The notes below the pieces were generated by a model. It did no database searches and was not told where the DNA came from. It saw nothing but the letters and a program-made list of their open reading frames with translations. From the NCBI GenBank assembly GCA_946623755.1, contig CAMORK010000004.1:1-64000 (forward strand): a DNA stretch of 64,000 bases. Direction: 5' to 3'. Below, one piece after another: positions 1-64,000 of this stretch (positions within the stretch are counted from its first letter, which is position 1; each line of letters opens with the position of its first letter). This DNA comes from an uncultured Butyrivibrio sp. (GTDB lineage: Bacteria > Bacillota > Clostridia > Lachnospirales > Lachnospiraceae). A program made the position numbers and the translations under genes.

Positions 1-1
1 A

Positions 2-1027
2 ATGGCAAAGAAAGTTGTTACATTTGGTGAGATCATGCTGCGTCTGCAGCCTGATAATTATTTAAGATTTGTTCAGGTTGATCACCTGGAGGCTACATTT
101 GGTGGCGGCGAGGCAAACGTATCCGTTTCTCTTGCAAATTACGGACTGGATTCAGTTTATGTAACCAAACTTCCTAAGCATGAGATTGGACAGGCAGCTG
201 TTAACTCTCTCAGAAAGTACGGAGTTGATACATCCAAGATCACAAGAGGCGGTGACAGAGTAGGTATTTACTTCAACGAGAAGGGTGCTTCTCAGAGAGG
301 TTCAAAGTGCATCTACGACAGAGCACATTCAGCTATCGCTGAGGCTGTTCCTGCAGACTTCAATTGGGATGAGATCTTTGACGGAGCAGAGTGGTTCCAC
401 TTCACAGGTATTACTCCCGCTGTAAGCGACAGCCTTGCAGCTATCACTCTTGAAGCATGCAAGAAGGCTAAAGAGCATGGCCTTACAGTATCCTGTGACC
501 TTAACTACAGAGGAAAACTCTGGAGCAAGGAGAAGGCAGGCAAGGTTATGGGTGAGCTTTGCAAGTATGTTGATGTATGTATCGCTAATGAAGAGGATGC
601 TAATGATGTATTTGGCATTGCAGCTTCTTCAACAGATGTTACTACAGGTAAGCTCAACAGAGAGGGCTACATCGAGGTCGCCCAGAAGCTCACAGAGAGA
701 TTCGGTTTCAAGAAGGTTGCTATCACCCTTCGTGAGTCAATCTCAGCTAATGACAACAACTGGAGTGCAATGCTCTACACAGATGGTCAGGCTTACTTCT
801 CCAAGAAGTATGCTCTTCACATTGTTGACCGTGTAGGCGGCGGAGATTCATTCGGCGGCGGACTTATCTACAGCTGCGTAAATGGCTTCGGACCTCAGGA
901 GACAATCGAATTCGCTGTTGCTGCTTCAGCTCTCAAGCATTCAATCGAGGGCGATTTCAACCTTGTTACAGTTGATGAGGTTAACAAGCTTGCAGGCGGA
1001 GACGGATCAGGACGTATCCAGAGATAA
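2..1027 (+). CDS. PfkB-family sugar kinase, probable 2-keto-3-deoxygluconate kinase
   Basis: A 341-aa ribokinase/PfkB-family kinase that transfers ATP phosphate to a sugar or sugar acid. The N-terminus VTFGEIMLRL and the C-terminal anion-hole motif DRVGGGDSFGGGL, holding the catalytic Asp, are the two family signatures. The central DLNYRGKLW is the form usual in KDG kinases of uronate (pectin) catabolism, so I favour kdgK over fructokinase. The window opens one base before the ATG, so the ribosome binding site and any partner upstream (for example a KDPG aldolase) cannot be seen. A strong terminator follows, so this is the last gene of its transcript. Substrate is inferred. Confidence 0.8.
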   Translation: MAKKVVTFGEIMLRLQPDNYLRFVQVDHLEATFGGGEANVSVSLANYGLDSVYVTKLPKHEIGQAAVNSLRKYGVDTSKITRGGDRVGIYFNEKGASQRGSKCIYDRAHSAIAEAVPADFNWDEIFDGAEWFHFTGITPAVSDSLAAITLEACKKAKEHGLTVSCDLNYRGKLWSKEKAGKVMGELCKYVDVCIANEEDANDVFGIAASSTDVTTGKLNREGYIEVAQKLTERFGFKKVAITLRESISANDNNWSAMLYTDGQAYFSKKYALHIVDRVGGGDSFGGGLIYSCVNGFGPQETIEFAVAASALKHSIEGDFNLVTVDEVNKLAGGDGSGRIQR

Positions 1028-1052
1028 TTTGAATAAAGATAAAAAAAGTATT

Positions 1053-1091
1053 AAAAAGCGTCACCTGTTATTCACAGGATGGCGCTTTTTT
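1053..1091 (+). terminator. Rho-independent terminator after the sugar kinase
   Basis: AAAAAGCG pairs with CGCTTTTT, continued inward by TCA/TGG and CCTGT/ACAGG with one bulged A, around a TATTC loop and ending in a T run. About 16 base pairs in total. The downstream promoter elements sit inside its 3' half. Confidence 0.9.
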
Positions 1092-1098
1092 GTATAAT
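1071..1098 (+). promoter_or_regulatory. sigma-A-type promoter for the HD-GYP gene
   Basis: TTCACA at 1071-1076 and TATAAT at 1093-1098 are separated by 16 bases, about 28 bases before the HD-GYP start codon. The elements overlap the preceding terminator, so the gene has its own transcript. Confidence 0.7.
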
Positions 1099-1126
1099 TT
1101 AATATGCAGAAGAATGCGAGGTTATT

Positions 1127-2383
1127 ATGAAACTGGACAAGACCACAGAGACCTTGCTGATCTTTATGGCAGCATTCGTCATCCTGATTACGGCATATTA
1201 TGTTGACAGAGTATGTTCGTACAATAATGTTTCATCAGAGTACACCATCGACATAACCCTTACCGGGGCAAGACTGTCGGATGGGGTCTATGCAACTGTG
1301 GTCAAATCAGGCGAAGGAAAGGTCAGGGACCATTATTTTGCCCAGTATGATTTTTCTATCCATAATAACGGAAGCATTGGAATAAGCAATTGGACAGCTT
1401 CAATAGACGTACCAAAGGGTACGGAAATTTCCAATTTTTGGGGCGTTGAGGCAGATGTCAAAGGGGACAAGCTTGTATTTACTCCTGAATTTTACAATCT
1501 CTCTTTTTCCAAAGACGATGAACTGAATTTTGGAATGGTCCTTAATACCAGAGATTCTTTTTACCCATCCAAGATAATCTTTAGAGGTTACAAAACAGGC
1601 AGAGCCGGCAATGCATTCACAAATATAATCATTTCGGCATTTATAATATGGGCAGCACTCTTTGTGGGATTTTTTGTTACCAGATTTAACCTTAAGAACT
1701 ATCGTGAGAAGCAGAAAAATGACGTGAGGATCATTCTTCAGTCCATGAATACATTCATCAGCTTCATAGATGCAAAAGACCCATACACCAGGGGGCATTC
1801 AAGACGAGTTGCCATGTACGCAGCAGAGATTTCAAAGAGAATGCGCCTTTCGGAGGATGAAGTACAGAATGTTTATTATGCGGGCCTTTTACATGATGCA
1901 GGAAAGATCAGCGTTCCGGATGCTGTGCTCAATAAACCGGGTAAGCTCTCGGACGAAGAGAGAAAGCTGATTCAGGACCACACTGTTGCCGGAGGAAAAA
2001 TGCTAAAGCAGATGACATCTCTTCGCGGGATCAGGGAGACAGCTCTTTATCATCATGAGAGATATGACGGAAATGGCTATCCTGAAGGACTTAAGGGAGA
2101 AAGCATTCCGCTTTATGCAAGGATTGTAGGTGTAGCCGATTCCTATGATGCCATGTCCAGTAACAGAGTATACAGAAGGCATCTCAACAAGGATGAAATA
2201 ATAGAAGAGATACAAAAGGGATCGGGTACTCAGTTTGATCCCAATATCGTGCCGTATATGGTGGACATGATCAATGACGGATATGTAAATGTAGTCAAGA
2301 TGGAAACAGCAGAAAACGACTCGGGAGAAAACAATTTCCACCTCACAGAGGATGATATCCCGGGTGTATACATGGGATTTTAA
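1127..2383 (+). CDS. HD-GYP domain phosphodiesterase with CBM2-like extracellular domain
   Basis: A 418-aa membrane protein. Order of parts: N-terminal membrane segment (about 8-25), an outside domain (about 65-155), a second membrane segment (about 166-186) and a cytoplasmic HD-GYP domain (about 205-385). The HD-GYP part has HDAGK (256-260) and HHERYDGNGYP (309-319), the full signature of active cyclic-di-GMP phosphodiesterases. The outside domain has the pattern of a family 2 carbohydrate-binding module: a NNGS turn, SNWTASIDVPKG, an aromatic NFWG, then an FG pair near the end. I infer a receptor that senses a surface polymer or cell-wall glycan and lowers cyclic-di-GMP. It is a single-gene transcript and converges on the minus-strand hydrolase 6 bases away. 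Confidence 0.85.
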   Translation: MKLDKTTETLLIFMAAFVILITAYYVDRVCSYNNVSSEYTIDITLTGARLSDGVYATVVKSGEGKVRDHYFAQYDFSIHNNGSIGISNWTASIDVPKGTEISNFWGVEADVKGDKLVFTPEFYNLSFSKDDELNFGMVLNTRDSFYPSKIIFRGYKTGRAGNAFTNIIISAFIIWAALFVGFFVTRFNLKNYREKQKNDVRIILQSMNTFISFIDAKDPYTRGHSRRVAMYAAEISKRMRLSEDEVQNVYYAGLLHDAGKISVPDAVLNKPGKLSDEERKLIQDHTVAGGKMLKQMTSLRGIRETALYHHERYDGNGYPEGLKGESIPLYARIVGVADSYDAMSSNRVYRRHLNKDEIIEEIQKGSGTQFDPNIVPYMVDMINDGYVNVVKMETAENDSGENNFHLTEDDIPGVYMGF

Positions 2384-2389
2384 GGCGGC

Positions 2390-3883
2390 TTAACGGCCGT
2401 ATAAGTGACCGTCAAACTCCTTAAAGTAAGTCTCCTCAACTTTTTTCATGAAGACTGTCAGGTCATCATCTCCGAAGTAGAGCTGAAAACGTACTGATCC
2501 GACAGATTCTCCTATAAGATGGAATCTTATGTAGAGGACGTTGTTTCTTAGCCAGACACCGCCTGCTGTATAGGCGCATTCATAGACAGGAAATACTCCG
2601 CAGGCCATATCTTCTATACCAAAGTAGAGCCTCAGGGCATTCTCCGGAAGGGAGGATGCCTTGTTTTTGTCTGTATATCTGAAGGTAAGAGATGAAGGAG
2701 CATTCTTGTTTAAACTGATTTCCAGGCTTTCAAATCCCTGAGGATTATCGATCAGCTTGTATATGCGATTGTATGAACTGTGACCGGTATTGTCACCTGT
2801 ATCTGTCTGAGTGTAAGCATAGTTTTCGGGAAGCCTTGGAGGAGCAATCCTAAGGCCTTCTGCATAAGTAAGAAGCTCGTCGTAGGCTCTTTTACCATTT
2901 TCAGAGACAGGGCCTGCACTTAGAAGATTCTCGTAGAGAGCATCGTATATGACCTGATTTCCACCTGCTATCCCCTGAGTGTCGGCAGTTGTTACGATCA
3001 GCATGTTCTCTGAAGGCAGGCTTATGCCGAGCTGTCCGCCCATTCCATAGAGAACAAAGCCGCCCTTTTCGTTCTGCCAGATCTGCATGCCATACCCTTG
3101 TGCCTCACTGGGAAGGGGAGACGTAGGCAAAGAGTCGCTTAAGTTTGACGTGGCTTCTTTCACAAATTCTTTTGGCAAAAGAGATCTTATTACGCCGTCA
3201 CCACATGTAACAGTTCCGCCTTTGCTGAGCAGGAAGAGGAGTTTCATGAAATCCATGGGAGTTGCCATCAGGCCGCTTCCACCCATGGATACTCCAAAAG
3301 GATCTTTTACCATATAGGAATCCTTGCTGAAATCCATATAGTTAAAGACCCTGAGTTTCAGGTAATCCAGCATGGACATGCCTGATAATTTCTCTGCCAG
3401 TGCACACAGAGTGTGGGCAGCAGAGGTGTCATAATGGAAGATGGTACCGGGCTTATGCGTGGGAGCTACCTTAAAAAAGCTCTCTACCCAGTCGGATTTC
3501 ATATCGACCTTGTAGGTCGTTGATGCATGACATGTCCTCATCTGTAGCATATCTCTGATGGTGGTCTGTTTTATCCAGGGATGAGTGTTATCGTCAACAT
3601 ATTCAGGAAAGTGCATGGTTATGGAATCGTCAAGGGAGAGCTTGCCCTCATCTGAGAGCAGCGCTATAGCCATGGCCGTAATACTCTTACTTACGGAAAA
3701 GAGTCTGTGAAGAGTGTCTGCGGTGTAAGGCGCATAGTATTTTTCAAAGATAAGCTTATCATCCTTCATGATGAGGAGACTGTGCATCGGAATCTCTTTT
3801 TTATACAGCTTTTCAAGAACTGCTTTTATGGCACCGGACGGGATGCCGACGTTTTCTGGAAGTGCTCTTTCAAAAGTGAACAT
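2390..3883 (-). CDS. Serine hydrolase, beta-lactamase/esterase (class C) fold
   Basis: A 497-aa protein of the serine beta-lactamase-like family. SVSK (Ser63-Lys66) is the SxxK nucleophile motif and YDT near residue 150 takes the place of the class C YxN motif. That change is commoner in EstB-type esterases than in true beta-lactamases. There is no signal peptide, so it should act in the cytoplasm. The last 130 or so residues form a separate beta-rich region that resembles the end of the second serine hydrolase in this window (30064-32118). The start is supported by GGAGA eight bases upstream. Substrate is unknown; an ester or peptide is most likely. Confidence 0.75.
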   Translation of the reverse strand: MFTFERALPENVGIPSGAIKAVLEKLYKKEIPMHSLLIMKDDKLIFEKYYAPYTADTLHRLFSVSKSITAMAIALLSDEGKLSLDDSITMHFPEYVDDNTHPWIKQTTIRDMLQMRTCHASTTYKVDMKSDWVESFFKVAPTHKPGTIFHYDTSAAHTLCALAEKLSGMSMLDYLKLRVFNYMDFSKDSYMVKDPFGVSMGGSGLMATPMDFMKLLFLLSKGGTVTCGDGVIRSLLPKEFVKEATSNLSDSLPTSPLPSEAQGYGMQIWQNEKGGFVLYGMGGQLGISLPSENMLIVTTADTQGIAGGNQVIYDALYENLLSAGPVSENGKRAYDELLTYAEGLRIAPPRLPENYAYTQTDTGDNTGHSSYNRIYKLIDNPQGFESLEISLNKNAPSSLTFRYTDKNKASSLPENALRLYFGIEDMACGVFPVYECAYTAGGVWLRNNVLYIRFHLIGESVGSVRFQLYFGDDDLTVFMKKVEETYFKEFDGHLYGR

Positions 3884-3938
3884 AAGGTTTTCTCCATGTG
3901 GGTTTATTAAATTAGTATATCATAAACGTTATGTTTTC

Positions 3939-3967
3939 TTGAAAGAACGTGCTTTGTGGGTTATAAT
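3939..3967 (+). promoter_or_regulatory. sigma-A-type promoter for the 133-aa protein
   Basis: TTGAAA at 3939-3944, a 17-base spacer and a perfect TATAAT at 3962-3967, 33 bases before the ATG at 4001. It lies in the gap between divergent genes and points away from the serine hydrolase. Confidence 0.8.
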
Positions 3968-4000
3968 CATATATTAGTTAGAAAATAAAGTGAGGTTTAT

Positions 4001-4402
4001 ATGTCTTCTATTATCCAGAACAATCAGGTTTTTAATAATGAAGTTCCCTTCTGCAGGGTATACAGTGTTGAGAGCAAGAAACAGCTGGAGGAAAGGTTCC
4101 TTGCACACCGTATATCATACTTCATTGAATGGCAGGATAAGTCAATTCTGCAGAGACTTTTTGACAGAAAGGGCAGCAAGATAGTTTGCACATTCAAGAT
4201 CAATAAGGGAGACCTTGTAAAGGCCAAAGAGCTTTCTCAGGGGATTGAGGGTATCAAGTACAAGGATTACGGTGAGCTTAAGAGTACAGAGCGTATCCGC
4301 AGACGCAGTGAGGCAGTCAAGGACGAGAGTACAGGACTTGAAATGCCGGAGCTTAAGTTTGAGAACAAGATAGGCAGTACTGAAGATAACAAGGAACTTT
4401 GA
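4001..4402 (+). CDS. Conserved-looking hypothetical protein, 133 aa
   Basis: I do not recognise this family. The product is a soluble, charged protein with no membrane segment or signal peptide. The first 80 residues look like a compact fold (alternating hydrophobic and charged residues, one Cys near 18 and one near 64). The last 50 are rich in Glu, Lys and Ser and are probably disordered. It has its own strong promoter, a GAGGT ribosome binding site and a terminator just after its stop, so it is a real monocistronic gene. An overlapping +1 frame beginning at 3990 is a shadow. Confidence 0.7.
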   Translation: MSSIIQNNQVFNNEVPFCRVYSVESKKQLEERFLAHRISYFIEWQDKSILQRLFDRKGSKIVCTFKINKGDLVKAKELSQGIEGIKYKDYGELKSTERIRRRSEAVKDESTGLEMPELKFENKIGSTEDNKEL

Positions 4403-4408
4403 GATAGG

Positions 4409-4438
4409 GCAGGGGATGAATATCTCCTGCTTGTTTTA
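4409..4438 (+). terminator. Rho-independent terminator after the 133-aa gene
   Basis: GCAGGGGAT (4409-4417) pairs with ATCTCCTGC (4422-4430), nine pairs with one G-T, around a GAAT loop. TTGTTTTAT follows. Confidence 0.8.
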
Positions 4439-4455
4439 TGTGCTGAGGAGAACTT

Positions 4456-5700
4456 ATGGCAGAGGAAAAGAATTCAGTAAAAAAGACAGTTGCTAAAAAA
4501 ACAGTCGGCAAAAGGACAGTCACTACTAAAAATGTAAGTCCCAAAGCGGATGCAACAAAAAGCCGCTGTCCGGTGTTTAAAAAGTGTGGGGCTTGTCAGA
4601 TGATTGACACGCCTTATGAGTCTCAGCTTCGCAAAAAGCATGCCCACGTGGCTGAGCTTTTAAAACCGTACTGCAAGGTGGAGTCATTCATAGGCATGGA
4701 GAGCCCTGAACACTACAGATGTAAGGTTCATGCGGTTTTTGATCATGACAGAAAGGGTAATCCCGTAACAGGAATATACAGAGAGGGAAGCCACGAAGTG
4801 GTGCCGGTTGACAGCTGCCTTTTGGAAAATCAGAAGGCTGATGCCATTATTGCGACCATCAGAGGAATGCTCAAATCCTTTAAGATTAAGACCTATGATG
4901 AGGACAACGGATACGGACTTCTTCGTCACGTACTTATAAGGATAGGCAAGAATACCGGCGAGATCATGGTCGTACTGGTTACGGTATCCCCGGTTTTCCC
5001 GTCCAAGAACAATTTTGTTAAGGTTCTTAGAAAAGAGCATCCGGAGATCACCACAATTGTTCTTAATGTCAACGACAAGCAGACCAGCATGATCCTCGGA
5101 GATAAGGAGAAGCCTATATACGGCCCCGGCTTTATCTATGACATCTGCTGTGGAATGAAGTTTAAGATTTCACCCAAGTCTTTTTACCAGGTAAATCCTG
5201 TTCAGCAGGAGGTGTTGTACAAGACTGCAATTGATATGGCGGATCTGTCCGGAGATGAGATTGCAATGGACTGCTACAGCGGAGTCGGAACCATCGGACT
5301 TATCGCCAGTCCTCATGTTAAAGAGGTCATCAGTGTAGAGCTCAACAAGGACGCGGTCAAGGACGCAATCCTCAATGCCAGAATCAATGAGGTGAAAAAC
5401 ATAACTTTCTATCAGAATGATGCCACTGCCTTTATGCAGCAGATGGCAGACTCGGGCGATAAGGTTGATCTTGTGTTCATGGATCCTCCAAGATCAGGCT
5501 CAACACCTGAATTTATCAGGTCGCTGATAAGTCTTGCGCCACGGAAGGTGGTGTACATATCCTGCAGCCCTGACTCTCTTGCCAATGATTTAAAGCTCAT
5601 AACCAAGGGAGGCTACAAGGTAAAAAGAGCTGTTCCCGTGGATATGTTCCCCTTCACAAGAGGCTCGGAAGTAGTATGTCTTTTGACAAAGGAAGGTTAG
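4456..5700 (+). CDS. rlmD: 23S rRNA (uracil-C5)-methyltransferase, RlmD/RumA type
   Basis: A 414-aa SAM-dependent RNA m5U methyltransferase. Residues 7-25 are Lys-rich and replace the TRAM domain usual in RlmD. A Cys cluster at about 37, 43 and 46 (CPVFKKCGACQ) plus a later Cys near 123 fits the [4Fe-4S] site of RlmD. DCYSGVGTIG (about 272) is the SAM-binding loop, MDPPRSG (about 342) is motif IV, and ISCSP holds the catalytic Cys. Target is inferred to be 23S rRNA; Firmicutes often carry several paralogues of this family, so the exact uridine is uncertain. The start has AGGAG eight bases upstream. The next gene begins 4 bases after its stop. Confidence 0.85.
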   Translation: MAEEKNSVKKTVAKKTVGKRTVTTKNVSPKADATKSRCPVFKKCGACQMIDTPYESQLRKKHAHVAELLKPYCKVESFIGMESPEHYRCKVHAVFDHDRKGNPVTGIYREGSHEVVPVDSCLLENQKADAIIATIRGMLKSFKIKTYDEDNGYGLLRHVLIRIGKNTGEIMVVLVTVSPVFPSKNNFVKVLRKEHPEITTIVLNVNDKQTSMILGDKEKPIYGPGFIYDICCGMKFKISPKSFYQVNPVQQEVLYKTAIDMADLSGDEIAMDCYSGVGTIGLIASPHVKEVISVELNKDAVKDAILNARINEVKNITFYQNDATAFMQQMADSGDKVDLVFMDPPRSGSTPEFIRSLISLAPRKVVYISCSPDSLANDLKLITKGGYKVKRAVPVDMFPFTRGSEVVCLLTKEG

Positions 5701-5704
5701 TTTT

Positions 5705-8434
5705 TTGGACGGCAAAAGAAATTCTTTTCTGGTTATAATTTTGATCGCGCTCGTTATGACAGCTTCTCTGGCAGGCGGATACAAAGCAATTACATTGCTG
5801 AGTCCGGAGGTTAAAGAGCAGTTCGATGTTTATACTGATCCTGTGATGGAGGCACTTGATAAGGCCGGCGCAGAGGAAACTGATGAGGAGGCGACAGAAG
5901 TAGTTCCCTTTGCTTACAGCGGAACCGGCAATGACTACAGCGGTCCCATAATATACGAGAGTGAGGGCAATCTTAGCAATTCCGATGGAAAGGTCAGAAA
6001 TGACTTCGCAAATAAAAACGGTGAAGATCTTGAGATCAATACAAACAAGTATGCTTCAGAAGCCGTGTTTATTTGCAACGGCAAGGGCTATTACGTTGAT
6101 GCTGACCTTAACGTGATCGAGTTCGCAGATCATGTTGCTTTTGCAGGAATGTGTTTTGATGGTGGTTATTTCTTTTATGCGACTGAAGATGCTCACCAGG
6201 AGAAGAAGCTCTACCTGTATGATACCGGGAATGAGACTAAGGAGCTGATGGCACAGGGAAGTATCAGAAGTATCGGAATATCTCCCGACGGAAGAACGCT
6301 TGTGTATTCCATGATAATGTGGGGAGATCAAATACATGTTGTGAGCCTTGATCAGAGAGAGGAAAAGGTATTTGAAGCAGAGGAATACTGTACACCTGTA
6401 TCTGTTTCAAATGATGGGGAAACAGTATTTTACTATATTGCTAAAACCGGTTATATCTATTGCCTTGATCATGGCAAGAGCACCAGGTTTGACGAGCAAA
6501 GCTACAAAAATTGCTACCTGGACAGAGAATGCAGACAGCTTTTGTATTTTGATAAAGAAGGCGGAGTTAAGTATTACAGAGCAGGCGAGGATAAACCCTT
6601 TACTCTTATAGATGACAGAGATGCAGAAATAAGAGTTAATGCCGGAAGCGTAGTATCACTGGGGTGTTATAAGAAAGGACATATCATTGATGCTGATTAT
6701 TTTTCTGATGCGGTCATGATAAGTTCATGGAAAAAGGGTTATGCACTATACGGATACACTCCAAAACTCGTCGATATGACAGAAGGAGCTGATAATACCT
6801 ATTTTATTGATACGTATGTTACCAAAGGCGGACCTCAGTGTATTTACAAATATGAGAATGATCTGTACCGGGCTGTCTATGACGGAGAAAGTGTAACTAC
6901 AACTGTTTTATATAAAGGGGTACATTATCCTATAAGCTATGAATGCATTCCGGATTTAAGCAAAATATGGGTTCATGACGGAACAGATACCTTTTATATT
7001 GAGCAAGGGGCAGAACCCATACGTGTAGAAGAATCTGAGGAAGATGAGTTTGCCTACAGGGATCAGAATACAAGAAGTTATACAGGGCCCAAAATATCTC
7101 AGGCCGGGCAGTATATTTACAATACTGATGGCAAGGTAATAAAGGACTTTCACGATGGTAACAGATTTTATCTGGATATGACCGTGAATGTAGACCGCTC
7201 CGAAGCGGTACTGGTTCATGACAAGGTGTGCTATTACATCGATGCCGATCTGAACATGACAGAGATAGCCACAGGTGTCAGGGATGCCGGCATGTGTTAT
7301 GATGGCGGATATTTTTACTATTGTCAGGAGGATAAAGATTACAATACTGAGCTTTATATCTATGATGTTGCCAATCAGGAATCCAATCTGATAGAGAGTG
7401 AAGCTGCCAAATACATATCGATCTCTCCAAACGGAAGAACGCTGGCTTTTTTTGACTATGCCTATACCAAAAAGTTCTGCGTGGCAGGACTTGATATTGA
7501 TAGGCGTGAGATCGAAACAGATGAACGCCCCAATCCTGTTGCGGTTTCGAACGATGGGGAAGTGGCCTTTTATATCCAGTATACAAGCGATGGCAGAAGT
7601 TCTTTTCGTTGTATCGATCACGGAACAGACAAAATAGTCAGCAGAGGTGTCCGGACAGAGTATTACTTTGACAGGGAATGCAAGCAGATAATGTTCATCG
7701 ATGCCTGGGGACTTAAGTATTTCAGGGAGGGCTACGATGAGGCAAAGATCCTGACCAAAGAGAAACAGGGACTTCGCTTTGATCATTGCAGAGGCAGCAA
7801 GATGCCGATTTCGTATTTCTCAGACAGCTACATCCTGGATACTGACTGTTTTTCGGATGTGCTCATGCTCCATAATGATGACGAATGCTATGGGCTTGCA
7901 GGTATGGAACCTAAGCTGGTCTGTCTGACTTTAAATGATGAAAAAGCCAGGAATTTCAGTATGACTATTACCGATCAGGGTCCTGTCTGCCTGGCAATGT
8001 CCAGGGGAAAGACTGAAAATTTTATCAAAAAGTTTTCCTTTGACGGGAAAAAGCTAACAGAGAGCATTGTGTTTGGCGGAGATAGTTTACTTTTTCACGG
8101 GTATTACGGATGCAATAATGATCTGGACAAAATCTGGATCGTTTACGATAACGATATTTATTATCTCCCGCAGGACTCAGATCCTGTTCTTCTGGCTTCC
8201 GAAGGGAGAGAAATGGTGACAGACTTTAAATGGAATCCCATGACTGAGCGGTGCTACTTTAAGAAGAACGGGGAATATCTGGTAAGTTTGGGAACCGATC
8301 CGGACAGCGAAGAAATAGTAAGCGATAACTGCAAATGGGTATCATTTACTCTAAATGATGGTGAAGTCATAACCTTTTCGGGATTTGACGATAATAAATA
8401 TTTGCTGATCGGCGATGAAATTCTTCCGGAATAA
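5705..8434 (+). CDS. Membrane-anchored protein with duplicated beta-propeller-like halves
   Basis: A 909-aa protein starting at TTG, chosen because AAAGGAAGG (5688-5696) sits 8 bases before it and no better ATG is near. Residues 8-30 form a signal-anchor. The rest is two related halves (about 75-455 and 456-909). Matching blocks include YSGPIIY/YTGPKIS, YYVDADLNVIE/YYIDADLNMTE, AGMCFDGGYF/AGMCYDGGYF, ISPDGRTL/ISPNGRTL and VSNDGE in both. The SPDG/SNDG strands resemble TolB/PD40-type propeller blades. I infer an extracellular binding or display protein. It is coupled to rlmD by position only. No enzyme motif is visible and the family is not one I can name. Confidence 0.75.
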   Translation: MDGKRNSFLVIILIALVMTASLAGGYKAITLLSPEVKEQFDVYTDPVMEALDKAGAEETDEEATEVVPFAYSGTGNDYSGPIIYESEGNLSNSDGKVRNDFANKNGEDLEINTNKYASEAVFICNGKGYYVDADLNVIEFADHVAFAGMCFDGGYFFYATEDAHQEKKLYLYDTGNETKELMAQGSIRSIGISPDGRTLVYSMIMWGDQIHVVSLDQREEKVFEAEEYCTPVSVSNDGETVFYYIAKTGYIYCLDHGKSTRFDEQSYKNCYLDRECRQLLYFDKEGGVKYYRAGEDKPFTLIDDRDAEIRVNAGSVVSLGCYKKGHIIDADYFSDAVMISSWKKGYALYGYTPKLVDMTEGADNTYFIDTYVTKGGPQCIYKYENDLYRAVYDGESVTTTVLYKGVHYPISYECIPDLSKIWVHDGTDTFYIEQGAEPIRVEESEEDEFAYRDQNTRSYTGPKISQAGQYIYNTDGKVIKDFHDGNRFYLDMTVNVDRSEAVLVHDKVCYYIDADLNMTEIATGVRDAGMCYDGGYFYYCQEDKDYNTELYIYDVANQESNLIESEAAKYISISPNGRTLAFFDYAYTKKFCVAGLDIDRREIETDERPNPVAVSNDGEVAFYIQYTSDGRSSFRCIDHGTDKIVSRGVRTEYYFDRECKQIMFIDAWGLKYFREGYDEAKILTKEKQGLRFDHCRGSKMPISYFSDSYILDTDCFSDVLMLHNDDECYGLAGMEPKLVCLTLNDEKARNFSMTITDQGPVCLAMSRGKTENFIKKFSFDGKKLTESIVFGGDSLLFHGYYGCNNDLDKIWIVYDNDIYYLPQDSDPVLLASEGREMVTDFKWNPMTERCYFKKNGEYLVSLGTDPDSEEIVSDNCKWVSFTLNDGEVITFSGFDDNKYLLIGDEILPE

Positions 8435-8456
8435 TATAATTGTATAATTGTATACC

Positions 8457-8485
8457 TTGATTCTTTTTCAAGTCTGAGGTATATT
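8457..8485 (+). promoter_or_regulatory. Probable promoter for the aminotransferase
   Basis: TTGATT (8457-8462), a 17-base spacer and TATATT (8480-8485), about 50 bases before the start codon. The same bases can fold (CTTGA/TCAAG inside TATAC/GTATA), so a weak terminator for the upstream gene is an alternative reading. Confidence 0.5.
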
Positions 8486-8535
8486 CTTTAAAAGATATTA
8501 GTGATTTAACGTGGTGAAATTGAGAGGAGAGAAAA

Positions 8536-9849
8536 ATGTCCCAGACTCATGGCTGTACAAAAAAGTATGTTGAGATGAACAAACAAGAGCTCGAGCAGGA
8601 GATTGTTAAGCTCAAGGCCGAGTACAAAAAATATCAGGAGATGGAACTGTCCCTGAATATGGCAAGGGGTAAGCCATGCAGAGAACAGCTTGATCTTTCT
8701 ATGGGCATGATGGATGCGCTGAACTCAGATGCTGATCTTTCATGTGAGGATGGTACAGATTGTCGTAACTATGGTGTTCTTGACGGTATCCATGAGGCTA
8801 AGGTCCTCATCGGTGCCATGATGGAGAATAAACCTGAGAACATCATCATTTATGGTAACTCTTCACTTAATGTTATGTATGATACCGTATCAAGAGCATA
8901 CACACATGGTGTAATGGGAAATACTCCGTGGTGCAAGCTTGATAAGGTAAAGTTCCTTTGCCCTTCGCCGGGATATGACAGACACTTTGCCATTACTGAG
9001 TATTTTGGTATCGAGATGATCCCTGTCAAGATGACACCTACAGGTCCTGATATGGATGAGGTAGAGAGACTCGTATCAGCTGATGAATCCATAAAGGGAA
9101 TCTGGTGCACACCCAAGTATTCCAATCCTCAGGGATATTCATATTCAGATGAGACTGTAAGACGTTTTGCGCGTCTTCGTCCCGCTGCAAGGGACTTCCG
9201 TATATTCTGGGACAATGCGTACGGAGTTCATCACCTCTATGACGATGATCAGGATTATCTTATCGAGATTCTGGAAGAGTGTAAGAGAGCCGGAAGCCCT
9301 GATATGGTTTACAAGTTCTCATCCACTTCAAAGATCACTTTCCCGGGGAGCGGAATTGCTGCCATTGCCACATCCCTCAACAACCTGGAGGAGATCAAGG
9401 CTCAGCTCAACTATCAGACCATCGGACATGACAAGGTTAATCAGCTTCGTCACGTAAGATTCTTTGACGGAGATATAAATAACCTCAAGGAGCACATGAG
9501 AAAGCATGCAGCCATCATAAGACCCAAGTTTGAGGCTGTTCTTGAAATATTAGACAGAGAGCTTACTCCCTGCGGGGTTGGTGAGTGGACCAAACCAAAG
9601 GGCGGATATTTCATCAGCTTTGATGCTCCTGAAGGATGTGCAAAGGCTACTGTTGACAGAGCCAAGAAGGCCGGTGTTACCATGACAGGAGCCGGTGCTA
9701 CATATCCATATCACAAGGACCCACATGATTCAAATATCCGTATTGCTCCGACATTTCCAAGCTTGCCGGATCTTAAGCTCGCTATGGAGATTTTTACAGT
9801 ATGTGTTAGACTTACAGCTGCTGAAAGACTTCTTAAGGAGATGGATTAA
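8536..9849 (+). CDS. PLP-dependent class I aminotransferase, aspartate-aminotransferase-like
   Basis: A 437-aa fold-type I PLP enzyme. SSTSKITFPGSG (about 257-268) carries the Schiff-base Lys, WDNAYGVHHL the PLP-ring Asp, and NSSLNVMYD the phosphate-binding loop. NMARGKPCREQLDLS near the N-terminus is typical of the AspB-like subgroup with an N-terminal helical extension, common in Clostridia. It most likely moves the amino group of aspartate or a similar amino acid to 2-oxoglutarate; substrate is inferred. GAGAGGAGAG six bases upstream supports this ATG over Met14. feoAB follows two bases after the stop, so the two are probably co-transcribed. Confidence 0.8.
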   Translation: MSQTHGCTKKYVEMNKQELEQEIVKLKAEYKKYQEMELSLNMARGKPCREQLDLSMGMMDALNSDADLSCEDGTDCRNYGVLDGIHEAKVLIGAMMENKPENIIIYGNSSLNVMYDTVSRAYTHGVMGNTPWCKLDKVKFLCPSPGYDRHFAITEYFGIEMIPVKMTPTGPDMDEVERLVSADESIKGIWCTPKYSNPQGYSYSDETVRRFARLRPAARDFRIFWDNAYGVHHLYDDDQDYLIEILEECKRAGSPDMVYKFSSTSKITFPGSGIAAIATSLNNLEEIKAQLNYQTIGHDKVNQLRHVRFFDGDINNLKEHMRKHAAIIRPKFEAVLEILDRELTPCGVGEWTKPKGGYFISFDAPEGCAKATVDRAKKAGVTMTGAGATYPYHKDPHDSNIRIAPTFPSLPDLKLAMEIFTVCVRLTAAERLLKEMD

Positions 9850-9851
9850 TA

Positions 9852-12194
9852 ATGAATCTAAAAGAACTGAAGATTGGTCAGTCAGCGGTCATTAAGACCG
9901 TTGGCGGTGAGGGCGCGCTTAGACAGCACTTCCTGGACATGGGTGTTATACCCGGAACGGAGGTGACTGTTATTAAGTATGCGCCTTTAGGCGATCCTGT
10001 AGAGCTTCAGATTCACGGATATGAGCTCACTCTGAGGCTTGCTGATGCGGAGAAGATTGAAATAGAACCGATCAAGGAGCGCACCAACAAGCATGAGAGA
10101 ATAACTGAGATTGAAAATTCAGAGCATCCGGGACTGGGTGAAGACGGCAGGTACCACGTTGAGGGCGATGGAGGGAAACTCCCCGAAGGGACTCTTTTGA
10201 CATTTGCCCTTGTTGGCAATCAGAACTGTGGAAAGACTACTCTTTTCAATCAGCTCACCGGTGCCAATCAGCATGTGGGAAACTTTCCGGGAGTTACAGT
10301 AGACCGCAAGGACGGACCTATAAGAGACTTCCCGGACACACTGGTCACGGATCTTCCGGGAATATATTCAATGTCTCCCTACAGTGCCGAGGAGATTGTA
10401 TCCAGAAATTTCGTAATTGAAGAAAAACCCAAAGCCATCATCAACATTGTTGATGCAATGAACATTGAGAGAAATATGTACCTTACCATGCAGCTTCTTG
10501 AGATGGGAGTTCCCATGGTAGTCGCGCTCAACATGATGGATGAGGTAAAGGGCAATAACGGCTCCATTGATATCAATAAAATGGAGACGCTTCTTGGCGT
10601 GCCTGTAGTTCCGATTTCTGCTTCCAAAAATGAAGGTGTGGCCGAGCTTGTACGACATGCAGTTCACATCGCACAATATCAGGAAAAACCCGTTGAGCAG
10701 GATTTCTGCCAGAAGACAGATCACGGTGGAGCAATTCACAGGGCAATCCATGCTGTGGAAGCCATACTTGAGGACCATGCTGAAAAGGCCGGACTTCCTC
10801 TTAGATTTGCAACCACCAAGCTTATTGAGGGCGACGATATCGTAAGAGAGAAGCTGGCCCTTGATGAGAATGAAAAAGAGATGATCAGGCATATCATCAG
10901 GCAGATGGAAGAGGAGAGCGGAATGGACCGCAGCGCAGCCATAGCTGATATGAGATATGACTTTATTGAGCGTGTCTGTGAGCAGACTGTGGTCAAGCCC
11001 ATGGAGAGCAAGGAGAGGATACGCTCTGAGAAAATAGACAAGATCCTCACGGGAAAATGGACGGCAATACCGTGCTTTATACTTATCATGCTGCTGGTGT
11101 GCCATCTGACCTTTAATGTCATCGGCGCATTTTTGCAGGACGTGATGGAGATGGGAGTTGACTACCTGAAGGGGCTTGCCGAAGCAGGAATGGCTGCAGC
11201 CCATGTGAATGCAGCTATTCAGGGACTTGTACTCGACGGTATATTTGACGGCGTAGGAAGCGTGCTCAGCTTCATGCCTATTGTCGTTACGCTTTTCTTC
11301 TTCCTGTCACTTATGGAGGACAGCGGATACATCGCAAGAGTAGCGTTCTTTATGGACAAGCTCCTTAGGCGTATCGGCCTTTCCGGAAGAAGTATAGTAC
11401 CTCTTCTTATCGGCTTTGGATGTACTGTCCCTGCAGTTATGGCCACCAGGACACTTCCGTCAAGAAGAGACAGACGTATGACAATTCTTTTGACACCGTT
11501 TATGAGCTGTTCAGCCAAAGTGCCGATTTACGCATTTTTTGTGGCTGCATTTTTCCCGCACAGGGGAGCGCTGATAATGGTGCTTTTGTATCTGCTTGGC
11601 ATTGCGGTGGGTATAATCGCATCTCTAGTTTACAAGAACACGATATTCAGGGGCGAAGCTGTGCCCTTTGTTATGGAGCTGCCAAACTACCGTATGCCCG
11701 GAGCAAAGAATGTGGCAAGACTGCTTTGGGATAAGGCAAAAGACTTCTTTACCAGAGCCTTCAGTGTTATCCTGATCGCAACAATATGCGTATGGTTTTT
11801 GCAGAGCTTTGACCTGCGCTTTAACATGGTTGAGGATTCCTCAGCCAGCATAATGGCTGTGCTTTCAAGTGTGCTTGTTCCACTGTTTGTGCCGATCGGA
11901 CTTGGCGACTGGAGAGTGGTAACATCTCTTATCACCGGGTTTATTGCCAAAGAGAGTGTGGTATCAACGATGAACATTCTCTTTGACGGAGGTGTTAAGA
12001 ATGCGCTCAGCACTGCAGGTGCCGCAACACTTCTGGTATTTTCACTTCTTTACACTCCATGTGTTGCCGCCATTGCATCCATAAAGAGGGAGTTGGGCGG
12101 AAAGTATGCGCTGGCTGTGGTTTTATGGCAGAGTCTGGTTGCATGGATGGTCGCATTTGTTTTGAAATTTGTATTTGTGGCAATTGGTATGTAA
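9852..12194 (+). CDS. feoB: Ferrous iron transporter, FeoA-FeoB fusion
   Basis: A 780-aa Fe(II) importer. Residues 1-75 are a FeoA (SH3-like) domain with LDMGVIPGTEVTV. The FeoB G domain follows: GNQNCGKTT (G1, about 122-130), NFPGVTVD (G2), DLPGIYS (G3), NMMD (G4) and SASKNEG (G5). The C-terminal half has the inner-membrane helices with the two Gate regions, including GFGCTVPAVMATRT and FMSCSAKVP with their conserved Cys residues. Both halves are in one reading frame with no stop between. FeoA-FeoB fusions are known in Clostridia. The gene starts 2 bases after the aminotransferase and runs into pncC with a 1-base gap. No Fur box was identified upstream. Confidence 0.93.
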   Translation: MNLKELKIGQSAVIKTVGGEGALRQHFLDMGVIPGTEVTVIKYAPLGDPVELQIHGYELTLRLADAEKIEIEPIKERTNKHERITEIENSEHPGLGEDGRYHVEGDGGKLPEGTLLTFALVGNQNCGKTTLFNQLTGANQHVGNFPGVTVDRKDGPIRDFPDTLVTDLPGIYSMSPYSAEEIVSRNFVIEEKPKAIINIVDAMNIERNMYLTMQLLEMGVPMVVALNMMDEVKGNNGSIDINKMETLLGVPVVPISASKNEGVAELVRHAVHIAQYQEKPVEQDFCQKTDHGGAIHRAIHAVEAILEDHAEKAGLPLRFATTKLIEGDDIVREKLALDENEKEMIRHIIRQMEEESGMDRSAAIADMRYDFIERVCEQTVVKPMESKERIRSEKIDKILTGKWTAIPCFILIMLLVCHLTFNVIGAFLQDVMEMGVDYLKGLAEAGMAAAHVNAAIQGLVLDGIFDGVGSVLSFMPIVVTLFFFLSLMEDSGYIARVAFFMDKLLRRIGLSGRSIVPLLIGFGCTVPAVMATRTLPSRRDRRMTILLTPFMSCSAKVPIYAFFVAAFFPHRGALIMVLLYLLGIAVGIIASLVYKNTIFRGEAVPFVMELPNYRMPGAKNVARLLWDKAKDFFTRAFSVILIATICVWFLQSFDLRFNMVEDSSASIMAVLSSVLVPLFVPIGLGDWRVVTSLITGFIAKESVVSTMNILFDGGVKNALSTAGAATLLVFSLLYTPCVAAIASIKRELGGKYALAVVLWQSLVAWMVAFVLKFVFVAIGM

Positions 12195-12195
12195 G

Positions 12196-12690
12196 ATGAC
12201 TGAATTGGAAAAGAATGTGCGGGATAAATACCGCTTTATAACAAGAACTTTGATTGAAAAAGAGCTGACGATCACCACGATGGAGAGCTGTACTTCCGGG
12301 CTTGTGGCATCTCTTTTGACAGACACCGAAGGTGCTTCTGCCGTGCTCAAGGGGGCCTTTATCACATATTCGAATGAGGCCAAGATAGCGCAGAATGTAC
12401 CTGCGGATGTGATCGCGAAATTCGGGGTGTACTCTGAGGAGACTGCGCTTGAGATGGCGCTTGCGGCAAAGAAAGCCTATGACGCGGATATTGCTGTTGG
12501 AGTGACCGGAACCATGGGCAATACAGATCCGGTCAACAATGATTCTGTGCCCGGAGAAGTGTTTTTTGCGATAGCAGGGAGAAAAGGTACGCATAGCTAT
12601 CATATTTCGGTGCCTGTGCAGGATAGCAGATACGATTATAAGCTATACGTAGCAGGCGCTATAGCAGATGAGATTGCACATGTTATGTAA
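12196..12690 (+). CDS. pncC: CinA C-terminal-type nicotinamide-nucleotide amidase
   Basis: A 164-aa stand-alone CinA C-terminal domain protein. ESCTSGLVASLLTD, GAFITYSNEAK and AVGVTGTMG are the conserved blocks of this amidase, which turns nicotinamide mononucleotide into nicotinate mononucleotide in pyridine-nucleotide salvage. I start at the ATG at 12196, one base after the feoAB stop. A longer frame from 12169 only adds residues read from inside feoB. There is no N-terminal COG1058 domain, so this is the short form. Co-transcription with feoAB is likely; a functional link to iron is not evident. Confidence 0.85.
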   Translation: MTELEKNVRDKYRFITRTLIEKELTITTMESCTSGLVASLLTDTEGASAVLKGAFITYSNEAKIAQNVPADVIAKFGVYSEETALEMALAAKKAYDADIAVGVTGTMGNTDPVNNDSVPGEVFFAIAGRKGTHSYHISVPVQDSRYDYKLYVAGAIADEIAHVM

Positions 12691-12695
12691 ACGAA

Positions 12696-12713
12696 AAACA
12701 CCTTTTGGTGTTT
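12696..12713 (+). terminator. Short hairpin after pncC, possible terminator
   Basis: AAACACC (12696-12702), loop TTTT, GGTGTTT (12707-12713), a perfect 7-bp stem. There is no T run after it, so termination would be weak. Confidence 0.45.
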
Positions 12714-12731
12714 GGTATTCTATGCTATACT
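12706..12731 (+). promoter_or_regulatory. Extended -10 promoter for the polysaccharide deacetylase
   Basis: TGCTATACT (12723-12731) is an extended -10 element. TTGGTG upstream is a poor -35 at 15-bp spacing. The start codon lies 37 bases further on. Confidence 0.5.
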
Positions 12732-12768
12732 ATACCTTGGTTACATACTATAAGAAAGAGATGGAATA

Positions 12769-13710
12769 ATGGAGTCTAAGCAGTACAGCAAAAGGATCCG
12801 ATATTTGCGCAGACTCATCGTTACTACAGTGGCAGCTGCCTGCCTTATTCCCACTTGTATTTGTGTTATTCTCGCCGTCAGATATGACAGACTTCATACT
12901 GACTATGAGAAGACAATGGCCGATCTGGAATGGTACAGAGAGCAGTTCGGCAGCGAGAGAGATATTCTGGCCTCGGAAGCAGAGCCGGGAGAAAGTGGTT
13001 CAGATCAGACTGAGATGGGCTCAGAAGGAATGGATGTGGACTATGCCACGGTGGATGTGAGTGGCGCCCAGAATCCTGAGGATATAGAGGGCACCAGATA
13101 CGTTTATCTGACCTTCGACGACGGACCAAGTACGTACACAGATGAGATCCTGGACATACTTGATGAGTACGATGTAAAGGCCACCTTCTTTGTCTGTGGC
13201 AAACCAAATGCCAAGTACACAGAGCTTTACAAGAGAATAGTTAATGATGGGCATACCCTTGGGATGCACTCGTACAGTCATAAGTACAGCGAATTATATG
13301 CTTCCTTGGATTCTTTCAAGGAAGATACGGATAAACTAAGAATTTTTCTATACGAAACAACAGGCGTGTGGGCCAGGTTTTACCGGTTCCCCGGAGGAAG
13401 CTCCAATACCGTCAGCAAGGTGGATATGCATGAGCTGACAGGGTATCTGGAGGATTCCGAAGTCACATTCTTTGACTGGAATGTGTCGGCGGGCGATGAC
13501 AGAGCCGGTGCCAACAAGGACACTATTTACGCCAATATAGTTAACAACGTGCCGAAGTTCAAGCACTGCGTGGTCCTTATGCACGACGCAGCTGACAAGA
13601 AGAGCACGGTGGATGCACTGCCTGAGATAATCGAAGCAATCCAGGCGATGGAAGATACAGTGATAGTACCGATAACCGACGATACGTTACCGGTTCAACA
13701 TATCAACTAA
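12769..13710 (+). CDS. Polysaccharide deacetylase (NodB homology), membrane anchored
   Basis: A 313-aa carbohydrate esterase family 4 protein. Residues about 10-38 form a signal-anchor, a short coiled linker follows and the NodB domain spans about 110-300. Visible motifs are TFDDGPS (catalytic base and metal Asp), HSYSH (the two metal His residues), RFPGGS and, near the end, VLMHD with the conserved His. It should remove N-acetyl groups from peptidoglycan or another GlcNAc polymer outside the cell, which commonly gives lysozyme resistance. It has its own promoter. Whether peptidoglycan is the real substrate is inferred. Confidence 0.88.
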   Translation: MESKQYSKRIRYLRRLIVTTVAAACLIPTCICVILAVRYDRLHTDYEKTMADLEWYREQFGSERDILASEAEPGESGSDQTEMGSEGMDVDYATVDVSGAQNPEDIEGTRYVYLTFDDGPSTYTDEILDILDEYDVKATFFVCGKPNAKYTELYKRIVNDGHTLGMHSYSHKYSELYASLDSFKEDTDKLRIFLYETTGVWARFYRFPGGSSNTVSKVDMHELTGYLEDSEVTFFDWNVSAGDDRAGANKDTIYANIVNNVPKFKHCVVLMHDAADKKSTVDALPEIIEAIQAMEDTVIVPITDDTLPVQHIN

Positions 13711-13741
13711 AAGAAAAAAAGATTGAATGGAGGATATCAAG

Positions 13742-14728
13742 ATGGGATTTTTTTCTGAGCTGAAAAGCGACCTCTCTCAGGCTGTTAATACACTTATGCC
13801 TGAGGATAAGCCTGAGGCAGAGAGCTTTGGCGAAGACAAGGCACCGGTAGAAGCACCTAAGCCTGTAGACCTTGACAGCATGCTTACCCGCCTTGACGAC
13901 ATCAAGCTTGACGATGTGGCAGAGGACAAGGAAGAAACAGCTAAAGAGGCAGTAGAAGAGGTTTCTGAGGCAGTGAAGGAAGTTGAGGAAACTCTTGAAG
14001 AGACAGTAGAGACTGTATCTGAGGCTAAAGAGGAGATAAAAGAAGAAATCAAGGAAGAAGCCCATGAAACCGTTGATGAAGTTCGTGAGCTTGAGGAAAA
14101 GATTGAGGAGCAGACTCAGGAAGAAATCAAGGTTGAGGAGCCCAAGAATGCACTTGAGGCTATAAATCCTGCACATATCGACAAGTATGTTGCAGACAGA
14201 AATGCAGAAACAGAAATGATAACAAGAAATGGGGGATTTGATACTATGGATTTCGAACAGCAGACACCTACAGATGAAGTTGCCAGCATTACCGAAGGTA
14301 TGATCGTCAAGGGCGACATTGCCACAACAGGTTCACTTGAACTCATTGGTAAGATCACAGGTAATATCAAGTGTCTTGGCAAGCTCAACATTACAGGTGA
14401 GATCAACGGAGATTCAGATGCAGCTGAGATCTATGCGGAGTCAGCAAGGATCACCGGTGAGATCAAGAGTAAGGGCAGCGTTAAGGTTGGACAGAGCACA
14501 GTAATCGTTGGTAACATCTTTGGTTCAAGCGCAGTTATCGCAGGTGCTGTTAAGGGAGATATCGATGTTCACGGTCCTGTAGTTCTTGATACAACAGCTA
14601 TCGTAATGGGCAATATCAAATCTCAGTCAGTACAGATCAACAATGGAGCTGTTATCGAGGGTATGTGCTCACAGGCTTATGCTGATGTTAATCCTTCAGA
14701 GTTCTTTGAGGGACTTAAGAATAAATAA
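13742..14728 (+). CDS. Bactofilin-family protein with long acidic N-terminal region
   Basis: A 328-aa protein. Residues about 20-160 are very rich in Glu, Lys and Val in heptad-like order (EEVSEAVKEVEETLEE and similar), so coiled coil or extended helix. Residues about 185-320 form the bactofilin right-handed beta-helix (TEGMIVKGDIATTGSLEL, then repeated G-x-I-x-G turns). Bactofilins polymerise without nucleotide and organise cell-wall or polar functions. I chose the ATG at 13742 because GGAGG at 13729-13733 is 8 bases before it; the in-frame ATG at 13727 overlaps that site and has none of its own. The gene lies between a wall deacetylase and pyrH. Confidence 0.85.
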   Translation: MGFFSELKSDLSQAVNTLMPEDKPEAESFGEDKAPVEAPKPVDLDSMLTRLDDIKLDDVAEDKEETAKEAVEEVSEAVKEVEETLEETVETVSEAKEEIKEEIKEEAHETVDEVRELEEKIEEQTQEEIKVEEPKNALEAINPAHIDKYVADRNAETEMITRNGGFDTMDFEQQTPTDEVASITEGMIVKGDIATTGSLELIGKITGNIKCLGKLNITGEINGDSDAAEIYAESARITGEIKSKGSVKVGQSTVIVGNIFGSSAVIAGAVKGDIDVHGPVVLDTTAIVMGNIKSQSVQINNGAVIEGMCSQAYADVNPSEFFEGLKNK

Positions 14729-14750
14729 TGATCTTTGAGGTAACGAACAG

Positions 14751-15446
14751 ATGAGAATACTTTTAAAGCTCAGTGGTGAGGCACTGGCAGGTGATAAGAA
14801 GACGGGCTTTGACGAGGAAACTGTCAGAAAGGTTGCCCTTCAGGTCAAGCAGCTTGTAGATAACGGCACACAGGTCGGTATCGTTATCGGCGGAGGCAAT
14901 TTCTGGAGAGGACGCAGCAGTGAGAATATTGATCGCACCAAGGCTGACCAGATCGGAATACTTGCCACTATAATGAACTGCATCTATGTATCTGAGATTT
15001 TCAGAAGTGTGGGTATGATGACCAATATACTTACTCCATTCGAGTGTGGTTCATTTACAAAGCTCTTTTCCAAGGACAGAGCCAACAAATATTTCGCAAG
15101 AAATCAGGTTGTGTTCTTCGCAGGTGGAACGGGACATCCTTATTTCTCAACAGATACAGGAGTTGTTCTCAGAGCAATTGAAGTTGATGCTGACTATATC
15201 CTTCTTGCCAAGGCTATTGACGGAGTATATGACAGCGATCCTGCCAAGAACCCTGATGCAAAGAGATATACAACACTTTCAATCAATGAGGTTATCGAGA
15301 AGAACCTGCAGGTTGTAGATATGACAGCATCAATCCTTGCAAGAGACAATCACATGCCTATGCGAGTATTTGCTCTCCAGGAGGAGAACAGCATTGTTAA
15401 GGCATCAACGGGCGAATTTAACGGAACTACCGTTACAACAGATTAA
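14751..15446 (+). CDS. pyrH: UMP kinase
   Basis: A 231-aa bacterial UMP kinase of the amino-acid-kinase fold, making UDP from UMP and ATP. LLKLSGEALAG, GGGNFWRGR and the late GVYDSDPAKNP are the family motifs, and the length is normal. GAGGT nine bases upstream marks the start. It heads the common Firmicute order pyrH-frr-uppS-cdsA-dxr-rseP, though here bactofilin precedes it instead of the usual rpsB-tsf. Confidence 0.96.
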   Translation: MRILLKLSGEALAGDKKTGFDEETVRKVALQVKQLVDNGTQVGIVIGGGNFWRGRSSENIDRTKADQIGILATIMNCIYVSEIFRSVGMMTNILTPFECGSFTKLFSKDRANKYFARNQVVFFAGGTGHPYFSTDTGVVLRAIEVDADYILLAKAIDGVYDSDPAKNPDAKRYTTLSINEVIEKNLQVVDMTASILARDNHMPMRVFALQEENSIVKASTGEFNGTTVTTD

Positions 15447-15464
15447 TCAGGGGAGGTTTAGGGT

Positions 15465-16016
15465 ATGAACGAAAGACTTAAGAGCTTTAATGACAAAATG
15501 CAGAAGTCCTTTGACTTTCTTAGAGACGATCTTGCATCAATAAGAGCAGGAAGAGCCAATCCGCATGTTCTCGACAAGATTAAGGTAGATTATTACGGAA
15601 CACCTACTCCTATTCAGCAGGTTGGAAACGTATCTATCCCTGAGGCAAGGATCATCCAGATCGCGCCATGGGACAAGACACTTATCAAGGATATTGAGAA
15701 GGCTATCATGGCATCAGACCTTGGTATCACACCAAGTAATGACGGTGCAGTGATCAGACTTGTTTTCCCTGAGCTTACTGAGGAGCGCAGAAAACAGCTC
15801 ACCAAGGACATTCGCAAGAAGGGTGAGGATGCTAAGGTTGCAGTCAGAAACGTAAGACGTGACGGCAATGATGCTCTCAAGAAACTTAAGGGAACCGAGG
15901 TTTCAGAGGATGAGATCGAGGATCTTAACGATGAGCTTCAGAAGATAACCGACAAATTTATCAAGGATATCGATGCAGCTGTAGAAGAGAAGAATAAGGA
16001 AATAATGACGGTATAA
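15465..16016 (+). CDS. frr: Ribosome recycling factor
   Basis: A 183-aa protein of standard length. With EF-G it splits post-termination ribosomes. Typical strings are LASIRAGRANPHVLDKI, YYGTPTPIQQVGN and the basic RKQLTKDIRKKGEDAK hinge. GGGAGG lies upstream of the ATG. Eighteen bases separate it from pyrH, so they share a transcript. Confidence 0.97.
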   Translation: MNERLKSFNDKMQKSFDFLRDDLASIRAGRANPHVLDKIKVDYYGTPTPIQQVGNVSIPEARIIQIAPWDKTLIKDIEKAIMASDLGITPSNDGAVIRLVFPELTEERRKQLTKDIRKKGEDAKVAVRNVRRDGNDALKKLKGTEVSEDEIEDLNDELQKITDKFIKDIDAAVEEKNKEIMTV

Positions 16017-16019
16017 ACT

Positions 16020-16739
16020 ATGGAACAGAACACAAATATTCCTGCACATGTAGCCATTATTCTTGATGGCAACGGAAGATGGGCCAAGGAGAAGGGCATG
16101 CCCAGAAACTATGGCCATATGCAGGGAGCCAAGGCTGTTGAAGACATTCTCGTGGACGCAAGGGACATGGGAATCAAATATCTTACAGTATACGCATTCT
16201 CTACTGAGAATTGGAGTCGTCCTGAGGCAGAGGTATCTGCCCTCATGACGATTTTGCGTAATTACCTCAAAACCAGTATAAAGAAATCCATGAAGAACAA
16301 TGTGCGCTGCCGTGTTATCGGTGAGCGCTCTCTGCTTTCAGAGGATATTCAGAAGGCAATTAAAGAGCTTGAGGATGCAACTGCCGGTAACACCGGGCTT
16401 ACCTTTACCATTGCCATCAATTACGGCAGCAGGGATGAGATCACCAGGGCTGTCAGGAAGGTTGCAGCCAGGGTTGAAGCAGGTGAGCTGAAAGCTGAGG
16501 ATATAACCGAGAAGGATATAGCTGATAATCTGGATACCAATTATCTTCCGGATCCGGACCTTCTTATCAGGACCTGCAACGAGCAGAGAATATCCAATTA
16601 TCTGCTCTGGCAGTGTGCTTATACGGAGTTCTACTTTACTCCTGTAGCATGGCCTGATTTCAATAAGGCTGAGCTTGAAAAAGCGGTAGAAGCCTATGCC
16701 GGAAGAAACCGTAAGTTTGGAGGACTGAAGGAATCTTGA
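16020..16739 (+). CDS. uppS: Undecaprenyl diphosphate synthase
   Basis: A 239-aa cis-prenyltransferase. It builds the C55 lipid carrier for peptidoglycan and other envelope polymers. IILDGNGRWAK holds the catalytic Asp, and RTCNEQRISNYLLWQ is a slight variant of the usual RTSGEQRxSNFLLWQ block. The gene starts 3 bases after frr and its stop overlaps the cdsA start codon. It uses isoprenoid units made by dxr, ispG and ispH, also in this window. Confidence 0.95.
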   Translation: MEQNTNIPAHVAIILDGNGRWAKEKGMPRNYGHMQGAKAVEDILVDARDMGIKYLTVYAFSTENWSRPEAEVSALMTILRNYLKTSIKKSMKNNVRCRVIGERSLLSEDIQKAIKELEDATAGNTGLTFTIAINYGSRDEITRAVRKVAARVEAGELKAEDITEKDIADNLDTNYLPDPDLLIRTCNEQRISNYLLWQCAYTEFYFTPVAWPDFNKAELEKAVEAYAGRNRKFGGLKES

Positions 16740-17560
16740 AAACCAGAGTTATCAGTGGAATTGTAATTGGAATTGTGCTGGCGGCAGTACTTATCCCGGG
16801 AGGGTACGTACTCTCGGCAGCACTTTTGATAGTATCACTTATAGCATTTTTTGAACTGACAAGGGCTTTGGGAGTCCATGAAAACGGCGGTAAGATCAAC
16901 ATGCTGGAAGCCTGTGGATATGCATCGATCCTGGTTCACTATATCCAGATGATGGTTGTTCGGGACTACAGGTATTATATTTTTTCCATAATGTTTGCCT
17001 TTTTCCTTATCATGGTGTGCTATGTTATCTCATTTCCGAGGTTTACGGCATCTCAGGCGATATTCTGTTTTTTCTGCTTTATCTATGCGCCGGTGAATAT
17101 GTCTTTTGTCTACCTTCTCAGGATCAGAAACCTTGGTGTGTACTTCGCATGGGTACCGTTTATTGCATGGGTCTGTGATACATGCGCATACTTCGCGGGA
17201 AGGGCTTTTGGCAAACACAAGATGACACCGGTCCTTTCTCCCAAGAAGACCATTGAGGGCGCTATAGGCGGAATACTTGGATCAGTTGCAGTAGGTGCGA
17301 TCATAGGGTATATCCTGTACAGGAATGAAACACATAACCTTGACACTGTGTGGGGACTTATGATCATCTGCTTTGTCGGAAGCATTATTTCCCAGATTGG
17401 GGATCTGTTAGCATCAGGCATAAAGCGCGATCATAACATCAAAGACTACGGAACGCTTATTCCGGGACATGGCGGAATAATGGACAGGTTTGACAGTGTT
17501 ATTTTTGTAATACCCTGTATATATTTTCTTGCGGCTGTGTTGTTACCCCTCGTTGGATAA
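16736..17560 (+). CDS. cdsA: Phosphatidate cytidylyltransferase
   Basis: A 274-aa integral membrane enzyme making CDP-diacylglycerol from phosphatidate and CTP. The C-terminal signature SGIKRDHNIKDYGTLIPG then GHGGIMDRFDS is the CdsA pattern, and about eight hydrophobic helices are visible. The start is a TTG at 16736-16738 that overlaps the uppS stop by 3 bases, with GAAGGAA just before it. The overlap implies translational coupling, and the weak start codon may hold the level down. Confidence 0.93.
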   Translation: MKTRVISGIVIGIVLAAVLIPGGYVLSAALLIVSLIAFFELTRALGVHENGGKINMLEACGYASILVHYIQMMVVRDYRYYIFSIMFAFFLIMVCYVISFPRFTASQAIFCFFCFIYAPVNMSFVYLLRIRNLGVYFAWVPFIAWVCDTCAYFAGRAFGKHKMTPVLSPKKTIEGAIGGILGSVAVGAIIGYILYRNETHNLDTVWGLMIICFVGSIISQIGDLLASGIKRDHNIKDYGTLIPGHGGIMDRFDSVIFVIPCIYFLAAVLLPLVG

Positions 17561-17586
17561 CAGCATTAAATGATGGAGGTGTAGTG

Positions 17587-17949
17587 ATGAAGAGTGTATT
17601 AATTGTTGATGATTCCATTGTTTCACGTAAGATGCTGGCAAAGCTTATTGAGAGCAGCGGATATACTGTGGCTTCTCATGCCATAAACGGTAAGGAGGCT
17701 TTGGAGCTTTACAAAAAGCTTTCTCCCGATGTGGTCACCATGGATATCACCATGCCTGAGATGAATGGAATAGATGCCCTTAAAATGATAAGGGAGTACG
17801 ATTCTGATGCAAAGGTAGTTATAATCTCAGCAGCCGGTCAGGCAGAAAAGAAACAACAGGCCATGGAGGCCGGAGCAGCCGGCTTTGTTACCAAGCCCTA
17901 TGATAATCAGGATATACTTGATGCTATTGCAAAATGTTTTGAAGATTAA
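17587..17949 (+). CDS. Stand-alone CheY-like response regulator receiver
   Basis: A 120-aa single receiver domain without an output domain. VDDS near residue 9 gives the acidic pair, TMDITMP (about 53-59) holds the phospho-acceptor Asp, and FVTKPY has the conserved Lys. SAAGQ has Ala where Thr or Ser is more usual. I start at the ATG at 17587, 7 bases after GGAGG; the GTG at 17584 is too close to it. It sits between cdsA and dxr, an unusual place for a signalling gene. No kinase is encoded in this window. A CheR-type methyltransferase at 50559 is a possible distant partner. Confidence 0.88.
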   Translation: MKSVLIVDDSIVSRKMLAKLIESSGYTVASHAINGKEALELYKKLSPDVVTMDITMPEMNGIDALKMIREYDSDAKVVIISAAGQAEKKQQAMEAGAAGFVTKPYDNQDILDAIAKCFED

Positions 17950-17967
17950 GATTATAAGGAAGCAGGA

Positions 17968-19119
17968 ATGAGAAAAATTGTTTTACTTGGGTCAACAGGA
18001 TCTATCGGTACCCAGACCCTTGATGTTGTCAGAAATAATGCCTCTGAACTTGAGGTTGTAGGAATTGCGGCTCTAAAGAGTGTTGACAAGGTAGAAAAGC
18101 AGGTCCGTGAATTCAAGCCCAAATATGTATGCATGTATGACGAGGCAGCAGCAAAAGAGCTTCAGGGCAGGATTGCGGATACCGGAATTAAAGTAATGGC
18201 CGGTATGGATGGACTTCTTGATATAGTTGCTGTTCCTGAGGCAGATACGGTGCTTACAGCTGTTGTTGGTATGATCGGCATCAGACCAACTATCAGAGCA
18301 ATTGAGTGTGGCAAAGACATTGCTCTTGCCAACAAGGAGACCCTTGTGTGCGCAGGACACATTATAATGCCCCTTGCCAGAGAAAAGAATGTGCAGATAC
18401 TTCCGGTTGATTCTGAGCATAGCGCTATTTTCCAGTCTTTAAACGGGGAACCGAGGGACAAGGTCGAGAAGATTCTTTTAACGGCCAGCGGCGGACCCTT
18501 CAGGGGCAAGAAGAGATCGGAGCTTGAAAACATGACAGCTGCCGATGCGCTTAAGCATCCAAACTGGGATATGGGTCCCAAGGTTACAATAGACTCATCA
18601 TCACTTGTCAATAAGGGACTTGAAGTAATGGAAGCCAAGTGGCTCTTTGGAGTGGGACTTGATGATATTCAGGTAGTTGTCCATCCGCAGAGTATTGTTC
18701 ACAGTGCCGTTCAGTTTGTGGACGGAGCTGTTATAGCACAGCTTGGAGTGCCGGATATGAAGCTGCCTATTCAGTATGCTCTTTTCTATCCGGACAGAAG
18801 ACCTATGCATGAAAAGAGACTTGATCTTTTTGAACTTTACAGCCTGACCTTTGAAAAGCCTGATACAGACACTTTCAGAGGCCTTAAGCTCGCTTATGAT
18901 TCTGCCCGCGAAGGCGGAAGCATGCCAACAGTTTTTAATGCTGCCAATGAGATGGCAGTTAAGAGATTCTTAAAAGGTGATATTAAATACCTTGAGATCT
19001 ACAGCATGATAGAGGAAGCAATGAGCCATCACAACAAGGTGGAGAACCCTGACGTTGCTGCTATTCTCGCAGCTGAGCAGGAGACCTATGAGTTCCTCGG
19101 AAAGAAGTACAACATCTGA
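17968..19119 (+). CDS. dxr: 1-deoxy-D-xylulose-5-phosphate reductoisomerase
   Basis: A 383-aa enzyme of the MEP isoprenoid pathway, converting DXP to MEP with NADPH and a divalent metal. GSTGSIGTQTLDVV is the NADPH loop, ALANKETLVCAG, LLTASGGPFR and VTIDSSSLVNKGLEVMEA hold the substrate and metal residues. Length is normal. Its stop and the rseP start overlap as ATGATG-type coupling (one base shared). Confidence 0.96.
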   Translation: MRKIVLLGSTGSIGTQTLDVVRNNASELEVVGIAALKSVDKVEKQVREFKPKYVCMYDEAAAKELQGRIADTGIKVMAGMDGLLDIVAVPEADTVLTAVVGMIGIRPTIRAIECGKDIALANKETLVCAGHIIMPLAREKNVQILPVDSEHSAIFQSLNGEPRDKVEKILLTASGGPFRGKKRSELENMTAADALKHPNWDMGPKVTIDSSSLVNKGLEVMEAKWLFGVGLDDIQVVVHPQSIVHSAVQFVDGAVIAQLGVPDMKLPIQYALFYPDRRPMHEKRLDLFELYSLTFEKPDTDTFRGLKLAYDSAREGGSMPTVFNAANEMAVKRFLKGDIKYLEIYSMIEEAMSHHNKVENPDVAAILAAEQETYEFLGKKYNI

Positions 19120-20171
19120 TGTTAGTAAGTATTTTAATTTTCTTTATCATATTTGGAGTTTTGGTTACATCCCATGAATTCGGTCACTTCATCATCGCCA
19201 AGTCAGGCGGGATCAGGGTCAATGAATTCTTCGTAGGTATGGGACCAACCATCTGGAAAAAGCAGAAGGGAGAGACTCTCTACAGTATCAAACTCCTTCC
19301 CATTGGCGGAGCATGTGTCTTTGATGGCATGGATCCCGTGGCTGAGGAGAAAGAGGGCTACGATGAGCATTCGTTCCTGAATGCCCCTGTGTGGAGGAGA
19401 ATAGCAACTCTTTTTGCCGGACCCTTTGCAAACTTTATCATCGCTTATCTTCTGGCAGTTATTCTGGTAAGCTTTTCAGCCTGGAATTTCCCTGTCATCA
19501 ACAAGATGACTGAGGAGTCTGCAGCAGCTGAGGCCGGAATGCAGCCCGGGGACAAGATAATAAGCGTAGACGGTGAGAAGGTTTACATGTCCGGAGAAGT
19601 TACAATGATCTCTCAGTTCGCTGAGGGAAGTCCGATGGACATTGTATATGAGAGAGACGGTCAGAGATACGAGACCACTCTTTTACCCAAGTACAGTGAA
19701 GATGAGGGCCGCTACTACATGGGAATTTATCTCGGTGAGTACGGCAAGATTGAGGGACCGGCTGCTCTTAAGTATGCCTGGTATGAGGTCCGCTATTATT
19801 TCAAGACAACCTACAGAAGCCTTGCTCTTCTTGTTAAAGGCAAGCTTTCCAAGGACGATGTCTCGGGACCTGTGGGAATGGTCAAGATGGTGGATGATAC
19901 CTACGAGGAGGTCAAGCCCTACGGTATTTCCGCAGTTATTCTCACTATGCTCTCGCTTACGGTTCTTCTGTCGGTGAACCTGGGAGTAATGAATCTTTTG
20001 CCTATCCCGGCTCTTGACGGAGGAAGGCTGGTGTTCCAGTTTATTGAAGTCATTGTGGGTAAGCCCGTACCACCTGAGAAGGAAGGCTTTGTTCACATGA
20101 TCGGAATGGTGGCGCTAATGGCGCTAATGGTATTTGTACTGGTTAACGATATTACGAAATTTACGAGGTAA
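19119..20171 (+). CDS. rseP: Site-2 protease RseP/RasP
   Basis: A 350-aa intramembrane zinc metalloprotease. HEFGH (about 22-26) is the HExxH zinc motif in the first membrane helix. One PDZ domain lies at about 130-200 (EAGMQPGDKIISVDG). NLLPIPALDGG near the C-terminus brings the third zinc ligand. It should cleave anti-sigma factors or leftover signal peptides in the membrane. Translation is coupled to dxr through the one-base overlap. A 103-base structured gap follows before ispG. Confidence 0.93.
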   Translation: MLVSILIFFIIFGVLVTSHEFGHFIIAKSGGIRVNEFFVGMGPTIWKKQKGETLYSIKLLPIGGACVFDGMDPVAEEKEGYDEHSFLNAPVWRRIATLFAGPFANFIIAYLLAVILVSFSAWNFPVINKMTEESAAAEAGMQPGDKIISVDGEKVYMSGEVTMISQFAEGSPMDIVYERDGQRYETTLLPKYSEDEGRYYMGIYLGEYGKIEGPAALKYAWYEVRYYFKTTYRSLALLVKGKLSKDDVSGPVGMVKMVDDTYEEVKPYGISAVILTMLSLTVLLSVNLGVMNLLPIPALDGGRLVFQFIEVIVGKPVPPEKEGFVHMIGMVALMALMVFVLVNDITKFTR

Positions 20172-20178
20172 AAAGTGA

Positions 20179-20265
20179 CTGACTTGATGAGGTACTTTCG
20201 AATCTAGTCAGAACTTTGTTCTGGCGAACGCAGTGAGAGCAGAACTTCATTGTTATTATGGAAGG
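20179..20265 (+). repeat. Structured intergenic element, copy A, before ispG
   Basis: Hairpin 1: ACTTGAT (20182-20188), loop GAGGTACTTTCGA, ATCTAGT (20202-20208), extended by C-G, T-A and G-C pairs at 20179-20181/20209-20211. Hairpin 2: GTTCTG (20218-20223) with CAGAAC (20240-20245). A third short pairing CTTC (20245-20248)/GAAG (20261-20264) takes in the GGAAGG ribosome binding site of ispG. GTTCTG can instead pair with CAGAAC at 20209-20214, so two folds compete. It shares its layout with the elements before polC and rnhA. Confidence 0.75.
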
Positions 20266-20274
20266 GATATAAGA

Positions 20275-21336
20275 ATGTATAGGAATCAAACAAAGGTAAT
20301 CCATATTGGCGACAGAGTAATCGGCGGAGGCAATCCCATCCTCATCCAGTCCATGACCAACACAAGGACTGAGGATGTTGAAGCCACAGTTGCCCAGATA
20401 AAGAGACTTGAGGAGGCCGGATGCGAGATCATTAGAAGTACCGTGCCTACGCTTGAAGCAGCCAAGGCTATTGCCGAGATCAAGAAGCAGATCCATATCC
20501 CAATCGTTGCGGATATTCATTTTGACTATAAGATGGCCATTGCAGCCATTGAAAACGGTGCAGACAAAATAAGGATCAATCCGGGCAATATCGGAGGCAG
20601 GGACAGAATAGCCTCCGTTGTATCATGTGCCAGGGAGAGAAATATTCCCATCAGAGTCGGTGTAAACAGTGGCTCTCTGGAAAAAGACCTTGTGGAGAAA
20701 TACGGCGGAGTTACAGCTCAGGGACTTGTTGAATCGGCCCTTGATAAGATTGGAATTATCGAGGATCTTGGCTATGACAACATGGTTGTCAGCATCAAGT
20801 CTTCAAATGTAATGCTCTGTGTAGAGGCTCATGAGCTTCTGGCTCAGAAGTGCCGCTATCCGCTTCATGTCGGTATCACTGAGGCCGGAACGGTTTACGG
20901 CGGAAACATCAAGTCGTCCATAGGACTTGGAATCATCCTTAACAAGGGAATCGGAGATACCATAAGGGTTTCCCTCTCAGGGGATCCTGTTGAGGAGATC
21001 AAGACAGCCAAGATGATCCTTAAGACTCTCGGAATGAGAAGCGGCGGAATTGAAGTGGTATCATGCCCTACATGCGGAAGGACCAAGATCGATCTTATCG
21101 GACTTGCCAATGCGGTTGAGACCATGGTTCAGGGGTATGACCTCGACATCAAGGTTGCAGTTATGGGCTGCGCAGTAAACGGACCTGGAGAAGCCAGGGA
21201 AGCGGACATCGGAATTGCAGGCGGCGTGGGAGAAGGCCTGCTTATTAAGAACGGAGAAGTAGTTAAGAAGGTTAAGGAAGACCAGTTGCTCGCTACGTTA
21301 AAGGAAGAGTTGGACAAGTGGGCTGAGAGAACTTGA
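20275..21336 (+). CDS. ispG: (E)-4-hydroxy-3-methylbut-2-enyl-diphosphate synthase
   Basis: A 353-aa iron-sulfur enzyme (GcpE), the step before IspH in the MEP pathway. [15 protein letters not shown] and DIHFDYKMA lie in the TIM barrel, and [11 protein letters not shown] with [18 protein letters not shown] supply the [4Fe-4S] Cys residues. I start at the ATG at 20275 with GGAAGG 9 bases upstream. A GTG 42 bases earlier would place coding sequence over the structured element and lacks a ribosome binding site. The last two codons form the 5' arm of the next repeat element. Confidence 0.95.
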
Positions 21337-21397
21337 CGAGGTATTATCGAGTCTAGTTCGAACGTGTTACGCGTAAGCGTAACTTCCTTGTGAGGAA
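21329..21397 (+). repeat. Structured intergenic element, copy B, before polC
   Basis: Hairpin 1: ACTTGAC (21331-21337), loop GAGGTATTATCGA, GTCTAGT (21351-21357), with A-T and G-C outer pairs at 21329-21330/21358-21359. Its 5' arm contains the ispG stop codon. Hairpin 2: GTTACGC (21366-21372), GTAA tetraloop (GNRA type), GCGTAAC (21377-21383), a perfect 7-bp stem. TTCCT (21384-21388) can pair with AGGAA (21393-21397), covering the polC ribosome binding site. Confidence 0.78.
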
Positions 21398-21401
21398 TAA
21401 A

Positions 21402-24400
21402 ATGGGGAAGAGTTTTTTTGAAGTATTTCCTGCTCTTAAGCTGGATGAACACACCGGCGATATCATGGGGCAAACTGAGGTTGTAAAGGTTTCAACCACC
21501 AGGAAACAGGATTTTATTAGAATTTACATTGCCAGCAACAAGCTGATCGATAAAGCTGATATCATCAAAACTGAGAACAGCATCAAAAAGCAGCTTTTTG
21601 GCGATCAGGATATAACCATCAAGATATACGAGAAGTTCTCACTTTCGGCGCAGTACACGCCGGAGAACCTCTTGGACATATACAGAGAGAGCATTGAGCT
21701 TGAGCTAAAAGACTATGACCATATGGAGTATAGTCTGTTTCGCTCGGCTTCTTTTTTGTACCCTGATCAGGGTAATGTCATCATGCAGCTGGAAGACAGC
21801 GTTGTGGGCAAAAAGAAAGCCCCTGACCTTATCCGCGTGCTCTCCAAGATTTTCAATGACAGATGCGGACTTTCAGTAGTTCTTTCCCCTGAATTTGTCG
21901 AAGTTGAAAAAGAGGATAAGGAACCCGATTACTCCGAGGAATCAGCCAAGATGGCTAAAAAGCTTGAGGCAATGGAGGAGAAGGAGGCAGAGAAGCAGGC
22001 TGAAAAGGCGGCCAAAGCTGCTGAGAAGGCTGCTCATGCCAGGGCCGAGAGTAAGGCACCTGAAGCAGCTCCTAAGGCAGGCGCTCAGAAGTCTTTTGGC
22101 AAAAGAGATTTCGGCGGAAGCTACAAGAGAAGCGATAATCCGGATGTACTCTTCGGAAGAGACTTTGATGATGAGGCAATGAAGCTTGTTGACCTGATGG
22201 GCGAGCTTGGTGAAGTTACCATTCACGGCAAGATCATCGAGTTTGATTCAAGAGATATCCGAAATGACAAGACTATTCTCATCTTTGCAGTTACCGATTT
22301 TACGGATTCGATAGCAGTCAAGATGTTTGTCAATACTGCGGATGTTCCCGCTATAACGAAGGACATCAAGATGGGAGCCTTTGTTAAGATCAAGGGAATT
22401 GCTGCGGTTGATAAGTTTGATCACGAACTCTCAATCCAGTCTGTTGTAGGTGTCAAGAAGATCCCTGACTTTACCGTCAAGAGAGTTGATACTGCGGATG
22501 AGAAGAGAGTTGAGCTCCATTGCCATACCAAGATGAGTGATATGGACGGAGTTTCAGAGGTAAAAGATATTGTAAAACAGGCCTACAAATGGGGAATGCC
22601 GGGTATTGCCATTACTGACCACGGTGTTGTTCAGGCTCTTACTGATGCCAATCACGTGTGGGAAGACCTTTACAAGGACGAGAAATCAAGGCGTAAAGAG
22701 GCAGGAGAACCTCCTCTGGACAGACAGGATTTCTTTAAGCTTGTACTGGGTGTTGAGGCCTACGTAGTAGACGATCTTAAGGAAATTGTTGTAAATGACA
22801 AGGGGCAGAAGCTTGATGATACTACCTTTGTAGTATTTGATATTGAGACAACGGGCTTTTCACCTATCAAGAACAAGATCATTGAAATTGGTGCCGTTAA
22901 GATCAAAAACGGCGAGATTGTAGACAGATTTTCAGAGTTTATCAATCCTCAGGTTCCTATTCCCTACAGGATTGAGAAGCTCACCAGTATCACCGATGAC
23001 ATGGTTATCGGCGCTCCTACCAGAGAAGTTATCATACCGAAGTTCGTAGAGTTCTGCGAGGGAGCAGTACTTGTGGGACACAATGTGTCTTTTGACATAA
23101 GCTTTATAAATCAGAACTGCGAGGAGCTGGGTATCGATGTGGATTACACTACCGTTGATACGCTGTGGCTCTCAAGATATTTCTTCCCGCTGCAGGCCAA
23201 GCATACACTGGACGCAGTGGCCAAGACTTTGAATATTGTATTGGGACATCATCACAGAGCTGTAGATGATGCTGAGTGTACTGCGCTTATTTTCAACAAG
23301 TTTGTACCTATGCTCAAAGAGCAGGGTGCTGAGGATCTGACTCAGGTCAATATACTTGGCAAGCCGACACCCGAGATGATAAGGCATCTTCGTCCCAATC
23401 ACTGCATTATCCTTGCCAAGAATACTCTGGGAAGAGTTAATCTCTATACCCTTGTAAGTAAGTCGCATATAGATTATTTCAGAAGATTTCCTCTTATACC
23501 TAAGAGCGAGCTTATCAAATACAGGGAAGGTCTTATTATTGGAAGTGCCTGCTGTGCGGGAGAATTGTACGGTGCAGTTGTTGAGGGAAGACCACCCGAA
23601 GAGATTGCAAGACTTGTAAGCTTCTATGACTACCTGGAGATACAGCCTGTGGGCAACAATCACTTCATGGTTGAGTCAGAAAGATATGAGGACATCAACA
23701 GCGATGACGACATAAGAGAGATCAACAAGGAAATCGTAAGGCTCGGCGAGCAGTGGAATAAGCCTGTTGTTGCTACATGCGATGCGCATTTCTTAAACCC
23801 TGAGGATGAGATATACAGAACCATCATCATGGCAGGTAAGGGCATGAATGATGAGGAACCGGCACCGCTGTATCTCAGAACTACAGATGAGATGATGGCT
23901 GAGTTTGACTATCTGGGCGGTGAGAAGGCAAAGGAGATCGTAATCGACAACACCAGAAAGATCCTGGATATGTGCGATTCAATTTCGCCCGTTCGTCCCG
24001 ATAAGTGTGCGCCGGTAATTCCCAACAGTGATGAAATCCTTACCAAGATCTGTTATGACAAGGCTCATGAAATCTACGGAGAGAACCTTCCCGAGATAGT
24101 TCAGGAGAGACTTGAGAGAGAACTTAACTCAATCATTAAGAACGGTTTCGCGGTTATGTACATTATTGCCCAGAAGCTGGTTTGGAAGTCCAATGAGGAC
24201 GGATACCTGGTAGGCTCCAGAGGATCCGTAGGATCTTCTTTTGTTGCCTTTACTTCGGGAATTACAGAGGTTAACTCCTTAAGCCCGCACTATGTATGCC
24301 CTAATTGTAAGTACTCCGACTTTGATTCTGAGGAAGTTAAGGCTTACGGCGGAAATTCAGGCTGTGATATGCCTGATAAGATGTGTCCAAAGTGCGGAAC

Positions 24401-25928
24401 CAAGATGAACAAGGACGGATTTGATATTCCGTTTGAGACTTTCCTTGGATTCAAGGGAGATAAGGAGCCTGATATTGACCTTAACTTCTCCGGTGAGTAT
24501 CAGAGTAAGGCCCACAAATACACAGAGGTTATCTTTGGTTACGGACAGACCTTCAGAGCCGGAACCATAGCGTCTCTTGCGGATAAGACAGCCTACGGTT
24601 TTGTCAAGAAGTACTTTGACGGAATCGGCGTCAGCAAGAGAAAGAGTGAGATCAACAGGATAGTTCAGGGCTGTACCGGCATAAGACGCGGTACCGGTCA
24701 GCACCCGGGAGGAATCATAGTTCTTCCTGTGGGAGAGGATATCAATTCCTTCTGTCCTGTTCAGCACCCAGCCAATGATATGACCACGGCCACAATAACA
24801 ACACATTACGATTACCACTCAATCGACCACAACCTTCTAAAACTCGATATTCTGGGACACGATGATCCTACCATGATAAGGTTTTTGCAGGACTGCACGG
24901 GAATGGATCCCAAGACTGTGCCCTTAGATGACAAGAAGGTAATGAGTCTTTTCATGAATACTACAGCTCTGGGCATTGAGCCTGAGCAGATTGGCGGAAC
25001 CAAGCTGGGATGCCTGGGACTGCCTGAGTTTGGTACGGACTTTGCCATGCAGATGGTTATTGATGCGCAGCCCAAGTCTCTTTCCCACCTTATAAGGATT
25101 TCAGGTCTTTCACACGGTACCGACGTTTGGCTAGGTAACGCCCAGACCCTGATCCAGGAGGGTAAGGCAACAATTGATACCTGTATCTGCTGTCGTGACG
25201 ATATCATGATCTATCTGATCCAGAAGGGACTTGATAAGTCTGAGTCCTTCAAGATCATGGAGGCAGTACGTAAGGGTAAGGTAGCTAAGGGCAAAGAGAG
25301 CAACTGGGAGGCCTGGAAAAAAGACATGATAGATCACGGCGTACCTGACTGGTACATCTGGTCCTGCGAGAAGATCAAGTACATGTTCCCCAAGGCCCAT
25401 GCGGCTGCTTACGTTATGATGGCCTGGAGAATTGCGTATTTTAAGGTTTATATGCCACAGGCCTTCTATGCAGCGTGGTTTTCAATCAGAGCTAAGGCCT
25501 TCAACTATGAGCACATGTGCCAGGGTGAGAATCACCTTCACAGCATAATGAAGGATTACTTAAGCCACAAGGACGAGCTTACTAATGCCCAGCAGGCAGA
25601 GTACGGAGATATGAGACTGGTCGAGGAGATGTACGAGAGAGGTATCGAGTTTATGCCGATCGACATCTTCAAGGTTAAGTCCAGGGATTTCCAGGTTATC
25701 GGAGATAAGATCATGCCTGCTCTTACCAGTATCGACGGTATGGGCGAGAAGGCTGCGGACCAGATCGTTGAGGCGGCCAAGGACGGACCGTTCCTTTCAA
25801 AGGACGACTTCCGCCAGAGGACCAAGTGCCCTCAGACTGTTATCGACAAGATGTCCGATATGGGACTTTTGGGAGATATCCCTGATTCCAACCAGATAAG
25901 CCTGTTCGACCTTATGAAAGGATTCTAA
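21402..25928 (+). CDS. polC: DNA polymerase III alpha subunit, Gram-positive type PolC
   Basis: A 1508-aa replicative polymerase with built-in proofreading. Parts in order: N-terminal domain, a Lys/Ala/Glu-rich linker (about 165-240), OB-fold, PHP domain split around the exonuclease (ELHCHTKMSDMDG near 370), DEDD exonuclease (FDIETTGFS near 480), then the C-family polymerase with GSRGSVGSS and PDIDLNFSGEY (near 1022) holding catalytic Asp residues. A Cys4 zinc site (CPNCKYSD and CPKCGTKM) lies between them. I start at the ATG at 21402 with GAGGA 5 bases upstream, not at the GTG at 21390, which falls inside the upstream hairpin. Confidence 0.97.
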   Translation: MGKSFFEVFPALKLDEHTGDIMGQTEVVKVSTTRKQDFIRIYIASNKLIDKADIIKTENSIKKQLFGDQDITIKIYEKFSLSAQYTPENLLDIYRESIELELKDYDHMEYSLFRSASFLYPDQGNVIMQLEDSVVGKKKAPDLIRVLSKIFNDRCGLSVVLSPEFVEVEKEDKEPDYSEESAKMAKKLEAMEEKEAEKQAEKAAKAAEKAAHARAESKAPEAAPKAGAQKSFGKRDFGGSYKRSDNPDVLFGRDFDDEAMKLVDLMGELGEVTIHGKIIEFDSRDIRNDKTILIFAVTDFTDSIAVKMFVNTADVPAITKDIKMGAFVKIKGIAAVDKFDHELSIQSVVGVKKIPDFTVKRVDTADEKRVELHCHTKMSDMDGVSEVKDIVKQAYKWGMPGIAITDHGVVQALTDANHVWEDLYKDEKSRRKEAGEPPLDRQDFFKLVLGVEAYVVDDLKEIVVNDKGQKLDDTTFVVFDIETTGFSPIKNKIIEIGAVKIKNGEIVDRFSEFINPQVPIPYRIEKLTSITDDMVIGAPTREVIIPKFVEFCEGAVLVGHNVSFDISFINQNCEELGIDVDYTTVDTLWLSRYFFPLQAKHTLDAVAKTLNIVLGHHHRAVDDAECTALIFNKFVPMLKEQGAEDLTQVNILGKPTPEMIRHLRPNHCIILAKNTLGRVNLYTLVSKSHIDYFRRFPLIPKSELIKYREGLIIGSACCAGELYGAVVEGRPPEEIARLVSFYDYLEIQPVGNNHFMVESERYEDINSDDDIREINKEIVRLGEQWNKPVVATCDAHFLNPEDEIYRTIIMAGKGMNDEEPAPLYLRTTDEMMAEFDYLGGEKAKEIVIDNTRKILDMCDSISPVRPDKCAPVIPNSDEILTKICYDKAHEIYGENLPEIVQERLERELNSIIKNGFAVMYIIAQKLVWKSNEDGYLVGSRGSVGSSFVAFTSGITEVNSLSPHYVCPNCKYSDFDSEEVKAYGGNSGCDMPDKMCPKCGTKMNKDGFDIPFETFLGFKGDKEPDIDLNFSGEYQSKAHKYTEVIFGYGQTFRAGTIASLADKTAYGFVKKYFDGIGVSKRKSEINRIVQGCTGIRRGTGQHPGGIIVLPVGEDINSFCPVQHPANDMTTATITTHYDYHSIDHNLLKLDILGHDDPTMIRFLQDCTGMDPKTVPLDDKKVMSLFMNTTALGIEPEQIGGTKLGCLGLPEFGTDFAMQMVIDAQPKSLSHLIRISGLSHGTDVWLGNAQTLIQEGKATIDTCICCRDDIMIYLIQKGLDKSESFKIMEAVRKGKVAKGKESNWEAWKKDMIDHGVPDWYIWSCEKIKYMFPKAHAAAYVMMAWRIAYFKVYMPQAFYAAWFSIRAKAFNYEHMCQGENHLHSIMKDYLSHKDELTNAQQAEYGDMRLVEEMYERGIEFMPIDIFKVKSRDFQVIGDKIMPALTSIDGMGEKAADQIVEAAKDGPFLSKDDFRQRTKCPQTVIDKMSDMGLLGDIPDSNQISLFDLMKGF

Positions 25929-26309
25929 ATGGCAGTAACACTTACAACAAAAACATTAACAAAAGAGGCTGTAAAGGCTATAGCTGCCGGTCAGATGGAA
26001 AAGTTCGATCTGAAGAAGACAAGAAAAAATGTTGCGGAATATGTTGAACCGATTAAAAAGAGATTTTCGCTGGCATGCGTGCTTCTTATAGCAATGACAC
26101 TTCTTATGGGGGCTACGACAGCTATAAATCTCGGCAGTAATGGAAATTTGGATTTCGTTACATTGCTGTTCATATTTGTTCCGATGATCCTCTTTATTGC
26201 AATCGCTTTTGGATTTATCGGTTGGCTCAGCTTTGGGCGAATGACCGGACAGTTTAACAGAGCACTCAAAAAGGGATACCCGGAACTCTACGATGAATTA
26301 AAGGTCTGA
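25929..26309 (+). CDS. Small two-helix membrane protein
   Basis: A 126-aa hypothetical protein that starts at the base after the polC stop, with AAAGGA inside the end of polC as its ribosome binding site. The first 45 residues are basic and cytoplasmic in look. Two hydrophobic helices follow (about 50-72 and 78-108), then a short charged tail. I do not recognise a family. The direct abutment suggests co-expression with polC, but no functional link can be read from the sequence. Confidence 0.7.
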   Translation: MAVTLTTKTLTKEAVKAIAAGQMEKFDLKKTRKNVAEYVEPIKKRFSLACVLLIAMTLLMGATTAINLGSNGNLDFVTLLFIFVPMILFIAIAFGFIGWLSFGRMTGQFNRALKKGYPELYDELKV

Positions 26310-26361
26310 TATATAACAAACATTTGCAAAAACTGATAACTGCGACGAGGAGATAAAGAAT

Positions 26362-27405
26362 ATGATAGATGTGTTTGGAACCCTTGGCCCAAGTTGCAGG
26401 GATGAGGCAACACTTTCTGAGATGTTCTATGAAGGCATGACGGGAATCAGGATCAATCTCTCGCATGTTATGCTTACAGACTGTCTTGAGGATATTGATA
26501 AGGTCAAAAGAGCTGCATCTGCCAATAGAATCGTTCCAAAGATCCTGATAGATATGCAGGGACCGGAACTCAGGATTGGCAATCTGGATGCGCCTGTAAG
26601 CTTGAATGAGGGCGATGAGCTGGTGCTTGGATCCAAGGGACATGCTGTAATGTCAGAACATGAAAATGCAGATATAAATGGGATTACTTCTGACAATACA
26701 GCCGGGGTAGTAACACTTGATAAAAGAGTTCTCAAGGCACTTGAACCCGGACAGGAGGTACTCTTTGATGACGGCAGGATAGCAGCAACCGTCACGGAGA
26801 CCGGTGATGAGTATGCCAGGGTCCGAATCACAAGAGGAGGAGAACTCAGCGGAAGAAAGAGCATAGCAATAGTCGGAAGATCAGTTGATATGCCGGCGCT
26901 TACAGACAGCGATATTGAGAATATAAAACTTGCCTGTAAGAGTGGGATATACGGAGTCATGCAGCCCTTTGTCAGAAGTGCGGACGATCTTTTGGAAGTC
27001 AGAAAGATGCTTGATCTAAACGGCGGAAAAGACATAAAGATATACGCCAAGATTGAGAACCGGAGCGGCGTAGAGAATCTCGAGAGCTTTTTTGACCGGG
27101 CAGATGAGATCATCATAGCAAGGGGAGACCTTGGAAATGCTGTTCCTCTGTGGGAACTTCCCGGACTGCAAAAAGACATTGCCCGTAGGTGCAGAGCTTC
27201 GCATATGCCATTTATGGTGGTGACCCAGATGCTCTCGTCAATGGAGCACAGCAAGGTTCCAACAAGAGCTGAAGTGAGTGACATCTACAATGCAGTTATG
27301 GACGGTGCATCTTCCGTCATGGTAACCGGAGAGACAGCGGTAGGTGAGTACCCGGCAGATGTTATCAGGTATATGAGAAAGACTGTAGTAGCAGCAGAAG
27401 ACTAA
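26362..27405 (+). CDS. Short pyruvate kinase paralogue lacking the C-terminal domain
   Basis: A 347-aa protein matching the pyruvate kinase barrel and inserted B domain. FGTLGPSC, IRINLSH, IDMQGPELRIG, YAKIEN (with the catalytic Lys), IARGDLG, VTQMLSSM and PTRAEVSD are all present, so substrate and metal residues look kept. MQGP replaces the usual TKGP. Normal bacterial enzymes are about 470-590 aa; this one ends right after the barrel, so the C-terminal allosteric domain is missing. It is unlikely to be a broken gene since the frame is clean and a hairpin follows. It may be a non-allosteric kinase or act on a related enolate. Confidence 0.8.
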   Translation: MIDVFGTLGPSCRDEATLSEMFYEGMTGIRINLSHVMLTDCLEDIDKVKRAASANRIVPKILIDMQGPELRIGNLDAPVSLNEGDELVLGSKGHAVMSEHENADINGITSDNTAGVVTLDKRVLKALEPGQEVLFDDGRIAATVTETGDEYARVRITRGGELSGRKSIAIVGRSVDMPALTDSDIENIKLACKSGIYGVMQPFVRSADDLLEVRKMLDLNGGKDIKIYAKIENRSGVENLESFFDRADEIIIARGDLGNAVPLWELPGLQKDIARRCRASHMPFMVVTQMLSSMEHSKVPTRAEVSDIYNAVMDGASSVMVTGETAVGEYPADVIRYMRKTVVAAED

Positions 27406-27410
27406 AAAAT

Positions 27411-27449
27411 AAGTGAATGTGTATTGACATATGCATTCACTTGTTTTAT
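27411..27449 (+). terminator. Hairpin after the short pyruvate kinase
   Basis: AAGTGAATG (27411-27419) pairs with CATTCACTT (27434-27442), continuing inward with TGTAT/ATATG, then GTTTTATA. It is probably a terminator but shares bases with the promoter of the arsR gene. Confidence 0.5.
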
Positions 27450-27452
27450 ATT
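27424..27452 (+). promoter_or_regulatory. Strong promoter of the metal-efflux operon
   Basis: Perfect TTGACA (27424-27429), 17-base spacer and TATATT (27447-27452). The -10 end touches the inverted repeat that follows, so a bound repressor would block RNA polymerase. Confidence 0.88.
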
Positions 27453-27482
27453 CAACATATGAACAATTATTCATATGTTGAA
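27451..27482 (+). promoter_or_regulatory. ArsR/SmtB-type operator
   Basis: A perfect 13-bp inverted repeat, TTCAACATATGAA (27451-27463) and its complement (27470-27482), around CAATTA. The core ATATGAACAATTATTCATAT matches the known ArsR/SmtB operator pattern for zinc and cadmium sensors. It covers the -10 and the likely transcription start of the arsR gene, which fits autorepression. Confidence 0.88.
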
Positions 27483-27498
27483 ATGAAAGGAAGATGAT

Positions 27499-27858
27499 AT
27501 GTCACTAAACGATGTAGAGCACTGCGATGTAGTGCACAAGCATGCAGACGTGGTACTGAAGGTACACAGAGAGATGCCGGACGATGACAAGCTTTATGAT
27601 CTGGCAGAGCTGTTCAAGGTCTTCGGTGACTCCACAAGGATACGAATTCTCTTTGCCCTGTTTGAAGAAGAGATGTGCGTATGTGATATAGCTGACAGCC
27701 TTAGCATGACTCAGTCGGCAATATCTCATCAGCTTAAGATACTTAAGCAGAGTAAGCTCGTGGGAAACAGACGCGAGGGCAAACAGATTATTTACTTTCT
27801 GGCAGATGACCACGTAAGAACCATCATCGGCCAGGGAATCAACCATATTGAAGAGTAA
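27499..27858 (+). CDS. ArsR/SmtB-family metal-sensing repressor (CadC/CzrA-like)
   Basis: A 119-aa winged-helix repressor. EEMCVCDIADSL (Cys60 and Cys62) is the alpha-3 metal-box, and Cys9 in the N-terminal arm could complete a CadC-type thiolate site. Asp103, His105, His116 and Glu119 have the exact spacing of the alpha-5 site of CzrA/SmtB. Both sites together point to Cd/Pb/Zn sensing. MTQSAISHQLKIL is the DNA-reading helix. Its operator lies just upstream, and an HMA protein and a P1B ATPase follow, so metal binding should release the whole operon. Confidence 0.92.
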   Translation: MSLNDVEHCDVVHKHADVVLKVHREMPDDDKLYDLAELFKVFGDSTRIRILFALFEEEMCVCDIADSLSMTQSAISHQLKILKQSKLVGNRREGKQIIYFLADDHVRTIIGQGINHIEE

Positions 27859-27893
27859 ATTATGAGCCTTATGAGGGCAGAAAGGTGGATATT

Positions 27894-28109
27894 ATGAAGA
27901 AAACATTTAAGTGTGAGGTAGACTGTGCAAACTGTGCAGCTAAGATGGAGGATGCAGTTAAGAAGATCGATGGCGTTGTAAGCGCAAGAGTTAATTTCAT
28001 GACTCAGAAGTTTACACTTGAGGCTGCCGACGACGTTTTTGACAGTGTATTTGATGCGGCAGTTAAGGCCTGCAAAAAGGTTGAGCCTGACTGCTCTATC
28101 GAGGCTTAA
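27894..28109 (+). CDS. HMA-domain metal-binding protein
   Basis: A 71-aa stand-alone heavy-metal-associated domain. FKCEVDCANCAAKMEDAV has the CxxC pair (CANC) plus an extra acidic Asp before it, which is more common in Zn/Cd domains than in Cu(I) chaperones. I start at the ATG at 27894, 5 bases after AAAGGTGG; the GTG at 27885 lies inside that site. It sits between the repressor and an ATPase that has no HMA domain of its own, so it probably hands metal to that pump. Confidence 0.85.
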   Translation: MKKTFKCEVDCANCAAKMEDAVKKIDGVVSARVNFMTQKFTLEAADDVFDSVFDAAVKACKKVEPDCSIEA

Positions 28110-28139
28110 CTTAGAGTTCCACGAAGGATGTGATGATTA

Positions 28140-30038
28140 ATGACTAAGAAACAAAAAAAGACCCGCAACAGAATACTCATAGTACTTGCAATGTTTGTCA
28201 TCCTGCTGGTACTTGATAAGATCGGCATAATGGAACCGCTTCCCTGGTTTGTCAAGCTGATCATATACCTTGTTCCTTATGGGATCATCGGCTATGACGT
28301 TATTCGAAAGGCTGTTATTAACATAAGTCACGGACAGGTCTTTGACGAGAACTTCCTGATGATGATAGCAACATTCGGAGCATTTGGAATAGGCGAGTAC
28401 TCAGAGGCTTTAGCCGTAATGCTCTTTTACCAGGTCGGAGAGCTCTTCCAGAGCTACGCTGTAGGCAAGTCGAGACAGTCCATTACAGACCTTATGAGCA
28501 TTGCTCCGGAGTTTGCAAATCTGGTAAACGAAGATGGAGAGACTACAGAAGTTGATCCCGAGGAAGTAAGTGTGGGTGATATCATTCTTGTCAGAGCAGG
28601 AGAGAAGATCCCGCTGGACGGAACTGTTATTGAAGGTGAATCCTTTGTTGATACCGCAGCTCTTACAGGTGAGTCTGTTCCCAGAAGGGCGGCAGAGGGA
28701 GATGCCGTTATCAGCGGATGCGTCAACGGTGAGGGAATTCTTAAGGTACGAGTAGATAAGGTATATGAGGACTCTACAGTTGCAAGGATCCTTGATCTGG
28801 TTGAGAACGCCAGCAACAAGAAGTCCAGAATGGAGAACTTTATCACGAGATTTGCCAGATATTACACACCTGTTGTTACGATAGGAGCACTGTTCCTTGC
28901 AGTTCTTCCTCCGATATTCGGACAGCTCGCTCCCTCGGACAGTATCAGAAGAGCATGTATTTTCCTTATTGTTTCATGCCCGTGTGCTCTTGTTATTTCG
29001 GTTCCTCTTGGATTCTTCGGAGGAATCGGAGCATCCTCCAAGAAGGGCGTCCTTGTCAAGGGCTCCAACTTCCTTGAGGCAGCATCCAAGGTGGATACGG
29101 TTGTCTTTGACAAGACAGGTACTATCACAAAGGGTGAGTTTAAGGTTTCGGAGATTGTTCCGGCAACTCAGAGTGACATTACAGAAGATCAGCTTCTTTC
29201 ACTTGCAGCTTACGGTGAGATGTACTCCAATCATCCGATTGCAAGATCCATTCTTGCATGCTACATGGAGAGGAACGGCGGCGGGAAGCCTGATGCTTCT
29301 CACATAGATGAATCTCAGACCAGGGAGATACCAGGAAACGGTATCAGGACCATCCTTGAGGGCAAAGAGCTTTTGGTAGGCAATGACAAACTCATCGACG
29401 TTCCGGCATCAATAGGTCTTTTGGATGAGGCCGCAGGCACTGTGGTCTTCGTATCCTATGACGGAGCCTATGCGGGCAGCATTGTTATCGCCGATGCCAT
29501 TAAGGACGGGGTAAAAGAGGGAATCGCTGCCCTGTACGAGCTTGGAGTAAAGAGAGCAGTCATGCTCACAGGTGATAATGAAGAGGTGGCCAGACATGTG
29601 GCTGATCAGGTCGGTATAAATGACGTTAAGGCGGGACTTCTTCCTGCTGATAAGGTCAGTGCAGTTGAAAAAATGCTATCAAAAGGCGATAATGGTAACA
29701 GGCTTGCGTTTGTGGGCGACGGTATCAACGACGCTCCCGTGCTTATGAGAGCGGATGTCGGAATCGCCATGGGATCCATGGGATCTGATGCCGCCATTGA
29801 GGCAGCAGACATTGTTATCATGGACGATGATATCAGCAAGATTTCAGCTGTAATGAAGATAGCGCGCAAGACCATAAGGATTGTAAAAGAGAACATAGTC
29901 TTTGCGCTTGCAGTTAAGCTCATCATCCTGGTTCTGGGAGCACTTGGTCTTACCACCATGTGGCTTGCAGTATTCGGAGATGTAGGAGTAGCAGTAATAG
30001 CAATACTTAACTCTATGAGGGCGCTCAAGACCGACTGA
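28140..30038 (+). CDS. P1B-type heavy-metal ATPase, Zn/Cd/Pb export type
   Basis: A 632-aa metal-exporting ATPase. CPC near 280-282 in a membrane helix is the transport site, DKTGTIT (Asp near 324) is phosphorylated, TGES is the actuator loop, SNHP the nucleotide-binding His-Pro and GDGINDAP the hinge. CPC with a Lys in the last membrane helix (AVKLIIL) fits the Zn/Cd/Pb subgroup (ZntA/CadA). The N-terminus begins directly with membrane helices, so the usual HMA domain is absent and is supplied by the small gene upstream. Regulation is expected from the ArsR operator. Confidence 0.93.
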   Translation: MTKKQKKTRNRILIVLAMFVILLVLDKIGIMEPLPWFVKLIIYLVPYGIIGYDVIRKAVINISHGQVFDENFLMMIATFGAFGIGEYSEALAVMLFYQVGELFQSYAVGKSRQSITDLMSIAPEFANLVNEDGETTEVDPEEVSVGDIILVRAGEKIPLDGTVIEGESFVDTAALTGESVPRRAAEGDAVISGCVNGEGILKVRVDKVYEDSTVARILDLVENASNKKSRMENFITRFARYYTPVVTIGALFLAVLPPIFGQLAPSDSIRRACIFLIVSCPCALVISVPLGFFGGIGASSKKGVLVKGSNFLEAASKVDTVVFDKTGTITKGEFKVSEIVPATQSDITEDQLLSLAAYGEMYSNHPIARSILACYMERNGGGKPDASHIDESQTREIPGNGIRTILEGKELLVGNDKLIDVPASIGLLDEAAGTVVFVSYDGAYAGSIVIADAIKDGVKEGIAALYELGVKRAVMLTGDNEEVARHVADQVGINDVKAGLLPADKVSAVEKMLSKGDNGNRLAFVGDGINDAPVLMRADVGIAMGSMGSDAAIEAADIVIMDDDISKISAVMKIARKTIRIVKENIVFALAVKLIILVLGALGLTTMWLAVFGDVGVAVIAILNSMRALKTD

Positions 30039-30063
30039 GAGTTCTCTTTGGAGGGAGTATAAA

Positions 30064-32118
30064 ATGCCAAGAGCAGAACTTTACGTTGGAGAGCTTTTGA
30101 TGAAGATGGTCGCCAGACAGACCGGCGAGATAAGCAAGGTGGATTTTACACCTCAGAAACCGGCATTCTCATCACTCTCCTTCCCTGATGAACAGTTTCT
30201 TGAGAGATCTTCTCCGGAATCTCAGGGCGTAAGCTCTGCTTTTTTTACTGATCTGATAAGAGACCTTCAGGCAGACAGGGAGTGCAGGATGCATAAGTTC
30301 ATGGCTCTCCGTCATGGCAAGGTCATTGCAGAGTGTGCATTTGAGCCCTTTGACATGGATATGTGGCATGTGACTTATTCCATGTGCAAGTCAATTACCG
30401 GAATGGCCATAGGCATTCTGATGGGTGAGGGCAAGCTCACACTGGACGACAGGATCAGTGATATATTCAGTCCAAGAGTAGGACCCTTAAGCATTTTCAG
30501 AAAGACGGTATCAGTCAGGAATCTCCTTAATATGTCCAGCGGAGTGGACTTTAACGAGATTGGAGCCATAAGTGGCAACGACTGGCGCAAGGGCTTTCTG
30601 GATGCGTCTTTTAAATTTGATCCCGGAACAAAATTTGAATACAACAGCATGAACACGTACATGCTGTCAGCTATAGTCACCGAAATAACCGGCCAGTCCC
30701 TCTTTGATTTCTGTAAGGAGAGATTATTTGATCCCATGGGCATCAAGAGGGTATTTTGGGAGTGCTGCCCACAGAGCATAACAAAAGGCGGATGGGGAGC
30801 TTTCATGCGAATAGAGGATATGGCCAAGATGGGCCAGCTCTATCTGCAAAACGGTGTCTGGAACGGGCAGCAGCTGGTGCCTGAGGAATGGGTTAAAGAG
30901 TCAACGACGCAGCAGATAGAGACCGGACGTGAGGACAATCCTTACTACGGCTATCAGCTCTGGCTCAACGATGACAGGCCCGGATGCTTTGCCTACAACG
31001 GTATGATGGGCCAGAATGTCTTTGTATATCCCGATCTTGATATGGTGGTCGTGACAAACGCCGGTAATAGCGATGTCTTCCAGACCAGCAGCATGGCGAT
31101 CAAGATACGTGACAGGATGAAGAACACAATTGAAGTTTCGGACACACCGATCCCGGAGGACTTCAGGGCCCTTACGGAGCTTAAGGCGATCTGCAAGTCT
31201 GTAAGCGGAAGAACAGCTGATTTTCCGGTTATCAGCTCAGGGGGCTGGAAGAACAGAACAGTTCGTATGACCACCGGCTCCACCAGGAACAGGAGCATAA
31301 GCTTTTTGGGCAAAAGAACTGATTTCAAGTCGGCAGTTAATTCCTATAACATCAGGAATGAGAATCAGCTGATACTGAGATGGCTTCAAAAGCTTGATGG
31401 TAAGATTTATGACCTTGAGACCTCCGGAATAGGCTTTATGCCAATGATGATGCAGATTGTCCACAACAATTTCACCGACGGCATGAAGAAGATTGGCTTC
31501 AGGCTTGCGGAAAATGGGGCTTTCTATATCGATATCTATGAAGGCGATGTTATCTACAAGCTGAGATGCGGTTTTGGCGGTAAAAGATATATCAGTGACA
31601 TCAACATGCACTGCGAGAACTATAAGGTATCACTAAATACTGTATGTAACAGGGATGAGTACAACAGACTTACCATCAGGAACGAGATCTATTTCCTGGA
31701 GGAGGCAAGCTACAGGACTCTTAATATCTATTTTGAGGATGATGCTGTAGACAGGGTGGACAGAAAAGCGACCTTCATCCATCCCGCTGTTCCAGGCAGG
31801 ATTGAGATAAGAATGAATGAGGCTCCCGGAACCGATATGCTTCGCGACACGCTGAAAAACTTCTCGATCGAGAGTGTCGGATGGGAGAGTGCCATCATAT
31901 CAAGATTTGTTAAGGGCGGTATGAAGGAAGCTGTAGCACATGCAGTAAACAACACTGTTCAGCCTGTGATCTACGGAACACTGGCCAATCATGATCTTCC
32001 GCCATACCTTGAGGCAGTCGTAACAGAAGGCCAAGCTGCGGATACGGAAGATGTAACCGAAGATGATCAATCATTTGCAGATGCAGGTGGTGATGATATA
32101 TCATTAGATGAGAATTAA
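30064..32118 (+). CDS. Second serine hydrolase of beta-lactamase fold, extended C-terminus
   Basis: A 684-aa relative of the protein at 2390-3883. SMCK (Ser106-Lys109) is the SxxK motif, YNS near 200 replaces YxN, and FAYNGMMGQ is the third-motif region. There is no signal peptide. After about residue 370 a long beta-rich region follows, including IRNEIYFLEEASYRTLNIYF, which resembles the tail of the first paralogue. The last 50 residues are acidic and probably disordered. GGAGGGAG lies before the ATG. It may be read from the metal operon promoter, since only 25 bases separate it from the ATPase. Function is inferred to be a cytoplasmic esterase or peptidase. Confidence 0.75.
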   Translation: MPRAELYVGELLMKMVARQTGEISKVDFTPQKPAFSSLSFPDEQFLERSSPESQGVSSAFFTDLIRDLQADRECRMHKFMALRHGKVIAECAFEPFDMDMWHVTYSMCKSITGMAIGILMGEGKLTLDDRISDIFSPRVGPLSIFRKTVSVRNLLNMSSGVDFNEIGAISGNDWRKGFLDASFKFDPGTKFEYNSMNTYMLSAIVTEITGQSLFDFCKERLFDPMGIKRVFWECCPQSITKGGWGAFMRIEDMAKMGQLYLQNGVWNGQQLVPEEWVKESTTQQIETGREDNPYYGYQLWLNDDRPGCFAYNGMMGQNVFVYPDLDMVVVTNAGNSDVFQTSSMAIKIRDRMKNTIEVSDTPIPEDFRALTELKAICKSVSGRTADFPVISSGGWKNRTVRMTTGSTRNRSISFLGKRTDFKSAVNSYNIRNENQLILRWLQKLDGKIYDLETSGIGFMPMMMQIVHNNFTDGMKKIGFRLAENGAFYIDIYEGDVIYKLRCGFGGKRYISDINMHCENYKVSLNTVCNRDEYNRLTIRNEIYFLEEASYRTLNIYFEDDAVDRVDRKATFIHPAVPGRIEIRMNEAPGTDMLRDTLKNFSIESVGWESAIISRFVKGGMKEAVAHAVNNTVQPVIYGTLANHDLPPYLEAVVTEGQAADTEDVTEDDQSFADAGGDDISLDEN

Positions 32119-32136
32119 CAGAAAGGGGTAATAACC

Positions 32137-32967
32137 ATGGCAAATGCTGTATATGAAAAATTATTAAAATGCAAAGAGGCAGTAAGAAAGGTAACTGATT
32201 TTGAACCGGATGTGGCTCTGGTTTTGGGTTCGGGCCTTGGCGGCTTTGCTGAGAATATCAAGATAGAGACAGAAATTCCTTATAGCGATATACCGGGATT
32301 CCCTGTTTCAACAGTTCCGGGACATGCAGGAAAGTTCATTTTCGGATATCTCGGAGACAAGAAAATTGTCTGCATGAAGGGAAGAATCCACTTTTACGAG
32401 GGATATAACATAAGCGACGTAGTTCTTCCGGCAAGACTTATGAAGATGCTTGGTGCTAAGATTCTTTTCCTTACAAACGCAGCAGGCGGACTTGGAGAAG
32501 GCTTTGGCGCAGGTGATCTCATGCTTATCACAGATCATATCTCAATTTTTGCTCCAAACCCTCTTATCGGACCAAATCTTGACGAGTTGGGACCCAGATT
32601 CCCTGACATGTCAAACGTTTATAAAAAGGATCTTCAGGACGTAATAAGAGCTGTTGCCAAGGAAAACGGCATTGACCTCAAGGAAGGTGTTTACTGCCAG
32701 TGCACAGGCCCATCATTTGAGTCTCCCGCAGAGATCAAAATGCTTGCAAAGCTCGGTGTTTCAGCTGTCGGAATGAGTACAGTCAATGAAGCTATTGCAG
32801 CAAACCATATGGGAATGCGCATCTGCGGAGTTTCATGCATCAGTAATCTTGCAGCAGGCATTTCAGGAGAGCCTCTTTCACACGAGGAGGTTCAGGAGGC
32901 TGCAGATAAGGCAGCACCTCTTTTCACAAAGCTCGTTTCCGAGTCTATCAAGAGGTTTGAGGTATGA
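32137..32967 (+). CDS. punA: Purine-nucleoside phosphorylase (trimeric type)
   Basis: A 276-aa enzyme splitting inosine or guanosine with phosphate. VLGSGLGGFA, TVPGHAGKFIFG, GRIHFYEGY, NAAGGLGEGF and GMSTVNEAIAA follow the low-molecular-mass PNP pattern, with Asn near the end in SCISNLAAG for 6-oxopurine binding. AAAGGGG lies upstream. Its stop overlaps the start of the next gene (ATGA), so deaminase and phosphorylase are coupled: the deaminase makes a 6-oxo nucleoside that PNP can use. Confidence 0.94.
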   Translation: MANAVYEKLLKCKEAVRKVTDFEPDVALVLGSGLGGFAENIKIETEIPYSDIPGFPVSTVPGHAGKFIFGYLGDKKIVCMKGRIHFYEGYNISDVVLPARLMKMLGAKILFLTNAAGGLGEGFGAGDLMLITDHISIFAPNPLIGPNLDELGPRFPDMSNVYKKDLQDVIRAVAKENGIDLKEGVYCQCTGPSFESPAEIKMLAKLGVSAVGMSTVNEAIAANHMGMRICGVSCISNLAAGISGEPLSHEEVQEAADKAAPLFTKLVSESIKRFEV

Positions 32968-34265
32968 GAACAAGATTTTATAACGCAAGGATTCTGACTA
33001 TGGAGCCGGGAAAAGAGATCTTTACCGGCGAAGTATGGGTAAACGGAGATAAGATACAGTTCGTTGGCACTGAGAAAGAGGCCCTTGGTTACTGTGATAC
33101 TCACCAGGACTCCATACTTGTATGGGACAGGGAGATTGACTGCAAGGGCAATCTTCTCATGCCTGGATTTAAGAATGCTCACACTCATTCAGCCATGACT
33201 CTTATGAGATCCAAAGCTGATGATCTGCCGCTTTCTGACTGGCTTAATACTCAGATATTCCCAATTGAAGCCAAGATGACTGCAGAGGATATTTATCATT
33301 TATCCAAGATTGCCATTATGGAGTATCTCACCAGCGGAATAACAGCTGTTTTTGAGATGTATCTGACACCGTATTCAGTGGCAGATGCCTTCAGGGACTG
33401 CGGAATGCGCTGCGTTCAGACCAGCTGCGTCAATAACTTCAGCCAGTCTGTGGAGATGCTGGAAGGATACTACAACGACTTAAACGGAAGGGATGAGTAC
33501 AACTCATTCATTCTTGGTCTGCATGCAGAATATACCTGTTCAAAAGAGATCCTGGAAAAGACAGCTGAGCTTGTCCACAAGTACAAAGCTCCCTTCTGGG
33601 CACATATCCAGGAGACAGAATCCGAGACAAAGGAATGCGTTGAGAGATATGGTATGACTCCCATTAAACTCTTTGATTCGCTGGGGCTTTTTGATTATGG
33701 CGGAGGCGGATATCACCTTGTCTGGACCAATGACGAGGATATGGAAATCATGAAGAAGAGAGGTCTTTATGCTGTGACCAATCCGGGCTCCAACACCAAG
33801 CTGGCCAGTGGAATTGCACCTGTTTCAAAGTACCTTGAAAAGGGTATTCCTGTAGCAATTGGAACAGACGGCCCTGCCAGCAACAACTGTCTTGATATGT
33901 TCAGGGAGATGTTCCTTACAACAGGACTTGCCAAACTTAAGGATATGAATGCATCCAGTGTCGATGCAACTGAGGTACTTAAGATGGCAACTGTCAACGG
34001 AGCACATGCAATGGGGCTTACAGACTGCGACTACCTTGCTGAGGGCAAAAAGGCCGATATCATAATGCTTGATCTGTATCAGCCTAATATGCAGCCCATC
34101 AACAATATTGTTAAGAACATTGTTTACAGCGGAAGTAAGTCAAATGTTAAGCTTACAATGATCGGCGGTATCATCCGCTATGAAAACGGAAACTTCAATA
34201 TAGGTGCAGAGCCTGCAGATATCTACGCTAAGGCAGACGAAATCGGAAAGAGGTTATACAGCTGA
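32964..34265 (+). CDS. mtaD: 5'-methylthioadenosine/S-adenosylhomocysteine deaminase
   Basis: A 433-aa amidohydrolase. MPGFKNAHTHSAMTLMR carries the HxH zinc pair, and DDLPLSDWL, GLHAEYTCS, HIQETESE and GTDGPASNN give the remaining ligands and the catalytic residues of the MtaD/SsnA group. The 4-base overlap with punA supports a purine-salvage role, recycling by-products of SAM use. MTA, SAH and adenosine are all possible substrates. Start as given; no better Met is near. Confidence 0.88.
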   Translation: MRTRFYNARILTMEPGKEIFTGEVWVNGDKIQFVGTEKEALGYCDTHQDSILVWDREIDCKGNLLMPGFKNAHTHSAMTLMRSKADDLPLSDWLNTQIFPIEAKMTAEDIYHLSKIAIMEYLTSGITAVFEMYLTPYSVADAFRDCGMRCVQTSCVNNFSQSVEMLEGYYNDLNGRDEYNSFILGLHAEYTCSKEILEKTAELVHKYKAPFWAHIQETESETKECVERYGMTPIKLFDSLGLFDYGGGGYHLVWTNDEDMEIMKKRGLYAVTNPGSNTKLASGIAPVSKYLEKGIPVAIGTDGPASNNCLDMFREMFLTTGLAKLKDMNASSVDATEVLKMATVNGAHAMGLTDCDYLAEGKKADIIMLDLYQPNMQPINNIVKNIVYSGSKSNVKLTMIGGIIRYENGNFNIGAEPADIYAKADEIGKRLYS

Positions 34266-34266
34266 T

Positions 34267-35949
34267 ATGGAAGGATTAATACTCACGCTACTTGCATTTA
34301 TCGTTGTTGCTTTTGCACTGGGAATAAGAGATGCGTTAAATGCAAAAAAGTACCTGATCATCAAGCTTAAAAAGAACTATGGTAATCCACCTGCCAAAGA
34401 GTATAAGTCCGACGATCTTGATCACGTTGACGGCTTTTTCAAGAATCATCAGGAGGAAGGACAGATAGATGACATCACCTGGAATGATCTTGGAATGGAC
34501 GGAGTGTTCAAGAGGCTTAACTATTGCCTTTCTGCTGCAGGAGAGGAGTACCTGTACTATCTTTTAAGATCTCCGAGACAGACAGACGACTTTGAATCTT
34601 TCGAGAAACAGGTCTCATTCATAAAGGAGAATGATGATGACAGATTAAAGATTCAGACTATCTTCTGGGAGATTGGCCATAACAGCAGATATTCGATTTA
34701 TGACTATATTGATTATCTTGAAAATGTCTCAAATGTCAGCAATACCATGCACTATGTGATGATCGTACTTATGCTTGCAGCTATAGGCTTCAGCTTTGTG
34801 AATTTTGTTGTAGGATTTATTGCGCTTGCTATTCTGATGGCGATACAGATATTATCTTATTTTAGAATAAAGAGTGATATAGATCCTTACCTTGTCACCT
34901 ATGGATATGTTATGAGAGTCATAAAGTCCATAGATAAATTTTCTGCGATCAAGGCATCTGTATTTGCTGATGATATCAGGGAACTGGAAGGCATATCAAA
35001 AGAGTTTGCATCCTTCAGAGCCGGATCTTCGATCCTTCTTTCTGCCAATAGTAAGGTGCACTCCAGCGGAAATCCGTTGGATATTCTGTTTGATTATCTG
35101 AAAATGGTGACTCATATCGATCTCATTAAGTTCAACCAGATGTACAAACAGCTTATGGAAAAGAGGGACAGGCTCGACAAGATTCTTGAGATCACCGGAA
35201 GGTTAGAGACTGAAGTTTCAGTAGCCTGCTTCAGGGCTTCTTTTGAAAACGGATATGCCATTCCCGAATTTACAGGTGATTCCTATGTGGGAAAAGAGCT
35301 TTATCATCCCCTTATAGATGGAGCTGTTAAGAATACAATTGAGGCAAAGAGCGGTGTTCTTTTAACCGGATCAAATGCATCAGGCAAGTCCACATTCCTT
35401 AAGACCTGTGCTATAAACACCATCCTTGCTCAGTCAGTTCATACAGTACTTGGTACTGAGTACAAAGCTCCGTTTTACAGGGTTTATTCTTCAATGGCGC
35501 TTAAAGATGATATCTCCATGGGAGAGAGTTACTACATCGTTGAGATCAAATCCATAAAGAGGATAATCGATAAATCCATGACTTCAGGCAATAAGGTACT
35601 TTGCTTTGTAGACGAGGTCCTTCGCGGAACCAATACTGTCGAGAGAATAGCAGCGTCCACTCAGATATTAAAGAGCCTTATGGCAAACGGAGTGCAGTGC
35701 TTTGCTGCAACGCATGATATAGAGCTCACATCTCTTTTGAAAGATATATATGAGATGTATCATTTTGAGGGTGATGTTACGGATAATGATGTTAAGTTTG
35801 ACTATAAGCTCAAGGATGGACCTGCAACCACCAGAAATGCAATCATGCTGCTTAAGGTATTGGGATACGACGAAAATATCGTAGAGAATGCGCAGAAGAT
35901 GGCCGATGGATTCTTAAAGAGTGGAAGCTGGGAGCAGAGCACTTGTTGA
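34267..35949 (+). CDS. Membrane-anchored MutS-like ATPase
   Basis: A 560-aa protein with the MutS ATPase core at its C-terminus: GSNASGKSTFL (Walker A near 367), a D-loop-like DDISMGESYY, CFVDEVLRGTN (Walker B) and ATHDIEL. The N-terminal half has no mismatch-recognition domain. Instead there is a membrane helix at 4-22 and a hairpin of two helices at about 160-200. Such MutS-like membrane proteins occur in Clostridia without a proven job, so mismatch repair should not be assumed. I start at the ATG at 34267, one base after the upstream stop; the longer frame to 34204 is a shadow. The last two codons and stop form the arm of a repeat hairpin. Confidence 0.8.
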   Translation: MEGLILTLLAFIVVAFALGIRDALNAKKYLIIKLKKNYGNPPAKEYKSDDLDHVDGFFKNHQEEGQIDDITWNDLGMDGVFKRLNYCLSAAGEEYLYYLLRSPRQTDDFESFEKQVSFIKENDDDRLKIQTIFWEIGHNSRYSIYDYIDYLENVSNVSNTMHYVMIVLMLAAIGFSFVNFVVGFIALAILMAIQILSYFRIKSDIDPYLVTYGYVMRVIKSIDKFSAIKASVFADDIRELEGISKEFASFRAGSSILLSANSKVHSSGNPLDILFDYLKMVTHIDLIKFNQMYKQLMEKRDRLDKILEITGRLETEVSVACFRASFENGYAIPEFTGDSYVGKELYHPLIDGAVKNTIEAKSGVLLTGSNASGKSTFLKTCAINTILAQSVHTVLGTEYKAPFYRVYSSMALKDDISMGESYYIVEIKSIKRIIDKSMTSGNKVLCFVDEVLRGTNTVERIAASTQILKSLMANGVQCFAATHDIELTSLLKDIYEMYHFEGDVTDNDVKFDYKLKDGPATTRNAIMLLKVLGYDENIVENAQKMADGFLKSGSWEQSTC

Positions 35950-36108
35950 GGTATTTTCGAAACTAGTGCGAGCCCTGGGTGAACACTTGACGAGGTATTG
36001 TCGAGTCTAGTGAGAATCCCTGGCTGTGACTACTTAACGAGGTATTCTCGAGTTTAGTAGGAGCGTGTTCTGGCGAGCGAAGCGAGAGCAGAACTTCCTT
36101 AGAGAGGA
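35939..36108 (+). repeat. Structured intergenic element, triple array (copies C, D, E), before rnhA
   Basis: Three hairpins of the same family. C: ACTTGTT (35941-35947)/AACTAGT (35961-35967). D: ACTTGAC (35985-35991)/GTCTAGT (36005-36011). E: ACTTAAC (36032-36038)/GTTTAGT (36052-36058). Each has loop GAGGTATTNTCGA. Unit spacing is 44 then 47 bases, and C and D share a CCCTGG linker. Hairpin 2 follows E: GTTCTG (36067-36072)/CAGAAC (36089-36094). TCCT (36096-36099) can pair with AGGA (36105-36108), the rnhA ribosome binding site. The arm of C holds the stop codon of the MutS-like gene. Confidence 0.8.
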
Positions 36109-36116
36109 GATTTTAC

Positions 36117-36605
36117 ATGCAGGTAAGCATATATTCTGACGGATCCGCCAGAGGAAACCCTGACGGACCCGGAGGTTACGGCGTAGTAATGCGCTATATT
36201 GACCCAAAGGGTGAGGTCCATGAAAAAGAAATAAGTGCCGGTTACGACAAGACCACCAACAACCGGATGGAACTGCTTGGGGCAATTGTTGGATTGGAGA
36301 GCCTAAACAGACCCTGTGAGGTTGAGATGTATTCAGATTCCAAATATGTCATCAGCGGTTTTAACGAAGGGTGGCTTAAGAGCTGGGTCAAGAACGGATG
36401 GAAGACCGCAGGCAAAAAGCCTGTCAAGAACGTGGAGCTGTGGCAGAGACTTTTGAAAGCTGTAGAGCCGCATAAGGTCAGATGGAACTGGGTAAAGGGC
36501 CACAATGGACATCCTGAGAACGAAAGATGCGATGAACTGGCCACTACAGCGGCTGATCAGGATCCAGAATTTCTTTTGCATGATGACGGCGGAGCACTCT
36601 ATTAA
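36117..36605 (+). CDS. rnhA: Ribonuclease HI
   Basis: A 162-aa enzyme cutting RNA in RNA-DNA hybrids. [12 protein letters not shown]-type start, [20 protein letters not shown] and NERCDELA hold the four acidic catalytic residues (D, E, D, D), and KGHNGHPEN has the conserved His. The basic handle [16 protein letters not shown] is present, as in E. coli. GAGAGGAG eight bases upstream is inside the structured element. Gene length is standard. Confidence 0.95.
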
Positions 36606-36731
36606 CTTTATATAAAAACATGCTTGCTGATATATCGTAAACCACATCAATGGTGATATACTGTATAAGGACACTTTTCACTTGGTTTGCATGTGATATG
36701 CATACCACTTTGCATAAGGATCGGGGGCAAT
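36606..36731 (+). other. Gap between rnhA and the DHH gene
   Basis: A 126-base AT-rich gap. TATACT at 36657-36662 could be a -10 but has no fitting -35, and TGATATGCA at 36694-36702 is a weak extended -10 candidate. I see no terminator hairpin and no repeat element. The in-frame extension of the next gene into this gap has no ribosome binding site. Confidence 0.4.
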
Positions 36732-37667
36732 ATGAGCGACAAAAAGAGACTTGTGACACGAAGTGATTTTGATGGTTTGGTTTGTGCTATGATCTTAAAG
36801 GAGTGCGACCTGATAGAGGATATCAAGTTTGTTCACCCCAAGGATGTTCAGGATGGCAAGATTGAGCTTTCAGGTAATGATATCACCACCAATCTGCCTT
36901 ATGATTCAAGAGTTTTTATGTGCTTTGACCACCATGAGTCTGAGCTGACAAGAAATGCTTCAATGAAGGACAATGATAACTGGTTTATTGAGGGTCAGGC
37001 CAAGTCAGCAGCCAGAGTGGTTTACAATTACTACAAGAAAGCAGGATATGCCCTTGACAGAATATCCGATGAGATCATGACTGCGGTTGATAAGGGCGAT
37101 TCCGCTGATTTTACGGAAGATGAGATACTTCATCCTACGGACTGGGTTCTTATGAACTTCCTTATGGATGCAAGAACGGGTCTTGGAAGATTCCACGATT
37201 TCAGGATATCCAATTACGACCTTATGATGGAGCTTATCGGATATTGCGTAAATCATGATATCAAGGATGTTTTGGAGCTTCCTGATGTCAAAGAGAGAGT
37301 CAATCTCTACAATGAACAGGCAGAGCTGTTTAAGAAGCAGCTTAAAGAGATTTCTCATATGGAGGGAAAGGTTGTTGTAGTTGATCAGAAGGCAGCAGGT
37401 GACGTTATTTATGCCGGAAACCGCTTTATGATCTATGCTCTGTATCCTGAGGCTGAGATTTCAATTCATGTAGCCTGGGGCTTTAAAAAGCAAAACACAG
37501 CTGTTATGATAGGAAAGTCTATTATAAATAAGGCATCAAATTTCAACATCGGAGATCTTTGCCTTGAATACGGCGGAGGCGGGCATGCAAATGCCGGAAC
37601 CTGCCAGATAGACAATGATAAGATAGATGAAGTTTTACCGGAGATTATTAAAAAGATTAATGCATGA
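36732..37667 (+). CDS. DHH-family phosphoesterase (exopolyphosphatase/NrnA-like)
   Basis: A 311-aa protein. RSDFDGLVCAMIL, FDHHESE and VDKGDSADF are the DHH-domain metal motifs, and GGGGHANAGTCQ at the C-terminus is the DHHA1 substrate motif. Members degrade short oligonucleotides, cyclic dinucleotides, pAp or polyphosphate; which of these applies cannot be told. The ATG at 36732 with CGGGGG upstream is the start; a frame from 36687 adds a Cys/Ile-rich leader with no binding site. Its stop overlaps the mnmA start. Confidence 0.82.
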   Translation: MSDKKRLVTRSDFDGLVCAMILKECDLIEDIKFVHPKDVQDGKIELSGNDITTNLPYDSRVFMCFDHHESELTRNASMKDNDNWFIEGQAKSAARVVYNYYKKAGYALDRISDEIMTAVDKGDSADFTEDEILHPTDWVLMNFLMDARTGLGRFHDFRISNYDLMMELIGYCVNHDIKDVLELPDVKERVNLYNEQAELFKKQLKEISHMEGKVVVVDQKAAGDVIYAGNRFMIYALYPEAEISIHVAWGFKKQNTAVMIGKSIINKASNFNIGDLCLEYGGGGHANAGTCQIDNDKIDEVLPEIIKKINA

Positions 37668-38743
37668 TGAGTAACGAGAATAAAAAAGCTTTGATAGCTA
37701 TGAGTGGCGGCGTGGATTCTTCCGTAGCCGCTGCTCTTATGTTAAAAAAAGGATTTGACTGCATGGGATGTACCATGCGCCTTTATGAAAATGATATGAT
37801 AGGTGAGGACCTCTTCGGAACCTGCTGTTCGCTTAAGGACACCCAGGATGCAAGGGCTGTCTGCGAGAAGCTAGGTATTGAGTACAACATATACCACTAC
37901 GAGGCAGAGTTTACCAAGAACGTCATCGAGCCCTTTGTGTGCAGCTATGAGAGAGGCGAAACTCCAAATCCGTGTATAAGATGCAACAAGTATCTTAAGT
38001 TTGACATCCTCTATGAGAAGGCAAGAGCCCTTGGCTATGACAACATCGTAACCGGGCACTATGCAAGGATCAAGGAGAGGGACGGACACTTCTACCTTCT
38101 TAAGGCAGTAGATCAGAGGAAGGACCAGAGCTACGTTTTATATGACCTCACTGAGGAGCAGCTGGCCCATACCTATTTTCCGCTGGGAGAGATGACCAAG
38201 GACGAGGCGAGGGAGATCGCAGCCGAGTACGGTTTTGTCAACAAGGATAAAAAAGACAGCCAGGATATCTGTTTTGTACCGGATGGTGATTATGCAGCCA
38301 TGATCAAGAGGTACAGAAAAAAGGATTATCCAAAGGGCGATTTTGTTGATCTTGAGGGAAATGTCCTGGGAACCCATGAGGGAATTATTAACTACACCAT
38401 CGGTCAGAGAAGAGGACTTGGCATTCCCGCAGACAGAAGGCTTTATGTAAAGAGACTGGATACAGTCAATAACCGCGTGATCCTTGCGGATGATGAGGAC
38501 CTTTTTGATAAGGAGGTTTTAGTCAGGGAGTTTAACTGGATAACAGGAGAGGCGCCAAAAGAGCCCTTCAGATGCTTGGCCAAGATCCGTTACAGACACA
38601 AAGAACAGCCTGCCACAGTCACAATATCGGATGATGGAACGGCAAGGATCATATTCGATGAGCCGCAGCGTGCCATAACACCCGGACAGAGTGCAGTATT
38701 GTACGATGGGGAGATAGTCCTGGGCGGCGGGATCATCTGTTAA
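37664..38743 (+). CDS. mnmA: tRNA-specific 2-thiouridylase MnmA
   Basis: A 359-aa enzyme that thiolates U34 of Lys, Glu and Gln tRNAs. AMSGGVDSSVAAA is the PP-loop for ATP, NPCIRCNKYLKF carries the first catalytic Cys, and SQDICFVPDG the second. The C-terminal beta-barrel has TIGQRRGLGI and FDEPQRAITPGQSAV. Two Met codons in a row at 37664 and 37667 are both possible starts and both overlap the DHH stop. Coupling to the DHH gene is likely. Confidence 0.95.
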   Translation: MMSNENKKALIAMSGGVDSSVAAALMLKKGFDCMGCTMRLYENDMIGEDLFGTCCSLKDTQDARAVCEKLGIEYNIYHYEAEFTKNVIEPFVCSYERGETPNPCIRCNKYLKFDILYEKARALGYDNIVTGHYARIKERDGHFYLLKAVDQRKDQSYVLYDLTEEQLAHTYFPLGEMTKDEAREIAAEYGFVNKDKKDSQDICFVPDGDYAAMIKRYRKKDYPKGDFVDLEGNVLGTHEGIINYTIGQRRGLGIPADRRLYVKRLDTVNNRVILADDEDLFDKEVLVREFNWITGEAPKEPFRCLAKIRYRHKEQPATVTISDDGTARIIFDEPQRAITPGQSAVLYDGEIVLGGGIIC

Positions 38744-38760
38744 ATTTTTGAGGAGAGATT

Positions 38761-39273
38761 ATGAAAAAAGATAATATTGTTTTGATCGGTATGCCTACAT
38801 CAGGCAAGAGTACCATGGGTGTAATCCTGGCCAAGATCCTTGGCTACAGATTTCTTGATGCGGATATCGTGATCCAGGAAAAGATAGGAAAAAAACTCTC
38901 TGAGATCATAGAATCAGAGGGAATCGACGGATTTATCGACATTGAGAACAGGATAAATTCGGAAATTGAGACTGAGAGAACAGTTATTGCAACCGGAGGA
39001 AGTGTGGTTTACGGAAAAGAGGCCATGGACCACTACAAGAACATAGGCAGGGTTGTTTACCTTAAGGTTGATATGGATACTCTCACAAAGCGCCTTCACA
39101 ATGCAAAGCAGAGGGGAGTTGTAATGAGAGAGGGTCAGTCCCTTATATCCCTCTACAATGAGCGAAGCGCTCTGTATGAGAAGTATGCCGATATTACAAT
39201 CGAGGAAAAGAACCATACTATGGAGGAAGTGATCGATATCACCCTAGAAGCTCTAAGAGCTCTTCCTTTGTAA
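38761..39273 (+). CDS. aroK: Shikimate kinase-like protein
   Basis: A 170-aa P-loop kinase of shikimate kinase length. GMPTSGKST is Walker A, FLDADIVIQEKIG the shikimate-site Asp region, KQRGVVMR the LID Arg and ERSALYEKYADI the C-terminal Arg motif. Two expected shikimate contacts differ: the Arg of the FRxxE motif is Ile here (GFIDIE), and the GGG loop is one Gly short (ATGGSVV). It may still be AroK or a kinase for a related polyol. The gene converges on the minus-strand SNF2 gene with a 35-base overlap of coding ends. GAGGAGAG precedes the ATG. Confidence 0.7.
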   Translation: MKKDNIVLIGMPTSGKSTMGVILAKILGYRFLDADIVIQEKIGKKLSEIIESEGIDGFIDIENRINSEIETERTVIATGGSVVYGKEAMDHYKNIGRVVYLKVDMDTLTKRLHNAKQRGVVMREGQSLISLYNERSALYEKYADITIEEKNHTMEEVIDITLEALRALPL

Positions 39274-42200
39274 GGCTTGGTGCACTAAGAGAACCTGTAT
39301 TAAGGAGCTGGTCAGCCAGCTCTTTTTTCTTGTTCTGAAGTTCTATGATCCTCTCTTCAATGGTATCTTTCATGATCAGTCTGTAGACTGTGACAACATT
39401 CTTTTGTCCGATCCTGTGAGCTCTGTCGGTGGCCTGATTTTCTACAGCCACATTCCACCAGTGATCGTAGTGCACAACAATATCGGCTGCGGTAAGGTTA
39501 AGTCCTGTGCCTCCGGCTTTTAGTGATATGCAGAATACGGTGGTGTCATCTTCCTGGAATGCATCCACAAGCTTTATCCTGTCTTCTTTTTTGGTGGATC
39601 CGGTAAGAAGATAGTGGGATATACCTTCTTTTTGGAACAGTGTCACAAGCCTCTCAAGCATTGAAGTAAACTGGGAGAACAAAAGCACTTTATGCCCGCT
39701 TTCGGCGGCGCTCTTTATCATTTCTACGCAGAGGTCAGCCTTGGCAGAGCCACCGTCATAACCGTTGTAAATAAGCCCCGGATCACAGCAGAGCTGCCTA
39801 AGTTTTGTGAGTTCAGACAGGATCACGATCCTGTCATTTTTAATCTCTGAATCACTCTTTGAAGAAACAAGCATCTTGACCTGTTGGAGGTGAGCTCTAT
39901 AGAGCTCCTGCTGGCCTTTGGTCATCTGAGTTACTATGTTTTCCTCAAGCTTGTCAGGAAGGTCTGTGAGAACATCTTTCTTAAGCCTTCGCAGTACAAA
40001 CGGTGAGATCATCTTTTTAAGGCGCAGCATTGCTGCCTTGTCACCTTCGGTGATGGCAGGTATTTCCAGGATTTCTTTAAAGCTTTTGTAGCTGAAAAGA
40101 TATCCCGGCATACAGAAGTCAAAGATGCTCCACAATTCACTCAGCCTGTTTTCTATAGGTGTTCCTGTCAGGGCAGCCTTAAAGGACGCGCTTATGGATT
40201 TTACGGCTCTGGCAACCTGTGTAGTCTGATTCTTTATAAACTGAGCCTCGTCGATTATCATGCACTCGAAGGACAGGTATTTGTACAGATCAATATCCCT
40301 GCGCAGAAGATCGTAGGAAGTTATGATAACATCTGTTTCCTCCTCATCGATCTCCGATGTTACCCTGACTCTGTCCGGCTTTATGCCAACAGCCAGGTCG
40401 CACTTTAGGGATGGAGTAAATCTTTTTATCTCGTGCTGCCAGTTGTATACCAGTGAAGCAGGGCAGACTATAAGAGAACATCTGCTTTTTCTGCCTTCCT
40501 TCAGCGCTTCTTCTTTGAGAGAAAGAAGAAGGGTCAGGATCTGAAGTGTCTTGCCAAGACCCATGTCATCCGCCAGTATGGCTCCGAAACGGTTTGCCTT
40601 AAGGGTTCGCAGCCACATATAGCCCTTTTTCTGATAATCGCGAAGAACTCTATCAAGATCTTCCGGTATCTCATAGTTTGCACTTTCGGGATCCTTAAAG
40701 GAGTTTATGATGTTCTTGAAATCACCGCCTCTTGAGAGTCTGGTGTATTCATAATCCGCGGACTTCTCTGAGAGTTCATTTAAAAAGAGCGCTCTGTACA
40801 TGGGAACGGAGGCATGGCCCGACAAAATGTCTTTTGACGCAAGACCAAGACCATCCTTTAAGGTATACATGAGCTCCATGTCTTCGCTTGTAAGCTTTAA
40901 GATATCGCCGTTTTTAAGTCTGTAGAACTTTTTCTTTCTGTCATATCTGCTAAGGATGTCATCAAGCTCTTTTAAACTTAAGTCTTCCGGTACAAAGGTC
41001 AGTTCAAGAAGATCGGAGACAACGGAAACGCCGAGGCTTACCTTGGGAGCTTTTCTGATGTTTACGGATTTTATGGCGTCGGAGAGATATACATCACCGA
41101 GTCTGTTAAGCTCTGCCAGATCCTGAGAGATGAAGTTGTAGAGATTATCTTCTTCTCCGGGCTTGGGCGAGAGTACAAGGATGTTTTTGGATTCGTCTAT
41201 GGCATCAAAAAATCTGCCGGCAGTCTTCATCATCTGGCTTTCCTGCATTAGATTGCGCCTGATATTCTCATACACCCTGTCAATGCTCTCAAATATGTTT
41301 ACTGCAGTTTCTTCCGGTTCATTTTCCCTGTAAAGAGCTTTGATCTCACAGGTTATTTTATTCTCCTGCGGCATATCAACGTAGAACCTGAATTTTGGCA
41401 TGTCAGGAGTATATTTTGAAGGAGAAAAGCCGCCGTAGCTGACATTGAAATATTCTTCGATAACAGGGAAAAGACCTGTTGAAAACAAAGTAAGATCCTT
41501 GTTTGAAACAAAGAGCTCATTCTCTGTTCTTCTTGCAGACAGAAATTTAAGGAAGGGCAGCACCGGCTCTGCAATTTCGCTTTCCACCATGTGTAGCTTG
41601 TGCCTTCGCTCAAAATAAACCTCCGAGTGTCCTTCAAACATTGTAAAACTGCTGGATTCAAAGGTTATCCCGTTTTTATCCGTCTCGATAGTGAGGTCAA
41701 TGGGAGGGAATACGTGTACTATCTCAAGGAGCCTTTCATCGTTGTATCTGGCCCTTAAATCGGTATTGAGGAAATAAACCTGATCTCGTATTGCAAAGAA
41801 TTCATCAATCTCATGTCCGAAGAGCTCTATCTGTTTTCCGTGTCCTTTGGCATAGGTATAAGAGATGGATGAAGTTGAACCCGTCGGAAGGGAATTGTCT
41901 TTTAGCTGCCTTTCTCTGAAATAGGAAATCAGAAAACGAATGATCTTCCCAGCATTTTCTGTAAATGCTGAGAGATCATGTGTGAATTCCAGGTGTTTTC
42001 CATAACTGATGGTATCACCGTTATGGATGGCATGGAGAAGGGCTAAGATGTCTTTTAAAACATACTTATAGCCTGTGTCACCGGCTATGATGTTGAAGCT
42101 CAGTTCCAGCTTCCCTTTGCTAAGTACAACATGCGGTTCCAGATCCACAAAAGAGCCTTTCTTGTAAAGAAGAGGGCTCCTTACCTCCGGAGAATAAGCC

Positions 42201-42325
42201 ATTAGAAGATTCTTGGTCTCAAATGAGGTGTAATGGTAGCTCCCGGGAGCATCGGAAACAAACCGCCTGCCGGAGCCGGATACAAAACTGTTCCTTGAAT
42301 TAAAATCACCATTGTTATTTTGCAT
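39239..42325 (-). CDS. SNF2-family helicase-like ATPase
   Basis: A 1028-aa protein. The first 560 residues are the helicase-associated region common in bacterial SNF2 proteins. The motor follows: DDMGLGKTLQILTLL (motif I near 588), DEAQFIKN (motif II), LTGTPIENRLSELW (III), then LLFSQFTSML and RAHRIGQKNVVTVYRL (V-VI). It should move along duplex DNA and displace proteins or RNA polymerase, as RapA does. It lacks a SWIM zinc motif that I can see. Its start overlaps the hydrolase stop by 11 bases, so it is the last gene of the minus-strand operon. Confidence 0.88.
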   Translation of the reverse strand: MQNNNGDFNSRNSFVSGSGRRFVSDAPGSYHYTSFETKNLLMAYSPEVRSPLLYKKGSFVDLEPHVVLSKGKLELSFNIIAGDTGYKYVLKDILALLHAIHNGDTISYGKHLEFTHDLSAFTENAGKIIRFLISYFRERQLKDNSLPTGSTSSISYTYAKGHGKQIELFGHEIDEFFAIRDQVYFLNTDLRARYNDERLLEIVHVFPPIDLTIETDKNGITFESSSFTMFEGHSEVYFERRHKLHMVESEIAEPVLPFLKFLSARRTENELFVSNKDLTLFSTGLFPVIEEYFNVSYGGFSPSKYTPDMPKFRFYVDMPQENKITCEIKALYRENEPEETAVNIFESIDRVYENIRRNLMQESQMMKTAGRFFDAIDESKNILVLSPKPGEEDNLYNFISQDLAELNRLGDVYLSDAIKSVNIRKAPKVSLGVSVVSDLLELTFVPEDLSLKELDDILSRYDRKKKFYRLKNGDILKLTSEDMELMYTLKDGLGLASKDILSGHASVPMYRALFLNELSEKSADYEYTRLSRGGDFKNIINSFKDPESANYEIPEDLDRVLRDYQKKGYMWLRTLKANRFGAILADDMGLGKTLQILTLLLSLKEEALKEGRKSRCSLIVCPASLVYNWQHEIKRFTPSLKCDLAVGIKPDRVRVTSEIDEEETDVIITSYDLLRRDIDLYKYLSFECMIIDEAQFIKNQTTQVARAVKSISASFKAALTGTPIENRLSELWSIFDFCMPGYLFSYKSFKEILEIPAITEGDKAAMLRLKKMISPFVLRRLKKDVLTDLPDKLEENIVTQMTKGQQELYRAHLQQVKMLVSSKSDSEIKNDRIVILSELTKLRQLCCDPGLIYNGYDGGSAKADLCVEMIKSAAESGHKVLLFSQFTSMLERLVTLFQKEGISHYLLTGSTKKEDRIKLVDAFQEDDTTVFCISLKAGGTGLNLTAADIVVHYDHWWNVAVENQATDRAHRIGQKNVVTVYRLIMKDTIEERIIELQNKKKELADQLLNTGSLSAPSLTKEELLELLG

Positions 42326-43295
42326 TATTCAAATATCCGTCCAAAGTTCTGAGTACATCTGAAAAATACTGCTTGCGTGTTGTTTCATCCGCATTGAAGA
42401 TTTCGTGTCTTGATTTTTCATAAGTATTAAAGACTGCTCCGGGAACCTTTTCTTTAAAGGCTGCATATCCTGCAGGATCTATAAGATGATCCTGTCCGGC
42501 AGTCATTACTGTTATGGGGATGGTTATAAGACCTGCTTTTTTTATTGCCTTTCTTGAAGCCTTCATACTGGCGACTGCCCAGCCGAAGGAAGCTCCGCAG
42601 GTCTGATAGTGAACATCTGCAATTCTCTGTGCCAGCTGATAGTCAAACCTTGGCACTGAAACTGCACTGCTGTTTGTCACAGTAACCTCAGGGTTAAAGT
42701 GCTTCTGATTTGGCGCCAGTTTCCTGCTCTTGCCGGTAATGGCTGCAAATATGCCTATGAGACTCTCTGCAATGGGAGGATAGTCTGCGCCTTTCATCTT
42801 CAACATGGGGGAGCTGAGTATTGCTGCTTTAAATACATCCGGATGCTCTTCGAGGTAGAGTGTGCCGATGCATCCGCCCATGGAATGAGCGATCATCAGA
42901 AGAGGAAGGCTACCTGCGCCGGGAAGTGCAACAGTTTCGATGAATTTATGAAGGTCTTTTACATAGGTTTCATAACTGTCGATATAGATGACGTCCGGCT
43001 CCGGGCATTTGCCTTCTGAATAGCCGTGACCGCGCTGCTCAAGGAAAAAGACCCTGTAGCCGGCCTGATACAGATACCATAAGTATTCTCTGTATTTTCC
43101 GATGAACTCAGCCATTCCGTGAACTACGACGATGTTGGCTTTTGGAGAGGCTGGAGAAGCAGTAAAGTAGCGGAGCCTGGTGCCATCAAAACTCACAAGT
43201 ATATCAGATGTTACTTCTGAGTCGAACCATGCTTTATTCTCATTTTCCATGGAGGAGAGAAAGTCTTCCTCTCCGAGAAACTTTATGTCTGTCAT
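42315..43295 (-). CDS. Alpha/beta hydrolase, monoacylglycerol lipase/lysophospholipase-like
   Basis: A 326-aa serine hydrolase. VVHGMAEFIGKY is the oxyanion strand-turn, LEQRGHGYSEG and AHSMGGCIG (nucleophile Ser) fit the Hydrolase_4 group, and GQDHLIDP with YEKSRHEIFN provide the Asp and His. No signal peptide. It probably frees fatty acids from monoacylglycerols or lysophospholipids; substrate is inferred. The start overlaps the symporter stop by 4 bases, so expression follows the transporter. Confidence 0.83.
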   Translation of the reverse strand: MTDIKFLGEEDFLSSMENENKAWFDSEVTSDILVSFDGTRLRYFTASPASPKANIVVVHGMAEFIGKYREYLWYLYQAGYRVFFLEQRGHGYSEGKCPEPDVIYIDSYETYVKDLHKFIETVALPGAGSLPLLMIAHSMGGCIGTLYLEEHPDVFKAAILSSPMLKMKGADYPPIAESLIGIFAAITGKSRKLAPNQKHFNPEVTVTNSSAVSVPRFDYQLAQRIADVHYQTCGASFGWAVASMKASRKAIKKAGLITIPITVMTAGQDHLIDPAGYAAFKEKVPGAVFNTYEKSRHEIFNADETTRKQYFSDVLRTLDGYLNNAK

Positions 43296-44773
43296 GTGTT
43301 TTTACCCTTGGTAAGTGTGTTTGCGGGATTCCAGAGTCTGTCATATGAAATGCCTGTTACTTTTTCACATATAAGCTTGTCCTCGTCTGTTGTCTTGCCG
43401 GGATCTTCACCCTTGCGCCTTGCGATCTCAGTCTGGATTACGCGGAACTCTTTTCCGGTGAGAGGGAAGATATAGCCGACGATGATGAGAAGAGTCATAA
43501 GTATCACGGGAACAAAAACGAAGATATACACTATTCCTCTCTGCGTTTCAAGGCTCTGTCTGATCTTGCTGTTGGCAAGGACTGAGTCATAGCCTACAGC
43601 AGACAGAAGAAAGCCTATGGTCGCATTGGACAAACCGGCTGATATTTTTCTTGCGAATGTGGCCATTCCCGATACTATTCCGGGGCGCCTTATGGAAGTG
43701 ATAAGCTCATCTACATCTGCCATGTCAGCCATGATGGAGAAGATACTTGTAAGAGTTGCTGCGTTGCCGAGACCGATGATGGCAGTCAGGATCAGGATTG
43801 GGGCAAGAGAAGCACCCTCCCTTGATACGAATAAAAGACCAAGTGTTGCGAAAAGCCTCATTGGTGCTCCGATGAGAATAGTGGTCCTCTTGGAGGTCTT
43901 GTTCATTACAGGTCCCCAGATAAGCATTCCGATCAGCTGAGAAGCGAGAAGCGTTGCCATAAGTGCAATAAAACAGCCGTTATTGTAGCCGTTAAGTACA
44001 TCGTCGGCATAAATGAGTGCCATTCCCGATACAATATCCATTCCACACTGGCCAAAGAGATAGATGCCTATGAAAAGTCTGAAGGATCTGCTCTTAAATA
44101 CGCTGATTGCCTGAGGAAAGCTCTCCACAAGACTTGATTTTACAGGGGGCTTTGGATGTTCCCAAGTACCGGCAAAGGTAACCATTGAAGTTATAAAGAA
44201 AAGAACACCGAAGAGAAGTGCACAGTAAAGATAAAGTGAAGGGTTGGTGTTATCGGTTATGATGAAGGTCGGCACAAGTCCGCATACTGCAGATCCTATA
44301 GTGGACCAGATCATTCTGACGTTTGAGAATTTGGCACGTATTGTATAATCGTCGATCATATCCGGAAGAAGCCCGTTGTAAGGGACCGATATGATGGTAA
44401 ATCCTGTGGAAAAGAGGCAGTACATGAACAGATAGAATGCGTACATGGCTCCTGCCGATTTTGTGGGAATTGTAACCCACATTACGACGAATGTAAGGGC
44501 CGATATTATTCCGCCCACCAGTATATAGAATCTCTTCGGACCAAAACGAGAGACGGTTCTGTCTGTGATATTACCCATAATAGGGTCAGTGATCGCATCC
44601 CAGACTTTGCCCACCAGCGGGATTGTTCCGGCCAGTGCAGCAGGCATGCCCAGTGCCTTTATGAGAAATGCGGTAAAAAAAGTGTTGATGATGACAAATG
44701 CGCCGCCGCTGTAGAATTCGGCCATTCCGTAGAGATTACGACTAAGAAGAGAATAGTTTTCTTTTTTGCTCAT
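43292..44773 (-). CDS. GPH-family sugar:cation symporter (MFS)
   Basis: A 493-aa transporter with 12 hydrophobic helices. VWDAITDPIMGNITDRT followed by RFGPKRFYIL is the glycoside-pentoside-hexuronide symporter signature between helices 2 and 3. Substrate is likely a glycoside, such as a beta-glucoside or xyloside, but cannot be fixed. AAGGGGGC before the start is the binding site and lies in a small inverted repeat, AATAAG/CTTATT. It leads an operon with the hydrolase and the SNF2 gene and is divergent from a TetR regulator. Confidence 0.88.
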   Translation of the reverse strand: MSKKENYSLLSRNLYGMAEFYSGGAFVIINTFFTAFLIKALGMPAALAGTIPLVGKVWDAITDPIMGNITDRTVSRFGPKRFYILVGGIISALTFVVMWVTIPTKSAGAMYAFYLFMYCLFSTGFTIISVPYNGLLPDMIDDYTIRAKFSNVRMIWSTIGSAVCGLVPTFIITDNTNPSLYLYCALLFGVLFFITSMVTFAGTWEHPKPPVKSSLVESFPQAISVFKSRSFRLFIGIYLFGQCGMDIVSGMALIYADDVLNGYNNGCFIALMATLLASQLIGMLIWGPVMNKTSKRTTILIGAPMRLFATLGLLFVSREGASLAPILILTAIIGLGNAATLTSIFSIMADMADVDELITSIRRPGIVSGMATFARKISAGLSNATIGFLLSAVGYDSVLANSKIRQSLETQRGIVYIFVFVPVILMTLLIIVGYIFPLTGKEFRVIQTEIARRKGEDPGKTTDEDKLICEKVTGISYDRLWNPANTLTKGKNT

Positions 44774-44839
44774 AATAAGCCCCCTTATTGCAATACTTTT
44801 TATCCTTATATTTTAACACAAAATATTTCGTAAATCTTC

Positions 44840-44868
44840 TTTACAGTGCTTTGGCGTTGGGGTAGAAT
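44840..44868 (+). promoter_or_regulatory. sigma-A-type promoter for the TetR gene
   Basis: TTTACA (44840-44845), 17-base spacer, TAGAAT (44863-44868). Transcription would begin near 44875, which rules out the upstream start at 44846 for the TetR protein. Confidence 0.8.
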
Positions 44869-44935
44869 AATAACGCACGCTACTAATCAGATGGTCTTAA
44901 ATTCAATAAGTAGCGGTCTTATTCGGGAGGAAATT

Positions 44936-45487
44936 ATGTCTAGAAAAGCTACCATTACGCAAAAAGAAATAGTCAATGCGGCGTTTAAAATAACCAAGAA
45001 AGAGGGTTTTGAAGCAATAACTTCAAGAAAGCTTGCAGCAGCAGCCGGATGTTCAACACAGCCTATTTTCAGAATTTATGAGAATATGGATGAACTCAGA
45101 AAGGATGTTTATGCCAAGACAGCTGATTACTATTCTGAGTATTACGCAGATTGCAAGAAGACTCACGAAGTGCCCTTCGTTGATCTTGGACTTGCATATA
45201 TCGGATTTGCACAGAAATATCCACATCTTTTTAAACTGCTTTTTGTTTCGGGCAAGAGTCCTGATGGCAAGAGTATGTACGATCTTGTAAACGGGCCTGA
45301 AGAGAATGTGGTAAAAGAGATAAACAGGGCTACTGCTGCAGGTGCAGCCAATGCTCAGCAGCTTTTTATGCAGATGTGGATCTTTATTCACGGAGCAGGA
45401 TGTATGGCGGTAACCGGGGATTATGACCTGGACGAGGCAACCAGCGTAAACATGCTTGAGTCAGCCTACAGGTCTTTTGCCAAGTAA
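44936..45487 (+). CDS. TetR-family transcriptional regulator
   Basis: A 183-aa one-domain repressor. ITQKEIVNAAFKITKKEGFE then TSRKLAAAAGCSTQPIFRIY form the HTH, and the C-terminal part (YIGFAQKYPHLFKLLFVSG) is the ligand-binding region of the WHG-like kind. I start at 44936 with GGGAGG 5 bases upstream; the promoter lies inside the frame's longer extension. It is divergent from the GPH symporter operon, so control of that operon is plausible. An AATAAG/CTTATT inverted repeat lies in its leader (44905-44923). Confidence 0.88.
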   Translation: MSRKATITQKEIVNAAFKITKKEGFEAITSRKLAAAAGCSTQPIFRIYENMDELRKDVYAKTADYYSEYYADCKKTHEVPFVDLGLAYIGFAQKYPHLFKLLFVSGKSPDGKSMYDLVNGPEENVVKEINRATAAGAANAQQLFMQMWIFIHGAGCMAVTGDYDLDEATSVNMLESAYRSFAK

Positions 45488-45513
45488 AAGAGCTTTAAGT
45501 TTTCAGAGGGGTT

Positions 45514-46455
45514 ATGAAGTTCGAAGCAGACGTAGATGTTATTACCAGAATAAATGAATGCTATTCAAGGATGAGCAAGGGCAAAAAGAACATTGCCGGC
45601 TACATCTGTGATCACTACGAGCAGGCAGTGTTTATGACAGCTGCCGAGCTCGGTAAGATCGTAGGAATGAGTGAATCCACAGTCGTGAGGTTTGCCATGA
45701 GCCTCGGATACGAAGGATATCCCGAGTTTCAAAAGGCGCTTGCCTCATGGGTGGGTGATAAGTTTGGATCTGTAGAGAAGGTTGGCAGGAGATTCGGCAA
45801 GAGCAATGAGGGCGAGATCCTCCAGGCCATTCTTCAATCTGATATTTCAAATATTCAGCATACCATTAACAATATTGATGTTGCGGCTTTCAGGACCGCC
45901 GTTGATATTATCCTCAAAGCCAGAACGGTTTACATTGTAGGCCTTCGGAGCTGTGAACCTCTTGCTGATTTCCTTCACTTTTATCTGAATATGATAAGGG
46001 GCAACAACGTTCTCATAAGGACCACCAGCGTCAGTGAGATGTTCGAGCAGATGATAAGGATTGGCGACAGGGACTGCATCATAGGTATCAGCTTCCCGAG
46101 GTATTCCATGAGAACCTTAAAGTGCATGGAGTTTGCCAATGACAGGAATGCCAAGGTTATTACAATTACGGATTCGGTTCATTCACCGATGAACCTGTAT
46201 TCCTCCTGTAATATCCTGGCCAAGAGTGAGATGGCTTCAATTGTTGATTCTCTTGTGGCACCTCTTAGCGTTATAAATGCTCTGGTGGTTGCTCTTTGCA
46301 TGAGACGGCCCAATGAAGTGCAGGCCGACCTCAAAATGCTCGAGGAGACATGGAACAATTATCAGGTATATCTCAATGACGAGATAGATTTTGCCTCTGA
46401 TGACCTGGGAATGCATCTTATGAATACGCGCCTTCGTCAAAAGGATAAGGATTGA
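45514..46455 (+). CDS. RpiR/MurR-family regulator
   Basis: A 313-aa regulator. Residues about 5-80 are the RpiR helix-turn-helix (AAELGKIVGMSESTVVRFAMSLG, in the usual position), and residues about 120-260 a SIS sugar-phosphate domain (VYIVGLRSCEPLADFLHFY). It should sense a phosphosugar, perhaps a MurNAc-6-P or hexose-6-P type ligand. It follows tetR by 26 bases and starts the run to rpsA. AGAGGGG upstream of the ATG. Confidence 0.88.
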   Translation: MKFEADVDVITRINECYSRMSKGKKNIAGYICDHYEQAVFMTAAELGKIVGMSESTVVRFAMSLGYEGYPEFQKALASWVGDKFGSVEKVGRRFGKSNEGEILQAILQSDISNIQHTINNIDVAAFRTAVDIILKARTVYIVGLRSCEPLADFLHFYLNMIRGNNVLIRTTSVSEMFEQMIRIGDRDCIIGISFPRYSMRTLKCMEFANDRNAKVITITDSVHSPMNLYSSCNILAKSEMASIVDSLVAPLSVINALVVALCMRRPNEVQADLKMLEETWNNYQVYLNDEIDFASDDLGMHLMNTRLRQKDKD

Positions 46456-46456
46456 T

Positions 46457-47722
46457 ATGAAAAAGATAGCGGTGATCGGCTGCGGCGCAGCCGGTATGAT
46501 GGCGGCGCTTGCTGCTGCGGAAAGCGGCGGTAGCGTCACTATTTTTGAAAAAAACGAAAAGCCCGGCAAGAAGATTTATATAACAGGAAAGGGCAGATGC
46601 AATGTTACCAATGCCTGCGATGTCTCTGATTATTTTGACAATGTCAGAAGAAATCCCAGGTTCTTGTACAGTGCCATATACAGCTATGACAACAGGGCTG
46701 TGATGGACTTTTTTGAAAATAACGGATGTCACCTTAAAGTGGAAAGAGGAGACAGGGTATTTCCTGTTTCCGACCACTCCTCGGATATCATCAGGACTCT
46801 GTTTAATGCTGTCAAAAAAGCCGGAGTTGCTGTTAAGTTTGAAGTGGAAGTGTTTTCTGTAGAGTCCGGTCAGGGAGCCGTACAGGCCATAACTTACAGC
46901 AAAAAGGATGAGCCTATAACTAGAGAAGAGTTTGACAGTGTTATCATATGTACCGGAGGAATGTCATATCCCTCAACGGGCTCAACCGGAGACGGATACA
47001 GATTTGCGAGGGATCTGGGCCATACAGTGGTTCCGGTCAGACCTTCTCTGGTTCCTTTTGAGATAGAAGAAGACTGGTGCCCGGATCTTCAGGGACTGTC
47101 TCTTAAAAATGTCGGACTGAGACTTTTTATGGAAGATGCAAAAGCTGCGGCATCTGCCAAAAAGGTAAAGCCAATATACGACGGATTCGGAGAGATGCTC
47201 TTTACTCATTTCGGAGTGAGCGGGCCTTTGGTTCTTACGGCCAGCTGTTATTATGACAAAGATAAAAAGGGACGGCTTTTACTTGATCTGAAGCCGGCGC
47301 TGGATGAACAGCAGCTTGATAAACGTATTTTAAGGGACTTCGATGATGCTCCCAACAGACAGTTTAAAAACTCTCTTGGAGGTCTTTTCCCGTCCAAACT
47401 TATCCCTGTTATGATAAGACTGTCCGGAATAGACCCGGAGAAGCCTGTAAACAGCATTACCAGAGAAGAGAGAACAGCCTTTGGAAAGCTCATCAAAAAC
47501 CTTCCGATGACAATCAGGAAGACAAGGGACTTTAATGAGGCTATAATTACAAGAGGAGGAGTAAGTGTAAAAGAGGTGGATCCTTCTACCATGGAGTCCA
47601 AATTGATTTCAGGACTCTATTTTGCCGGAGAAGTTCTTGATGTGGACACTGTCACCGGTGGCTTCAACCTTCAGGTGGCCTGGTCTACGGGGCATCTGGC
47701 AGGCACATGCGCCGCAAACTAA
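46457..47722 (+). CDS. HI0933/BaiN-family FAD-dependent oxidoreductase
   Basis: A 421-aa flavoprotein. IAVIGCGAAGMMAAL is the FAD dinucleotide loop, TGKGRCNVTN is the family mark, ICTGGMSYPSTGSTGDGY and the C-terminal GEVLDVDTVTGGFNLQ complete the pattern. The exact reaction of this family is mostly unknown; one relative reduces bile-acid intermediates. One base separates it from the rpiR stop, and the cmk-ispH-rpsA run follows, an order often seen in Lachnospiraceae. Confidence 0.85.
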   Translation: MKKIAVIGCGAAGMMAALAAAESGGSVTIFEKNEKPGKKIYITGKGRCNVTNACDVSDYFDNVRRNPRFLYSAIYSYDNRAVMDFFENNGCHLKVERGDRVFPVSDHSSDIIRTLFNAVKKAGVAVKFEVEVFSVESGQGAVQAITYSKKDEPITREEFDSVIICTGGMSYPSTGSTGDGYRFARDLGHTVVPVRPSLVPFEIEEDWCPDLQGLSLKNVGLRLFMEDAKAAASAKKVKPIYDGFGEMLFTHFGVSGPLVLTASCYYDKDKKGRLLLDLKPALDEQQLDKRILRDFDDAPNRQFKNSLGGLFPSKLIPVMIRLSGIDPEKPVNSITREERTAFGKLIKNLPMTIRKTRDFNEAIITRGGVSVKEVDPSTMESKLISGLYFAGEVLDVDTVTGGFNLQVAWSTGHLAGTCAAN

Positions 47723-47739
47723 TATTCAGGAGATAATTT

Positions 47740-48411
47740 ATGAGCAGAAGCATAGCAATAGACGGGCCTGCCGGAGCAGGCAAGAGTACAATAGCCAAGA
47801 AAGTGGCCAAGGACCTCGGATTCATTTATGTGGATACGGGAGCAATGTACAGAGCAATGGCACTGTATATGATCAATAACAAAATAGATGCAAGCGAGTC
47901 TGACAAGATCAGCGCAACTTGTCAGAGTGCAGATATCACCATTAAATACGAGAACGGAATTCAGGTAGTCTATCTTAACGGAGAGAATGTTAACTCTCTT
48001 ATCAGGACAGAGGCTGTCGGAAACATGGCATCTGCAAGCAGTGTAAACGGAGACGTAAGGAAGAAGCTCGTTGAGCTCCAGCAGAAGCTGGCTCAGACCA
48101 CAGATGTGGTTATGGATGGAAGAGATATAGGAACCGTGGTGCTTCCAGGGGCTAATCTCAAGATTTATCTCACTGCAAGCTCCAAAGTGAGAGCCGAGAG
48201 AAGATACAAAGAGCTCACAGAAAAGGGTGTAAGCTGTGATTTTGACGCGATAGAAAAAGATATCATCGACAGGGATTACCGTGACATGCACAGGGAAATC
48301 TCGCCGCTGAAGCAGGCTGATGACGCAATACTGCTTGATTCATCGGATTTGACCATCGATGAGGTTAAGGACAGGATACTTGAACTGTATCATATTGCTG
48401 TGGGAGAATGA
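47740..48411 (+). CDS. cmk: Cytidylate kinase
   Basis: A 223-aa CMP/dCMP kinase. AIDGPAGAGKSTIAKKVAKD is the P-loop, DTGAMYRAMALYM and MDGRDIGTVVLP the substrate motifs, and RDYRDMHREISPLKQADDA the C-terminal LID motif. AGGAG precedes the ATG. ispH begins one base after its stop. Confidence 0.96.
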   Translation: MSRSIAIDGPAGAGKSTIAKKVAKDLGFIYVDTGAMYRAMALYMINNKIDASESDKISATCQSADITIKYENGIQVVYLNGENVNSLIRTEAVGNMASASSVNGDVRKKLVELQQKLAQTTDVVMDGRDIGTVVLPGANLKIYLTASSKVRAERRYKELTEKGVSCDFDAIEKDIIDRDYRDMHREISPLKQADDAILLDSSDLTIDEVKDRILELYHIAVGE

Positions 48412-48412
48412 T

Positions 48413-49264
48413 ATGGAAGTGATCGTAGCAGAGCATGCGGGTTTTTGCTTTGGAGTTACCAAGGCGGTTGAGACCGTATACGAGCAGATTGAAAAAGAAA
48501 AGTCGAATATTTATACATACGGACCCATTATCCACAATGAGATAGTAGTCTCTGATCTGGAGAAAAAGGGAGTTAAGGTGATCGATAGCCCGGATGAGCT
48601 TAAGGGCATAGGAAACGGTACTATAATCATACGCTCTCACGGTGTTACCAAAGAGGTTCACAATCAGCTTGAAAATACCGGACTTCAGATAATCGATGCC
48701 ACCTGCCCTTTTGTTAAGAGAATTCACAGGATCGTGGAAGAAGAGAGCAGAATGGGCAAGAGCATCATCGTTGTGGGCAGTGAGAGCCATCCGGAGGTTG
48801 AAGGAATTGTAAGCTACGCAACCGGTCCTGTGTATGTAATAGAGTCACCTGAAAAAGCCCGTGAATTTACCGGTGACAAAAAACTGGAATACACAGTTGT
48901 GTCTCAGACAACCTACAATAAAAACAAATTTCAAGAAACCATTGAAATCTTTAAAAATGTTGGTTACAATATTAATATTGTGAATACAATATGCAATGCT
49001 ACTGACGAAAGACAGTCTGAAGCGGAGGAAATTGCGTCCAAAGCTGACGTTATGATTGTCATAGGTGGCGCACACAGCTCCAATTCAAGGAAACTGTACG
49101 AGATATGCGCTCAGAAGTGTGCAAATACATATTTTATTCAGACTTTAGATGATTTACATCTGGAGATACCTAAATCGGCAAAGCTGATTGGGATTACCGC
49201 CGGGGCTTCAACCCCAAAGAACATTATTGAGGAGGTTCAGAAACATGTCAGAACAAACTTTTGA
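48413..49264 (+). CDS. ispH: 4-hydroxy-3-methylbut-2-enyl diphosphate reductase
   Basis: A 283-aa iron-sulfur enzyme, the last MEP step, giving IPP and DMAPP. HAGFCFGVTKAV, DATCPFVKRIH and NTICNATDERQ contain the three cluster Cys residues, and GAHSSNSRKL binds the diphosphate. In many Clostridia IspH is fused to the S1 protein. Here they are separate, but the ispH end and rpsA start overlap by 20 bases. I start at 48413, not at the longer frame, which runs back into cmk. Confidence 0.96.
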   Translation: MEVIVAEHAGFCFGVTKAVETVYEQIEKEKSNIYTYGPIIHNEIVVSDLEKKGVKVIDSPDELKGIGNGTIIIRSHGVTKEVHNQLENTGLQIIDATCPFVKRIHRIVEEESRMGKSIIVVGSESHPEVEGIVSYATGPVYVIESPEKAREFTGDKKLEYTVVSQTTYNKNKFQETIEIFKNVGYNINIVNTICNATDERQSEAEEIASKADVMIVIGGAHSSNSRKLYEICAQKCANTYFIQTLDDLHLEIPKSAKLIGITAGASTPKNIIEEVQKHVRTNF

Positions 49265-50393
49265 ACAGATGCTTAACGAATCGTTCAAAACAATTCACAC
49301 AGGGGAGGTTGTTGAGGGAACTGTTATTGACGTTAAGCCTGACGAGATAATCCTTAACATTGGTTACAAGTCCGACGGTGTTTTAACAAAGAGCGAATAC
49401 TCAAACGACAACAGTATTGACCTTACAACTGCCGTTAAGGTTGGCGATACAATGGACGTTAAGGTCCTTAAGACCAACGATGCTGACGGCCAGGTTATTC
49501 TTTCATACAAGAGACTTGCCCTTGACAGAGGCAACAAGAGAATCGAAGAGGCGTTCAACAACAAGGAAGTTCTTACAGCTAAGGTTGTACAGGTACTTGA
49601 AGGCGGACTTACAGTAGTAGTTGATGAAGTCAGGATATTCATCCCTGCAAGCCTTGTATCGGACAGCTATGAGAAAGATCTTTCCAAGTATCAGGATCAG
49701 GAGATTCAGTTCGTTGTAACTGAGTACAATCCTAAGAGAAGAAGATACATTGGTAACAGAAGAATGCTTGTAACAGCTGAGAAGGCAGAGGCTGCCAAGA
49801 AGCTCTTCGACACAATTCATGCCGGCGACATCGTTGACGGTGTAGTTAAGAACGTTACAGATTTCGGTGCATTCATCGATCTTGGCGGAGCAGATGGTCT
49901 GCTTCATATCTCAGAGATGAGCTGGGGACGTGTTGAGAGTCCCAAGAAGGCATTCAAGATTGGCGATACAGTTAAGGTACTTGTTAAGTCTATCGACGGA
50001 AACAAGATCGCTCTTTCAAGAAAGTTCGATAATGAGAACCCTTGGAAGGATGCTACTGAGAAGTATGCAGTTGGAAATATCGTAAAGGGCAAGGTTGCCA
50101 GAATGACAGACTTTGGTGCATTCGTAGAGCTTGAGCCCGGTATCGATGCTCTTCTTCATGTATCTCAGATTGCAAAAGAGCATGTTGAGAAGCCTTCAGA
50201 TGTTCTTAAGGTTGGCCAGGAAGTTGAAGCTAAGATTGTAGACTTCAACGAGGCTGACAAGAAGATCAGCCTTTCAATCAAGGCTATGTTCGCTCCTGAG
50301 AAGGAAGAGGAAGCTCCTGCTGAGGACGAGGGCGATGTAGTATCAGTTGACATCGACAAGGTTATCGCTGAGCAGAGCGAAGAGAATGAATAA
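49245..50393 (+). CDS. rpsA: Ribosomal protein S1-like, four S1 domains
   Basis: A 382-aa RNA-binding protein with four S1/OB repeats at about 15-85, 100-170, 190-255 and 275-345. Domains 3 and 4 are the best kept (VTDFGAFIDLGGADGLLHIS and MTDFGAFVELEPGIDALLHV). The acidic tail follows. E. coli S1 has six; four is common in Firmicutes. The ATG at 49245 has GGAGG 9 bases upstream, inside ispH. A strong terminator ends the transcript. Confidence 0.93.
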   Translation: MSEQTFEQMLNESFKTIHTGEVVEGTVIDVKPDEIILNIGYKSDGVLTKSEYSNDNSIDLTTAVKVGDTMDVKVLKTNDADGQVILSYKRLALDRGNKRIEEAFNNKEVLTAKVVQVLEGGLTVVVDEVRIFIPASLVSDSYEKDLSKYQDQEIQFVVTEYNPKRRRYIGNRRMLVTAEKAEAAKKLFDTIHAGDIVDGVVKNVTDFGAFIDLGGADGLLHISEMSWGRVESPKKAFKIGDTVKVLVKSIDGNKIALSRKFDNENPWKDATEKYAVGNIVKGKVARMTDFGAFVELEPGIDALLHVSQIAKEHVEKPSDVLKVGQEVEAKIVDFNEADKKISLSIKAMFAPEKEEEAPAEDEGDVVSVDIDKVIAEQSEENE

Positions 50394-50411
50394 TTAAACT
50401 TGATATTTTTT

Positions 50412-50444
50412 AAGGAGTGGAAATTCTTCCACTCCTTATTTTTA
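50412..50444 (+). terminator. Rho-independent terminator after rpsA
   Basis: AAGGAGTGGAA (50412-50422), loop ATTC, TTCCACTCCTT (50427-50437), a perfect 11-bp stem, then ATTTTTAT. Confidence 0.93.
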
Positions 50445-50482
50445 TGCAATTATTAACGAAATATTATTTATACTTATTTAAT

Positions 50483-50511
50483 TTTACATACAATTCCAAC
50501 TAATATAAAAT
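50483..50511 (+). promoter_or_regulatory. sigma-A-type promoter for cheR
   Basis: TTTACA (50483-50488), 17-base spacer, TAAAAT (50506-50511). It lies about 47 bases before the cheR start, in a very AT-rich gap. Confidence 0.75.
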
Positions 50512-50558
50512 TGAAGTAGTGACAATATCAAATTTAAGTTTAGGAGGAATTGGGCTTT

Positions 50559-51344
50559 ATGGCAGTTGATTATGAGTGGTTCAAGAAAAATGTTTACAAT
50601 CTGACCAAGATTGACCTCAATGCATACAAAGAAAAGCAGATGAAGAGAAGAATCGATACTCTGATCGGCAAGTATGACGTTAAGGGTTACGACGGATTCT
50701 TCGAGCTTATAAAAAAAGACAGAGAGGCACTGGATTCCTTTGTCACATATCTTACAATAAACGTATCGGAGTTCTTCAGGAACAAGGAACAGTGGGAGCT
50801 TATGGACAAAGAGATGGTTCCTGAGCTTATGAAGAAGTTCGGTAAGAATCTTAAGATCTGGAGTGCGGCCTGCTCAACCGGCGATGAGCCGTACACAATT
50901 GTAATGATGCTCTCCAAGCATATTCCTTTGAATCAGATAAATGTCTATGCAACCGATCTTGATGCGGTAGTTCTTGCAAAGGCTAAGGCGGCTATCTACG
51001 ACAAAAAGGAAGTTGCCGGAGTTCCTGAGGAATTCAAGAAAAAATACTTCACAGAGACTGAAGATGGCAAGATGAAGGTTTCAAGTGAGATCACTTCAAG
51101 AGTTACCTTCAAACAGGCAGACCTTTTGCGTGATCCTTATCCCAAGGACTGTCACCTTATTGTTTGCCGAAATGTTCTTATCTACTTCACTGAAGAAGCT
51201 AAGGATGATATATTCAGAAAGTATTTCGCAAACCTTAAGCCCGGAGGAATACTCTTTATCGGAAGTACCGAGCAGATCGTTAATTATAAGGATATCGGTT
51301 TCGTTAGAAAGAACTCCTTCTACTATGAGAAACCTGAAACATAA
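50559..51344 (+). CDS. CheR-type protein glutamate methyltransferase
   Basis: A 261-aa SAM-dependent methyltransferase of chemoreceptors. The N-terminal helical domain spans about 1-80, ACSTGDEPYTIVMML is the SAM loop and LIVCRNVLIYF the CheR signature. No beta-subdomain tetrapeptide-binding sequence can be judged. I prefer the ATG at 50559, 11 bases after AGGAGG, over the TTG at 50550, which is only 2 bases away. It is a single-gene transcript with its own promoter and terminator, with no chemotaxis operon around it. Confidence 0.88.
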   Translation: MAVDYEWFKKNVYNLTKIDLNAYKEKQMKRRIDTLIGKYDVKGYDGFFELIKKDREALDSFVTYLTINVSEFFRNKEQWELMDKEMVPELMKKFGKNLKIWSAACSTGDEPYTIVMMLSKHIPLNQINVYATDLDAVVLAKAKAAIYDKKEVAGVPEEFKKKYFTETEDGKMKVSSEITSRVTFKQADLLRDPYPKDCHLIVCRNVLIYFTEEAKDDIFRKYFANLKPGGILFIGSTEQIVNYKDIGFVRKNSFYYEKPET

Positions 51345-51370
51345 ATAAAAAGCATAAATAAGAATTACAG

Positions 51371-51404
51371 GGACATCTCTTTTGCATAAGAGATGTCCTT
51401 TTTT
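51371..51404 (+). terminator. Rho-independent terminator after cheR
   Basis: GGACATCTCTT (51371-51381), loop TTGCAT, AAGAGATGTCC (51388-51398), a perfect 11-bp stem, then TTTTTT. Confidence 0.95.
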
Positions 51405-51481
51405 ATGCCATAAACCACGCAGCTACAGGTAATTTATGGTATCATAGATGCTGTAGGAGACCACGGAAAGCGGGGATAAAC

Positions 51482-52672
51482 ATGATAAAAACAAGTGAAG
51501 TTATTGAAGGAATTAACAGCAGTGCTCTCGAGATGATGCCTGAAATTGTGGGATGTCAAAGAGAGGATATTCTGTTTATTGATATTGAGACCACAGGACT
51601 GTCACCTAAAAATTCTGATCTTTATATGATCGGAACCGGATTTGTGGAGAATGGGAAGTGGGTAGTCAGGCAGTTTTTTGGCGAAAATGCAGATGAAGAG
51701 GAAAAAGTCTTATCGGAGTTTTCGGACTTTTCGAGGTCTTTTGCCAAAGTCGTGCATTTCAATGGTGACAGATTTGATATTCCTTTTCTGCAGAATAAAT
51801 ACGAGGAACACAAGCTCACAGACCCTTTTGGGAGGCTTGAATCCTTTGACCTGTACAAATGGGTCAAGCCTTTAAAAAAACAACTCGGTCTTCCGGACTG
51901 TAAACAGAAGACCGTTGAGAAGTTTCTTAAGATAGACAGAGACGATAAATATGACGGTGGTAAGCTGATCGCGGTTTACAAGGACTATGAGGAGAGCAAG
52001 AGTTCAGAACTTCTGGATCTTTTGCTTCTTCATAACTTTGAGGATGTAAAGGGAATGATGAGGATGGCACCCATTCTACTTTATGCAAAGTTTTTTGGGA
52101 TGTTTGACAATCTCCCTAAGGTTTCTGTCAGAACCGATGAGGAGATAAACGAAAAGGATTATATCAGCCGGGAGCTTCCTGTTAAGGCAATCAAGGTTCA
52201 GGCCAACAAATACAAGGATCTTGACGGACAGGAGAAATATGAGGTGTTCATGAAGCTTGCACTTCCGATTGAGCTTCCGACATCTATTTCCGGCAATGTG
52301 GAGGGGTGCTTTTTTAAGACCTCAGGTCAGGAGGCGACACTCAGAGTGCCTCTCTATCAGACAGAACTTAAGTATTTCTATTCCAACTACAAGGACTATT
52401 ATTATCTGCCTCAGGAGGATATGGCAATCCACAAGTCACTGGCAACCTTCGTGGACAAGGATTTCAGGGAAAAGGCAAGACCTGAGAACTGCTATACCAA
52501 AAAGCAGGGGCAGTATCTCAGGGAGTGGGATCTTGTATTTACACCATTCTTTAAAAAGGACTATGAAGACAAATGCTTTTACTTTGATCTGAATGAGAAT
52601 ATGAAGAAGAGCAGATTTGCAATGAGTCTTTACGCATCTCATGCAATTGCCTATATTTTGGGCATTTATTGA
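51482..52672 (+). CDS. YprB-type RNase H-like exonuclease domain protein
   Basis: A 396-aa protein. FIDIETTGLSP (about 31-41), VHFNGDRFDIPFL (about 95-107) and HNFEDVKGM (about 182-190) are the DEDD motifs of the RNase_H_2/YprB group, so it probably trims nucleic acid from the 3' end. Residues 200-396 form a second domain, rich in Lys and aromatic residues, that I cannot name. CGGGG nine bases upstream fits the ATG. The gene stands alone between the cheR terminator and the rnf leader. It shares the DIETTG motif with the PolC exonuclease but is not closely related. Confidence 0.8.
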   Translation: MIKTSEVIEGINSSALEMMPEIVGCQREDILFIDIETTGLSPKNSDLYMIGTGFVENGKWVVRQFFGENADEEEKVLSEFSDFSRSFAKVVHFNGDRFDIPFLQNKYEEHKLTDPFGRLESFDLYKWVKPLKKQLGLPDCKQKTVEKFLKIDRDDKYDGGKLIAVYKDYEESKSSELLDLLLLHNFEDVKGMMRMAPILLYAKFFGMFDNLPKVSVRTDEEINEKDYISRELPVKAIKVQANKYKDLDGQEKYEVFMKLALPIELPTSISGNVEGCFFKTSGQEATLRVPLYQTELKYFYSNYKDYYYLPQEDMAIHKSLATFVDKDFREKARPENCYTKKQGQYLREWDLVFTPFFKKDYEDKCFYFDLNENMKKSRFAMSLYASHAIAYILGIY

Positions 52673-52727
52673 CAAAATTATAACTAAAAAAATTGACATT
52701 AATCATAAATTTTTAGGCAAAAGCGAG

Positions 52728-52768
52728 TATAATAAATAAGTGTATTATCATCTCAAATTCTTTGAGAT
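52728..52768 (+). promoter_or_regulatory. rnf leader: -10 element and hairpin
   Basis: TATAAT lies at 52728-52733. TTGACA at 52693-52698 is 29 bases away, too far to be its -35, so the promoter is not settled. ATCTCAAA (52750-52757), loop TTC, TTTGAGAT (52761-52768) is a perfect 8-bp stem in the leader, about 16 bases before the AGGAGG-like site of rnfC. Confidence 0.55.
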
Positions 52769-52799
52769 AAGATTTCTAAAATCGGAGGAAGGTAGGAAA

Positions 52800-54116
52800 A
52801 TGGCAAGAGGTACTTTTACGGGGGGAATACACCCTTATGAAGGTAAAGAACTTTCTAAGGATAAACCCATCAAATCAGTAATGCCTAAAGGGGATCTGGT
52901 ATATCCTGTATCCCAGCACATTGGTGCGCCTGCGAAGCCTATCGTTCAGGTTGGTGACCATGTTCTCACAGGGCAGATGATTGCCGAGGCAGGTGGTTTT
53001 GTCTCAGCGCCGATCTTTGCAACTGTATCGGGAACGGTTAAGGCCATCGAACCCAGAAGACTGGCAACCGGTGCTATGTGTACCAGTATCATCGTAGAAA
53101 ACGATGGTCAATATGAAGAAGTGGAGTTTAAGCCGGCAAAGCCCTACGAGGAGATGACTCCTCAGGACAAGATCGAAGCTGTGAGAGCAGCAGGCGTTGT
53201 CGGAATGGGAGGAGCAGGATTTCCTACTGCTGTCAAATTTGCTCCAAAAGAGCCGGACAAGATCGACTATGTTATCGCTAACTGTTCAGAATGTGAGCCT
53301 TATCTTACATCTGACTACAGAAGGATGATCGAGGAGCCCGAGCTTCTTTTAGAAGGTCTTAAGATTGCTGTAAGTATCTTCCCTAATGCGAGAGGTATTC
53401 TTGCAATCGAGGATAACAAGCCCGATGCAATCGCCAAATTCAAAGAATTAACCAAAGACGAGGACAAGATAAGCGTTAAAGCCGTTAGGACCAAGTATCC
53501 TGAAGGCGCTGAACGTATGCTTATTTATGCCTGCACCGGAAGAGAGATCAATTCTTCAATGCTTCCTGCTGATGCCGGATGCATTGTTGATAACGTTGAT
53601 ACTCTCTGCGCCGTATGCAGAGCTGTAAAAGAGGGCAGACCTCTTATGGAGAGGATAGTAACCATTACCGGTGATGCTGTTGCTGAGCCCCAGAACTATA
53701 AAGTCAGGATCGGAACCAATTACCGTGAGCTCTTAGAGGACGCCGGTGGATTCAAGACTGAGCCTGCCAAGATCATATCGGGCGGACCTATGATGGGATT
53801 TGCCATCTTTGATCTTGATGTTCCCACAACCAAGACTGCTTCAGCTTTAACCTGCCTTACCAAGGATGAGGTTGCTGCGATGGAGCCATCTGCATGCATC
53901 AACTGCGCACGGTGCGTTGAGGTATGTCCTGAGAGACTGGTTCCCAAGAACCTTGCAGATGCGGTAGAACACAACGATGAGAAGGCATTCCTCAATATGT
54001 ACGGAATGGAATGCTGCGAGTGCGGATGCTGTAGTTATATTTGCCCGGCAAGACGTCAGCTTACACAGTTGATAAAGGGCATGAGAAAGATCCAGCTCGG
54101 CAAGAGAAAGAAGTAA
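52800..54116 (+). CDS. rnfC: Rnf complex subunit C
   Basis: A 438-aa peripheral subunit, the NADH-side flavoprotein and Fe-S carrier of the ferredoxin:NAD oxidoreductase. GVVGMGGAGFPTAVKF is the nucleotide loop shared with NuoF, and two [4Fe-4S] motifs are at about 365 (CINCARCVEVCP) and 404 (CCECGCCSYICP). I start at the ATG at 52800 with GGAGGAAGG upstream; a longer frame to 52740 overlaps the leader hairpin. It opens the order C-D-G-E-A-B, the usual one in Clostridia. Confidence 0.95.
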   Translation: MARGTFTGGIHPYEGKELSKDKPIKSVMPKGDLVYPVSQHIGAPAKPIVQVGDHVLTGQMIAEAGGFVSAPIFATVSGTVKAIEPRRLATGAMCTSIIVENDGQYEEVEFKPAKPYEEMTPQDKIEAVRAAGVVGMGGAGFPTAVKFAPKEPDKIDYVIANCSECEPYLTSDYRRMIEEPELLLEGLKIAVSIFPNARGILAIEDNKPDAIAKFKELTKDEDKISVKAVRTKYPEGAERMLIYACTGREINSSMLPADAGCIVDNVDTLCAVCRAVKEGRPLMERIVTITGDAVAEPQNYKVRIGTNYRELLEDAGGFKTEPAKIISGGPMMGFAIFDLDVPTTKTASALTCLTKDEVAAMEPSACINCARCVEVCPERLVPKNLADAVEHNDEKAFLNMYGMECCECGCCSYICPARRQLTQLIKGMRKIQLGKRKK

Positions 54117-54129
54117 GGGGGACATTTGA

Positions 54130-55080
54130 ATGAGCGATTTAAGAAGAGTGTCATCCAATCCGCATGTTAGGAGCAAGACCACAACATCCAATATCATGAT
54201 GTGGGTAGTTATCGCACTTCTTCCTACAACAGGTTTTGGTATTTACAACTTCGGACTGAATGCACTTATCATTGTTTTATTATCTGTGGCTTCTGCAGTA
54301 CTTGCGGAGTTCCTTTATGAGAAGGCACTGAAAAAGCCTATAACAATAGGAGATTTTTCAGCGGTGGTAACAGGTCTTTTACTGGGCCTTAATCTTCCTT
54401 CAACTGTGCCGTGGTGGATACCGGTTCTCGGAAGTGTCTTCGCCATCATTATGGTCAAGCAGATCTTCGGCGGACTTGGACAGAACTTCATGAACCCGGC
54501 TCTGGGCGGAAGATGTTTCCTTGTAATTTCCTTCCCTGCCATCATGACAAACTTCATTACCAATACATACACTGGTGCAACACCCCTTCAGAATCTCAAG
54601 AACGGTGTGGAGCCCGTTGTCATGGACATGATCATTGGTAGAACAGCCGGAACGATCGGTGAGACATCAATGCTTTGTATCGTGATCGGTGCAATGATTC
54701 TTTTTGCTGTAGGTGTAATTGATTATGTTATCCCATTTACCTACATCATTACATTTTCACTGTTCGTAGTTCTCTTTGGGGGATATGGCTTCAATTTTGC
54801 ATATCTTTCTGCACACCTTGCAGGTGGCGGCCTTATGCTCGGTGCTTTCTTCATGGCTACCGATTATGTCACATGCCCTATCACCCCTAAGGGAAAGGTT
54901 ATTTATGGCGTTATATTAGGACTTCTTACAGGTATCTTCCGTATATTCGGAGCAAATGCAGAGGGCGTTTCTTTTGCCATCGTAATTTCAAACCTGCTTG
55001 TTCCGCTCATTGAGAAGTACACAATTCCGAGAGCCTTCGGTATCAAGAAAACAGCAAAGAAGGAGGCGAAAAAAGCATGA
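54130..55080 (+). CDS. rnfD: Rnf complex subunit D
   Basis: A 316-aa membrane subunit with about nine helices. TGATPLQNLK (near 147-156) holds the Thr that carries covalent FMN. SSNPHVRSKTTTSNIM at the N-terminus is typical. AAGGGGG lies upstream. The stop overlaps the rnfG start by 4 bases. Confidence 0.95.
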   Translation: MSDLRRVSSNPHVRSKTTTSNIMMWVVIALLPTTGFGIYNFGLNALIIVLLSVASAVLAEFLYEKALKKPITIGDFSAVVTGLLLGLNLPSTVPWWIPVLGSVFAIIMVKQIFGGLGQNFMNPALGGRCFLVISFPAIMTNFITNTYTGATPLQNLKNGVEPVVMDMIIGRTAGTIGETSMLCIVIGAMILFAVGVIDYVIPFTYIITFSLFVVLFGGYGFNFAYLSAHLAGGGLMLGAFFMATDYVTCPITPKGKVIYGVILGLLTGIFRIFGANAEGVSFAIVISNLLVPLIEKYTIPRAFGIKKTAKKEAKKA

Positions 55081-55685
55081 ATGACACAAAATCAATGATC
55101 AAAAATGCGCTTATCCTTTTTGCTATAACATTAGTTGCAGGTGTTCTTTTAGGTCTTGTATATCAGGTTACCAAAGACCCTATCGCATATCAGGAGAAGC
55201 TCGCACAGGATAAAGCTAATCAGTCTGTATTTGCAGCAGCAGCTACCTTTGAGGATGTGGCTCTTGACGATGCTGCAGCTGCTGAGGTCGCATCCGGCTT
55301 TACGGGTGTGACAATTGAGAGTGTAAAAGAGGCCAAGGATTCCTCCGGAAACGGACTTGGATATGTTATCCAGGTTAAGTCCAAGGGTTATGGCGATTTC
55401 ATCACTTATACAGTTGGTATCACGAATGATGCTAACGTAAATGGTATCTCCATCATCAAGATTGCAGAGACACCCGGACTTGGAATGAATGCTGAGAAGG
55501 TCATCGTTCCGCAGTTTGTAGACAGAGCAGCTACAGCTTTTTCAGTTGTTAAGAGTGGCCAGCTCACTGATGCAAACACTCAGATCGAGGCAATATCCGG
55601 CGCCACCATTACATCTAAAGCTGTTACAAACGGCGTTAATGGTGCAATTTCATATTTTGAAAAAGTATTGAAAGGAGGACAGTGA
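55077..55685 (+). CDS. rnfG: Rnf complex subunit G
   Basis: A 202-aa subunit with one N-terminal helix (about 8-28) and an extracytoplasmic FMN-binding domain. SGATITSKAV (near 174) is the covalent-FMN motif with its Thr, and TPGLGMNAE the second conserved block. It overlaps rnfD and rnfE starts, so the operon is translationally tied. Confidence 0.94.
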   Translation: MNDTKSMIKNALILFAITLVAGVLLGLVYQVTKDPIAYQEKLAQDKANQSVFAAAATFEDVALDDAAAAEVASGFTGVTIESVKEAKDSSGNGLGYVIQVKSKGYGDFITYTVGITNDANVNGISIIKIAETPGLGMNAEKVIVPQFVDRAATAFSVVKSGQLTDANTQIEAISGATITSKAVTNGVNGAISYFEKVLKGGQ

Positions 55686-55690
55686 TAAGC

Positions 55691-56470
55691 ATGGAAGCAA
55701 AAAAAGGCGCTTTAGGCTTTAAACAGAACACTCCTGCCGAGAGATTTTTTAACGGACTTGTTGTTGAGAATCCTACACTGGTCCTTATGATTGGTATGTG
55801 TCCCACGCTTGCTGTTACATCATCGGCAATAAACGGAATCGGTATGGGACTTGCAACTACATTTGTACTTGCACTCAGTAATGCGGTTATTTCGGCACTG
55901 AGGAAGACAATTCCTTCTACAGTCAGAATTCCTTCCTTCATCGTAGTTATAGCTTCTTTCGTAACACTTGTTGAGCTTCTTATGAAAGCTTATGTTCCGG
56001 CTCTCAATGCGGCGCTTGGAGTTTACATTCCTCTTATCGTTGTTAACTGTATCATCTTCGGAAGAGCGGAAGCATATGCAAGCAAGAACGGTATTGTTCC
56101 GGCATTCTTTGACGGAATCGGTATGGGAATAGGATTTACCTGTGCCATCACATGCATCGGTCTTGTGAGAGAGTTCATCGGTGGCGGAACAGCCTTTGAT
56201 GTTCAGATCCTCGGAGAGGGAACAGTGGTACCGGGAGCTGTTGGTCAGTTCCTTTCACAGTATCAGCCTGTAAGTATCTTTATCCAGCAGGCCGGAGCAT
56301 TCTTTGTTCTTGCATTCCTTATTGCGATAATGAACAAGATCAAGATGAACATGGCTGCCAAGGGAAAAGACACATCGAAGTTTGGCCAGGGCTGCTGCTC
56401 ATCAGCAGAAGAAGCTGCAGCAGACAAGATCATGGCTGAAAAGTCAGCAGGAAAGGAGGCTAAAGGATAA
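55691..56470 (+). CDS. rnfE: Rnf complex subunit E
   Basis: A 259-aa membrane subunit with six helices. NPTLVLMIGMCPTLAVTSS is the family start, and the Cys in MCP is expected to hold an Fe-S centre with RnfA. Start choice is open: AAAGGAGG ends 12 bases before the ATG at 55691 and only 3 before the GTG at 55682, which overlaps the rnfG stop. The C-terminal tail with GQGCCSS is longer than usual. rnfA starts on its stop codon (TAATG). Confidence 0.92.
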   Translation: MEAKKGALGFKQNTPAERFFNGLVVENPTLVLMIGMCPTLAVTSSAINGIGMGLATTFVLALSNAVISALRKTIPSTVRIPSFIVVIASFVTLVELLMKAYVPALNAALGVYIPLIVVNCIIFGRAEAYASKNGIVPAFFDGIGMGIGFTCAITCIGLVREFIGGGTAFDVQILGEGTVVPGAVGQFLSQYQPVSIFIQQAGAFFVLAFLIAIMNKIKMNMAAKGKDTSKFGQGCCSSAEEAAADKIMAEKSAGKEAKG

Positions 56471-57057
56471 TGGCAGAAACTATTCTTAGTCTTGTGGGGC
56501 TCATGATATCAGCTTCACTCGTTAACAACGTAGTACTTAGCCAGTTCCTGGGACTTTGTCCTTTCCTTGGTGTTTCCAAGAAAACAGACACAGCTCTTGG
56601 AATGGGAGCAGCGTGTATCTTCGTAATCACCATGGCTTCACTGGTTTGTAGCATAATTTATAAGTTCATACTTGCACCTTTAGATATTTCATACCTTAAG
56701 ACCATCGTATTTATCCTTGTTATCGCGATGCTTGTACAGTTTGTTGAGATGATCCTTAAGAAATTCGTGGTTTCGTTGTATCAGGCACTTGGTGTATACC
56801 TTCCTCTTATTACAACCAACTGCGCAGTTCTCGGTGTGGCACTCAACAACGTAACAGATGGATATTCAATCCTTCAGAGCACAGTTTGCGGATTCGCAAC
56901 TGCAGTTGGATTTACAATTTCCATCGTTATTCTCGCCGGACTTCGTGAGAAGATGGAGTACAACGATATTCCCGCACCTTTCAAGGGAATGCCTCTTGTG
57001 CTTCTTACATCAGGACTTATGGCAATAGCATTTACAGGATTTAGCGCACTCAAATAA
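56470..57057 (+). CDS. rnfA: Rnf complex subunit A
   Basis: A 195-aa membrane subunit with six helices, inverted relative to RnfE. NNVVLSQFLGLCPFLGVSKK at the start and TTNCAVLGVAL in the middle carry the conserved Cys residues that bind the membrane Fe-S centre. Its start overlaps the rnfE stop by one base. Confidence 0.95.
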   Translation: MAETILSLVGLMISASLVNNVVLSQFLGLCPFLGVSKKTDTALGMGAACIFVITMASLVCSIIYKFILAPLDISYLKTIVFILVIAMLVQFVEMILKKFVVSLYQALGVYLPLITTNCAVLGVALNNVTDGYSILQSTVCGFATAVGFTISIVILAGLREKMEYNDIPAPFKGMPLVLLTSGLMAIAFTGFSALK

Positions 57058-57074
57058 AACAAGGAGATTAGACT

Positions 57075-57869
57075 ATGGTAACAGGAATAATCATTGCGAC
57101 TTTGGTAGTTGCCGGTGCCGGAATCATAATCGGATTGATCCTGGGTGTGGCAGACCTGAAGCTGCATGTTGATGTAGATGAAAAAGAAGCAGCAATCTTA
57201 GAGGCTCTTCCTGGTAACAACTGTGGCGGTTGCGGATTCCCGGGATGCAGCGGATGTGCTGCAGCAATTGCCAAGGGAGAGGCAGCAGTTAACCAGTGCC
57301 CTGTCGGAGGAGCACCGGTAGCTGAAATTATCTCAGGGATCATGGGCGTAGAAGCCGGAGATTCTACCAGGATGGTGGCTTATGTTCACTGTCAGGGTGA
57401 TTGCGACAAGGCTAAGAGCCAGTATGAGTACAACGGAGAGGCTGATTGCAGACTGCAGACACAGCTTCCCGGAGGCGGTTCCAAGACATGTACATACGGA
57501 TGCCTGGGCGGCGGAAGCTGCGTCTCTGTATGTCAGTTTGATGCCATCCACGTAGTTAACGGTGTGGCAGTGGTTGATAAGGACGAGTGTAAGGCATGTG
57601 GCAAATGTATCGATATTTGCCCGCGTCACCTCATTGATCTTATTCCGTATGATGCAACATGTGTCGTATCCTGCAAGTCTCAGGATATGGGCAAACTTGT
57701 TAATCAGTACTGCAGTATCGGATGTATTGCATGTCATATCTGTGAAAAGAATTGCCCGGCCGGTGCTATCACGGTTGAGAATAATGTAGCTCATATAGAT
57801 CAGGAGAAATGTACACACTGCGGAACATGCGTACAGAAATGTCCGAAGAAGGCAATTAAAAATGTGTAA
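57075..57869 (+). CDS. rnfB: Rnf complex subunit B
   Basis: A 264-aa ferredoxin-facing subunit. One N-terminal helix (about 4-26), then CGGCGFPGCSGC (near 49) for the first cluster, and further on CTYGCLGGGSCVSVC, CKACGKCIDICP (near 172), CIACHICEKNCP (near 217) and CTHCGTCVQKCP (near 246). The number of clusters fits the long clostridial RnfB. CAAGGAGA before the ATG. The last codons lie in the terminator stem. Confidence 0.95.
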   Translation: MVTGIIIATLVVAGAGIIIGLILGVADLKLHVDVDEKEAAILEALPGNNCGGCGFPGCSGCAAAIAKGEAAVNQCPVGGAPVAEIISGIMGVEAGDSTRMVAYVHCQGDCDKAKSQYEYNGEADCRLQTQLPGGGSKTCTYGCLGGGSCVSVCQFDAIHVVNGVAVVDKDECKACGKCIDICPRHLIDLIPYDATCVVSCKSQDMGKLVNQYCSIGCIACHICEKNCPAGAITVENNVAHIDQEKCTHCGTCVQKCPKKAIKNV

Positions 57870-57893
57870 TTTTTGTGAATTTATACATTTTTT
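57858..57893 (+). terminator. AT-rich terminator at the end of rnfB
   Basis: AAAAATGTGTAA (57858-57869) pairs with TTATACATTTTT (57881-57892), 12 pairs with one G-T. The 5' arm includes the stop codon. The T run is in the 3' arm. Confidence 0.65.
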
Positions 57894-57989
57894 ATAAAAT
57901 TATCAAAAATATTTAATATTATGATTGTTCTTATGATGGGTGATTCATAAAATAGATTATGACAGTATATTTTGACGAGGAGAGTTTGT

Positions 57990-58208
57990 ATGAATCAGAT
58001 ACCGCAGAACAATGTAAATAATAACGGGACTTTCATAGTAAAAATAGATCGCTGTAATAATAATACATGGCAGGGGGAAGTTGTCTGGGCCGAAGAGAAC
58101 AAAAAAGAGAGGTTCAGAAGTTCACTTGAGCTTATCAGACTCATGGACGAAGCCATGAAATATTCGCAGGGCGAGCAGGGAGAATATCAGCATTTTAATA
58201 TAGGCTGA
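57990..58208 (+). CDS. Small hypothetical protein, 72 aa
   Basis: A short acidic-to-neutral protein with a core of form TFIVKIDRCNNNTWQGEVVW then FRSSLELIRLMDEAM. I recall this Trp-Gln-Gly and FRS-LEL layout in many uncharacterised Clostridia proteins, but I cannot name a function. I start at the ATG at 57990, 8 bases after GAGGAG. A TTG 18 bases earlier falls before that site. It is monocistronic in look, behind the rnf terminator. Confidence 0.75.
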   Translation: MNQIPQNNVNNNGTFIVKIDRCNNNTWQGEVVWAEENKKERFRSSLELIRLMDEAMKYSQGEQGEYQHFNIG

Positions 58209-58252
58209 TACAGATCTTGCAGCATTACAACAGAATTTGAGATATAATAATA

Positions 58253-58286
58253 ATATCCTCGCGGAGCAGATGCTCTGCGGGGATAT
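58253..58286 (+). promoter_or_regulatory. Strong leader hairpin before the DUF4230 gene
   Basis: A 16-bp stem with two G-T pairs, 58253-58268 with 58271-58286, around a GA turn. ATATCC and GGATAT close it. No T run follows, so it is more likely a leader or processing hairpin than a terminator. TATAAT at 58243-58248 just before it may be the -10 of this transcript. Confidence 0.65.
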
Positions 58287-58310
58287 ATTAGAATTAAGGG
58301 GAGTGGGATC

Positions 58311-58988
58311 ATGAAGAATATAAAAAACCCAAAAGATGTGTTTTATATTTCAGTTATTACACTTGCACTTGTTGTGGCCATAATTTTATGCGTTAAATAC
58401 AGCAGGGATATGGCCGGCAGACAGACTGCCGGGTCAGCTGCTCCGTCCCTTGCTCCCAAGGAGGAGAAAGTCCTTGTTACAATGAATGTTGAAACCATCG
58501 AGGATGGTCTTGAAAATATGGGTGTACTGGTTACTCAGGAGTATTACTTTACACAGGTAGAGACCTACACCAAGGAAAAGAAAATTTTAAACTTCATTAA
58601 TTCCGAATCCGGATTTACCTACAGCTATGATGGCAAGGTAACAGCGGGAATCGATTTTGGCAAGGTTACCGTGACCAAGGATGAGGAGAACAAAACTCTT
58701 AAAGTCGAGATTCCGTATTCCGAGCTTCAATCAACAGATATAGACAGGGATAGTTTTCGGATATTTTCGGAAAAAGAGTCTTTGTGGAATTCGCTTAATA
58801 TGGAAGATTACAACATGTCCATGGCAGAGTTTGAAGAAACTGCAGAGAGAAAAGCTATTGATAGCGGAATCCTCGAGAGATCCAACGAGCAGGCAAAAGA
58901 GCTGATAAAGAATTTCATAACGAATATGCCGGGGACAGATGAATATACTATAGAATTCGAGCAAAGGAGTAACCCGTATGAGTCTTAA
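58311..58988 (+). CDS. DUF4230-like membrane-anchored protein
   Basis: A 225-aa protein with one N-terminal helix (about 12-30) and an outside domain that resembles DUF4230 (MGVLVTQEYYFTQVE, then SYDGKVTAGIDFGKVTV and IPYSEL). The family has no proven function. It overlaps the next gene by 11 bases, so the two are expressed together. AAGGGGAGTGG is the binding site. Confidence 0.75.
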   Translation: MKNIKNPKDVFYISVITLALVVAIILCVKYSRDMAGRQTAGSAAPSLAPKEEKVLVTMNVETIEDGLENMGVLVTQEYYFTQVETYTKEKKILNFINSESGFTYSYDGKVTAGIDFGKVTVTKDEENKTLKVEIPYSELQSTDIDRDSFRIFSEKESLWNSLNMEDYNMSMAEFEETAERKAIDSGILERSNEQAKELIKNFITNMPGTDEYTIEFEQRSNPYES

Positions 58989-59703
58989 AAAGTATGCTTT
59001 GGTGGCGATACTGCTTCTTGCAGCCGTTATTTCTTTTACCGTAATAGCACCCTGGGCGGCGGATCCTGCCCATCACGTTTCCTCCATAGAAAAAACAGAA
59101 TACAAGATTTCAACGGTTATGACGCTCTCAGGCGGAGCAGCCGGCACATCAGCTACACTGTCAATTCTTCCGGGAGATATGTGTACGCCTCTTGCTGAGC
59201 AGCTTGCAGAGCTTGCCAAGTATTTTCTCCTTATATTGAGTGCTCTGTATCTTGAGAAATTCATGATAACCATAACGGGGTACATCACATTTTCTGTGCT
59301 GATCCCGCTTGCACTTGTAATGGTTGCGGCAGTGATCATAAGCGGCAATAAGAAGTTCTTATCCGTTGCAGGCAAAATCGCGATTATCGGTTTTATAATT
59401 TACCTCATTGTTCCTGCCAGCGTGATACTGTCCGATAAGATCTATCAAACTCAGGAGGATACTGTATCTCAGGCAATCGAAGAGTATAATAATCTTGATG
59501 TCTCGGGGGATTCTGATTCGGGTATCATCGGAGAGATAACAACCATCACAACCAGCACCATCGACAAGGTGACGGAATTTATCAGCAGCTTAATGGAATC
59601 TCTTGCGGTAATGATCGTCACAGCATGCGTGGTTCCGGTGCTCGTGTTTGTTTTCCTTGTCTGGATCATGAAGGTCATGTTTTCCCCGGGAGGGAATTTA
59701 TAA
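58978..59703 (+). CDS. Integral membrane protein paired with the DUF4230 protein
   Basis: A 241-aa protein with about five hydrophobic segments: a likely signal-anchor at 5-25, a pair at about 80-120, one near 125-147 and one near the end (about 205-233). Residues 25-70 and 145-190 are predicted to be outside. I do not recognise it. The start at 58978 has AAAGGAG 7 bases upstream and lies inside the previous gene. A terminator follows, so this is a two-gene unit. Confidence 0.7.
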   Translation: MSLKKYALVAILLLAAVISFTVIAPWAADPAHHVSSIEKTEYKISTVMTLSGGAAGTSATLSILPGDMCTPLAEQLAELAKYFLLILSALYLEKFMITITGYITFSVLIPLALVMVAAVIISGNKKFLSVAGKIAIIGFIIYLIVPASVILSDKIYQTQEDTVSQAIEEYNNLDVSGDSDSGIIGEITTITTSTIDKVTEFISSLMESLAVMIVTACVVPVLVFVFLVWIMKVMFSPGGNL

Positions 59704-59717
59704 AGTTAACAGCGATA

Positions 59718-59747
59718 AGGGCGGATCGAAAGATCCGCTCTTTTTTT
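59718..59747 (+). terminator. Rho-independent terminator with GAAA tetraloop
   Basis: GCGGATC (59721-59727), GAAA loop, GATCCGC (59732-59738), flanked by three further pairs, then seven T. Confidence 0.93.
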
Positions 59748-59990
59748 GCCTAAAGTACACAATGTGAAAAAAATTATCCTCGGAGAGCCGCATGTTTACT
59801 GAGTAAATCACAAACCAACATAGAAAATACAAAAATAATATAAATTATGATGATATGTATGATGGGGCATATTGTAGAATTCTTTAGGTTGACAAAAGAA
59901 ATCAAGGAACGCCCGTATGAGCCTTGGCTTTCTAATGCAAGATTTTAGTGTGTTTGATTATTAAAAAGGGAAGGAAAGAAACAAAGAGTT
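59748..59990 (+). other. Long leader before the large secreted protein
   Basis: A 243-base AT-rich gap. It holds a palindrome TTTACT-G-AGTAAA (59795-59807), a TAGAAT (59875-59880), a TTGACA (59889-59894) with no fitting -10, and a stem CAAGG (59903-59907)/CCTTG (59922-59926) around 14 bases. None makes a full promoter. GGGAAGGA before the start at 59991 is the binding site. No known riboswitch pattern was recognised. Confidence 0.5.
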
Positions 59991-62900
59991 ATGAAAAACA
60001 AGAACATTATTAAAGCTATGGCAATCGGAATCAGTGCAAGCATGGCACTCCAGCCTGTAACAGTACTTGCTGAGAATGCAAATCCTGAGGGAACTGAGGG
60101 AGTTACTGAGGGAAGCGCTGCACAGACTCAGGGTAGTGATGAGAATCAGCAGACTCAGCAGGAGACATTTGGGGTAAATGCTATAGAGGCTATCAAAGAT
60201 GCTTCAAAAGCAATAGTTGGAACTGAGTCATCAAATGATAGCACCGAATCAGTTAATGATGAGCAGGAATCAGTTGATACTACTGTTGATGTTAAGAATG
60301 CAGTTGATGCTACTGCAGATGAGCAGGAATCAGCTGATACTACAGCTGATGTTAAAAATGCAGTTGATGCTACTGCAGATGAGCAGGAAACAGTTAAGGA
60401 AGCTCTTGGCGAAGCAAATGTACCTAAGAAATATGAAGCTGCTAAGACAGATCTTACAGACGCTAATACAGAGATCGGAAATGCAAAAACAGCTGTTGAA
60501 AATGCTCAGCAGGCAGACCAGGCTGTTAAGAATTACAATACTGCTCTTGATAATGCAGAGAGCCTTGTTAAAGATATTACCGATTCACTTACAGATGGAA
60601 CACTCAAGGAAGATGATGAGATTTCTGAAGCCGGTGTTGTTAATGTAGATGAGTTTAAACAGAAGACAAACGATAATGCTGTTGCAGATGCAACAGCAGC
60701 AAAATCCCAGTTTGAAACAGCAGCGGGCGAGGCAAATTCTTCATCAGGTGCTTATGATGATGTTATATCTGATTCAAATGATTATGTAAGCGGTGAAGTT
60801 AATAATGATACAACAGGAGCACTTCTTGAGCAGATTAAGGCTGATGCGGAGAATGCTGATCAGACATATGAAGACGCAGTAAGACTCTTGGGCGAGGCAA
60901 ATGATAAGCTTGAGAAAGCTCAGACAGAGTATGATGAAGCTAATATTGCGTATGGAGTAGCTCAGCAGAAAGTACAGGCTGCAAGAAAAGCTTATGAAGA
61001 GCTTGTAGAGCCTGCAAATGGAGTAACTGAGGAACAAATACAGGCTGCAAAGACTGCTCTTACAAACGCAGAGACTGAGCTTGGTAATGCAGAGACCAAT
61101 CTTACCAATGCCAGAAATGATGTTGAGAAGAGCGTTGGAAGCCTGAACAGAGCAAAATATGCTAGGCTTCTTACTTTAAAAAAGGCTATGGATGAAGCTG
61201 ATGATGCAGATAAGGCTGCCAAAAAGGCTGAATTTACTGAGGAACTAATCAAATACTATTACGCAGAAAAAGGTATCACAGTTACAGACTTTGTCTCCGG
61301 AGAATTTGATCTTTCCGGACTTGAGCAGTCACTTGTTTCAACTGATGAGAATGGTAATAAGAAGTATGTCTATGATTATGACGAGAACGGTAATCAGCTG
61401 ACAGCGAATGTTCCGGATAGTGTACTTGCTGTAACATACACTGATGAAGCCGGCGAAAGCAAGAGTGCATATTATACAGTTGAAGCTAATGATGATGGAT
61501 CTTTTACCCTTACAGAAAAAGAGGCTTCAGTCATAAGCGGTGTTAAGTTAGAGCCAACTGCAGCTTATTATACAGATGCCAATAACAACCAGGTTTCATC
61601 TCTTCCTGACGACAAGGAAATAGTTGAAATCAAGGATGCTGATGATAAATTAACAGGAGCTCATGTAAGTGGCAAAGTTCTTCATGATTTCGGCGCAGCT
61701 GGAAATCCGGAAGAAAGTACTGTTGATGAAGTGCCTGGAGCAATAAAGTATGTGAAGAGTACCAGCGAGACTACACAGAATCCTCTTACATCTAAGACTA
61801 CTGAATATACGAGTGCAGAATATCAGGATGGATGGGTAATAGAGAAGAAGTCTAATCCGGTTAAAGAAGAGGTTACGCTGGGTGAAGCACAGAACTATGA
61901 TGATTTTATTAAAAAAGTAAATAGTTATAAGAATGATGAGAATAAAGCTGATGTTACGGTTTTGGCATACAATTATTTGAATCTTGGATTCTTTGATGAA
62001 TGGATTCCTATAGATTTGGATGAAAATGGAAAGCTTACAAAAAACAATGGACTAATAAGTGTATTTGCACAGTGGATTGATGGCGGCATAGACATACTCC
62101 TTGGCGCTAAGTCATATACTATATCATATGCGCCTGTGTCCTATGTTACTGTAGACCATGTTACTGATACACCTAATATGGTTAGTGCTCAGGGAATCGT
62201 TGTTGAAGAAAAAGAGCTCTATGACAAGATGGAGTATAAGCAGGTAGGTACTACATCATCTGATGTAACTAATGACTATAAAAATGGAAACGCGCAGAAA
62301 GTACAGGAGAAGAAAAATATTTTTGGTTTTTCTTATGATGATGACGTAAGACTTTATGAAGCTGACGAGCTTGAGAATAGAAAAAACTCAATCAAGAACC
62401 AAAAAGAACTCGAAATTAGAAGCGAAATTGAAAAGACCCTTAATGATAACCAGAGTGTAAATGTTGTTGTTACTGTTTCTGAACAGGAGCATACAAAGCA
62501 AGAAATAGTAAAGGAAAATGGAAAATGGGTATGGAAAGATGTTTTTGCTTACTACACATTTACCTATACTGCTAGAACAACCATCACCACCACAACACCT
62601 GTTTATGAATGGGAAAAGGTAGGCGAGAAGAGCTTTACCAAATCTAAAGTATTATACAGCAGTAATGATTATACTTATGTACCTGCCGACTCACGAGAAG
62701 TTGGTAAATATTACAACCTTAGCTGGAACAATGTGCAAAATGGTACAGGAGTGCTTAATAACCAGTCTCCAGAAGAACAGCAGAAATATACTGATCAGCA
62801 GCACTACAACGATTATGTAGCAGCTGTTGCGAAGGCAGATGCATCATATCAGGCTGCAAAGGAAGCTCTTACCAGAGCAAAGAATGAAGTTAATGCTCTT

Positions 62901-64000
62901 GAAGCAGCTAAGGCAAACAAGAAGAGCCTTGTAGACTCCAAGAAAAAGCTCGAGACAGCTGAAGCTGAGTTTGCTAAAGCAACTCAGGATAAAGAGGCAG
63001 CAGAAGAGGCATTACTTGATGCAAAGGCTGCACAGACTTTGGCTACAACTGCAGTAACAAATGCCGGTCTGAAGAAAACAGCTGCAACAAATGCTGTAAG
63101 CAGGGCTGATCAGGCTAAGAAGGACTTTGATAACAGACCTGTTGTAACACCTGAAAATCCAACAAGTTCCGGAGATGACAACAACTCAAACGGCACATCA
63201 GATCAGCCAACCGGTGGAAACGGAACAGCTGGTAACAATGGAACAGCAGGTGGAAACGGAACAACCGGTAACAACGGAACAACCGGTGGAAACGGAACAT
63301 CCGGCAACAACGGAACAGCCAGTGGAAATGGAACAGCTGGTAACAATGGAACAACTGGTAACAACGGAACAACCGGCAACAACGGAACAACAGGTGGGAA
63401 CGGAACATCCGGCAACAACGGAACAACCGGTGGAAACGGAACATCCGGTAACAATGGAACAGCAGGTGGAAACGGAACATCCGGTAACAACGGAACAACC
63501 GGTGGAAACGGAACATCCGGTAACAACGGAACAACCGGTGGAAACGGAACAGCTGCTAACAATGGAACAGCAGGCGGAAACGGAACAAACGGAAGCAATG
63601 GAACAATTGGCGGAAGCGACATTGCAGATGCTAACGGAACAGCTGGTACAACCGATGGAACAACTGGCAGCACATCTGGTAATAGTGCAAATGTTTCATC
63701 AGGCGATGTAACAGGAACAACAAATGACATAATCGGAGAAGTTGCATCAAACGATACAGTCGGAGAAGCTACATCAGACGATACAGATGCTTCAGCTCAA
63801 TCCTCTGAGACATCTGCATCACCTGCAGTATCAACATCAACAGAGACTCCTGCAGTTATTGCAACAGTTGCTTCAAATGATGCAGTAGCTGACGGCGCAG
63901 AAGTACTTGGTGCTAAGAGATCATCTGCTGGCAGCACTGCTTCAGCTAAGACAAGCAGCACAAATACAGCAGCAAATGACACAGCAAATGCAACAGCTAA
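59991..64000 (+). CDS. Large repeat-rich secreted protein, partial (3' end outside the window)
   Basis: An open frame of 1336 codons without a stop to the window edge. The signal peptide is residues 1-27 (ending PVTVLA). Parts in order: acidic 20-aa repeats (about 88-130), Ala/Glu-rich coiled coil (about 135-430), a mixed beta region (about 430-940) with little helix, a second coiled coil (about 945-1045), then 22 copies of a Gly-Asn-Gly-Thr hexapeptide (1075-1206) and a Ser/Thr/Ala tail. It looks like a surface or S-layer-type adhesin or stalk. No LPxTG or SLH motif is inside the window. The family is not recognised. Confidence 0.8.
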   Translation, partial: MKNKNIIKAMAIGISASMALQPVTVLAENANPEGTEGVTEGSAAQTQGSDENQQTQQETFGVNAIEAIKDASKAIVGTESSNDSTESVNDEQESVDTTVDVKNAVDATADEQESADTTADVKNAVDATADEQETVKEALGEANVPKKYEAAKTDLTDANTEIGNAKTAVENAQQADQAVKNYNTALDNAESLVKDITDSLTDGTLKEDDEISEAGVVNVDEFKQKTNDNAVADATAAKSQFETAAGEANSSSGAYDDVISDSNDYVSGEVNNDTTGALLEQIKADAENADQTYEDAVRLLGEANDKLEKAQTEYDEANIAYGVAQQKVQAARKAYEELVEPANGVTEEQIQAAKTALTNAETELGNAETNLTNARNDVEKSVGSLNRAKYARLLTLKKAMDEADDADKAAKKAEFTEELIKYYYAEKGITVTDFVSGEFDLSGLEQSLVSTDENGNKKYVYDYDENGNQLTANVPDSVLAVTYTDEAGESKSAYYTVEANDDGSFTLTEKEASVISGVKLEPTAAYYTDANNNQVSSLPDDKEIVEIKDADDKLTGAHVSGKVLHDFGAAGNPEESTVDEVPGAIKYVKSTSETTQNPLTSKTTEYTSAEYQDGWVIEKKSNPVKEEVTLGEAQNYDDFIKKVNSYKNDENKADVTVLAYNYLNLGFFDEWIPIDLDENGKLTKNNGLISVFAQWIDGGIDILLGAKSYTISYAPVSYVTVDHVTDTPNMVSAQGIVVEEKELYDKMEYKQVGTTSSDVTNDYKNGNAQKVQEKKNIFGFSYDDDVRLYEADELENRKNSIKNQKELEIRSEIEKTLNDNQSVNVVVTVSEQEHTKQEIVKENGKWVWKDVFAYYTFTYTARTTITTTTPVYEWEKVGEKSFTKSKVLYSSNDYTYVPADSREVGKYYNLSWNNVQNGTGVLNNQSPEEQQKYTDQQHYNDYVAAVAKADASYQAAKEALTRAKNEVNALEAAKANKKSLVDSKKKLETAEAEFAKATQDKEAAEEALLDAKAAQTLATTAVTNAGLKKTAATNAVSRADQAKKDFDNRPVVTPENPTSSGDDNNSNGTSDQPTGGNGTAGNNGTAGGNGTTGNNGTTGGNGTSGNNGTASGNGTAGNNGTTGNNGTTGNNGTTGGNGTSGNNGTTGGNGTSGNNGTAGGNGTSGNNGTTGGNGTSGNNGTTGGNGTAANNGTAGGNGTNGSNGTIGGSDIADANGTAGTTDGTTGSTSGNSANVSSGDVTGTTNDIIGEVASNDTVGEATSDDTDASAQSSETSASPAVSTSTETPAVIATVASNDAVADGAEVLGAKRSSAGSTASAKTSSTNTAANDTANATA
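60258..60377 (+). repeat. Two 60-base direct repeats in the secreted protein
   Basis: Two tandem units (60258-60317 and 60318-60377) each encode DEQES, then DTT/DTTA-type linkers and VKNAVDATA, with a third copy starting at 60378 that diverges after DEQET. The unit length keeps the frame. Confidence 0.85.
63213..63608 (+). repeat. 22 hexapeptide (18-base) tandem repeats
   Basis: Alternating units GGNGTx and GNNGTx, with x mostly Thr, Ala or Ser, 22 in a row. Third codon positions vary little, so the DNA itself is close to an 18-base minisatellite and could change length by slippage. The apparent Pro-rich frames on the minus strand and the Thr-Glu-Gln-rich frame on the plus strand here are only by-products of it. 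Confidence 0.92.

Follow-up and report, generated by a model that had tools for sequence, protein, structure and literature searches.

Mosaic structured repeats with a constant hairpin loop at gene boundaries in Butyrivibrio and other Lachnospiraceae

The window (the whole stretch of DNA analysed, 64,000 nucleotides from an uncultured Butyrivibrio sp.) holds five core hairpins at three sites: the rseP–ispG gap, the ispG–polC gap and the region between a mutS-like ORF and rnhA (Table 1). Their places, as given in the original prediction, were confirmed; all five are on the + strand (loop positions 20189, 21338, 35948, 35992 and 36039), and each has 7/7 scored pairs and a T.T mismatch. With the loop loosened to GAGGN6CGA and 7/7 pairs, exactly five matches were obtained in the window, and none of 200 dinucleotide shuffles gave any. 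Taken by itself and with 2 mismatches allowed, the loop 13-mer was not significant in the window (9 matches vs 7.6 expected); the significance is that of the exact loop together with paired arms. The inner three pairs are those listed originally; the outer pairs change with pairing kept, as had been claimed, but the outermost pair is G-C in copy 1 and C-G in copy 3, two assignments that had been interchanged. A T-run of an intrinsic terminator was not seen by eye 3' of any of the five copies.

Table 1: Features of the hairpin elements in the window (HP2, second hairpin of an element).
Feature	Position	Strand	Remarks
Core hairpin, copy 1	20176..20214	+	rseP–ispG gap; model R1 score 50.3 bits
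HP2 of copy-1 element	20218..20245	+	GTTCTG...CAGAAC
B-type element	21320..21388	+	ispG–polC gap; ends approximate, set against other B copies
Core hairpin, copy 2	21325..21363	+	model R1 score 63 bits
HP2 of copy 2	21366..21383	+	GTTACGC/GCGTAAC
A-type element (two cores)	35932..36022	+	3' of mutS-like ORF
Core hairpin, copy 3	35935..35973	+	
Core hairpin, copy 4	35979..36017	+	within outer stem GGG/CCC
B-type element	36023..36100	+	ahead of rnhA
Core hairpin, copy 5	36026..36064	+	
HP2 of copy 5	36067..36094	+	

The copies had been described as intergenic; copies 2 and 3 are not purely so, since they overlap stop codons. The ispG stop codon (21334-21336) falls in the left arm of copy 2, and ispG owes its final codons, stop included, to the surrounding B-type element; in copy 3 the arm/loop border is spanned by the stop of the mutS-like ORF (35947-35949), and the A-type element gives this ORF its C-terminal tail EQSTC and stop codon (the TGA comes from the T-A pair beside the loop). 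Copies 3 and 4 together make up a single two-hairpin unit, and companion hairpins HP2, absent from the original prediction, were found at all three sites. Single-sequence folding gave modest scores for whole elements (z −0.77 to −1.92); for HP2 of copy 1 the lowest-energy fold favours a different pairing, the centroid retaining part of HP2, and for copy 4 the outer stem was kept with the upper part of the core shifted.

The core consists of an upper stem (3 pairs), the T.T mismatch, a lower stem (4–6 pairs) and a 13-base loop; the loop consensus, mostly G A G G T N Y T N T C G A, would permit two G.A pairs and one G-C pair under a seven-base loop. For the covariation test, 14 dispersed copies were aligned gap-free over 8 pairs and set against 500 shuffles: 94.6% of cells were paired, two-sided change occurred in 6/8 pairs, and 22 cells were two-sided. 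Percentage paired, number of two-sided cells and covariation score were each reached by 0/500 shuffles, the number of two-sided pairs by 5/500 and that of pair types by 14/500; none of the slid registers came close to the true one. The fold is conserved, the arms changing in step among dispersed copies.

Distinct contexts of the loop GAGGN6CGA were then collected from the loci (364), and 258 of them have at least 6/7 pairs. The mismatch column, left free by the search pattern, is T.T in 254/258 cores; the loop is mostly GAGGTNYTNTCGA across the family. Watson–Crick pairs occupy positions 1–3 and 5–7 in 243–252 of 254 cores, some of these columns being constrained by the search pattern. Cores with exactly one non-Watson–Crick pair of six gave G.T 14, A.C 3, other 7; the G.T excess (14/17) corresponds to a two-sided binomial p of 0.013, relatedness of the copies being ignored. 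An earlier pattern-limited wobble count was weak: G.T 17, A.C 9 (pairs 1–3, 5, 7); with pair 8 included, G.T 17, A.C 22; pair 6 contributes G.T 1. Since G.T exceeds A.C (14 vs 3), folding is likelier in the strand given here than in its complement, be it as RNA or as single-stranded DNA.

The core is a module within bigger two-hairpin elements, namely type A (two cores, the second enclosed by an outer stem), type B (core and second hairpin GTTCTG..CAGAAC, then TTCCTT) and further types in other genera. The outer arms of the second hairpins in 76 two-core elements gave a mean duplex energy of −8.02 vs −4.51 for shuffled partners (lowest of 50 shuffle means −5.02); the HP2 arms of 52 candidate B-type tails gave −6.07 vs −3.45 (lowest of 100 shuffle means −3.88). 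The outer arms differ in letters between elements with pairing retained. At the livG–livF site one core has A-type flanks in two loci (L064, L065) and B-type flanks in a third (L057; by eye); the family is therefore mosaic. One element (L035) is chimeric, apparently joined within the loop. The tail EQSTC with its stop, encoded by the element, ends three unrelated proteins (window 35932-35949; L022, L024), and insertion thus rewrites C-termini.

Several further forms were observed. Pairing is possible between the tail TTCCTT of a B element and AGGAA/GGAG in the ribosome site of the gene behind it (21384-21394, 36095-36107); one such pairing is present in the fold of 36020-36110, and it may act as a translation switch. 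In L324 a B element is apparently shrunk to its two ends, as if both hairpins had been deleted between short repeats. Palindromic MITE-like elements of ~100–300 bases, similar within a genome and with the core inside, were noted in L151-L153, L352-L354 and L198. Some genera carry tandem units of ~90 bases with TATAAT ahead of the hairpin (L146-L149, L355-L364, L365-L367), possible promoters in arrays with 5'-terminal hairpins; one such array precedes a LepA-like gene (recognised by eye).

A model (R1) was used for genome searches. The window's genome (60% complete) gave 38 matches at E ≤ 1 and 35 at E ≤ 0.01; its loop motif occurs 16 times vs 2 for a reversed control, the usual stem being absent from at least 2 of the 16 (L008, L012). 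Among 61 genomes near the window 36 match, that is 35/37 of the same genus and 1/24 of the others (the latter at E = 0.008); two same-genus genomes are without a match and three more have only 1–2, and the element is therefore dispensable. In a family-wide draw 100/397 genomes and 90/334 genera match at E ≤ 0.001, copy counts being lower bounds since 16 candidates were scored per genome; in a class-wide draw 9/391 genomes match at E ≤ 1e-4, all of the window's genus or family. The exact pattern was found in at least 120 stretches of named genomes; of 80 of these, most bear the label Lachnospiraceae, Butyrivibrio or that of a genus commonly assigned to the family, and broader or other labels among the 80, taken as given, are Clostridium sp., Clostridiaceae, Clostridiales, Eubacteriales, Bacteroides sp. 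and Ruminococcus sp. In the viral contigs searched for exact matches the pattern was absent, and so no carriage by phage was seen. Further copies in relatives, the outcome on which the original prediction had staked the family, were thus obtained, and its guess of a structured repeat of wider spread was right.

The window gave no Rfam matches at the gathering threshold; at E ≤ 1, 15 loci gave 10 matches, none credible on the core, which are read as rRNA, tRNA, sub-threshold TPP and chance families. One of these searches returned a palindrome-driven miRNA match overlapping the element in L198 (E 0.07). A TPP riboswitch match below threshold (37.3 bits, gathering 54.3) lies at 4148-4228 of L211. 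The original prediction had not recognised the family, and no match to it was obtained in Rfam. In the parts of the open-access literature consulted, a structured-repeat family of this kind was not found described for Lachnospiraceae: the main text of a REP survey (PMC3733652), as far as consulted, nowhere uses the terms Firmicutes, Clostridi, Butyrivibrio or Eubacterium; the sections consulted of a stem-loop survey (PMC2267715) cover two Clostridium species and no Lachnospiraceae by name; a microbiome RNA survey (PMC8040213), from the portion consulted, holds thousands of candidates, among which an unnamed entry for the repeat is possible.

Placement was examined relative to genes and transcription landmarks. 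In the window's genome the closest ORF upstream runs in the same direction at 30/30 copies (best 30 of 38 matches; some share one element). An ORF lies directly upstream of 21 first hairpins, whose 39-base match starts at −16 to +4 of the ORF end in 20 and at +20 in the remaining one (counts by hand). Another copy of this genome sits 3' of a tRNA-Pro gene. Over 59 loci of the genus, 55/57 upstream ORFs are co-directed, and the first copy at each window site is within REP-like distance of a stop, between same-direction genes. Short operon gaps alone would force or favour insertion near the stop codon. In G342, TATAAT stands immediately before the hairpin in 10/10 fetched loci, with a TG extension in 8/10; the −35 match has a mean of 3.80 vs 2.38 at control positions (0/20000 resamplings as high), at least 4 letters being matched in 5/10 loci. 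As TATAAT recurs in the tandem units, it may belong to the G342 element itself. In G463, T-rich DNA precedes 10/10 of the near-identical copies fetched; a clear terminator hairpin lies upstream in 7/10, a likely one in 2 more, and 1 copy is behind another copy. An RNA role behind a terminator is hard to see. The shared locus L049/L192 places G463 probably in Butyrivibrio. In all three cases copies lie in sense directly at a landmark, namely stop codons for the window's genus, −10 boxes for G342 and terminator T-runs for G463.

The prediction that all copies are on the coding strand holds for the window's genome; it fails for named loci of other genera, where orientation to genes is mixed (+/+ 22, −/− 20, +/− 10, −/+ 7; 14 matches inside an ORF, 13 without two flanks; 86 of 113 examined, crude ORF calls), and the sense rule is therefore limited to some subfamilies. 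Flanking genes, their protein names recognised from sequence alone, are unrelated (ispG–polC, uvrB–uvrA, ptsH–ptsI, livG–livF, pncB–nadE, tRNA genes), and no shared pathway was recognised among them.

Presence and absence at orthologous sites were first read by eye and then scored with the model. A core is present between ispG and polC in 5/30 ispG loci (of 41 genomes, model search): the window, L158 (type A), L172 (type B), and L165 and L166 (weak or decayed); between rseP and ispG it is present in 1/30 loci, the window's own. The nearest three loci by IspG identity (95–96%; L155-L157) have no core at ispG. A different repeat was seen ahead of ispG in L155 and L171, with a common stretch close to GAGGAAAAAAGATACGCGAAGAATGAGCG. 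At rnhA a core is present in 3/30 loci and absent from 27/30 (model search): in the mutS-like/rnhA gap the window has A and B, L319 (RNase H 97% identical) B alone and L320 (96%) A alone; two loci (L324, L328) are remnant-like by eye, and in L332 the upstream gene differs. By eye, the rnhA site showed no target duplication. Close relatives differ, at one and the same site, in whether they carry a whole element.

A Y1 (REP/IS200-type) transposase was considered as a common mobiliser and rejected, its presence not tracking the repeats: a core lies near the Y1 gene in 2/44 Y1 loci, and Y1 matches are absent in G342, G195 and G183, each of them with several to many core matches, and in same-genus G020, G023, G025, G032 and G035, each with 17–46. 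G463 has 11 Y1 matches, and there Y1 is a possible mobiliser. A reverse transcriptase was likewise rejected: RVT_1 gave 0 matches in G000 (60% complete), G463 and G342, the search matching in 20/33 genomes. As each enzyme gave no match in some carriers, neither is common to all, and different subfamilies may use different mobilising enzymes.

Taken together, the elements are best read, at a probability of roughly 0.6, as a mosaic, mobile structured repeat, REP/BIME-like without the REP tag or transposase, which probably acts as an RNA hairpin at transcript boundaries. The RNA function is what we infer from the sequences. In the window's genus the element would be transcribed between operon genes, its hairpins folding after the ribosome leaves the stop codon to give a double hairpin separating two cistrons. 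Such a double hairpin might shield the upstream message from 3'–5' decay and the downstream one from 5'–3' decay; it may also modulate termination or translation, cf. E. coli REPs near stop codons, which, according to the part consulted of PMC12306157, lower translation when fewer than 16 nt from the stop. A protein confined to this bacterial family could recognise the element by its constant loop and T.T mismatch. The most economical guess, by analogy, is a boundary role in decay and translation, because the first window copies meet the REP stop-codon distance and lie between co-directed genes.

Against an RNA at transcript boundaries stands a purely selfish miniature DNA element, whose hairpin would be a single-stranded DNA site for a mobilising enzyme, with no function in messages; this is possible, if rather unlikely. 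It would explain the near-identical dispersed copies in G463 and the insertions behind terminators, the palindromic MITE-like relatives with a core (L151-L153, L198, L352) and the mixed orientation in named loci; similar copies of ~200 bases in G195 fit too, two of the four sharing flanks, so that part may be a larger duplication. Individually diverged copies in one genome, however, retain pairing and mismatch, and in the window's genus the copies stand strictly in sense at gene boundaries; movement by Y1 in particular is opposed by the carriers devoid of it and the rarity of cores at Y1 loci. Doubtful, at present, is a broader proposal which joins movement to function: the superfamily would insert in sense exactly at landmarks (past −10 boxes, at stop codons, past terminator T-runs), possibly through a machine that sets the hairpin, as a single strand, into the coding strand laid bare in a transcription bubble or R-loop; the hairpin would afterwards be retained, marking a transcript boundary for a family-specific protein to read.

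A cis-regulatory RNA of a regulon (riboswitch or protein-bound leader) is very improbable. The constant loop with covarying stem, the nearness to downstream gene starts and the promoter-proximal subfamily of G342 would suit it, but the flanking genes are unrelated, presence varies at orthologous sites, and no expression platform was seen by eye; a ligand switch or regulon is not supported, nor is the "new cis RNA" offered in the original prediction, in its usual regulatory sense, since the flanking genes share no recognised pathway and the elements come and go. Neutral quasi-palindrome correction, in which template-switching at replication copies arm onto arm and yields covariation without selection, would account for almost purely Watson–Crick arms and the chimera joined in the loop (L035), and is scarcely credible because the T.T mismatch, which correction would erase, is retained, with the loop constant and G.T exceeding A.C.

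If borne out, the transcript-boundary repeat would give a major gut- and rumen-dwelling bacterial group a large structured-repeat family, one that changes promoters, operon junctions and the ends of genes; a trans-acting partner is suggested by the constancy of loop and mismatch, and sense placement at specific landmarks is a clue to an unusual way of moving.

Among known systems, BOX/RUP/NEMIS-type repeats are small and intergenic and can be transcribed and fold, as the present elements may; their hosts differ. Group IIC introns insert in sense directly after terminator hairpins, like the G463 copies; the present elements differ in having no RNA of intron size, and an intron-encoded reverse transcriptase was not found in G000, G463 and G342. 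Palindromes derived from IS200/IS605 resemble the core elements in their two same-strand hairpins, an unpaired T in the stem and no visible target duplication, and differ in that the Y1 transposase does not track the present repeats. Of MITE features, inverted ends were seen by eye in L151-L153, L198 and L352 and not in the A and B types of the window. A REP-type identity, named at the outset as the finding that would overturn the proposal, applies in behaviour and fails in its marks. An imperfect hairpin of 20–40 bases in many extragenic copies is present (35 matches at E ≤ 0.01), and the mosaic of repeat units and extra motifs typical of BIMEs is found (A, B and other types); an unpaired GTAG/CGTC at one foot is not constant (some copies show GTAG by eye, and the bases before the hairpin vary: GCAG, GTAG, GAGA, CATTG, TATG, TTTTCGG), no RAYT/Y1 transposase is associated, and the units inspected in the window and among A and B types are direct, not alternating. 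The likeness to REP/BIME lies in short extragenic hairpins in many copies downstream of genes and in mosaic composites; the differences are the lack of a constant GTAG/CGTC foot and of a REP-associated transposase, units that are direct rather than inverted, and conservation here of the loop and mismatch rather than the stem.
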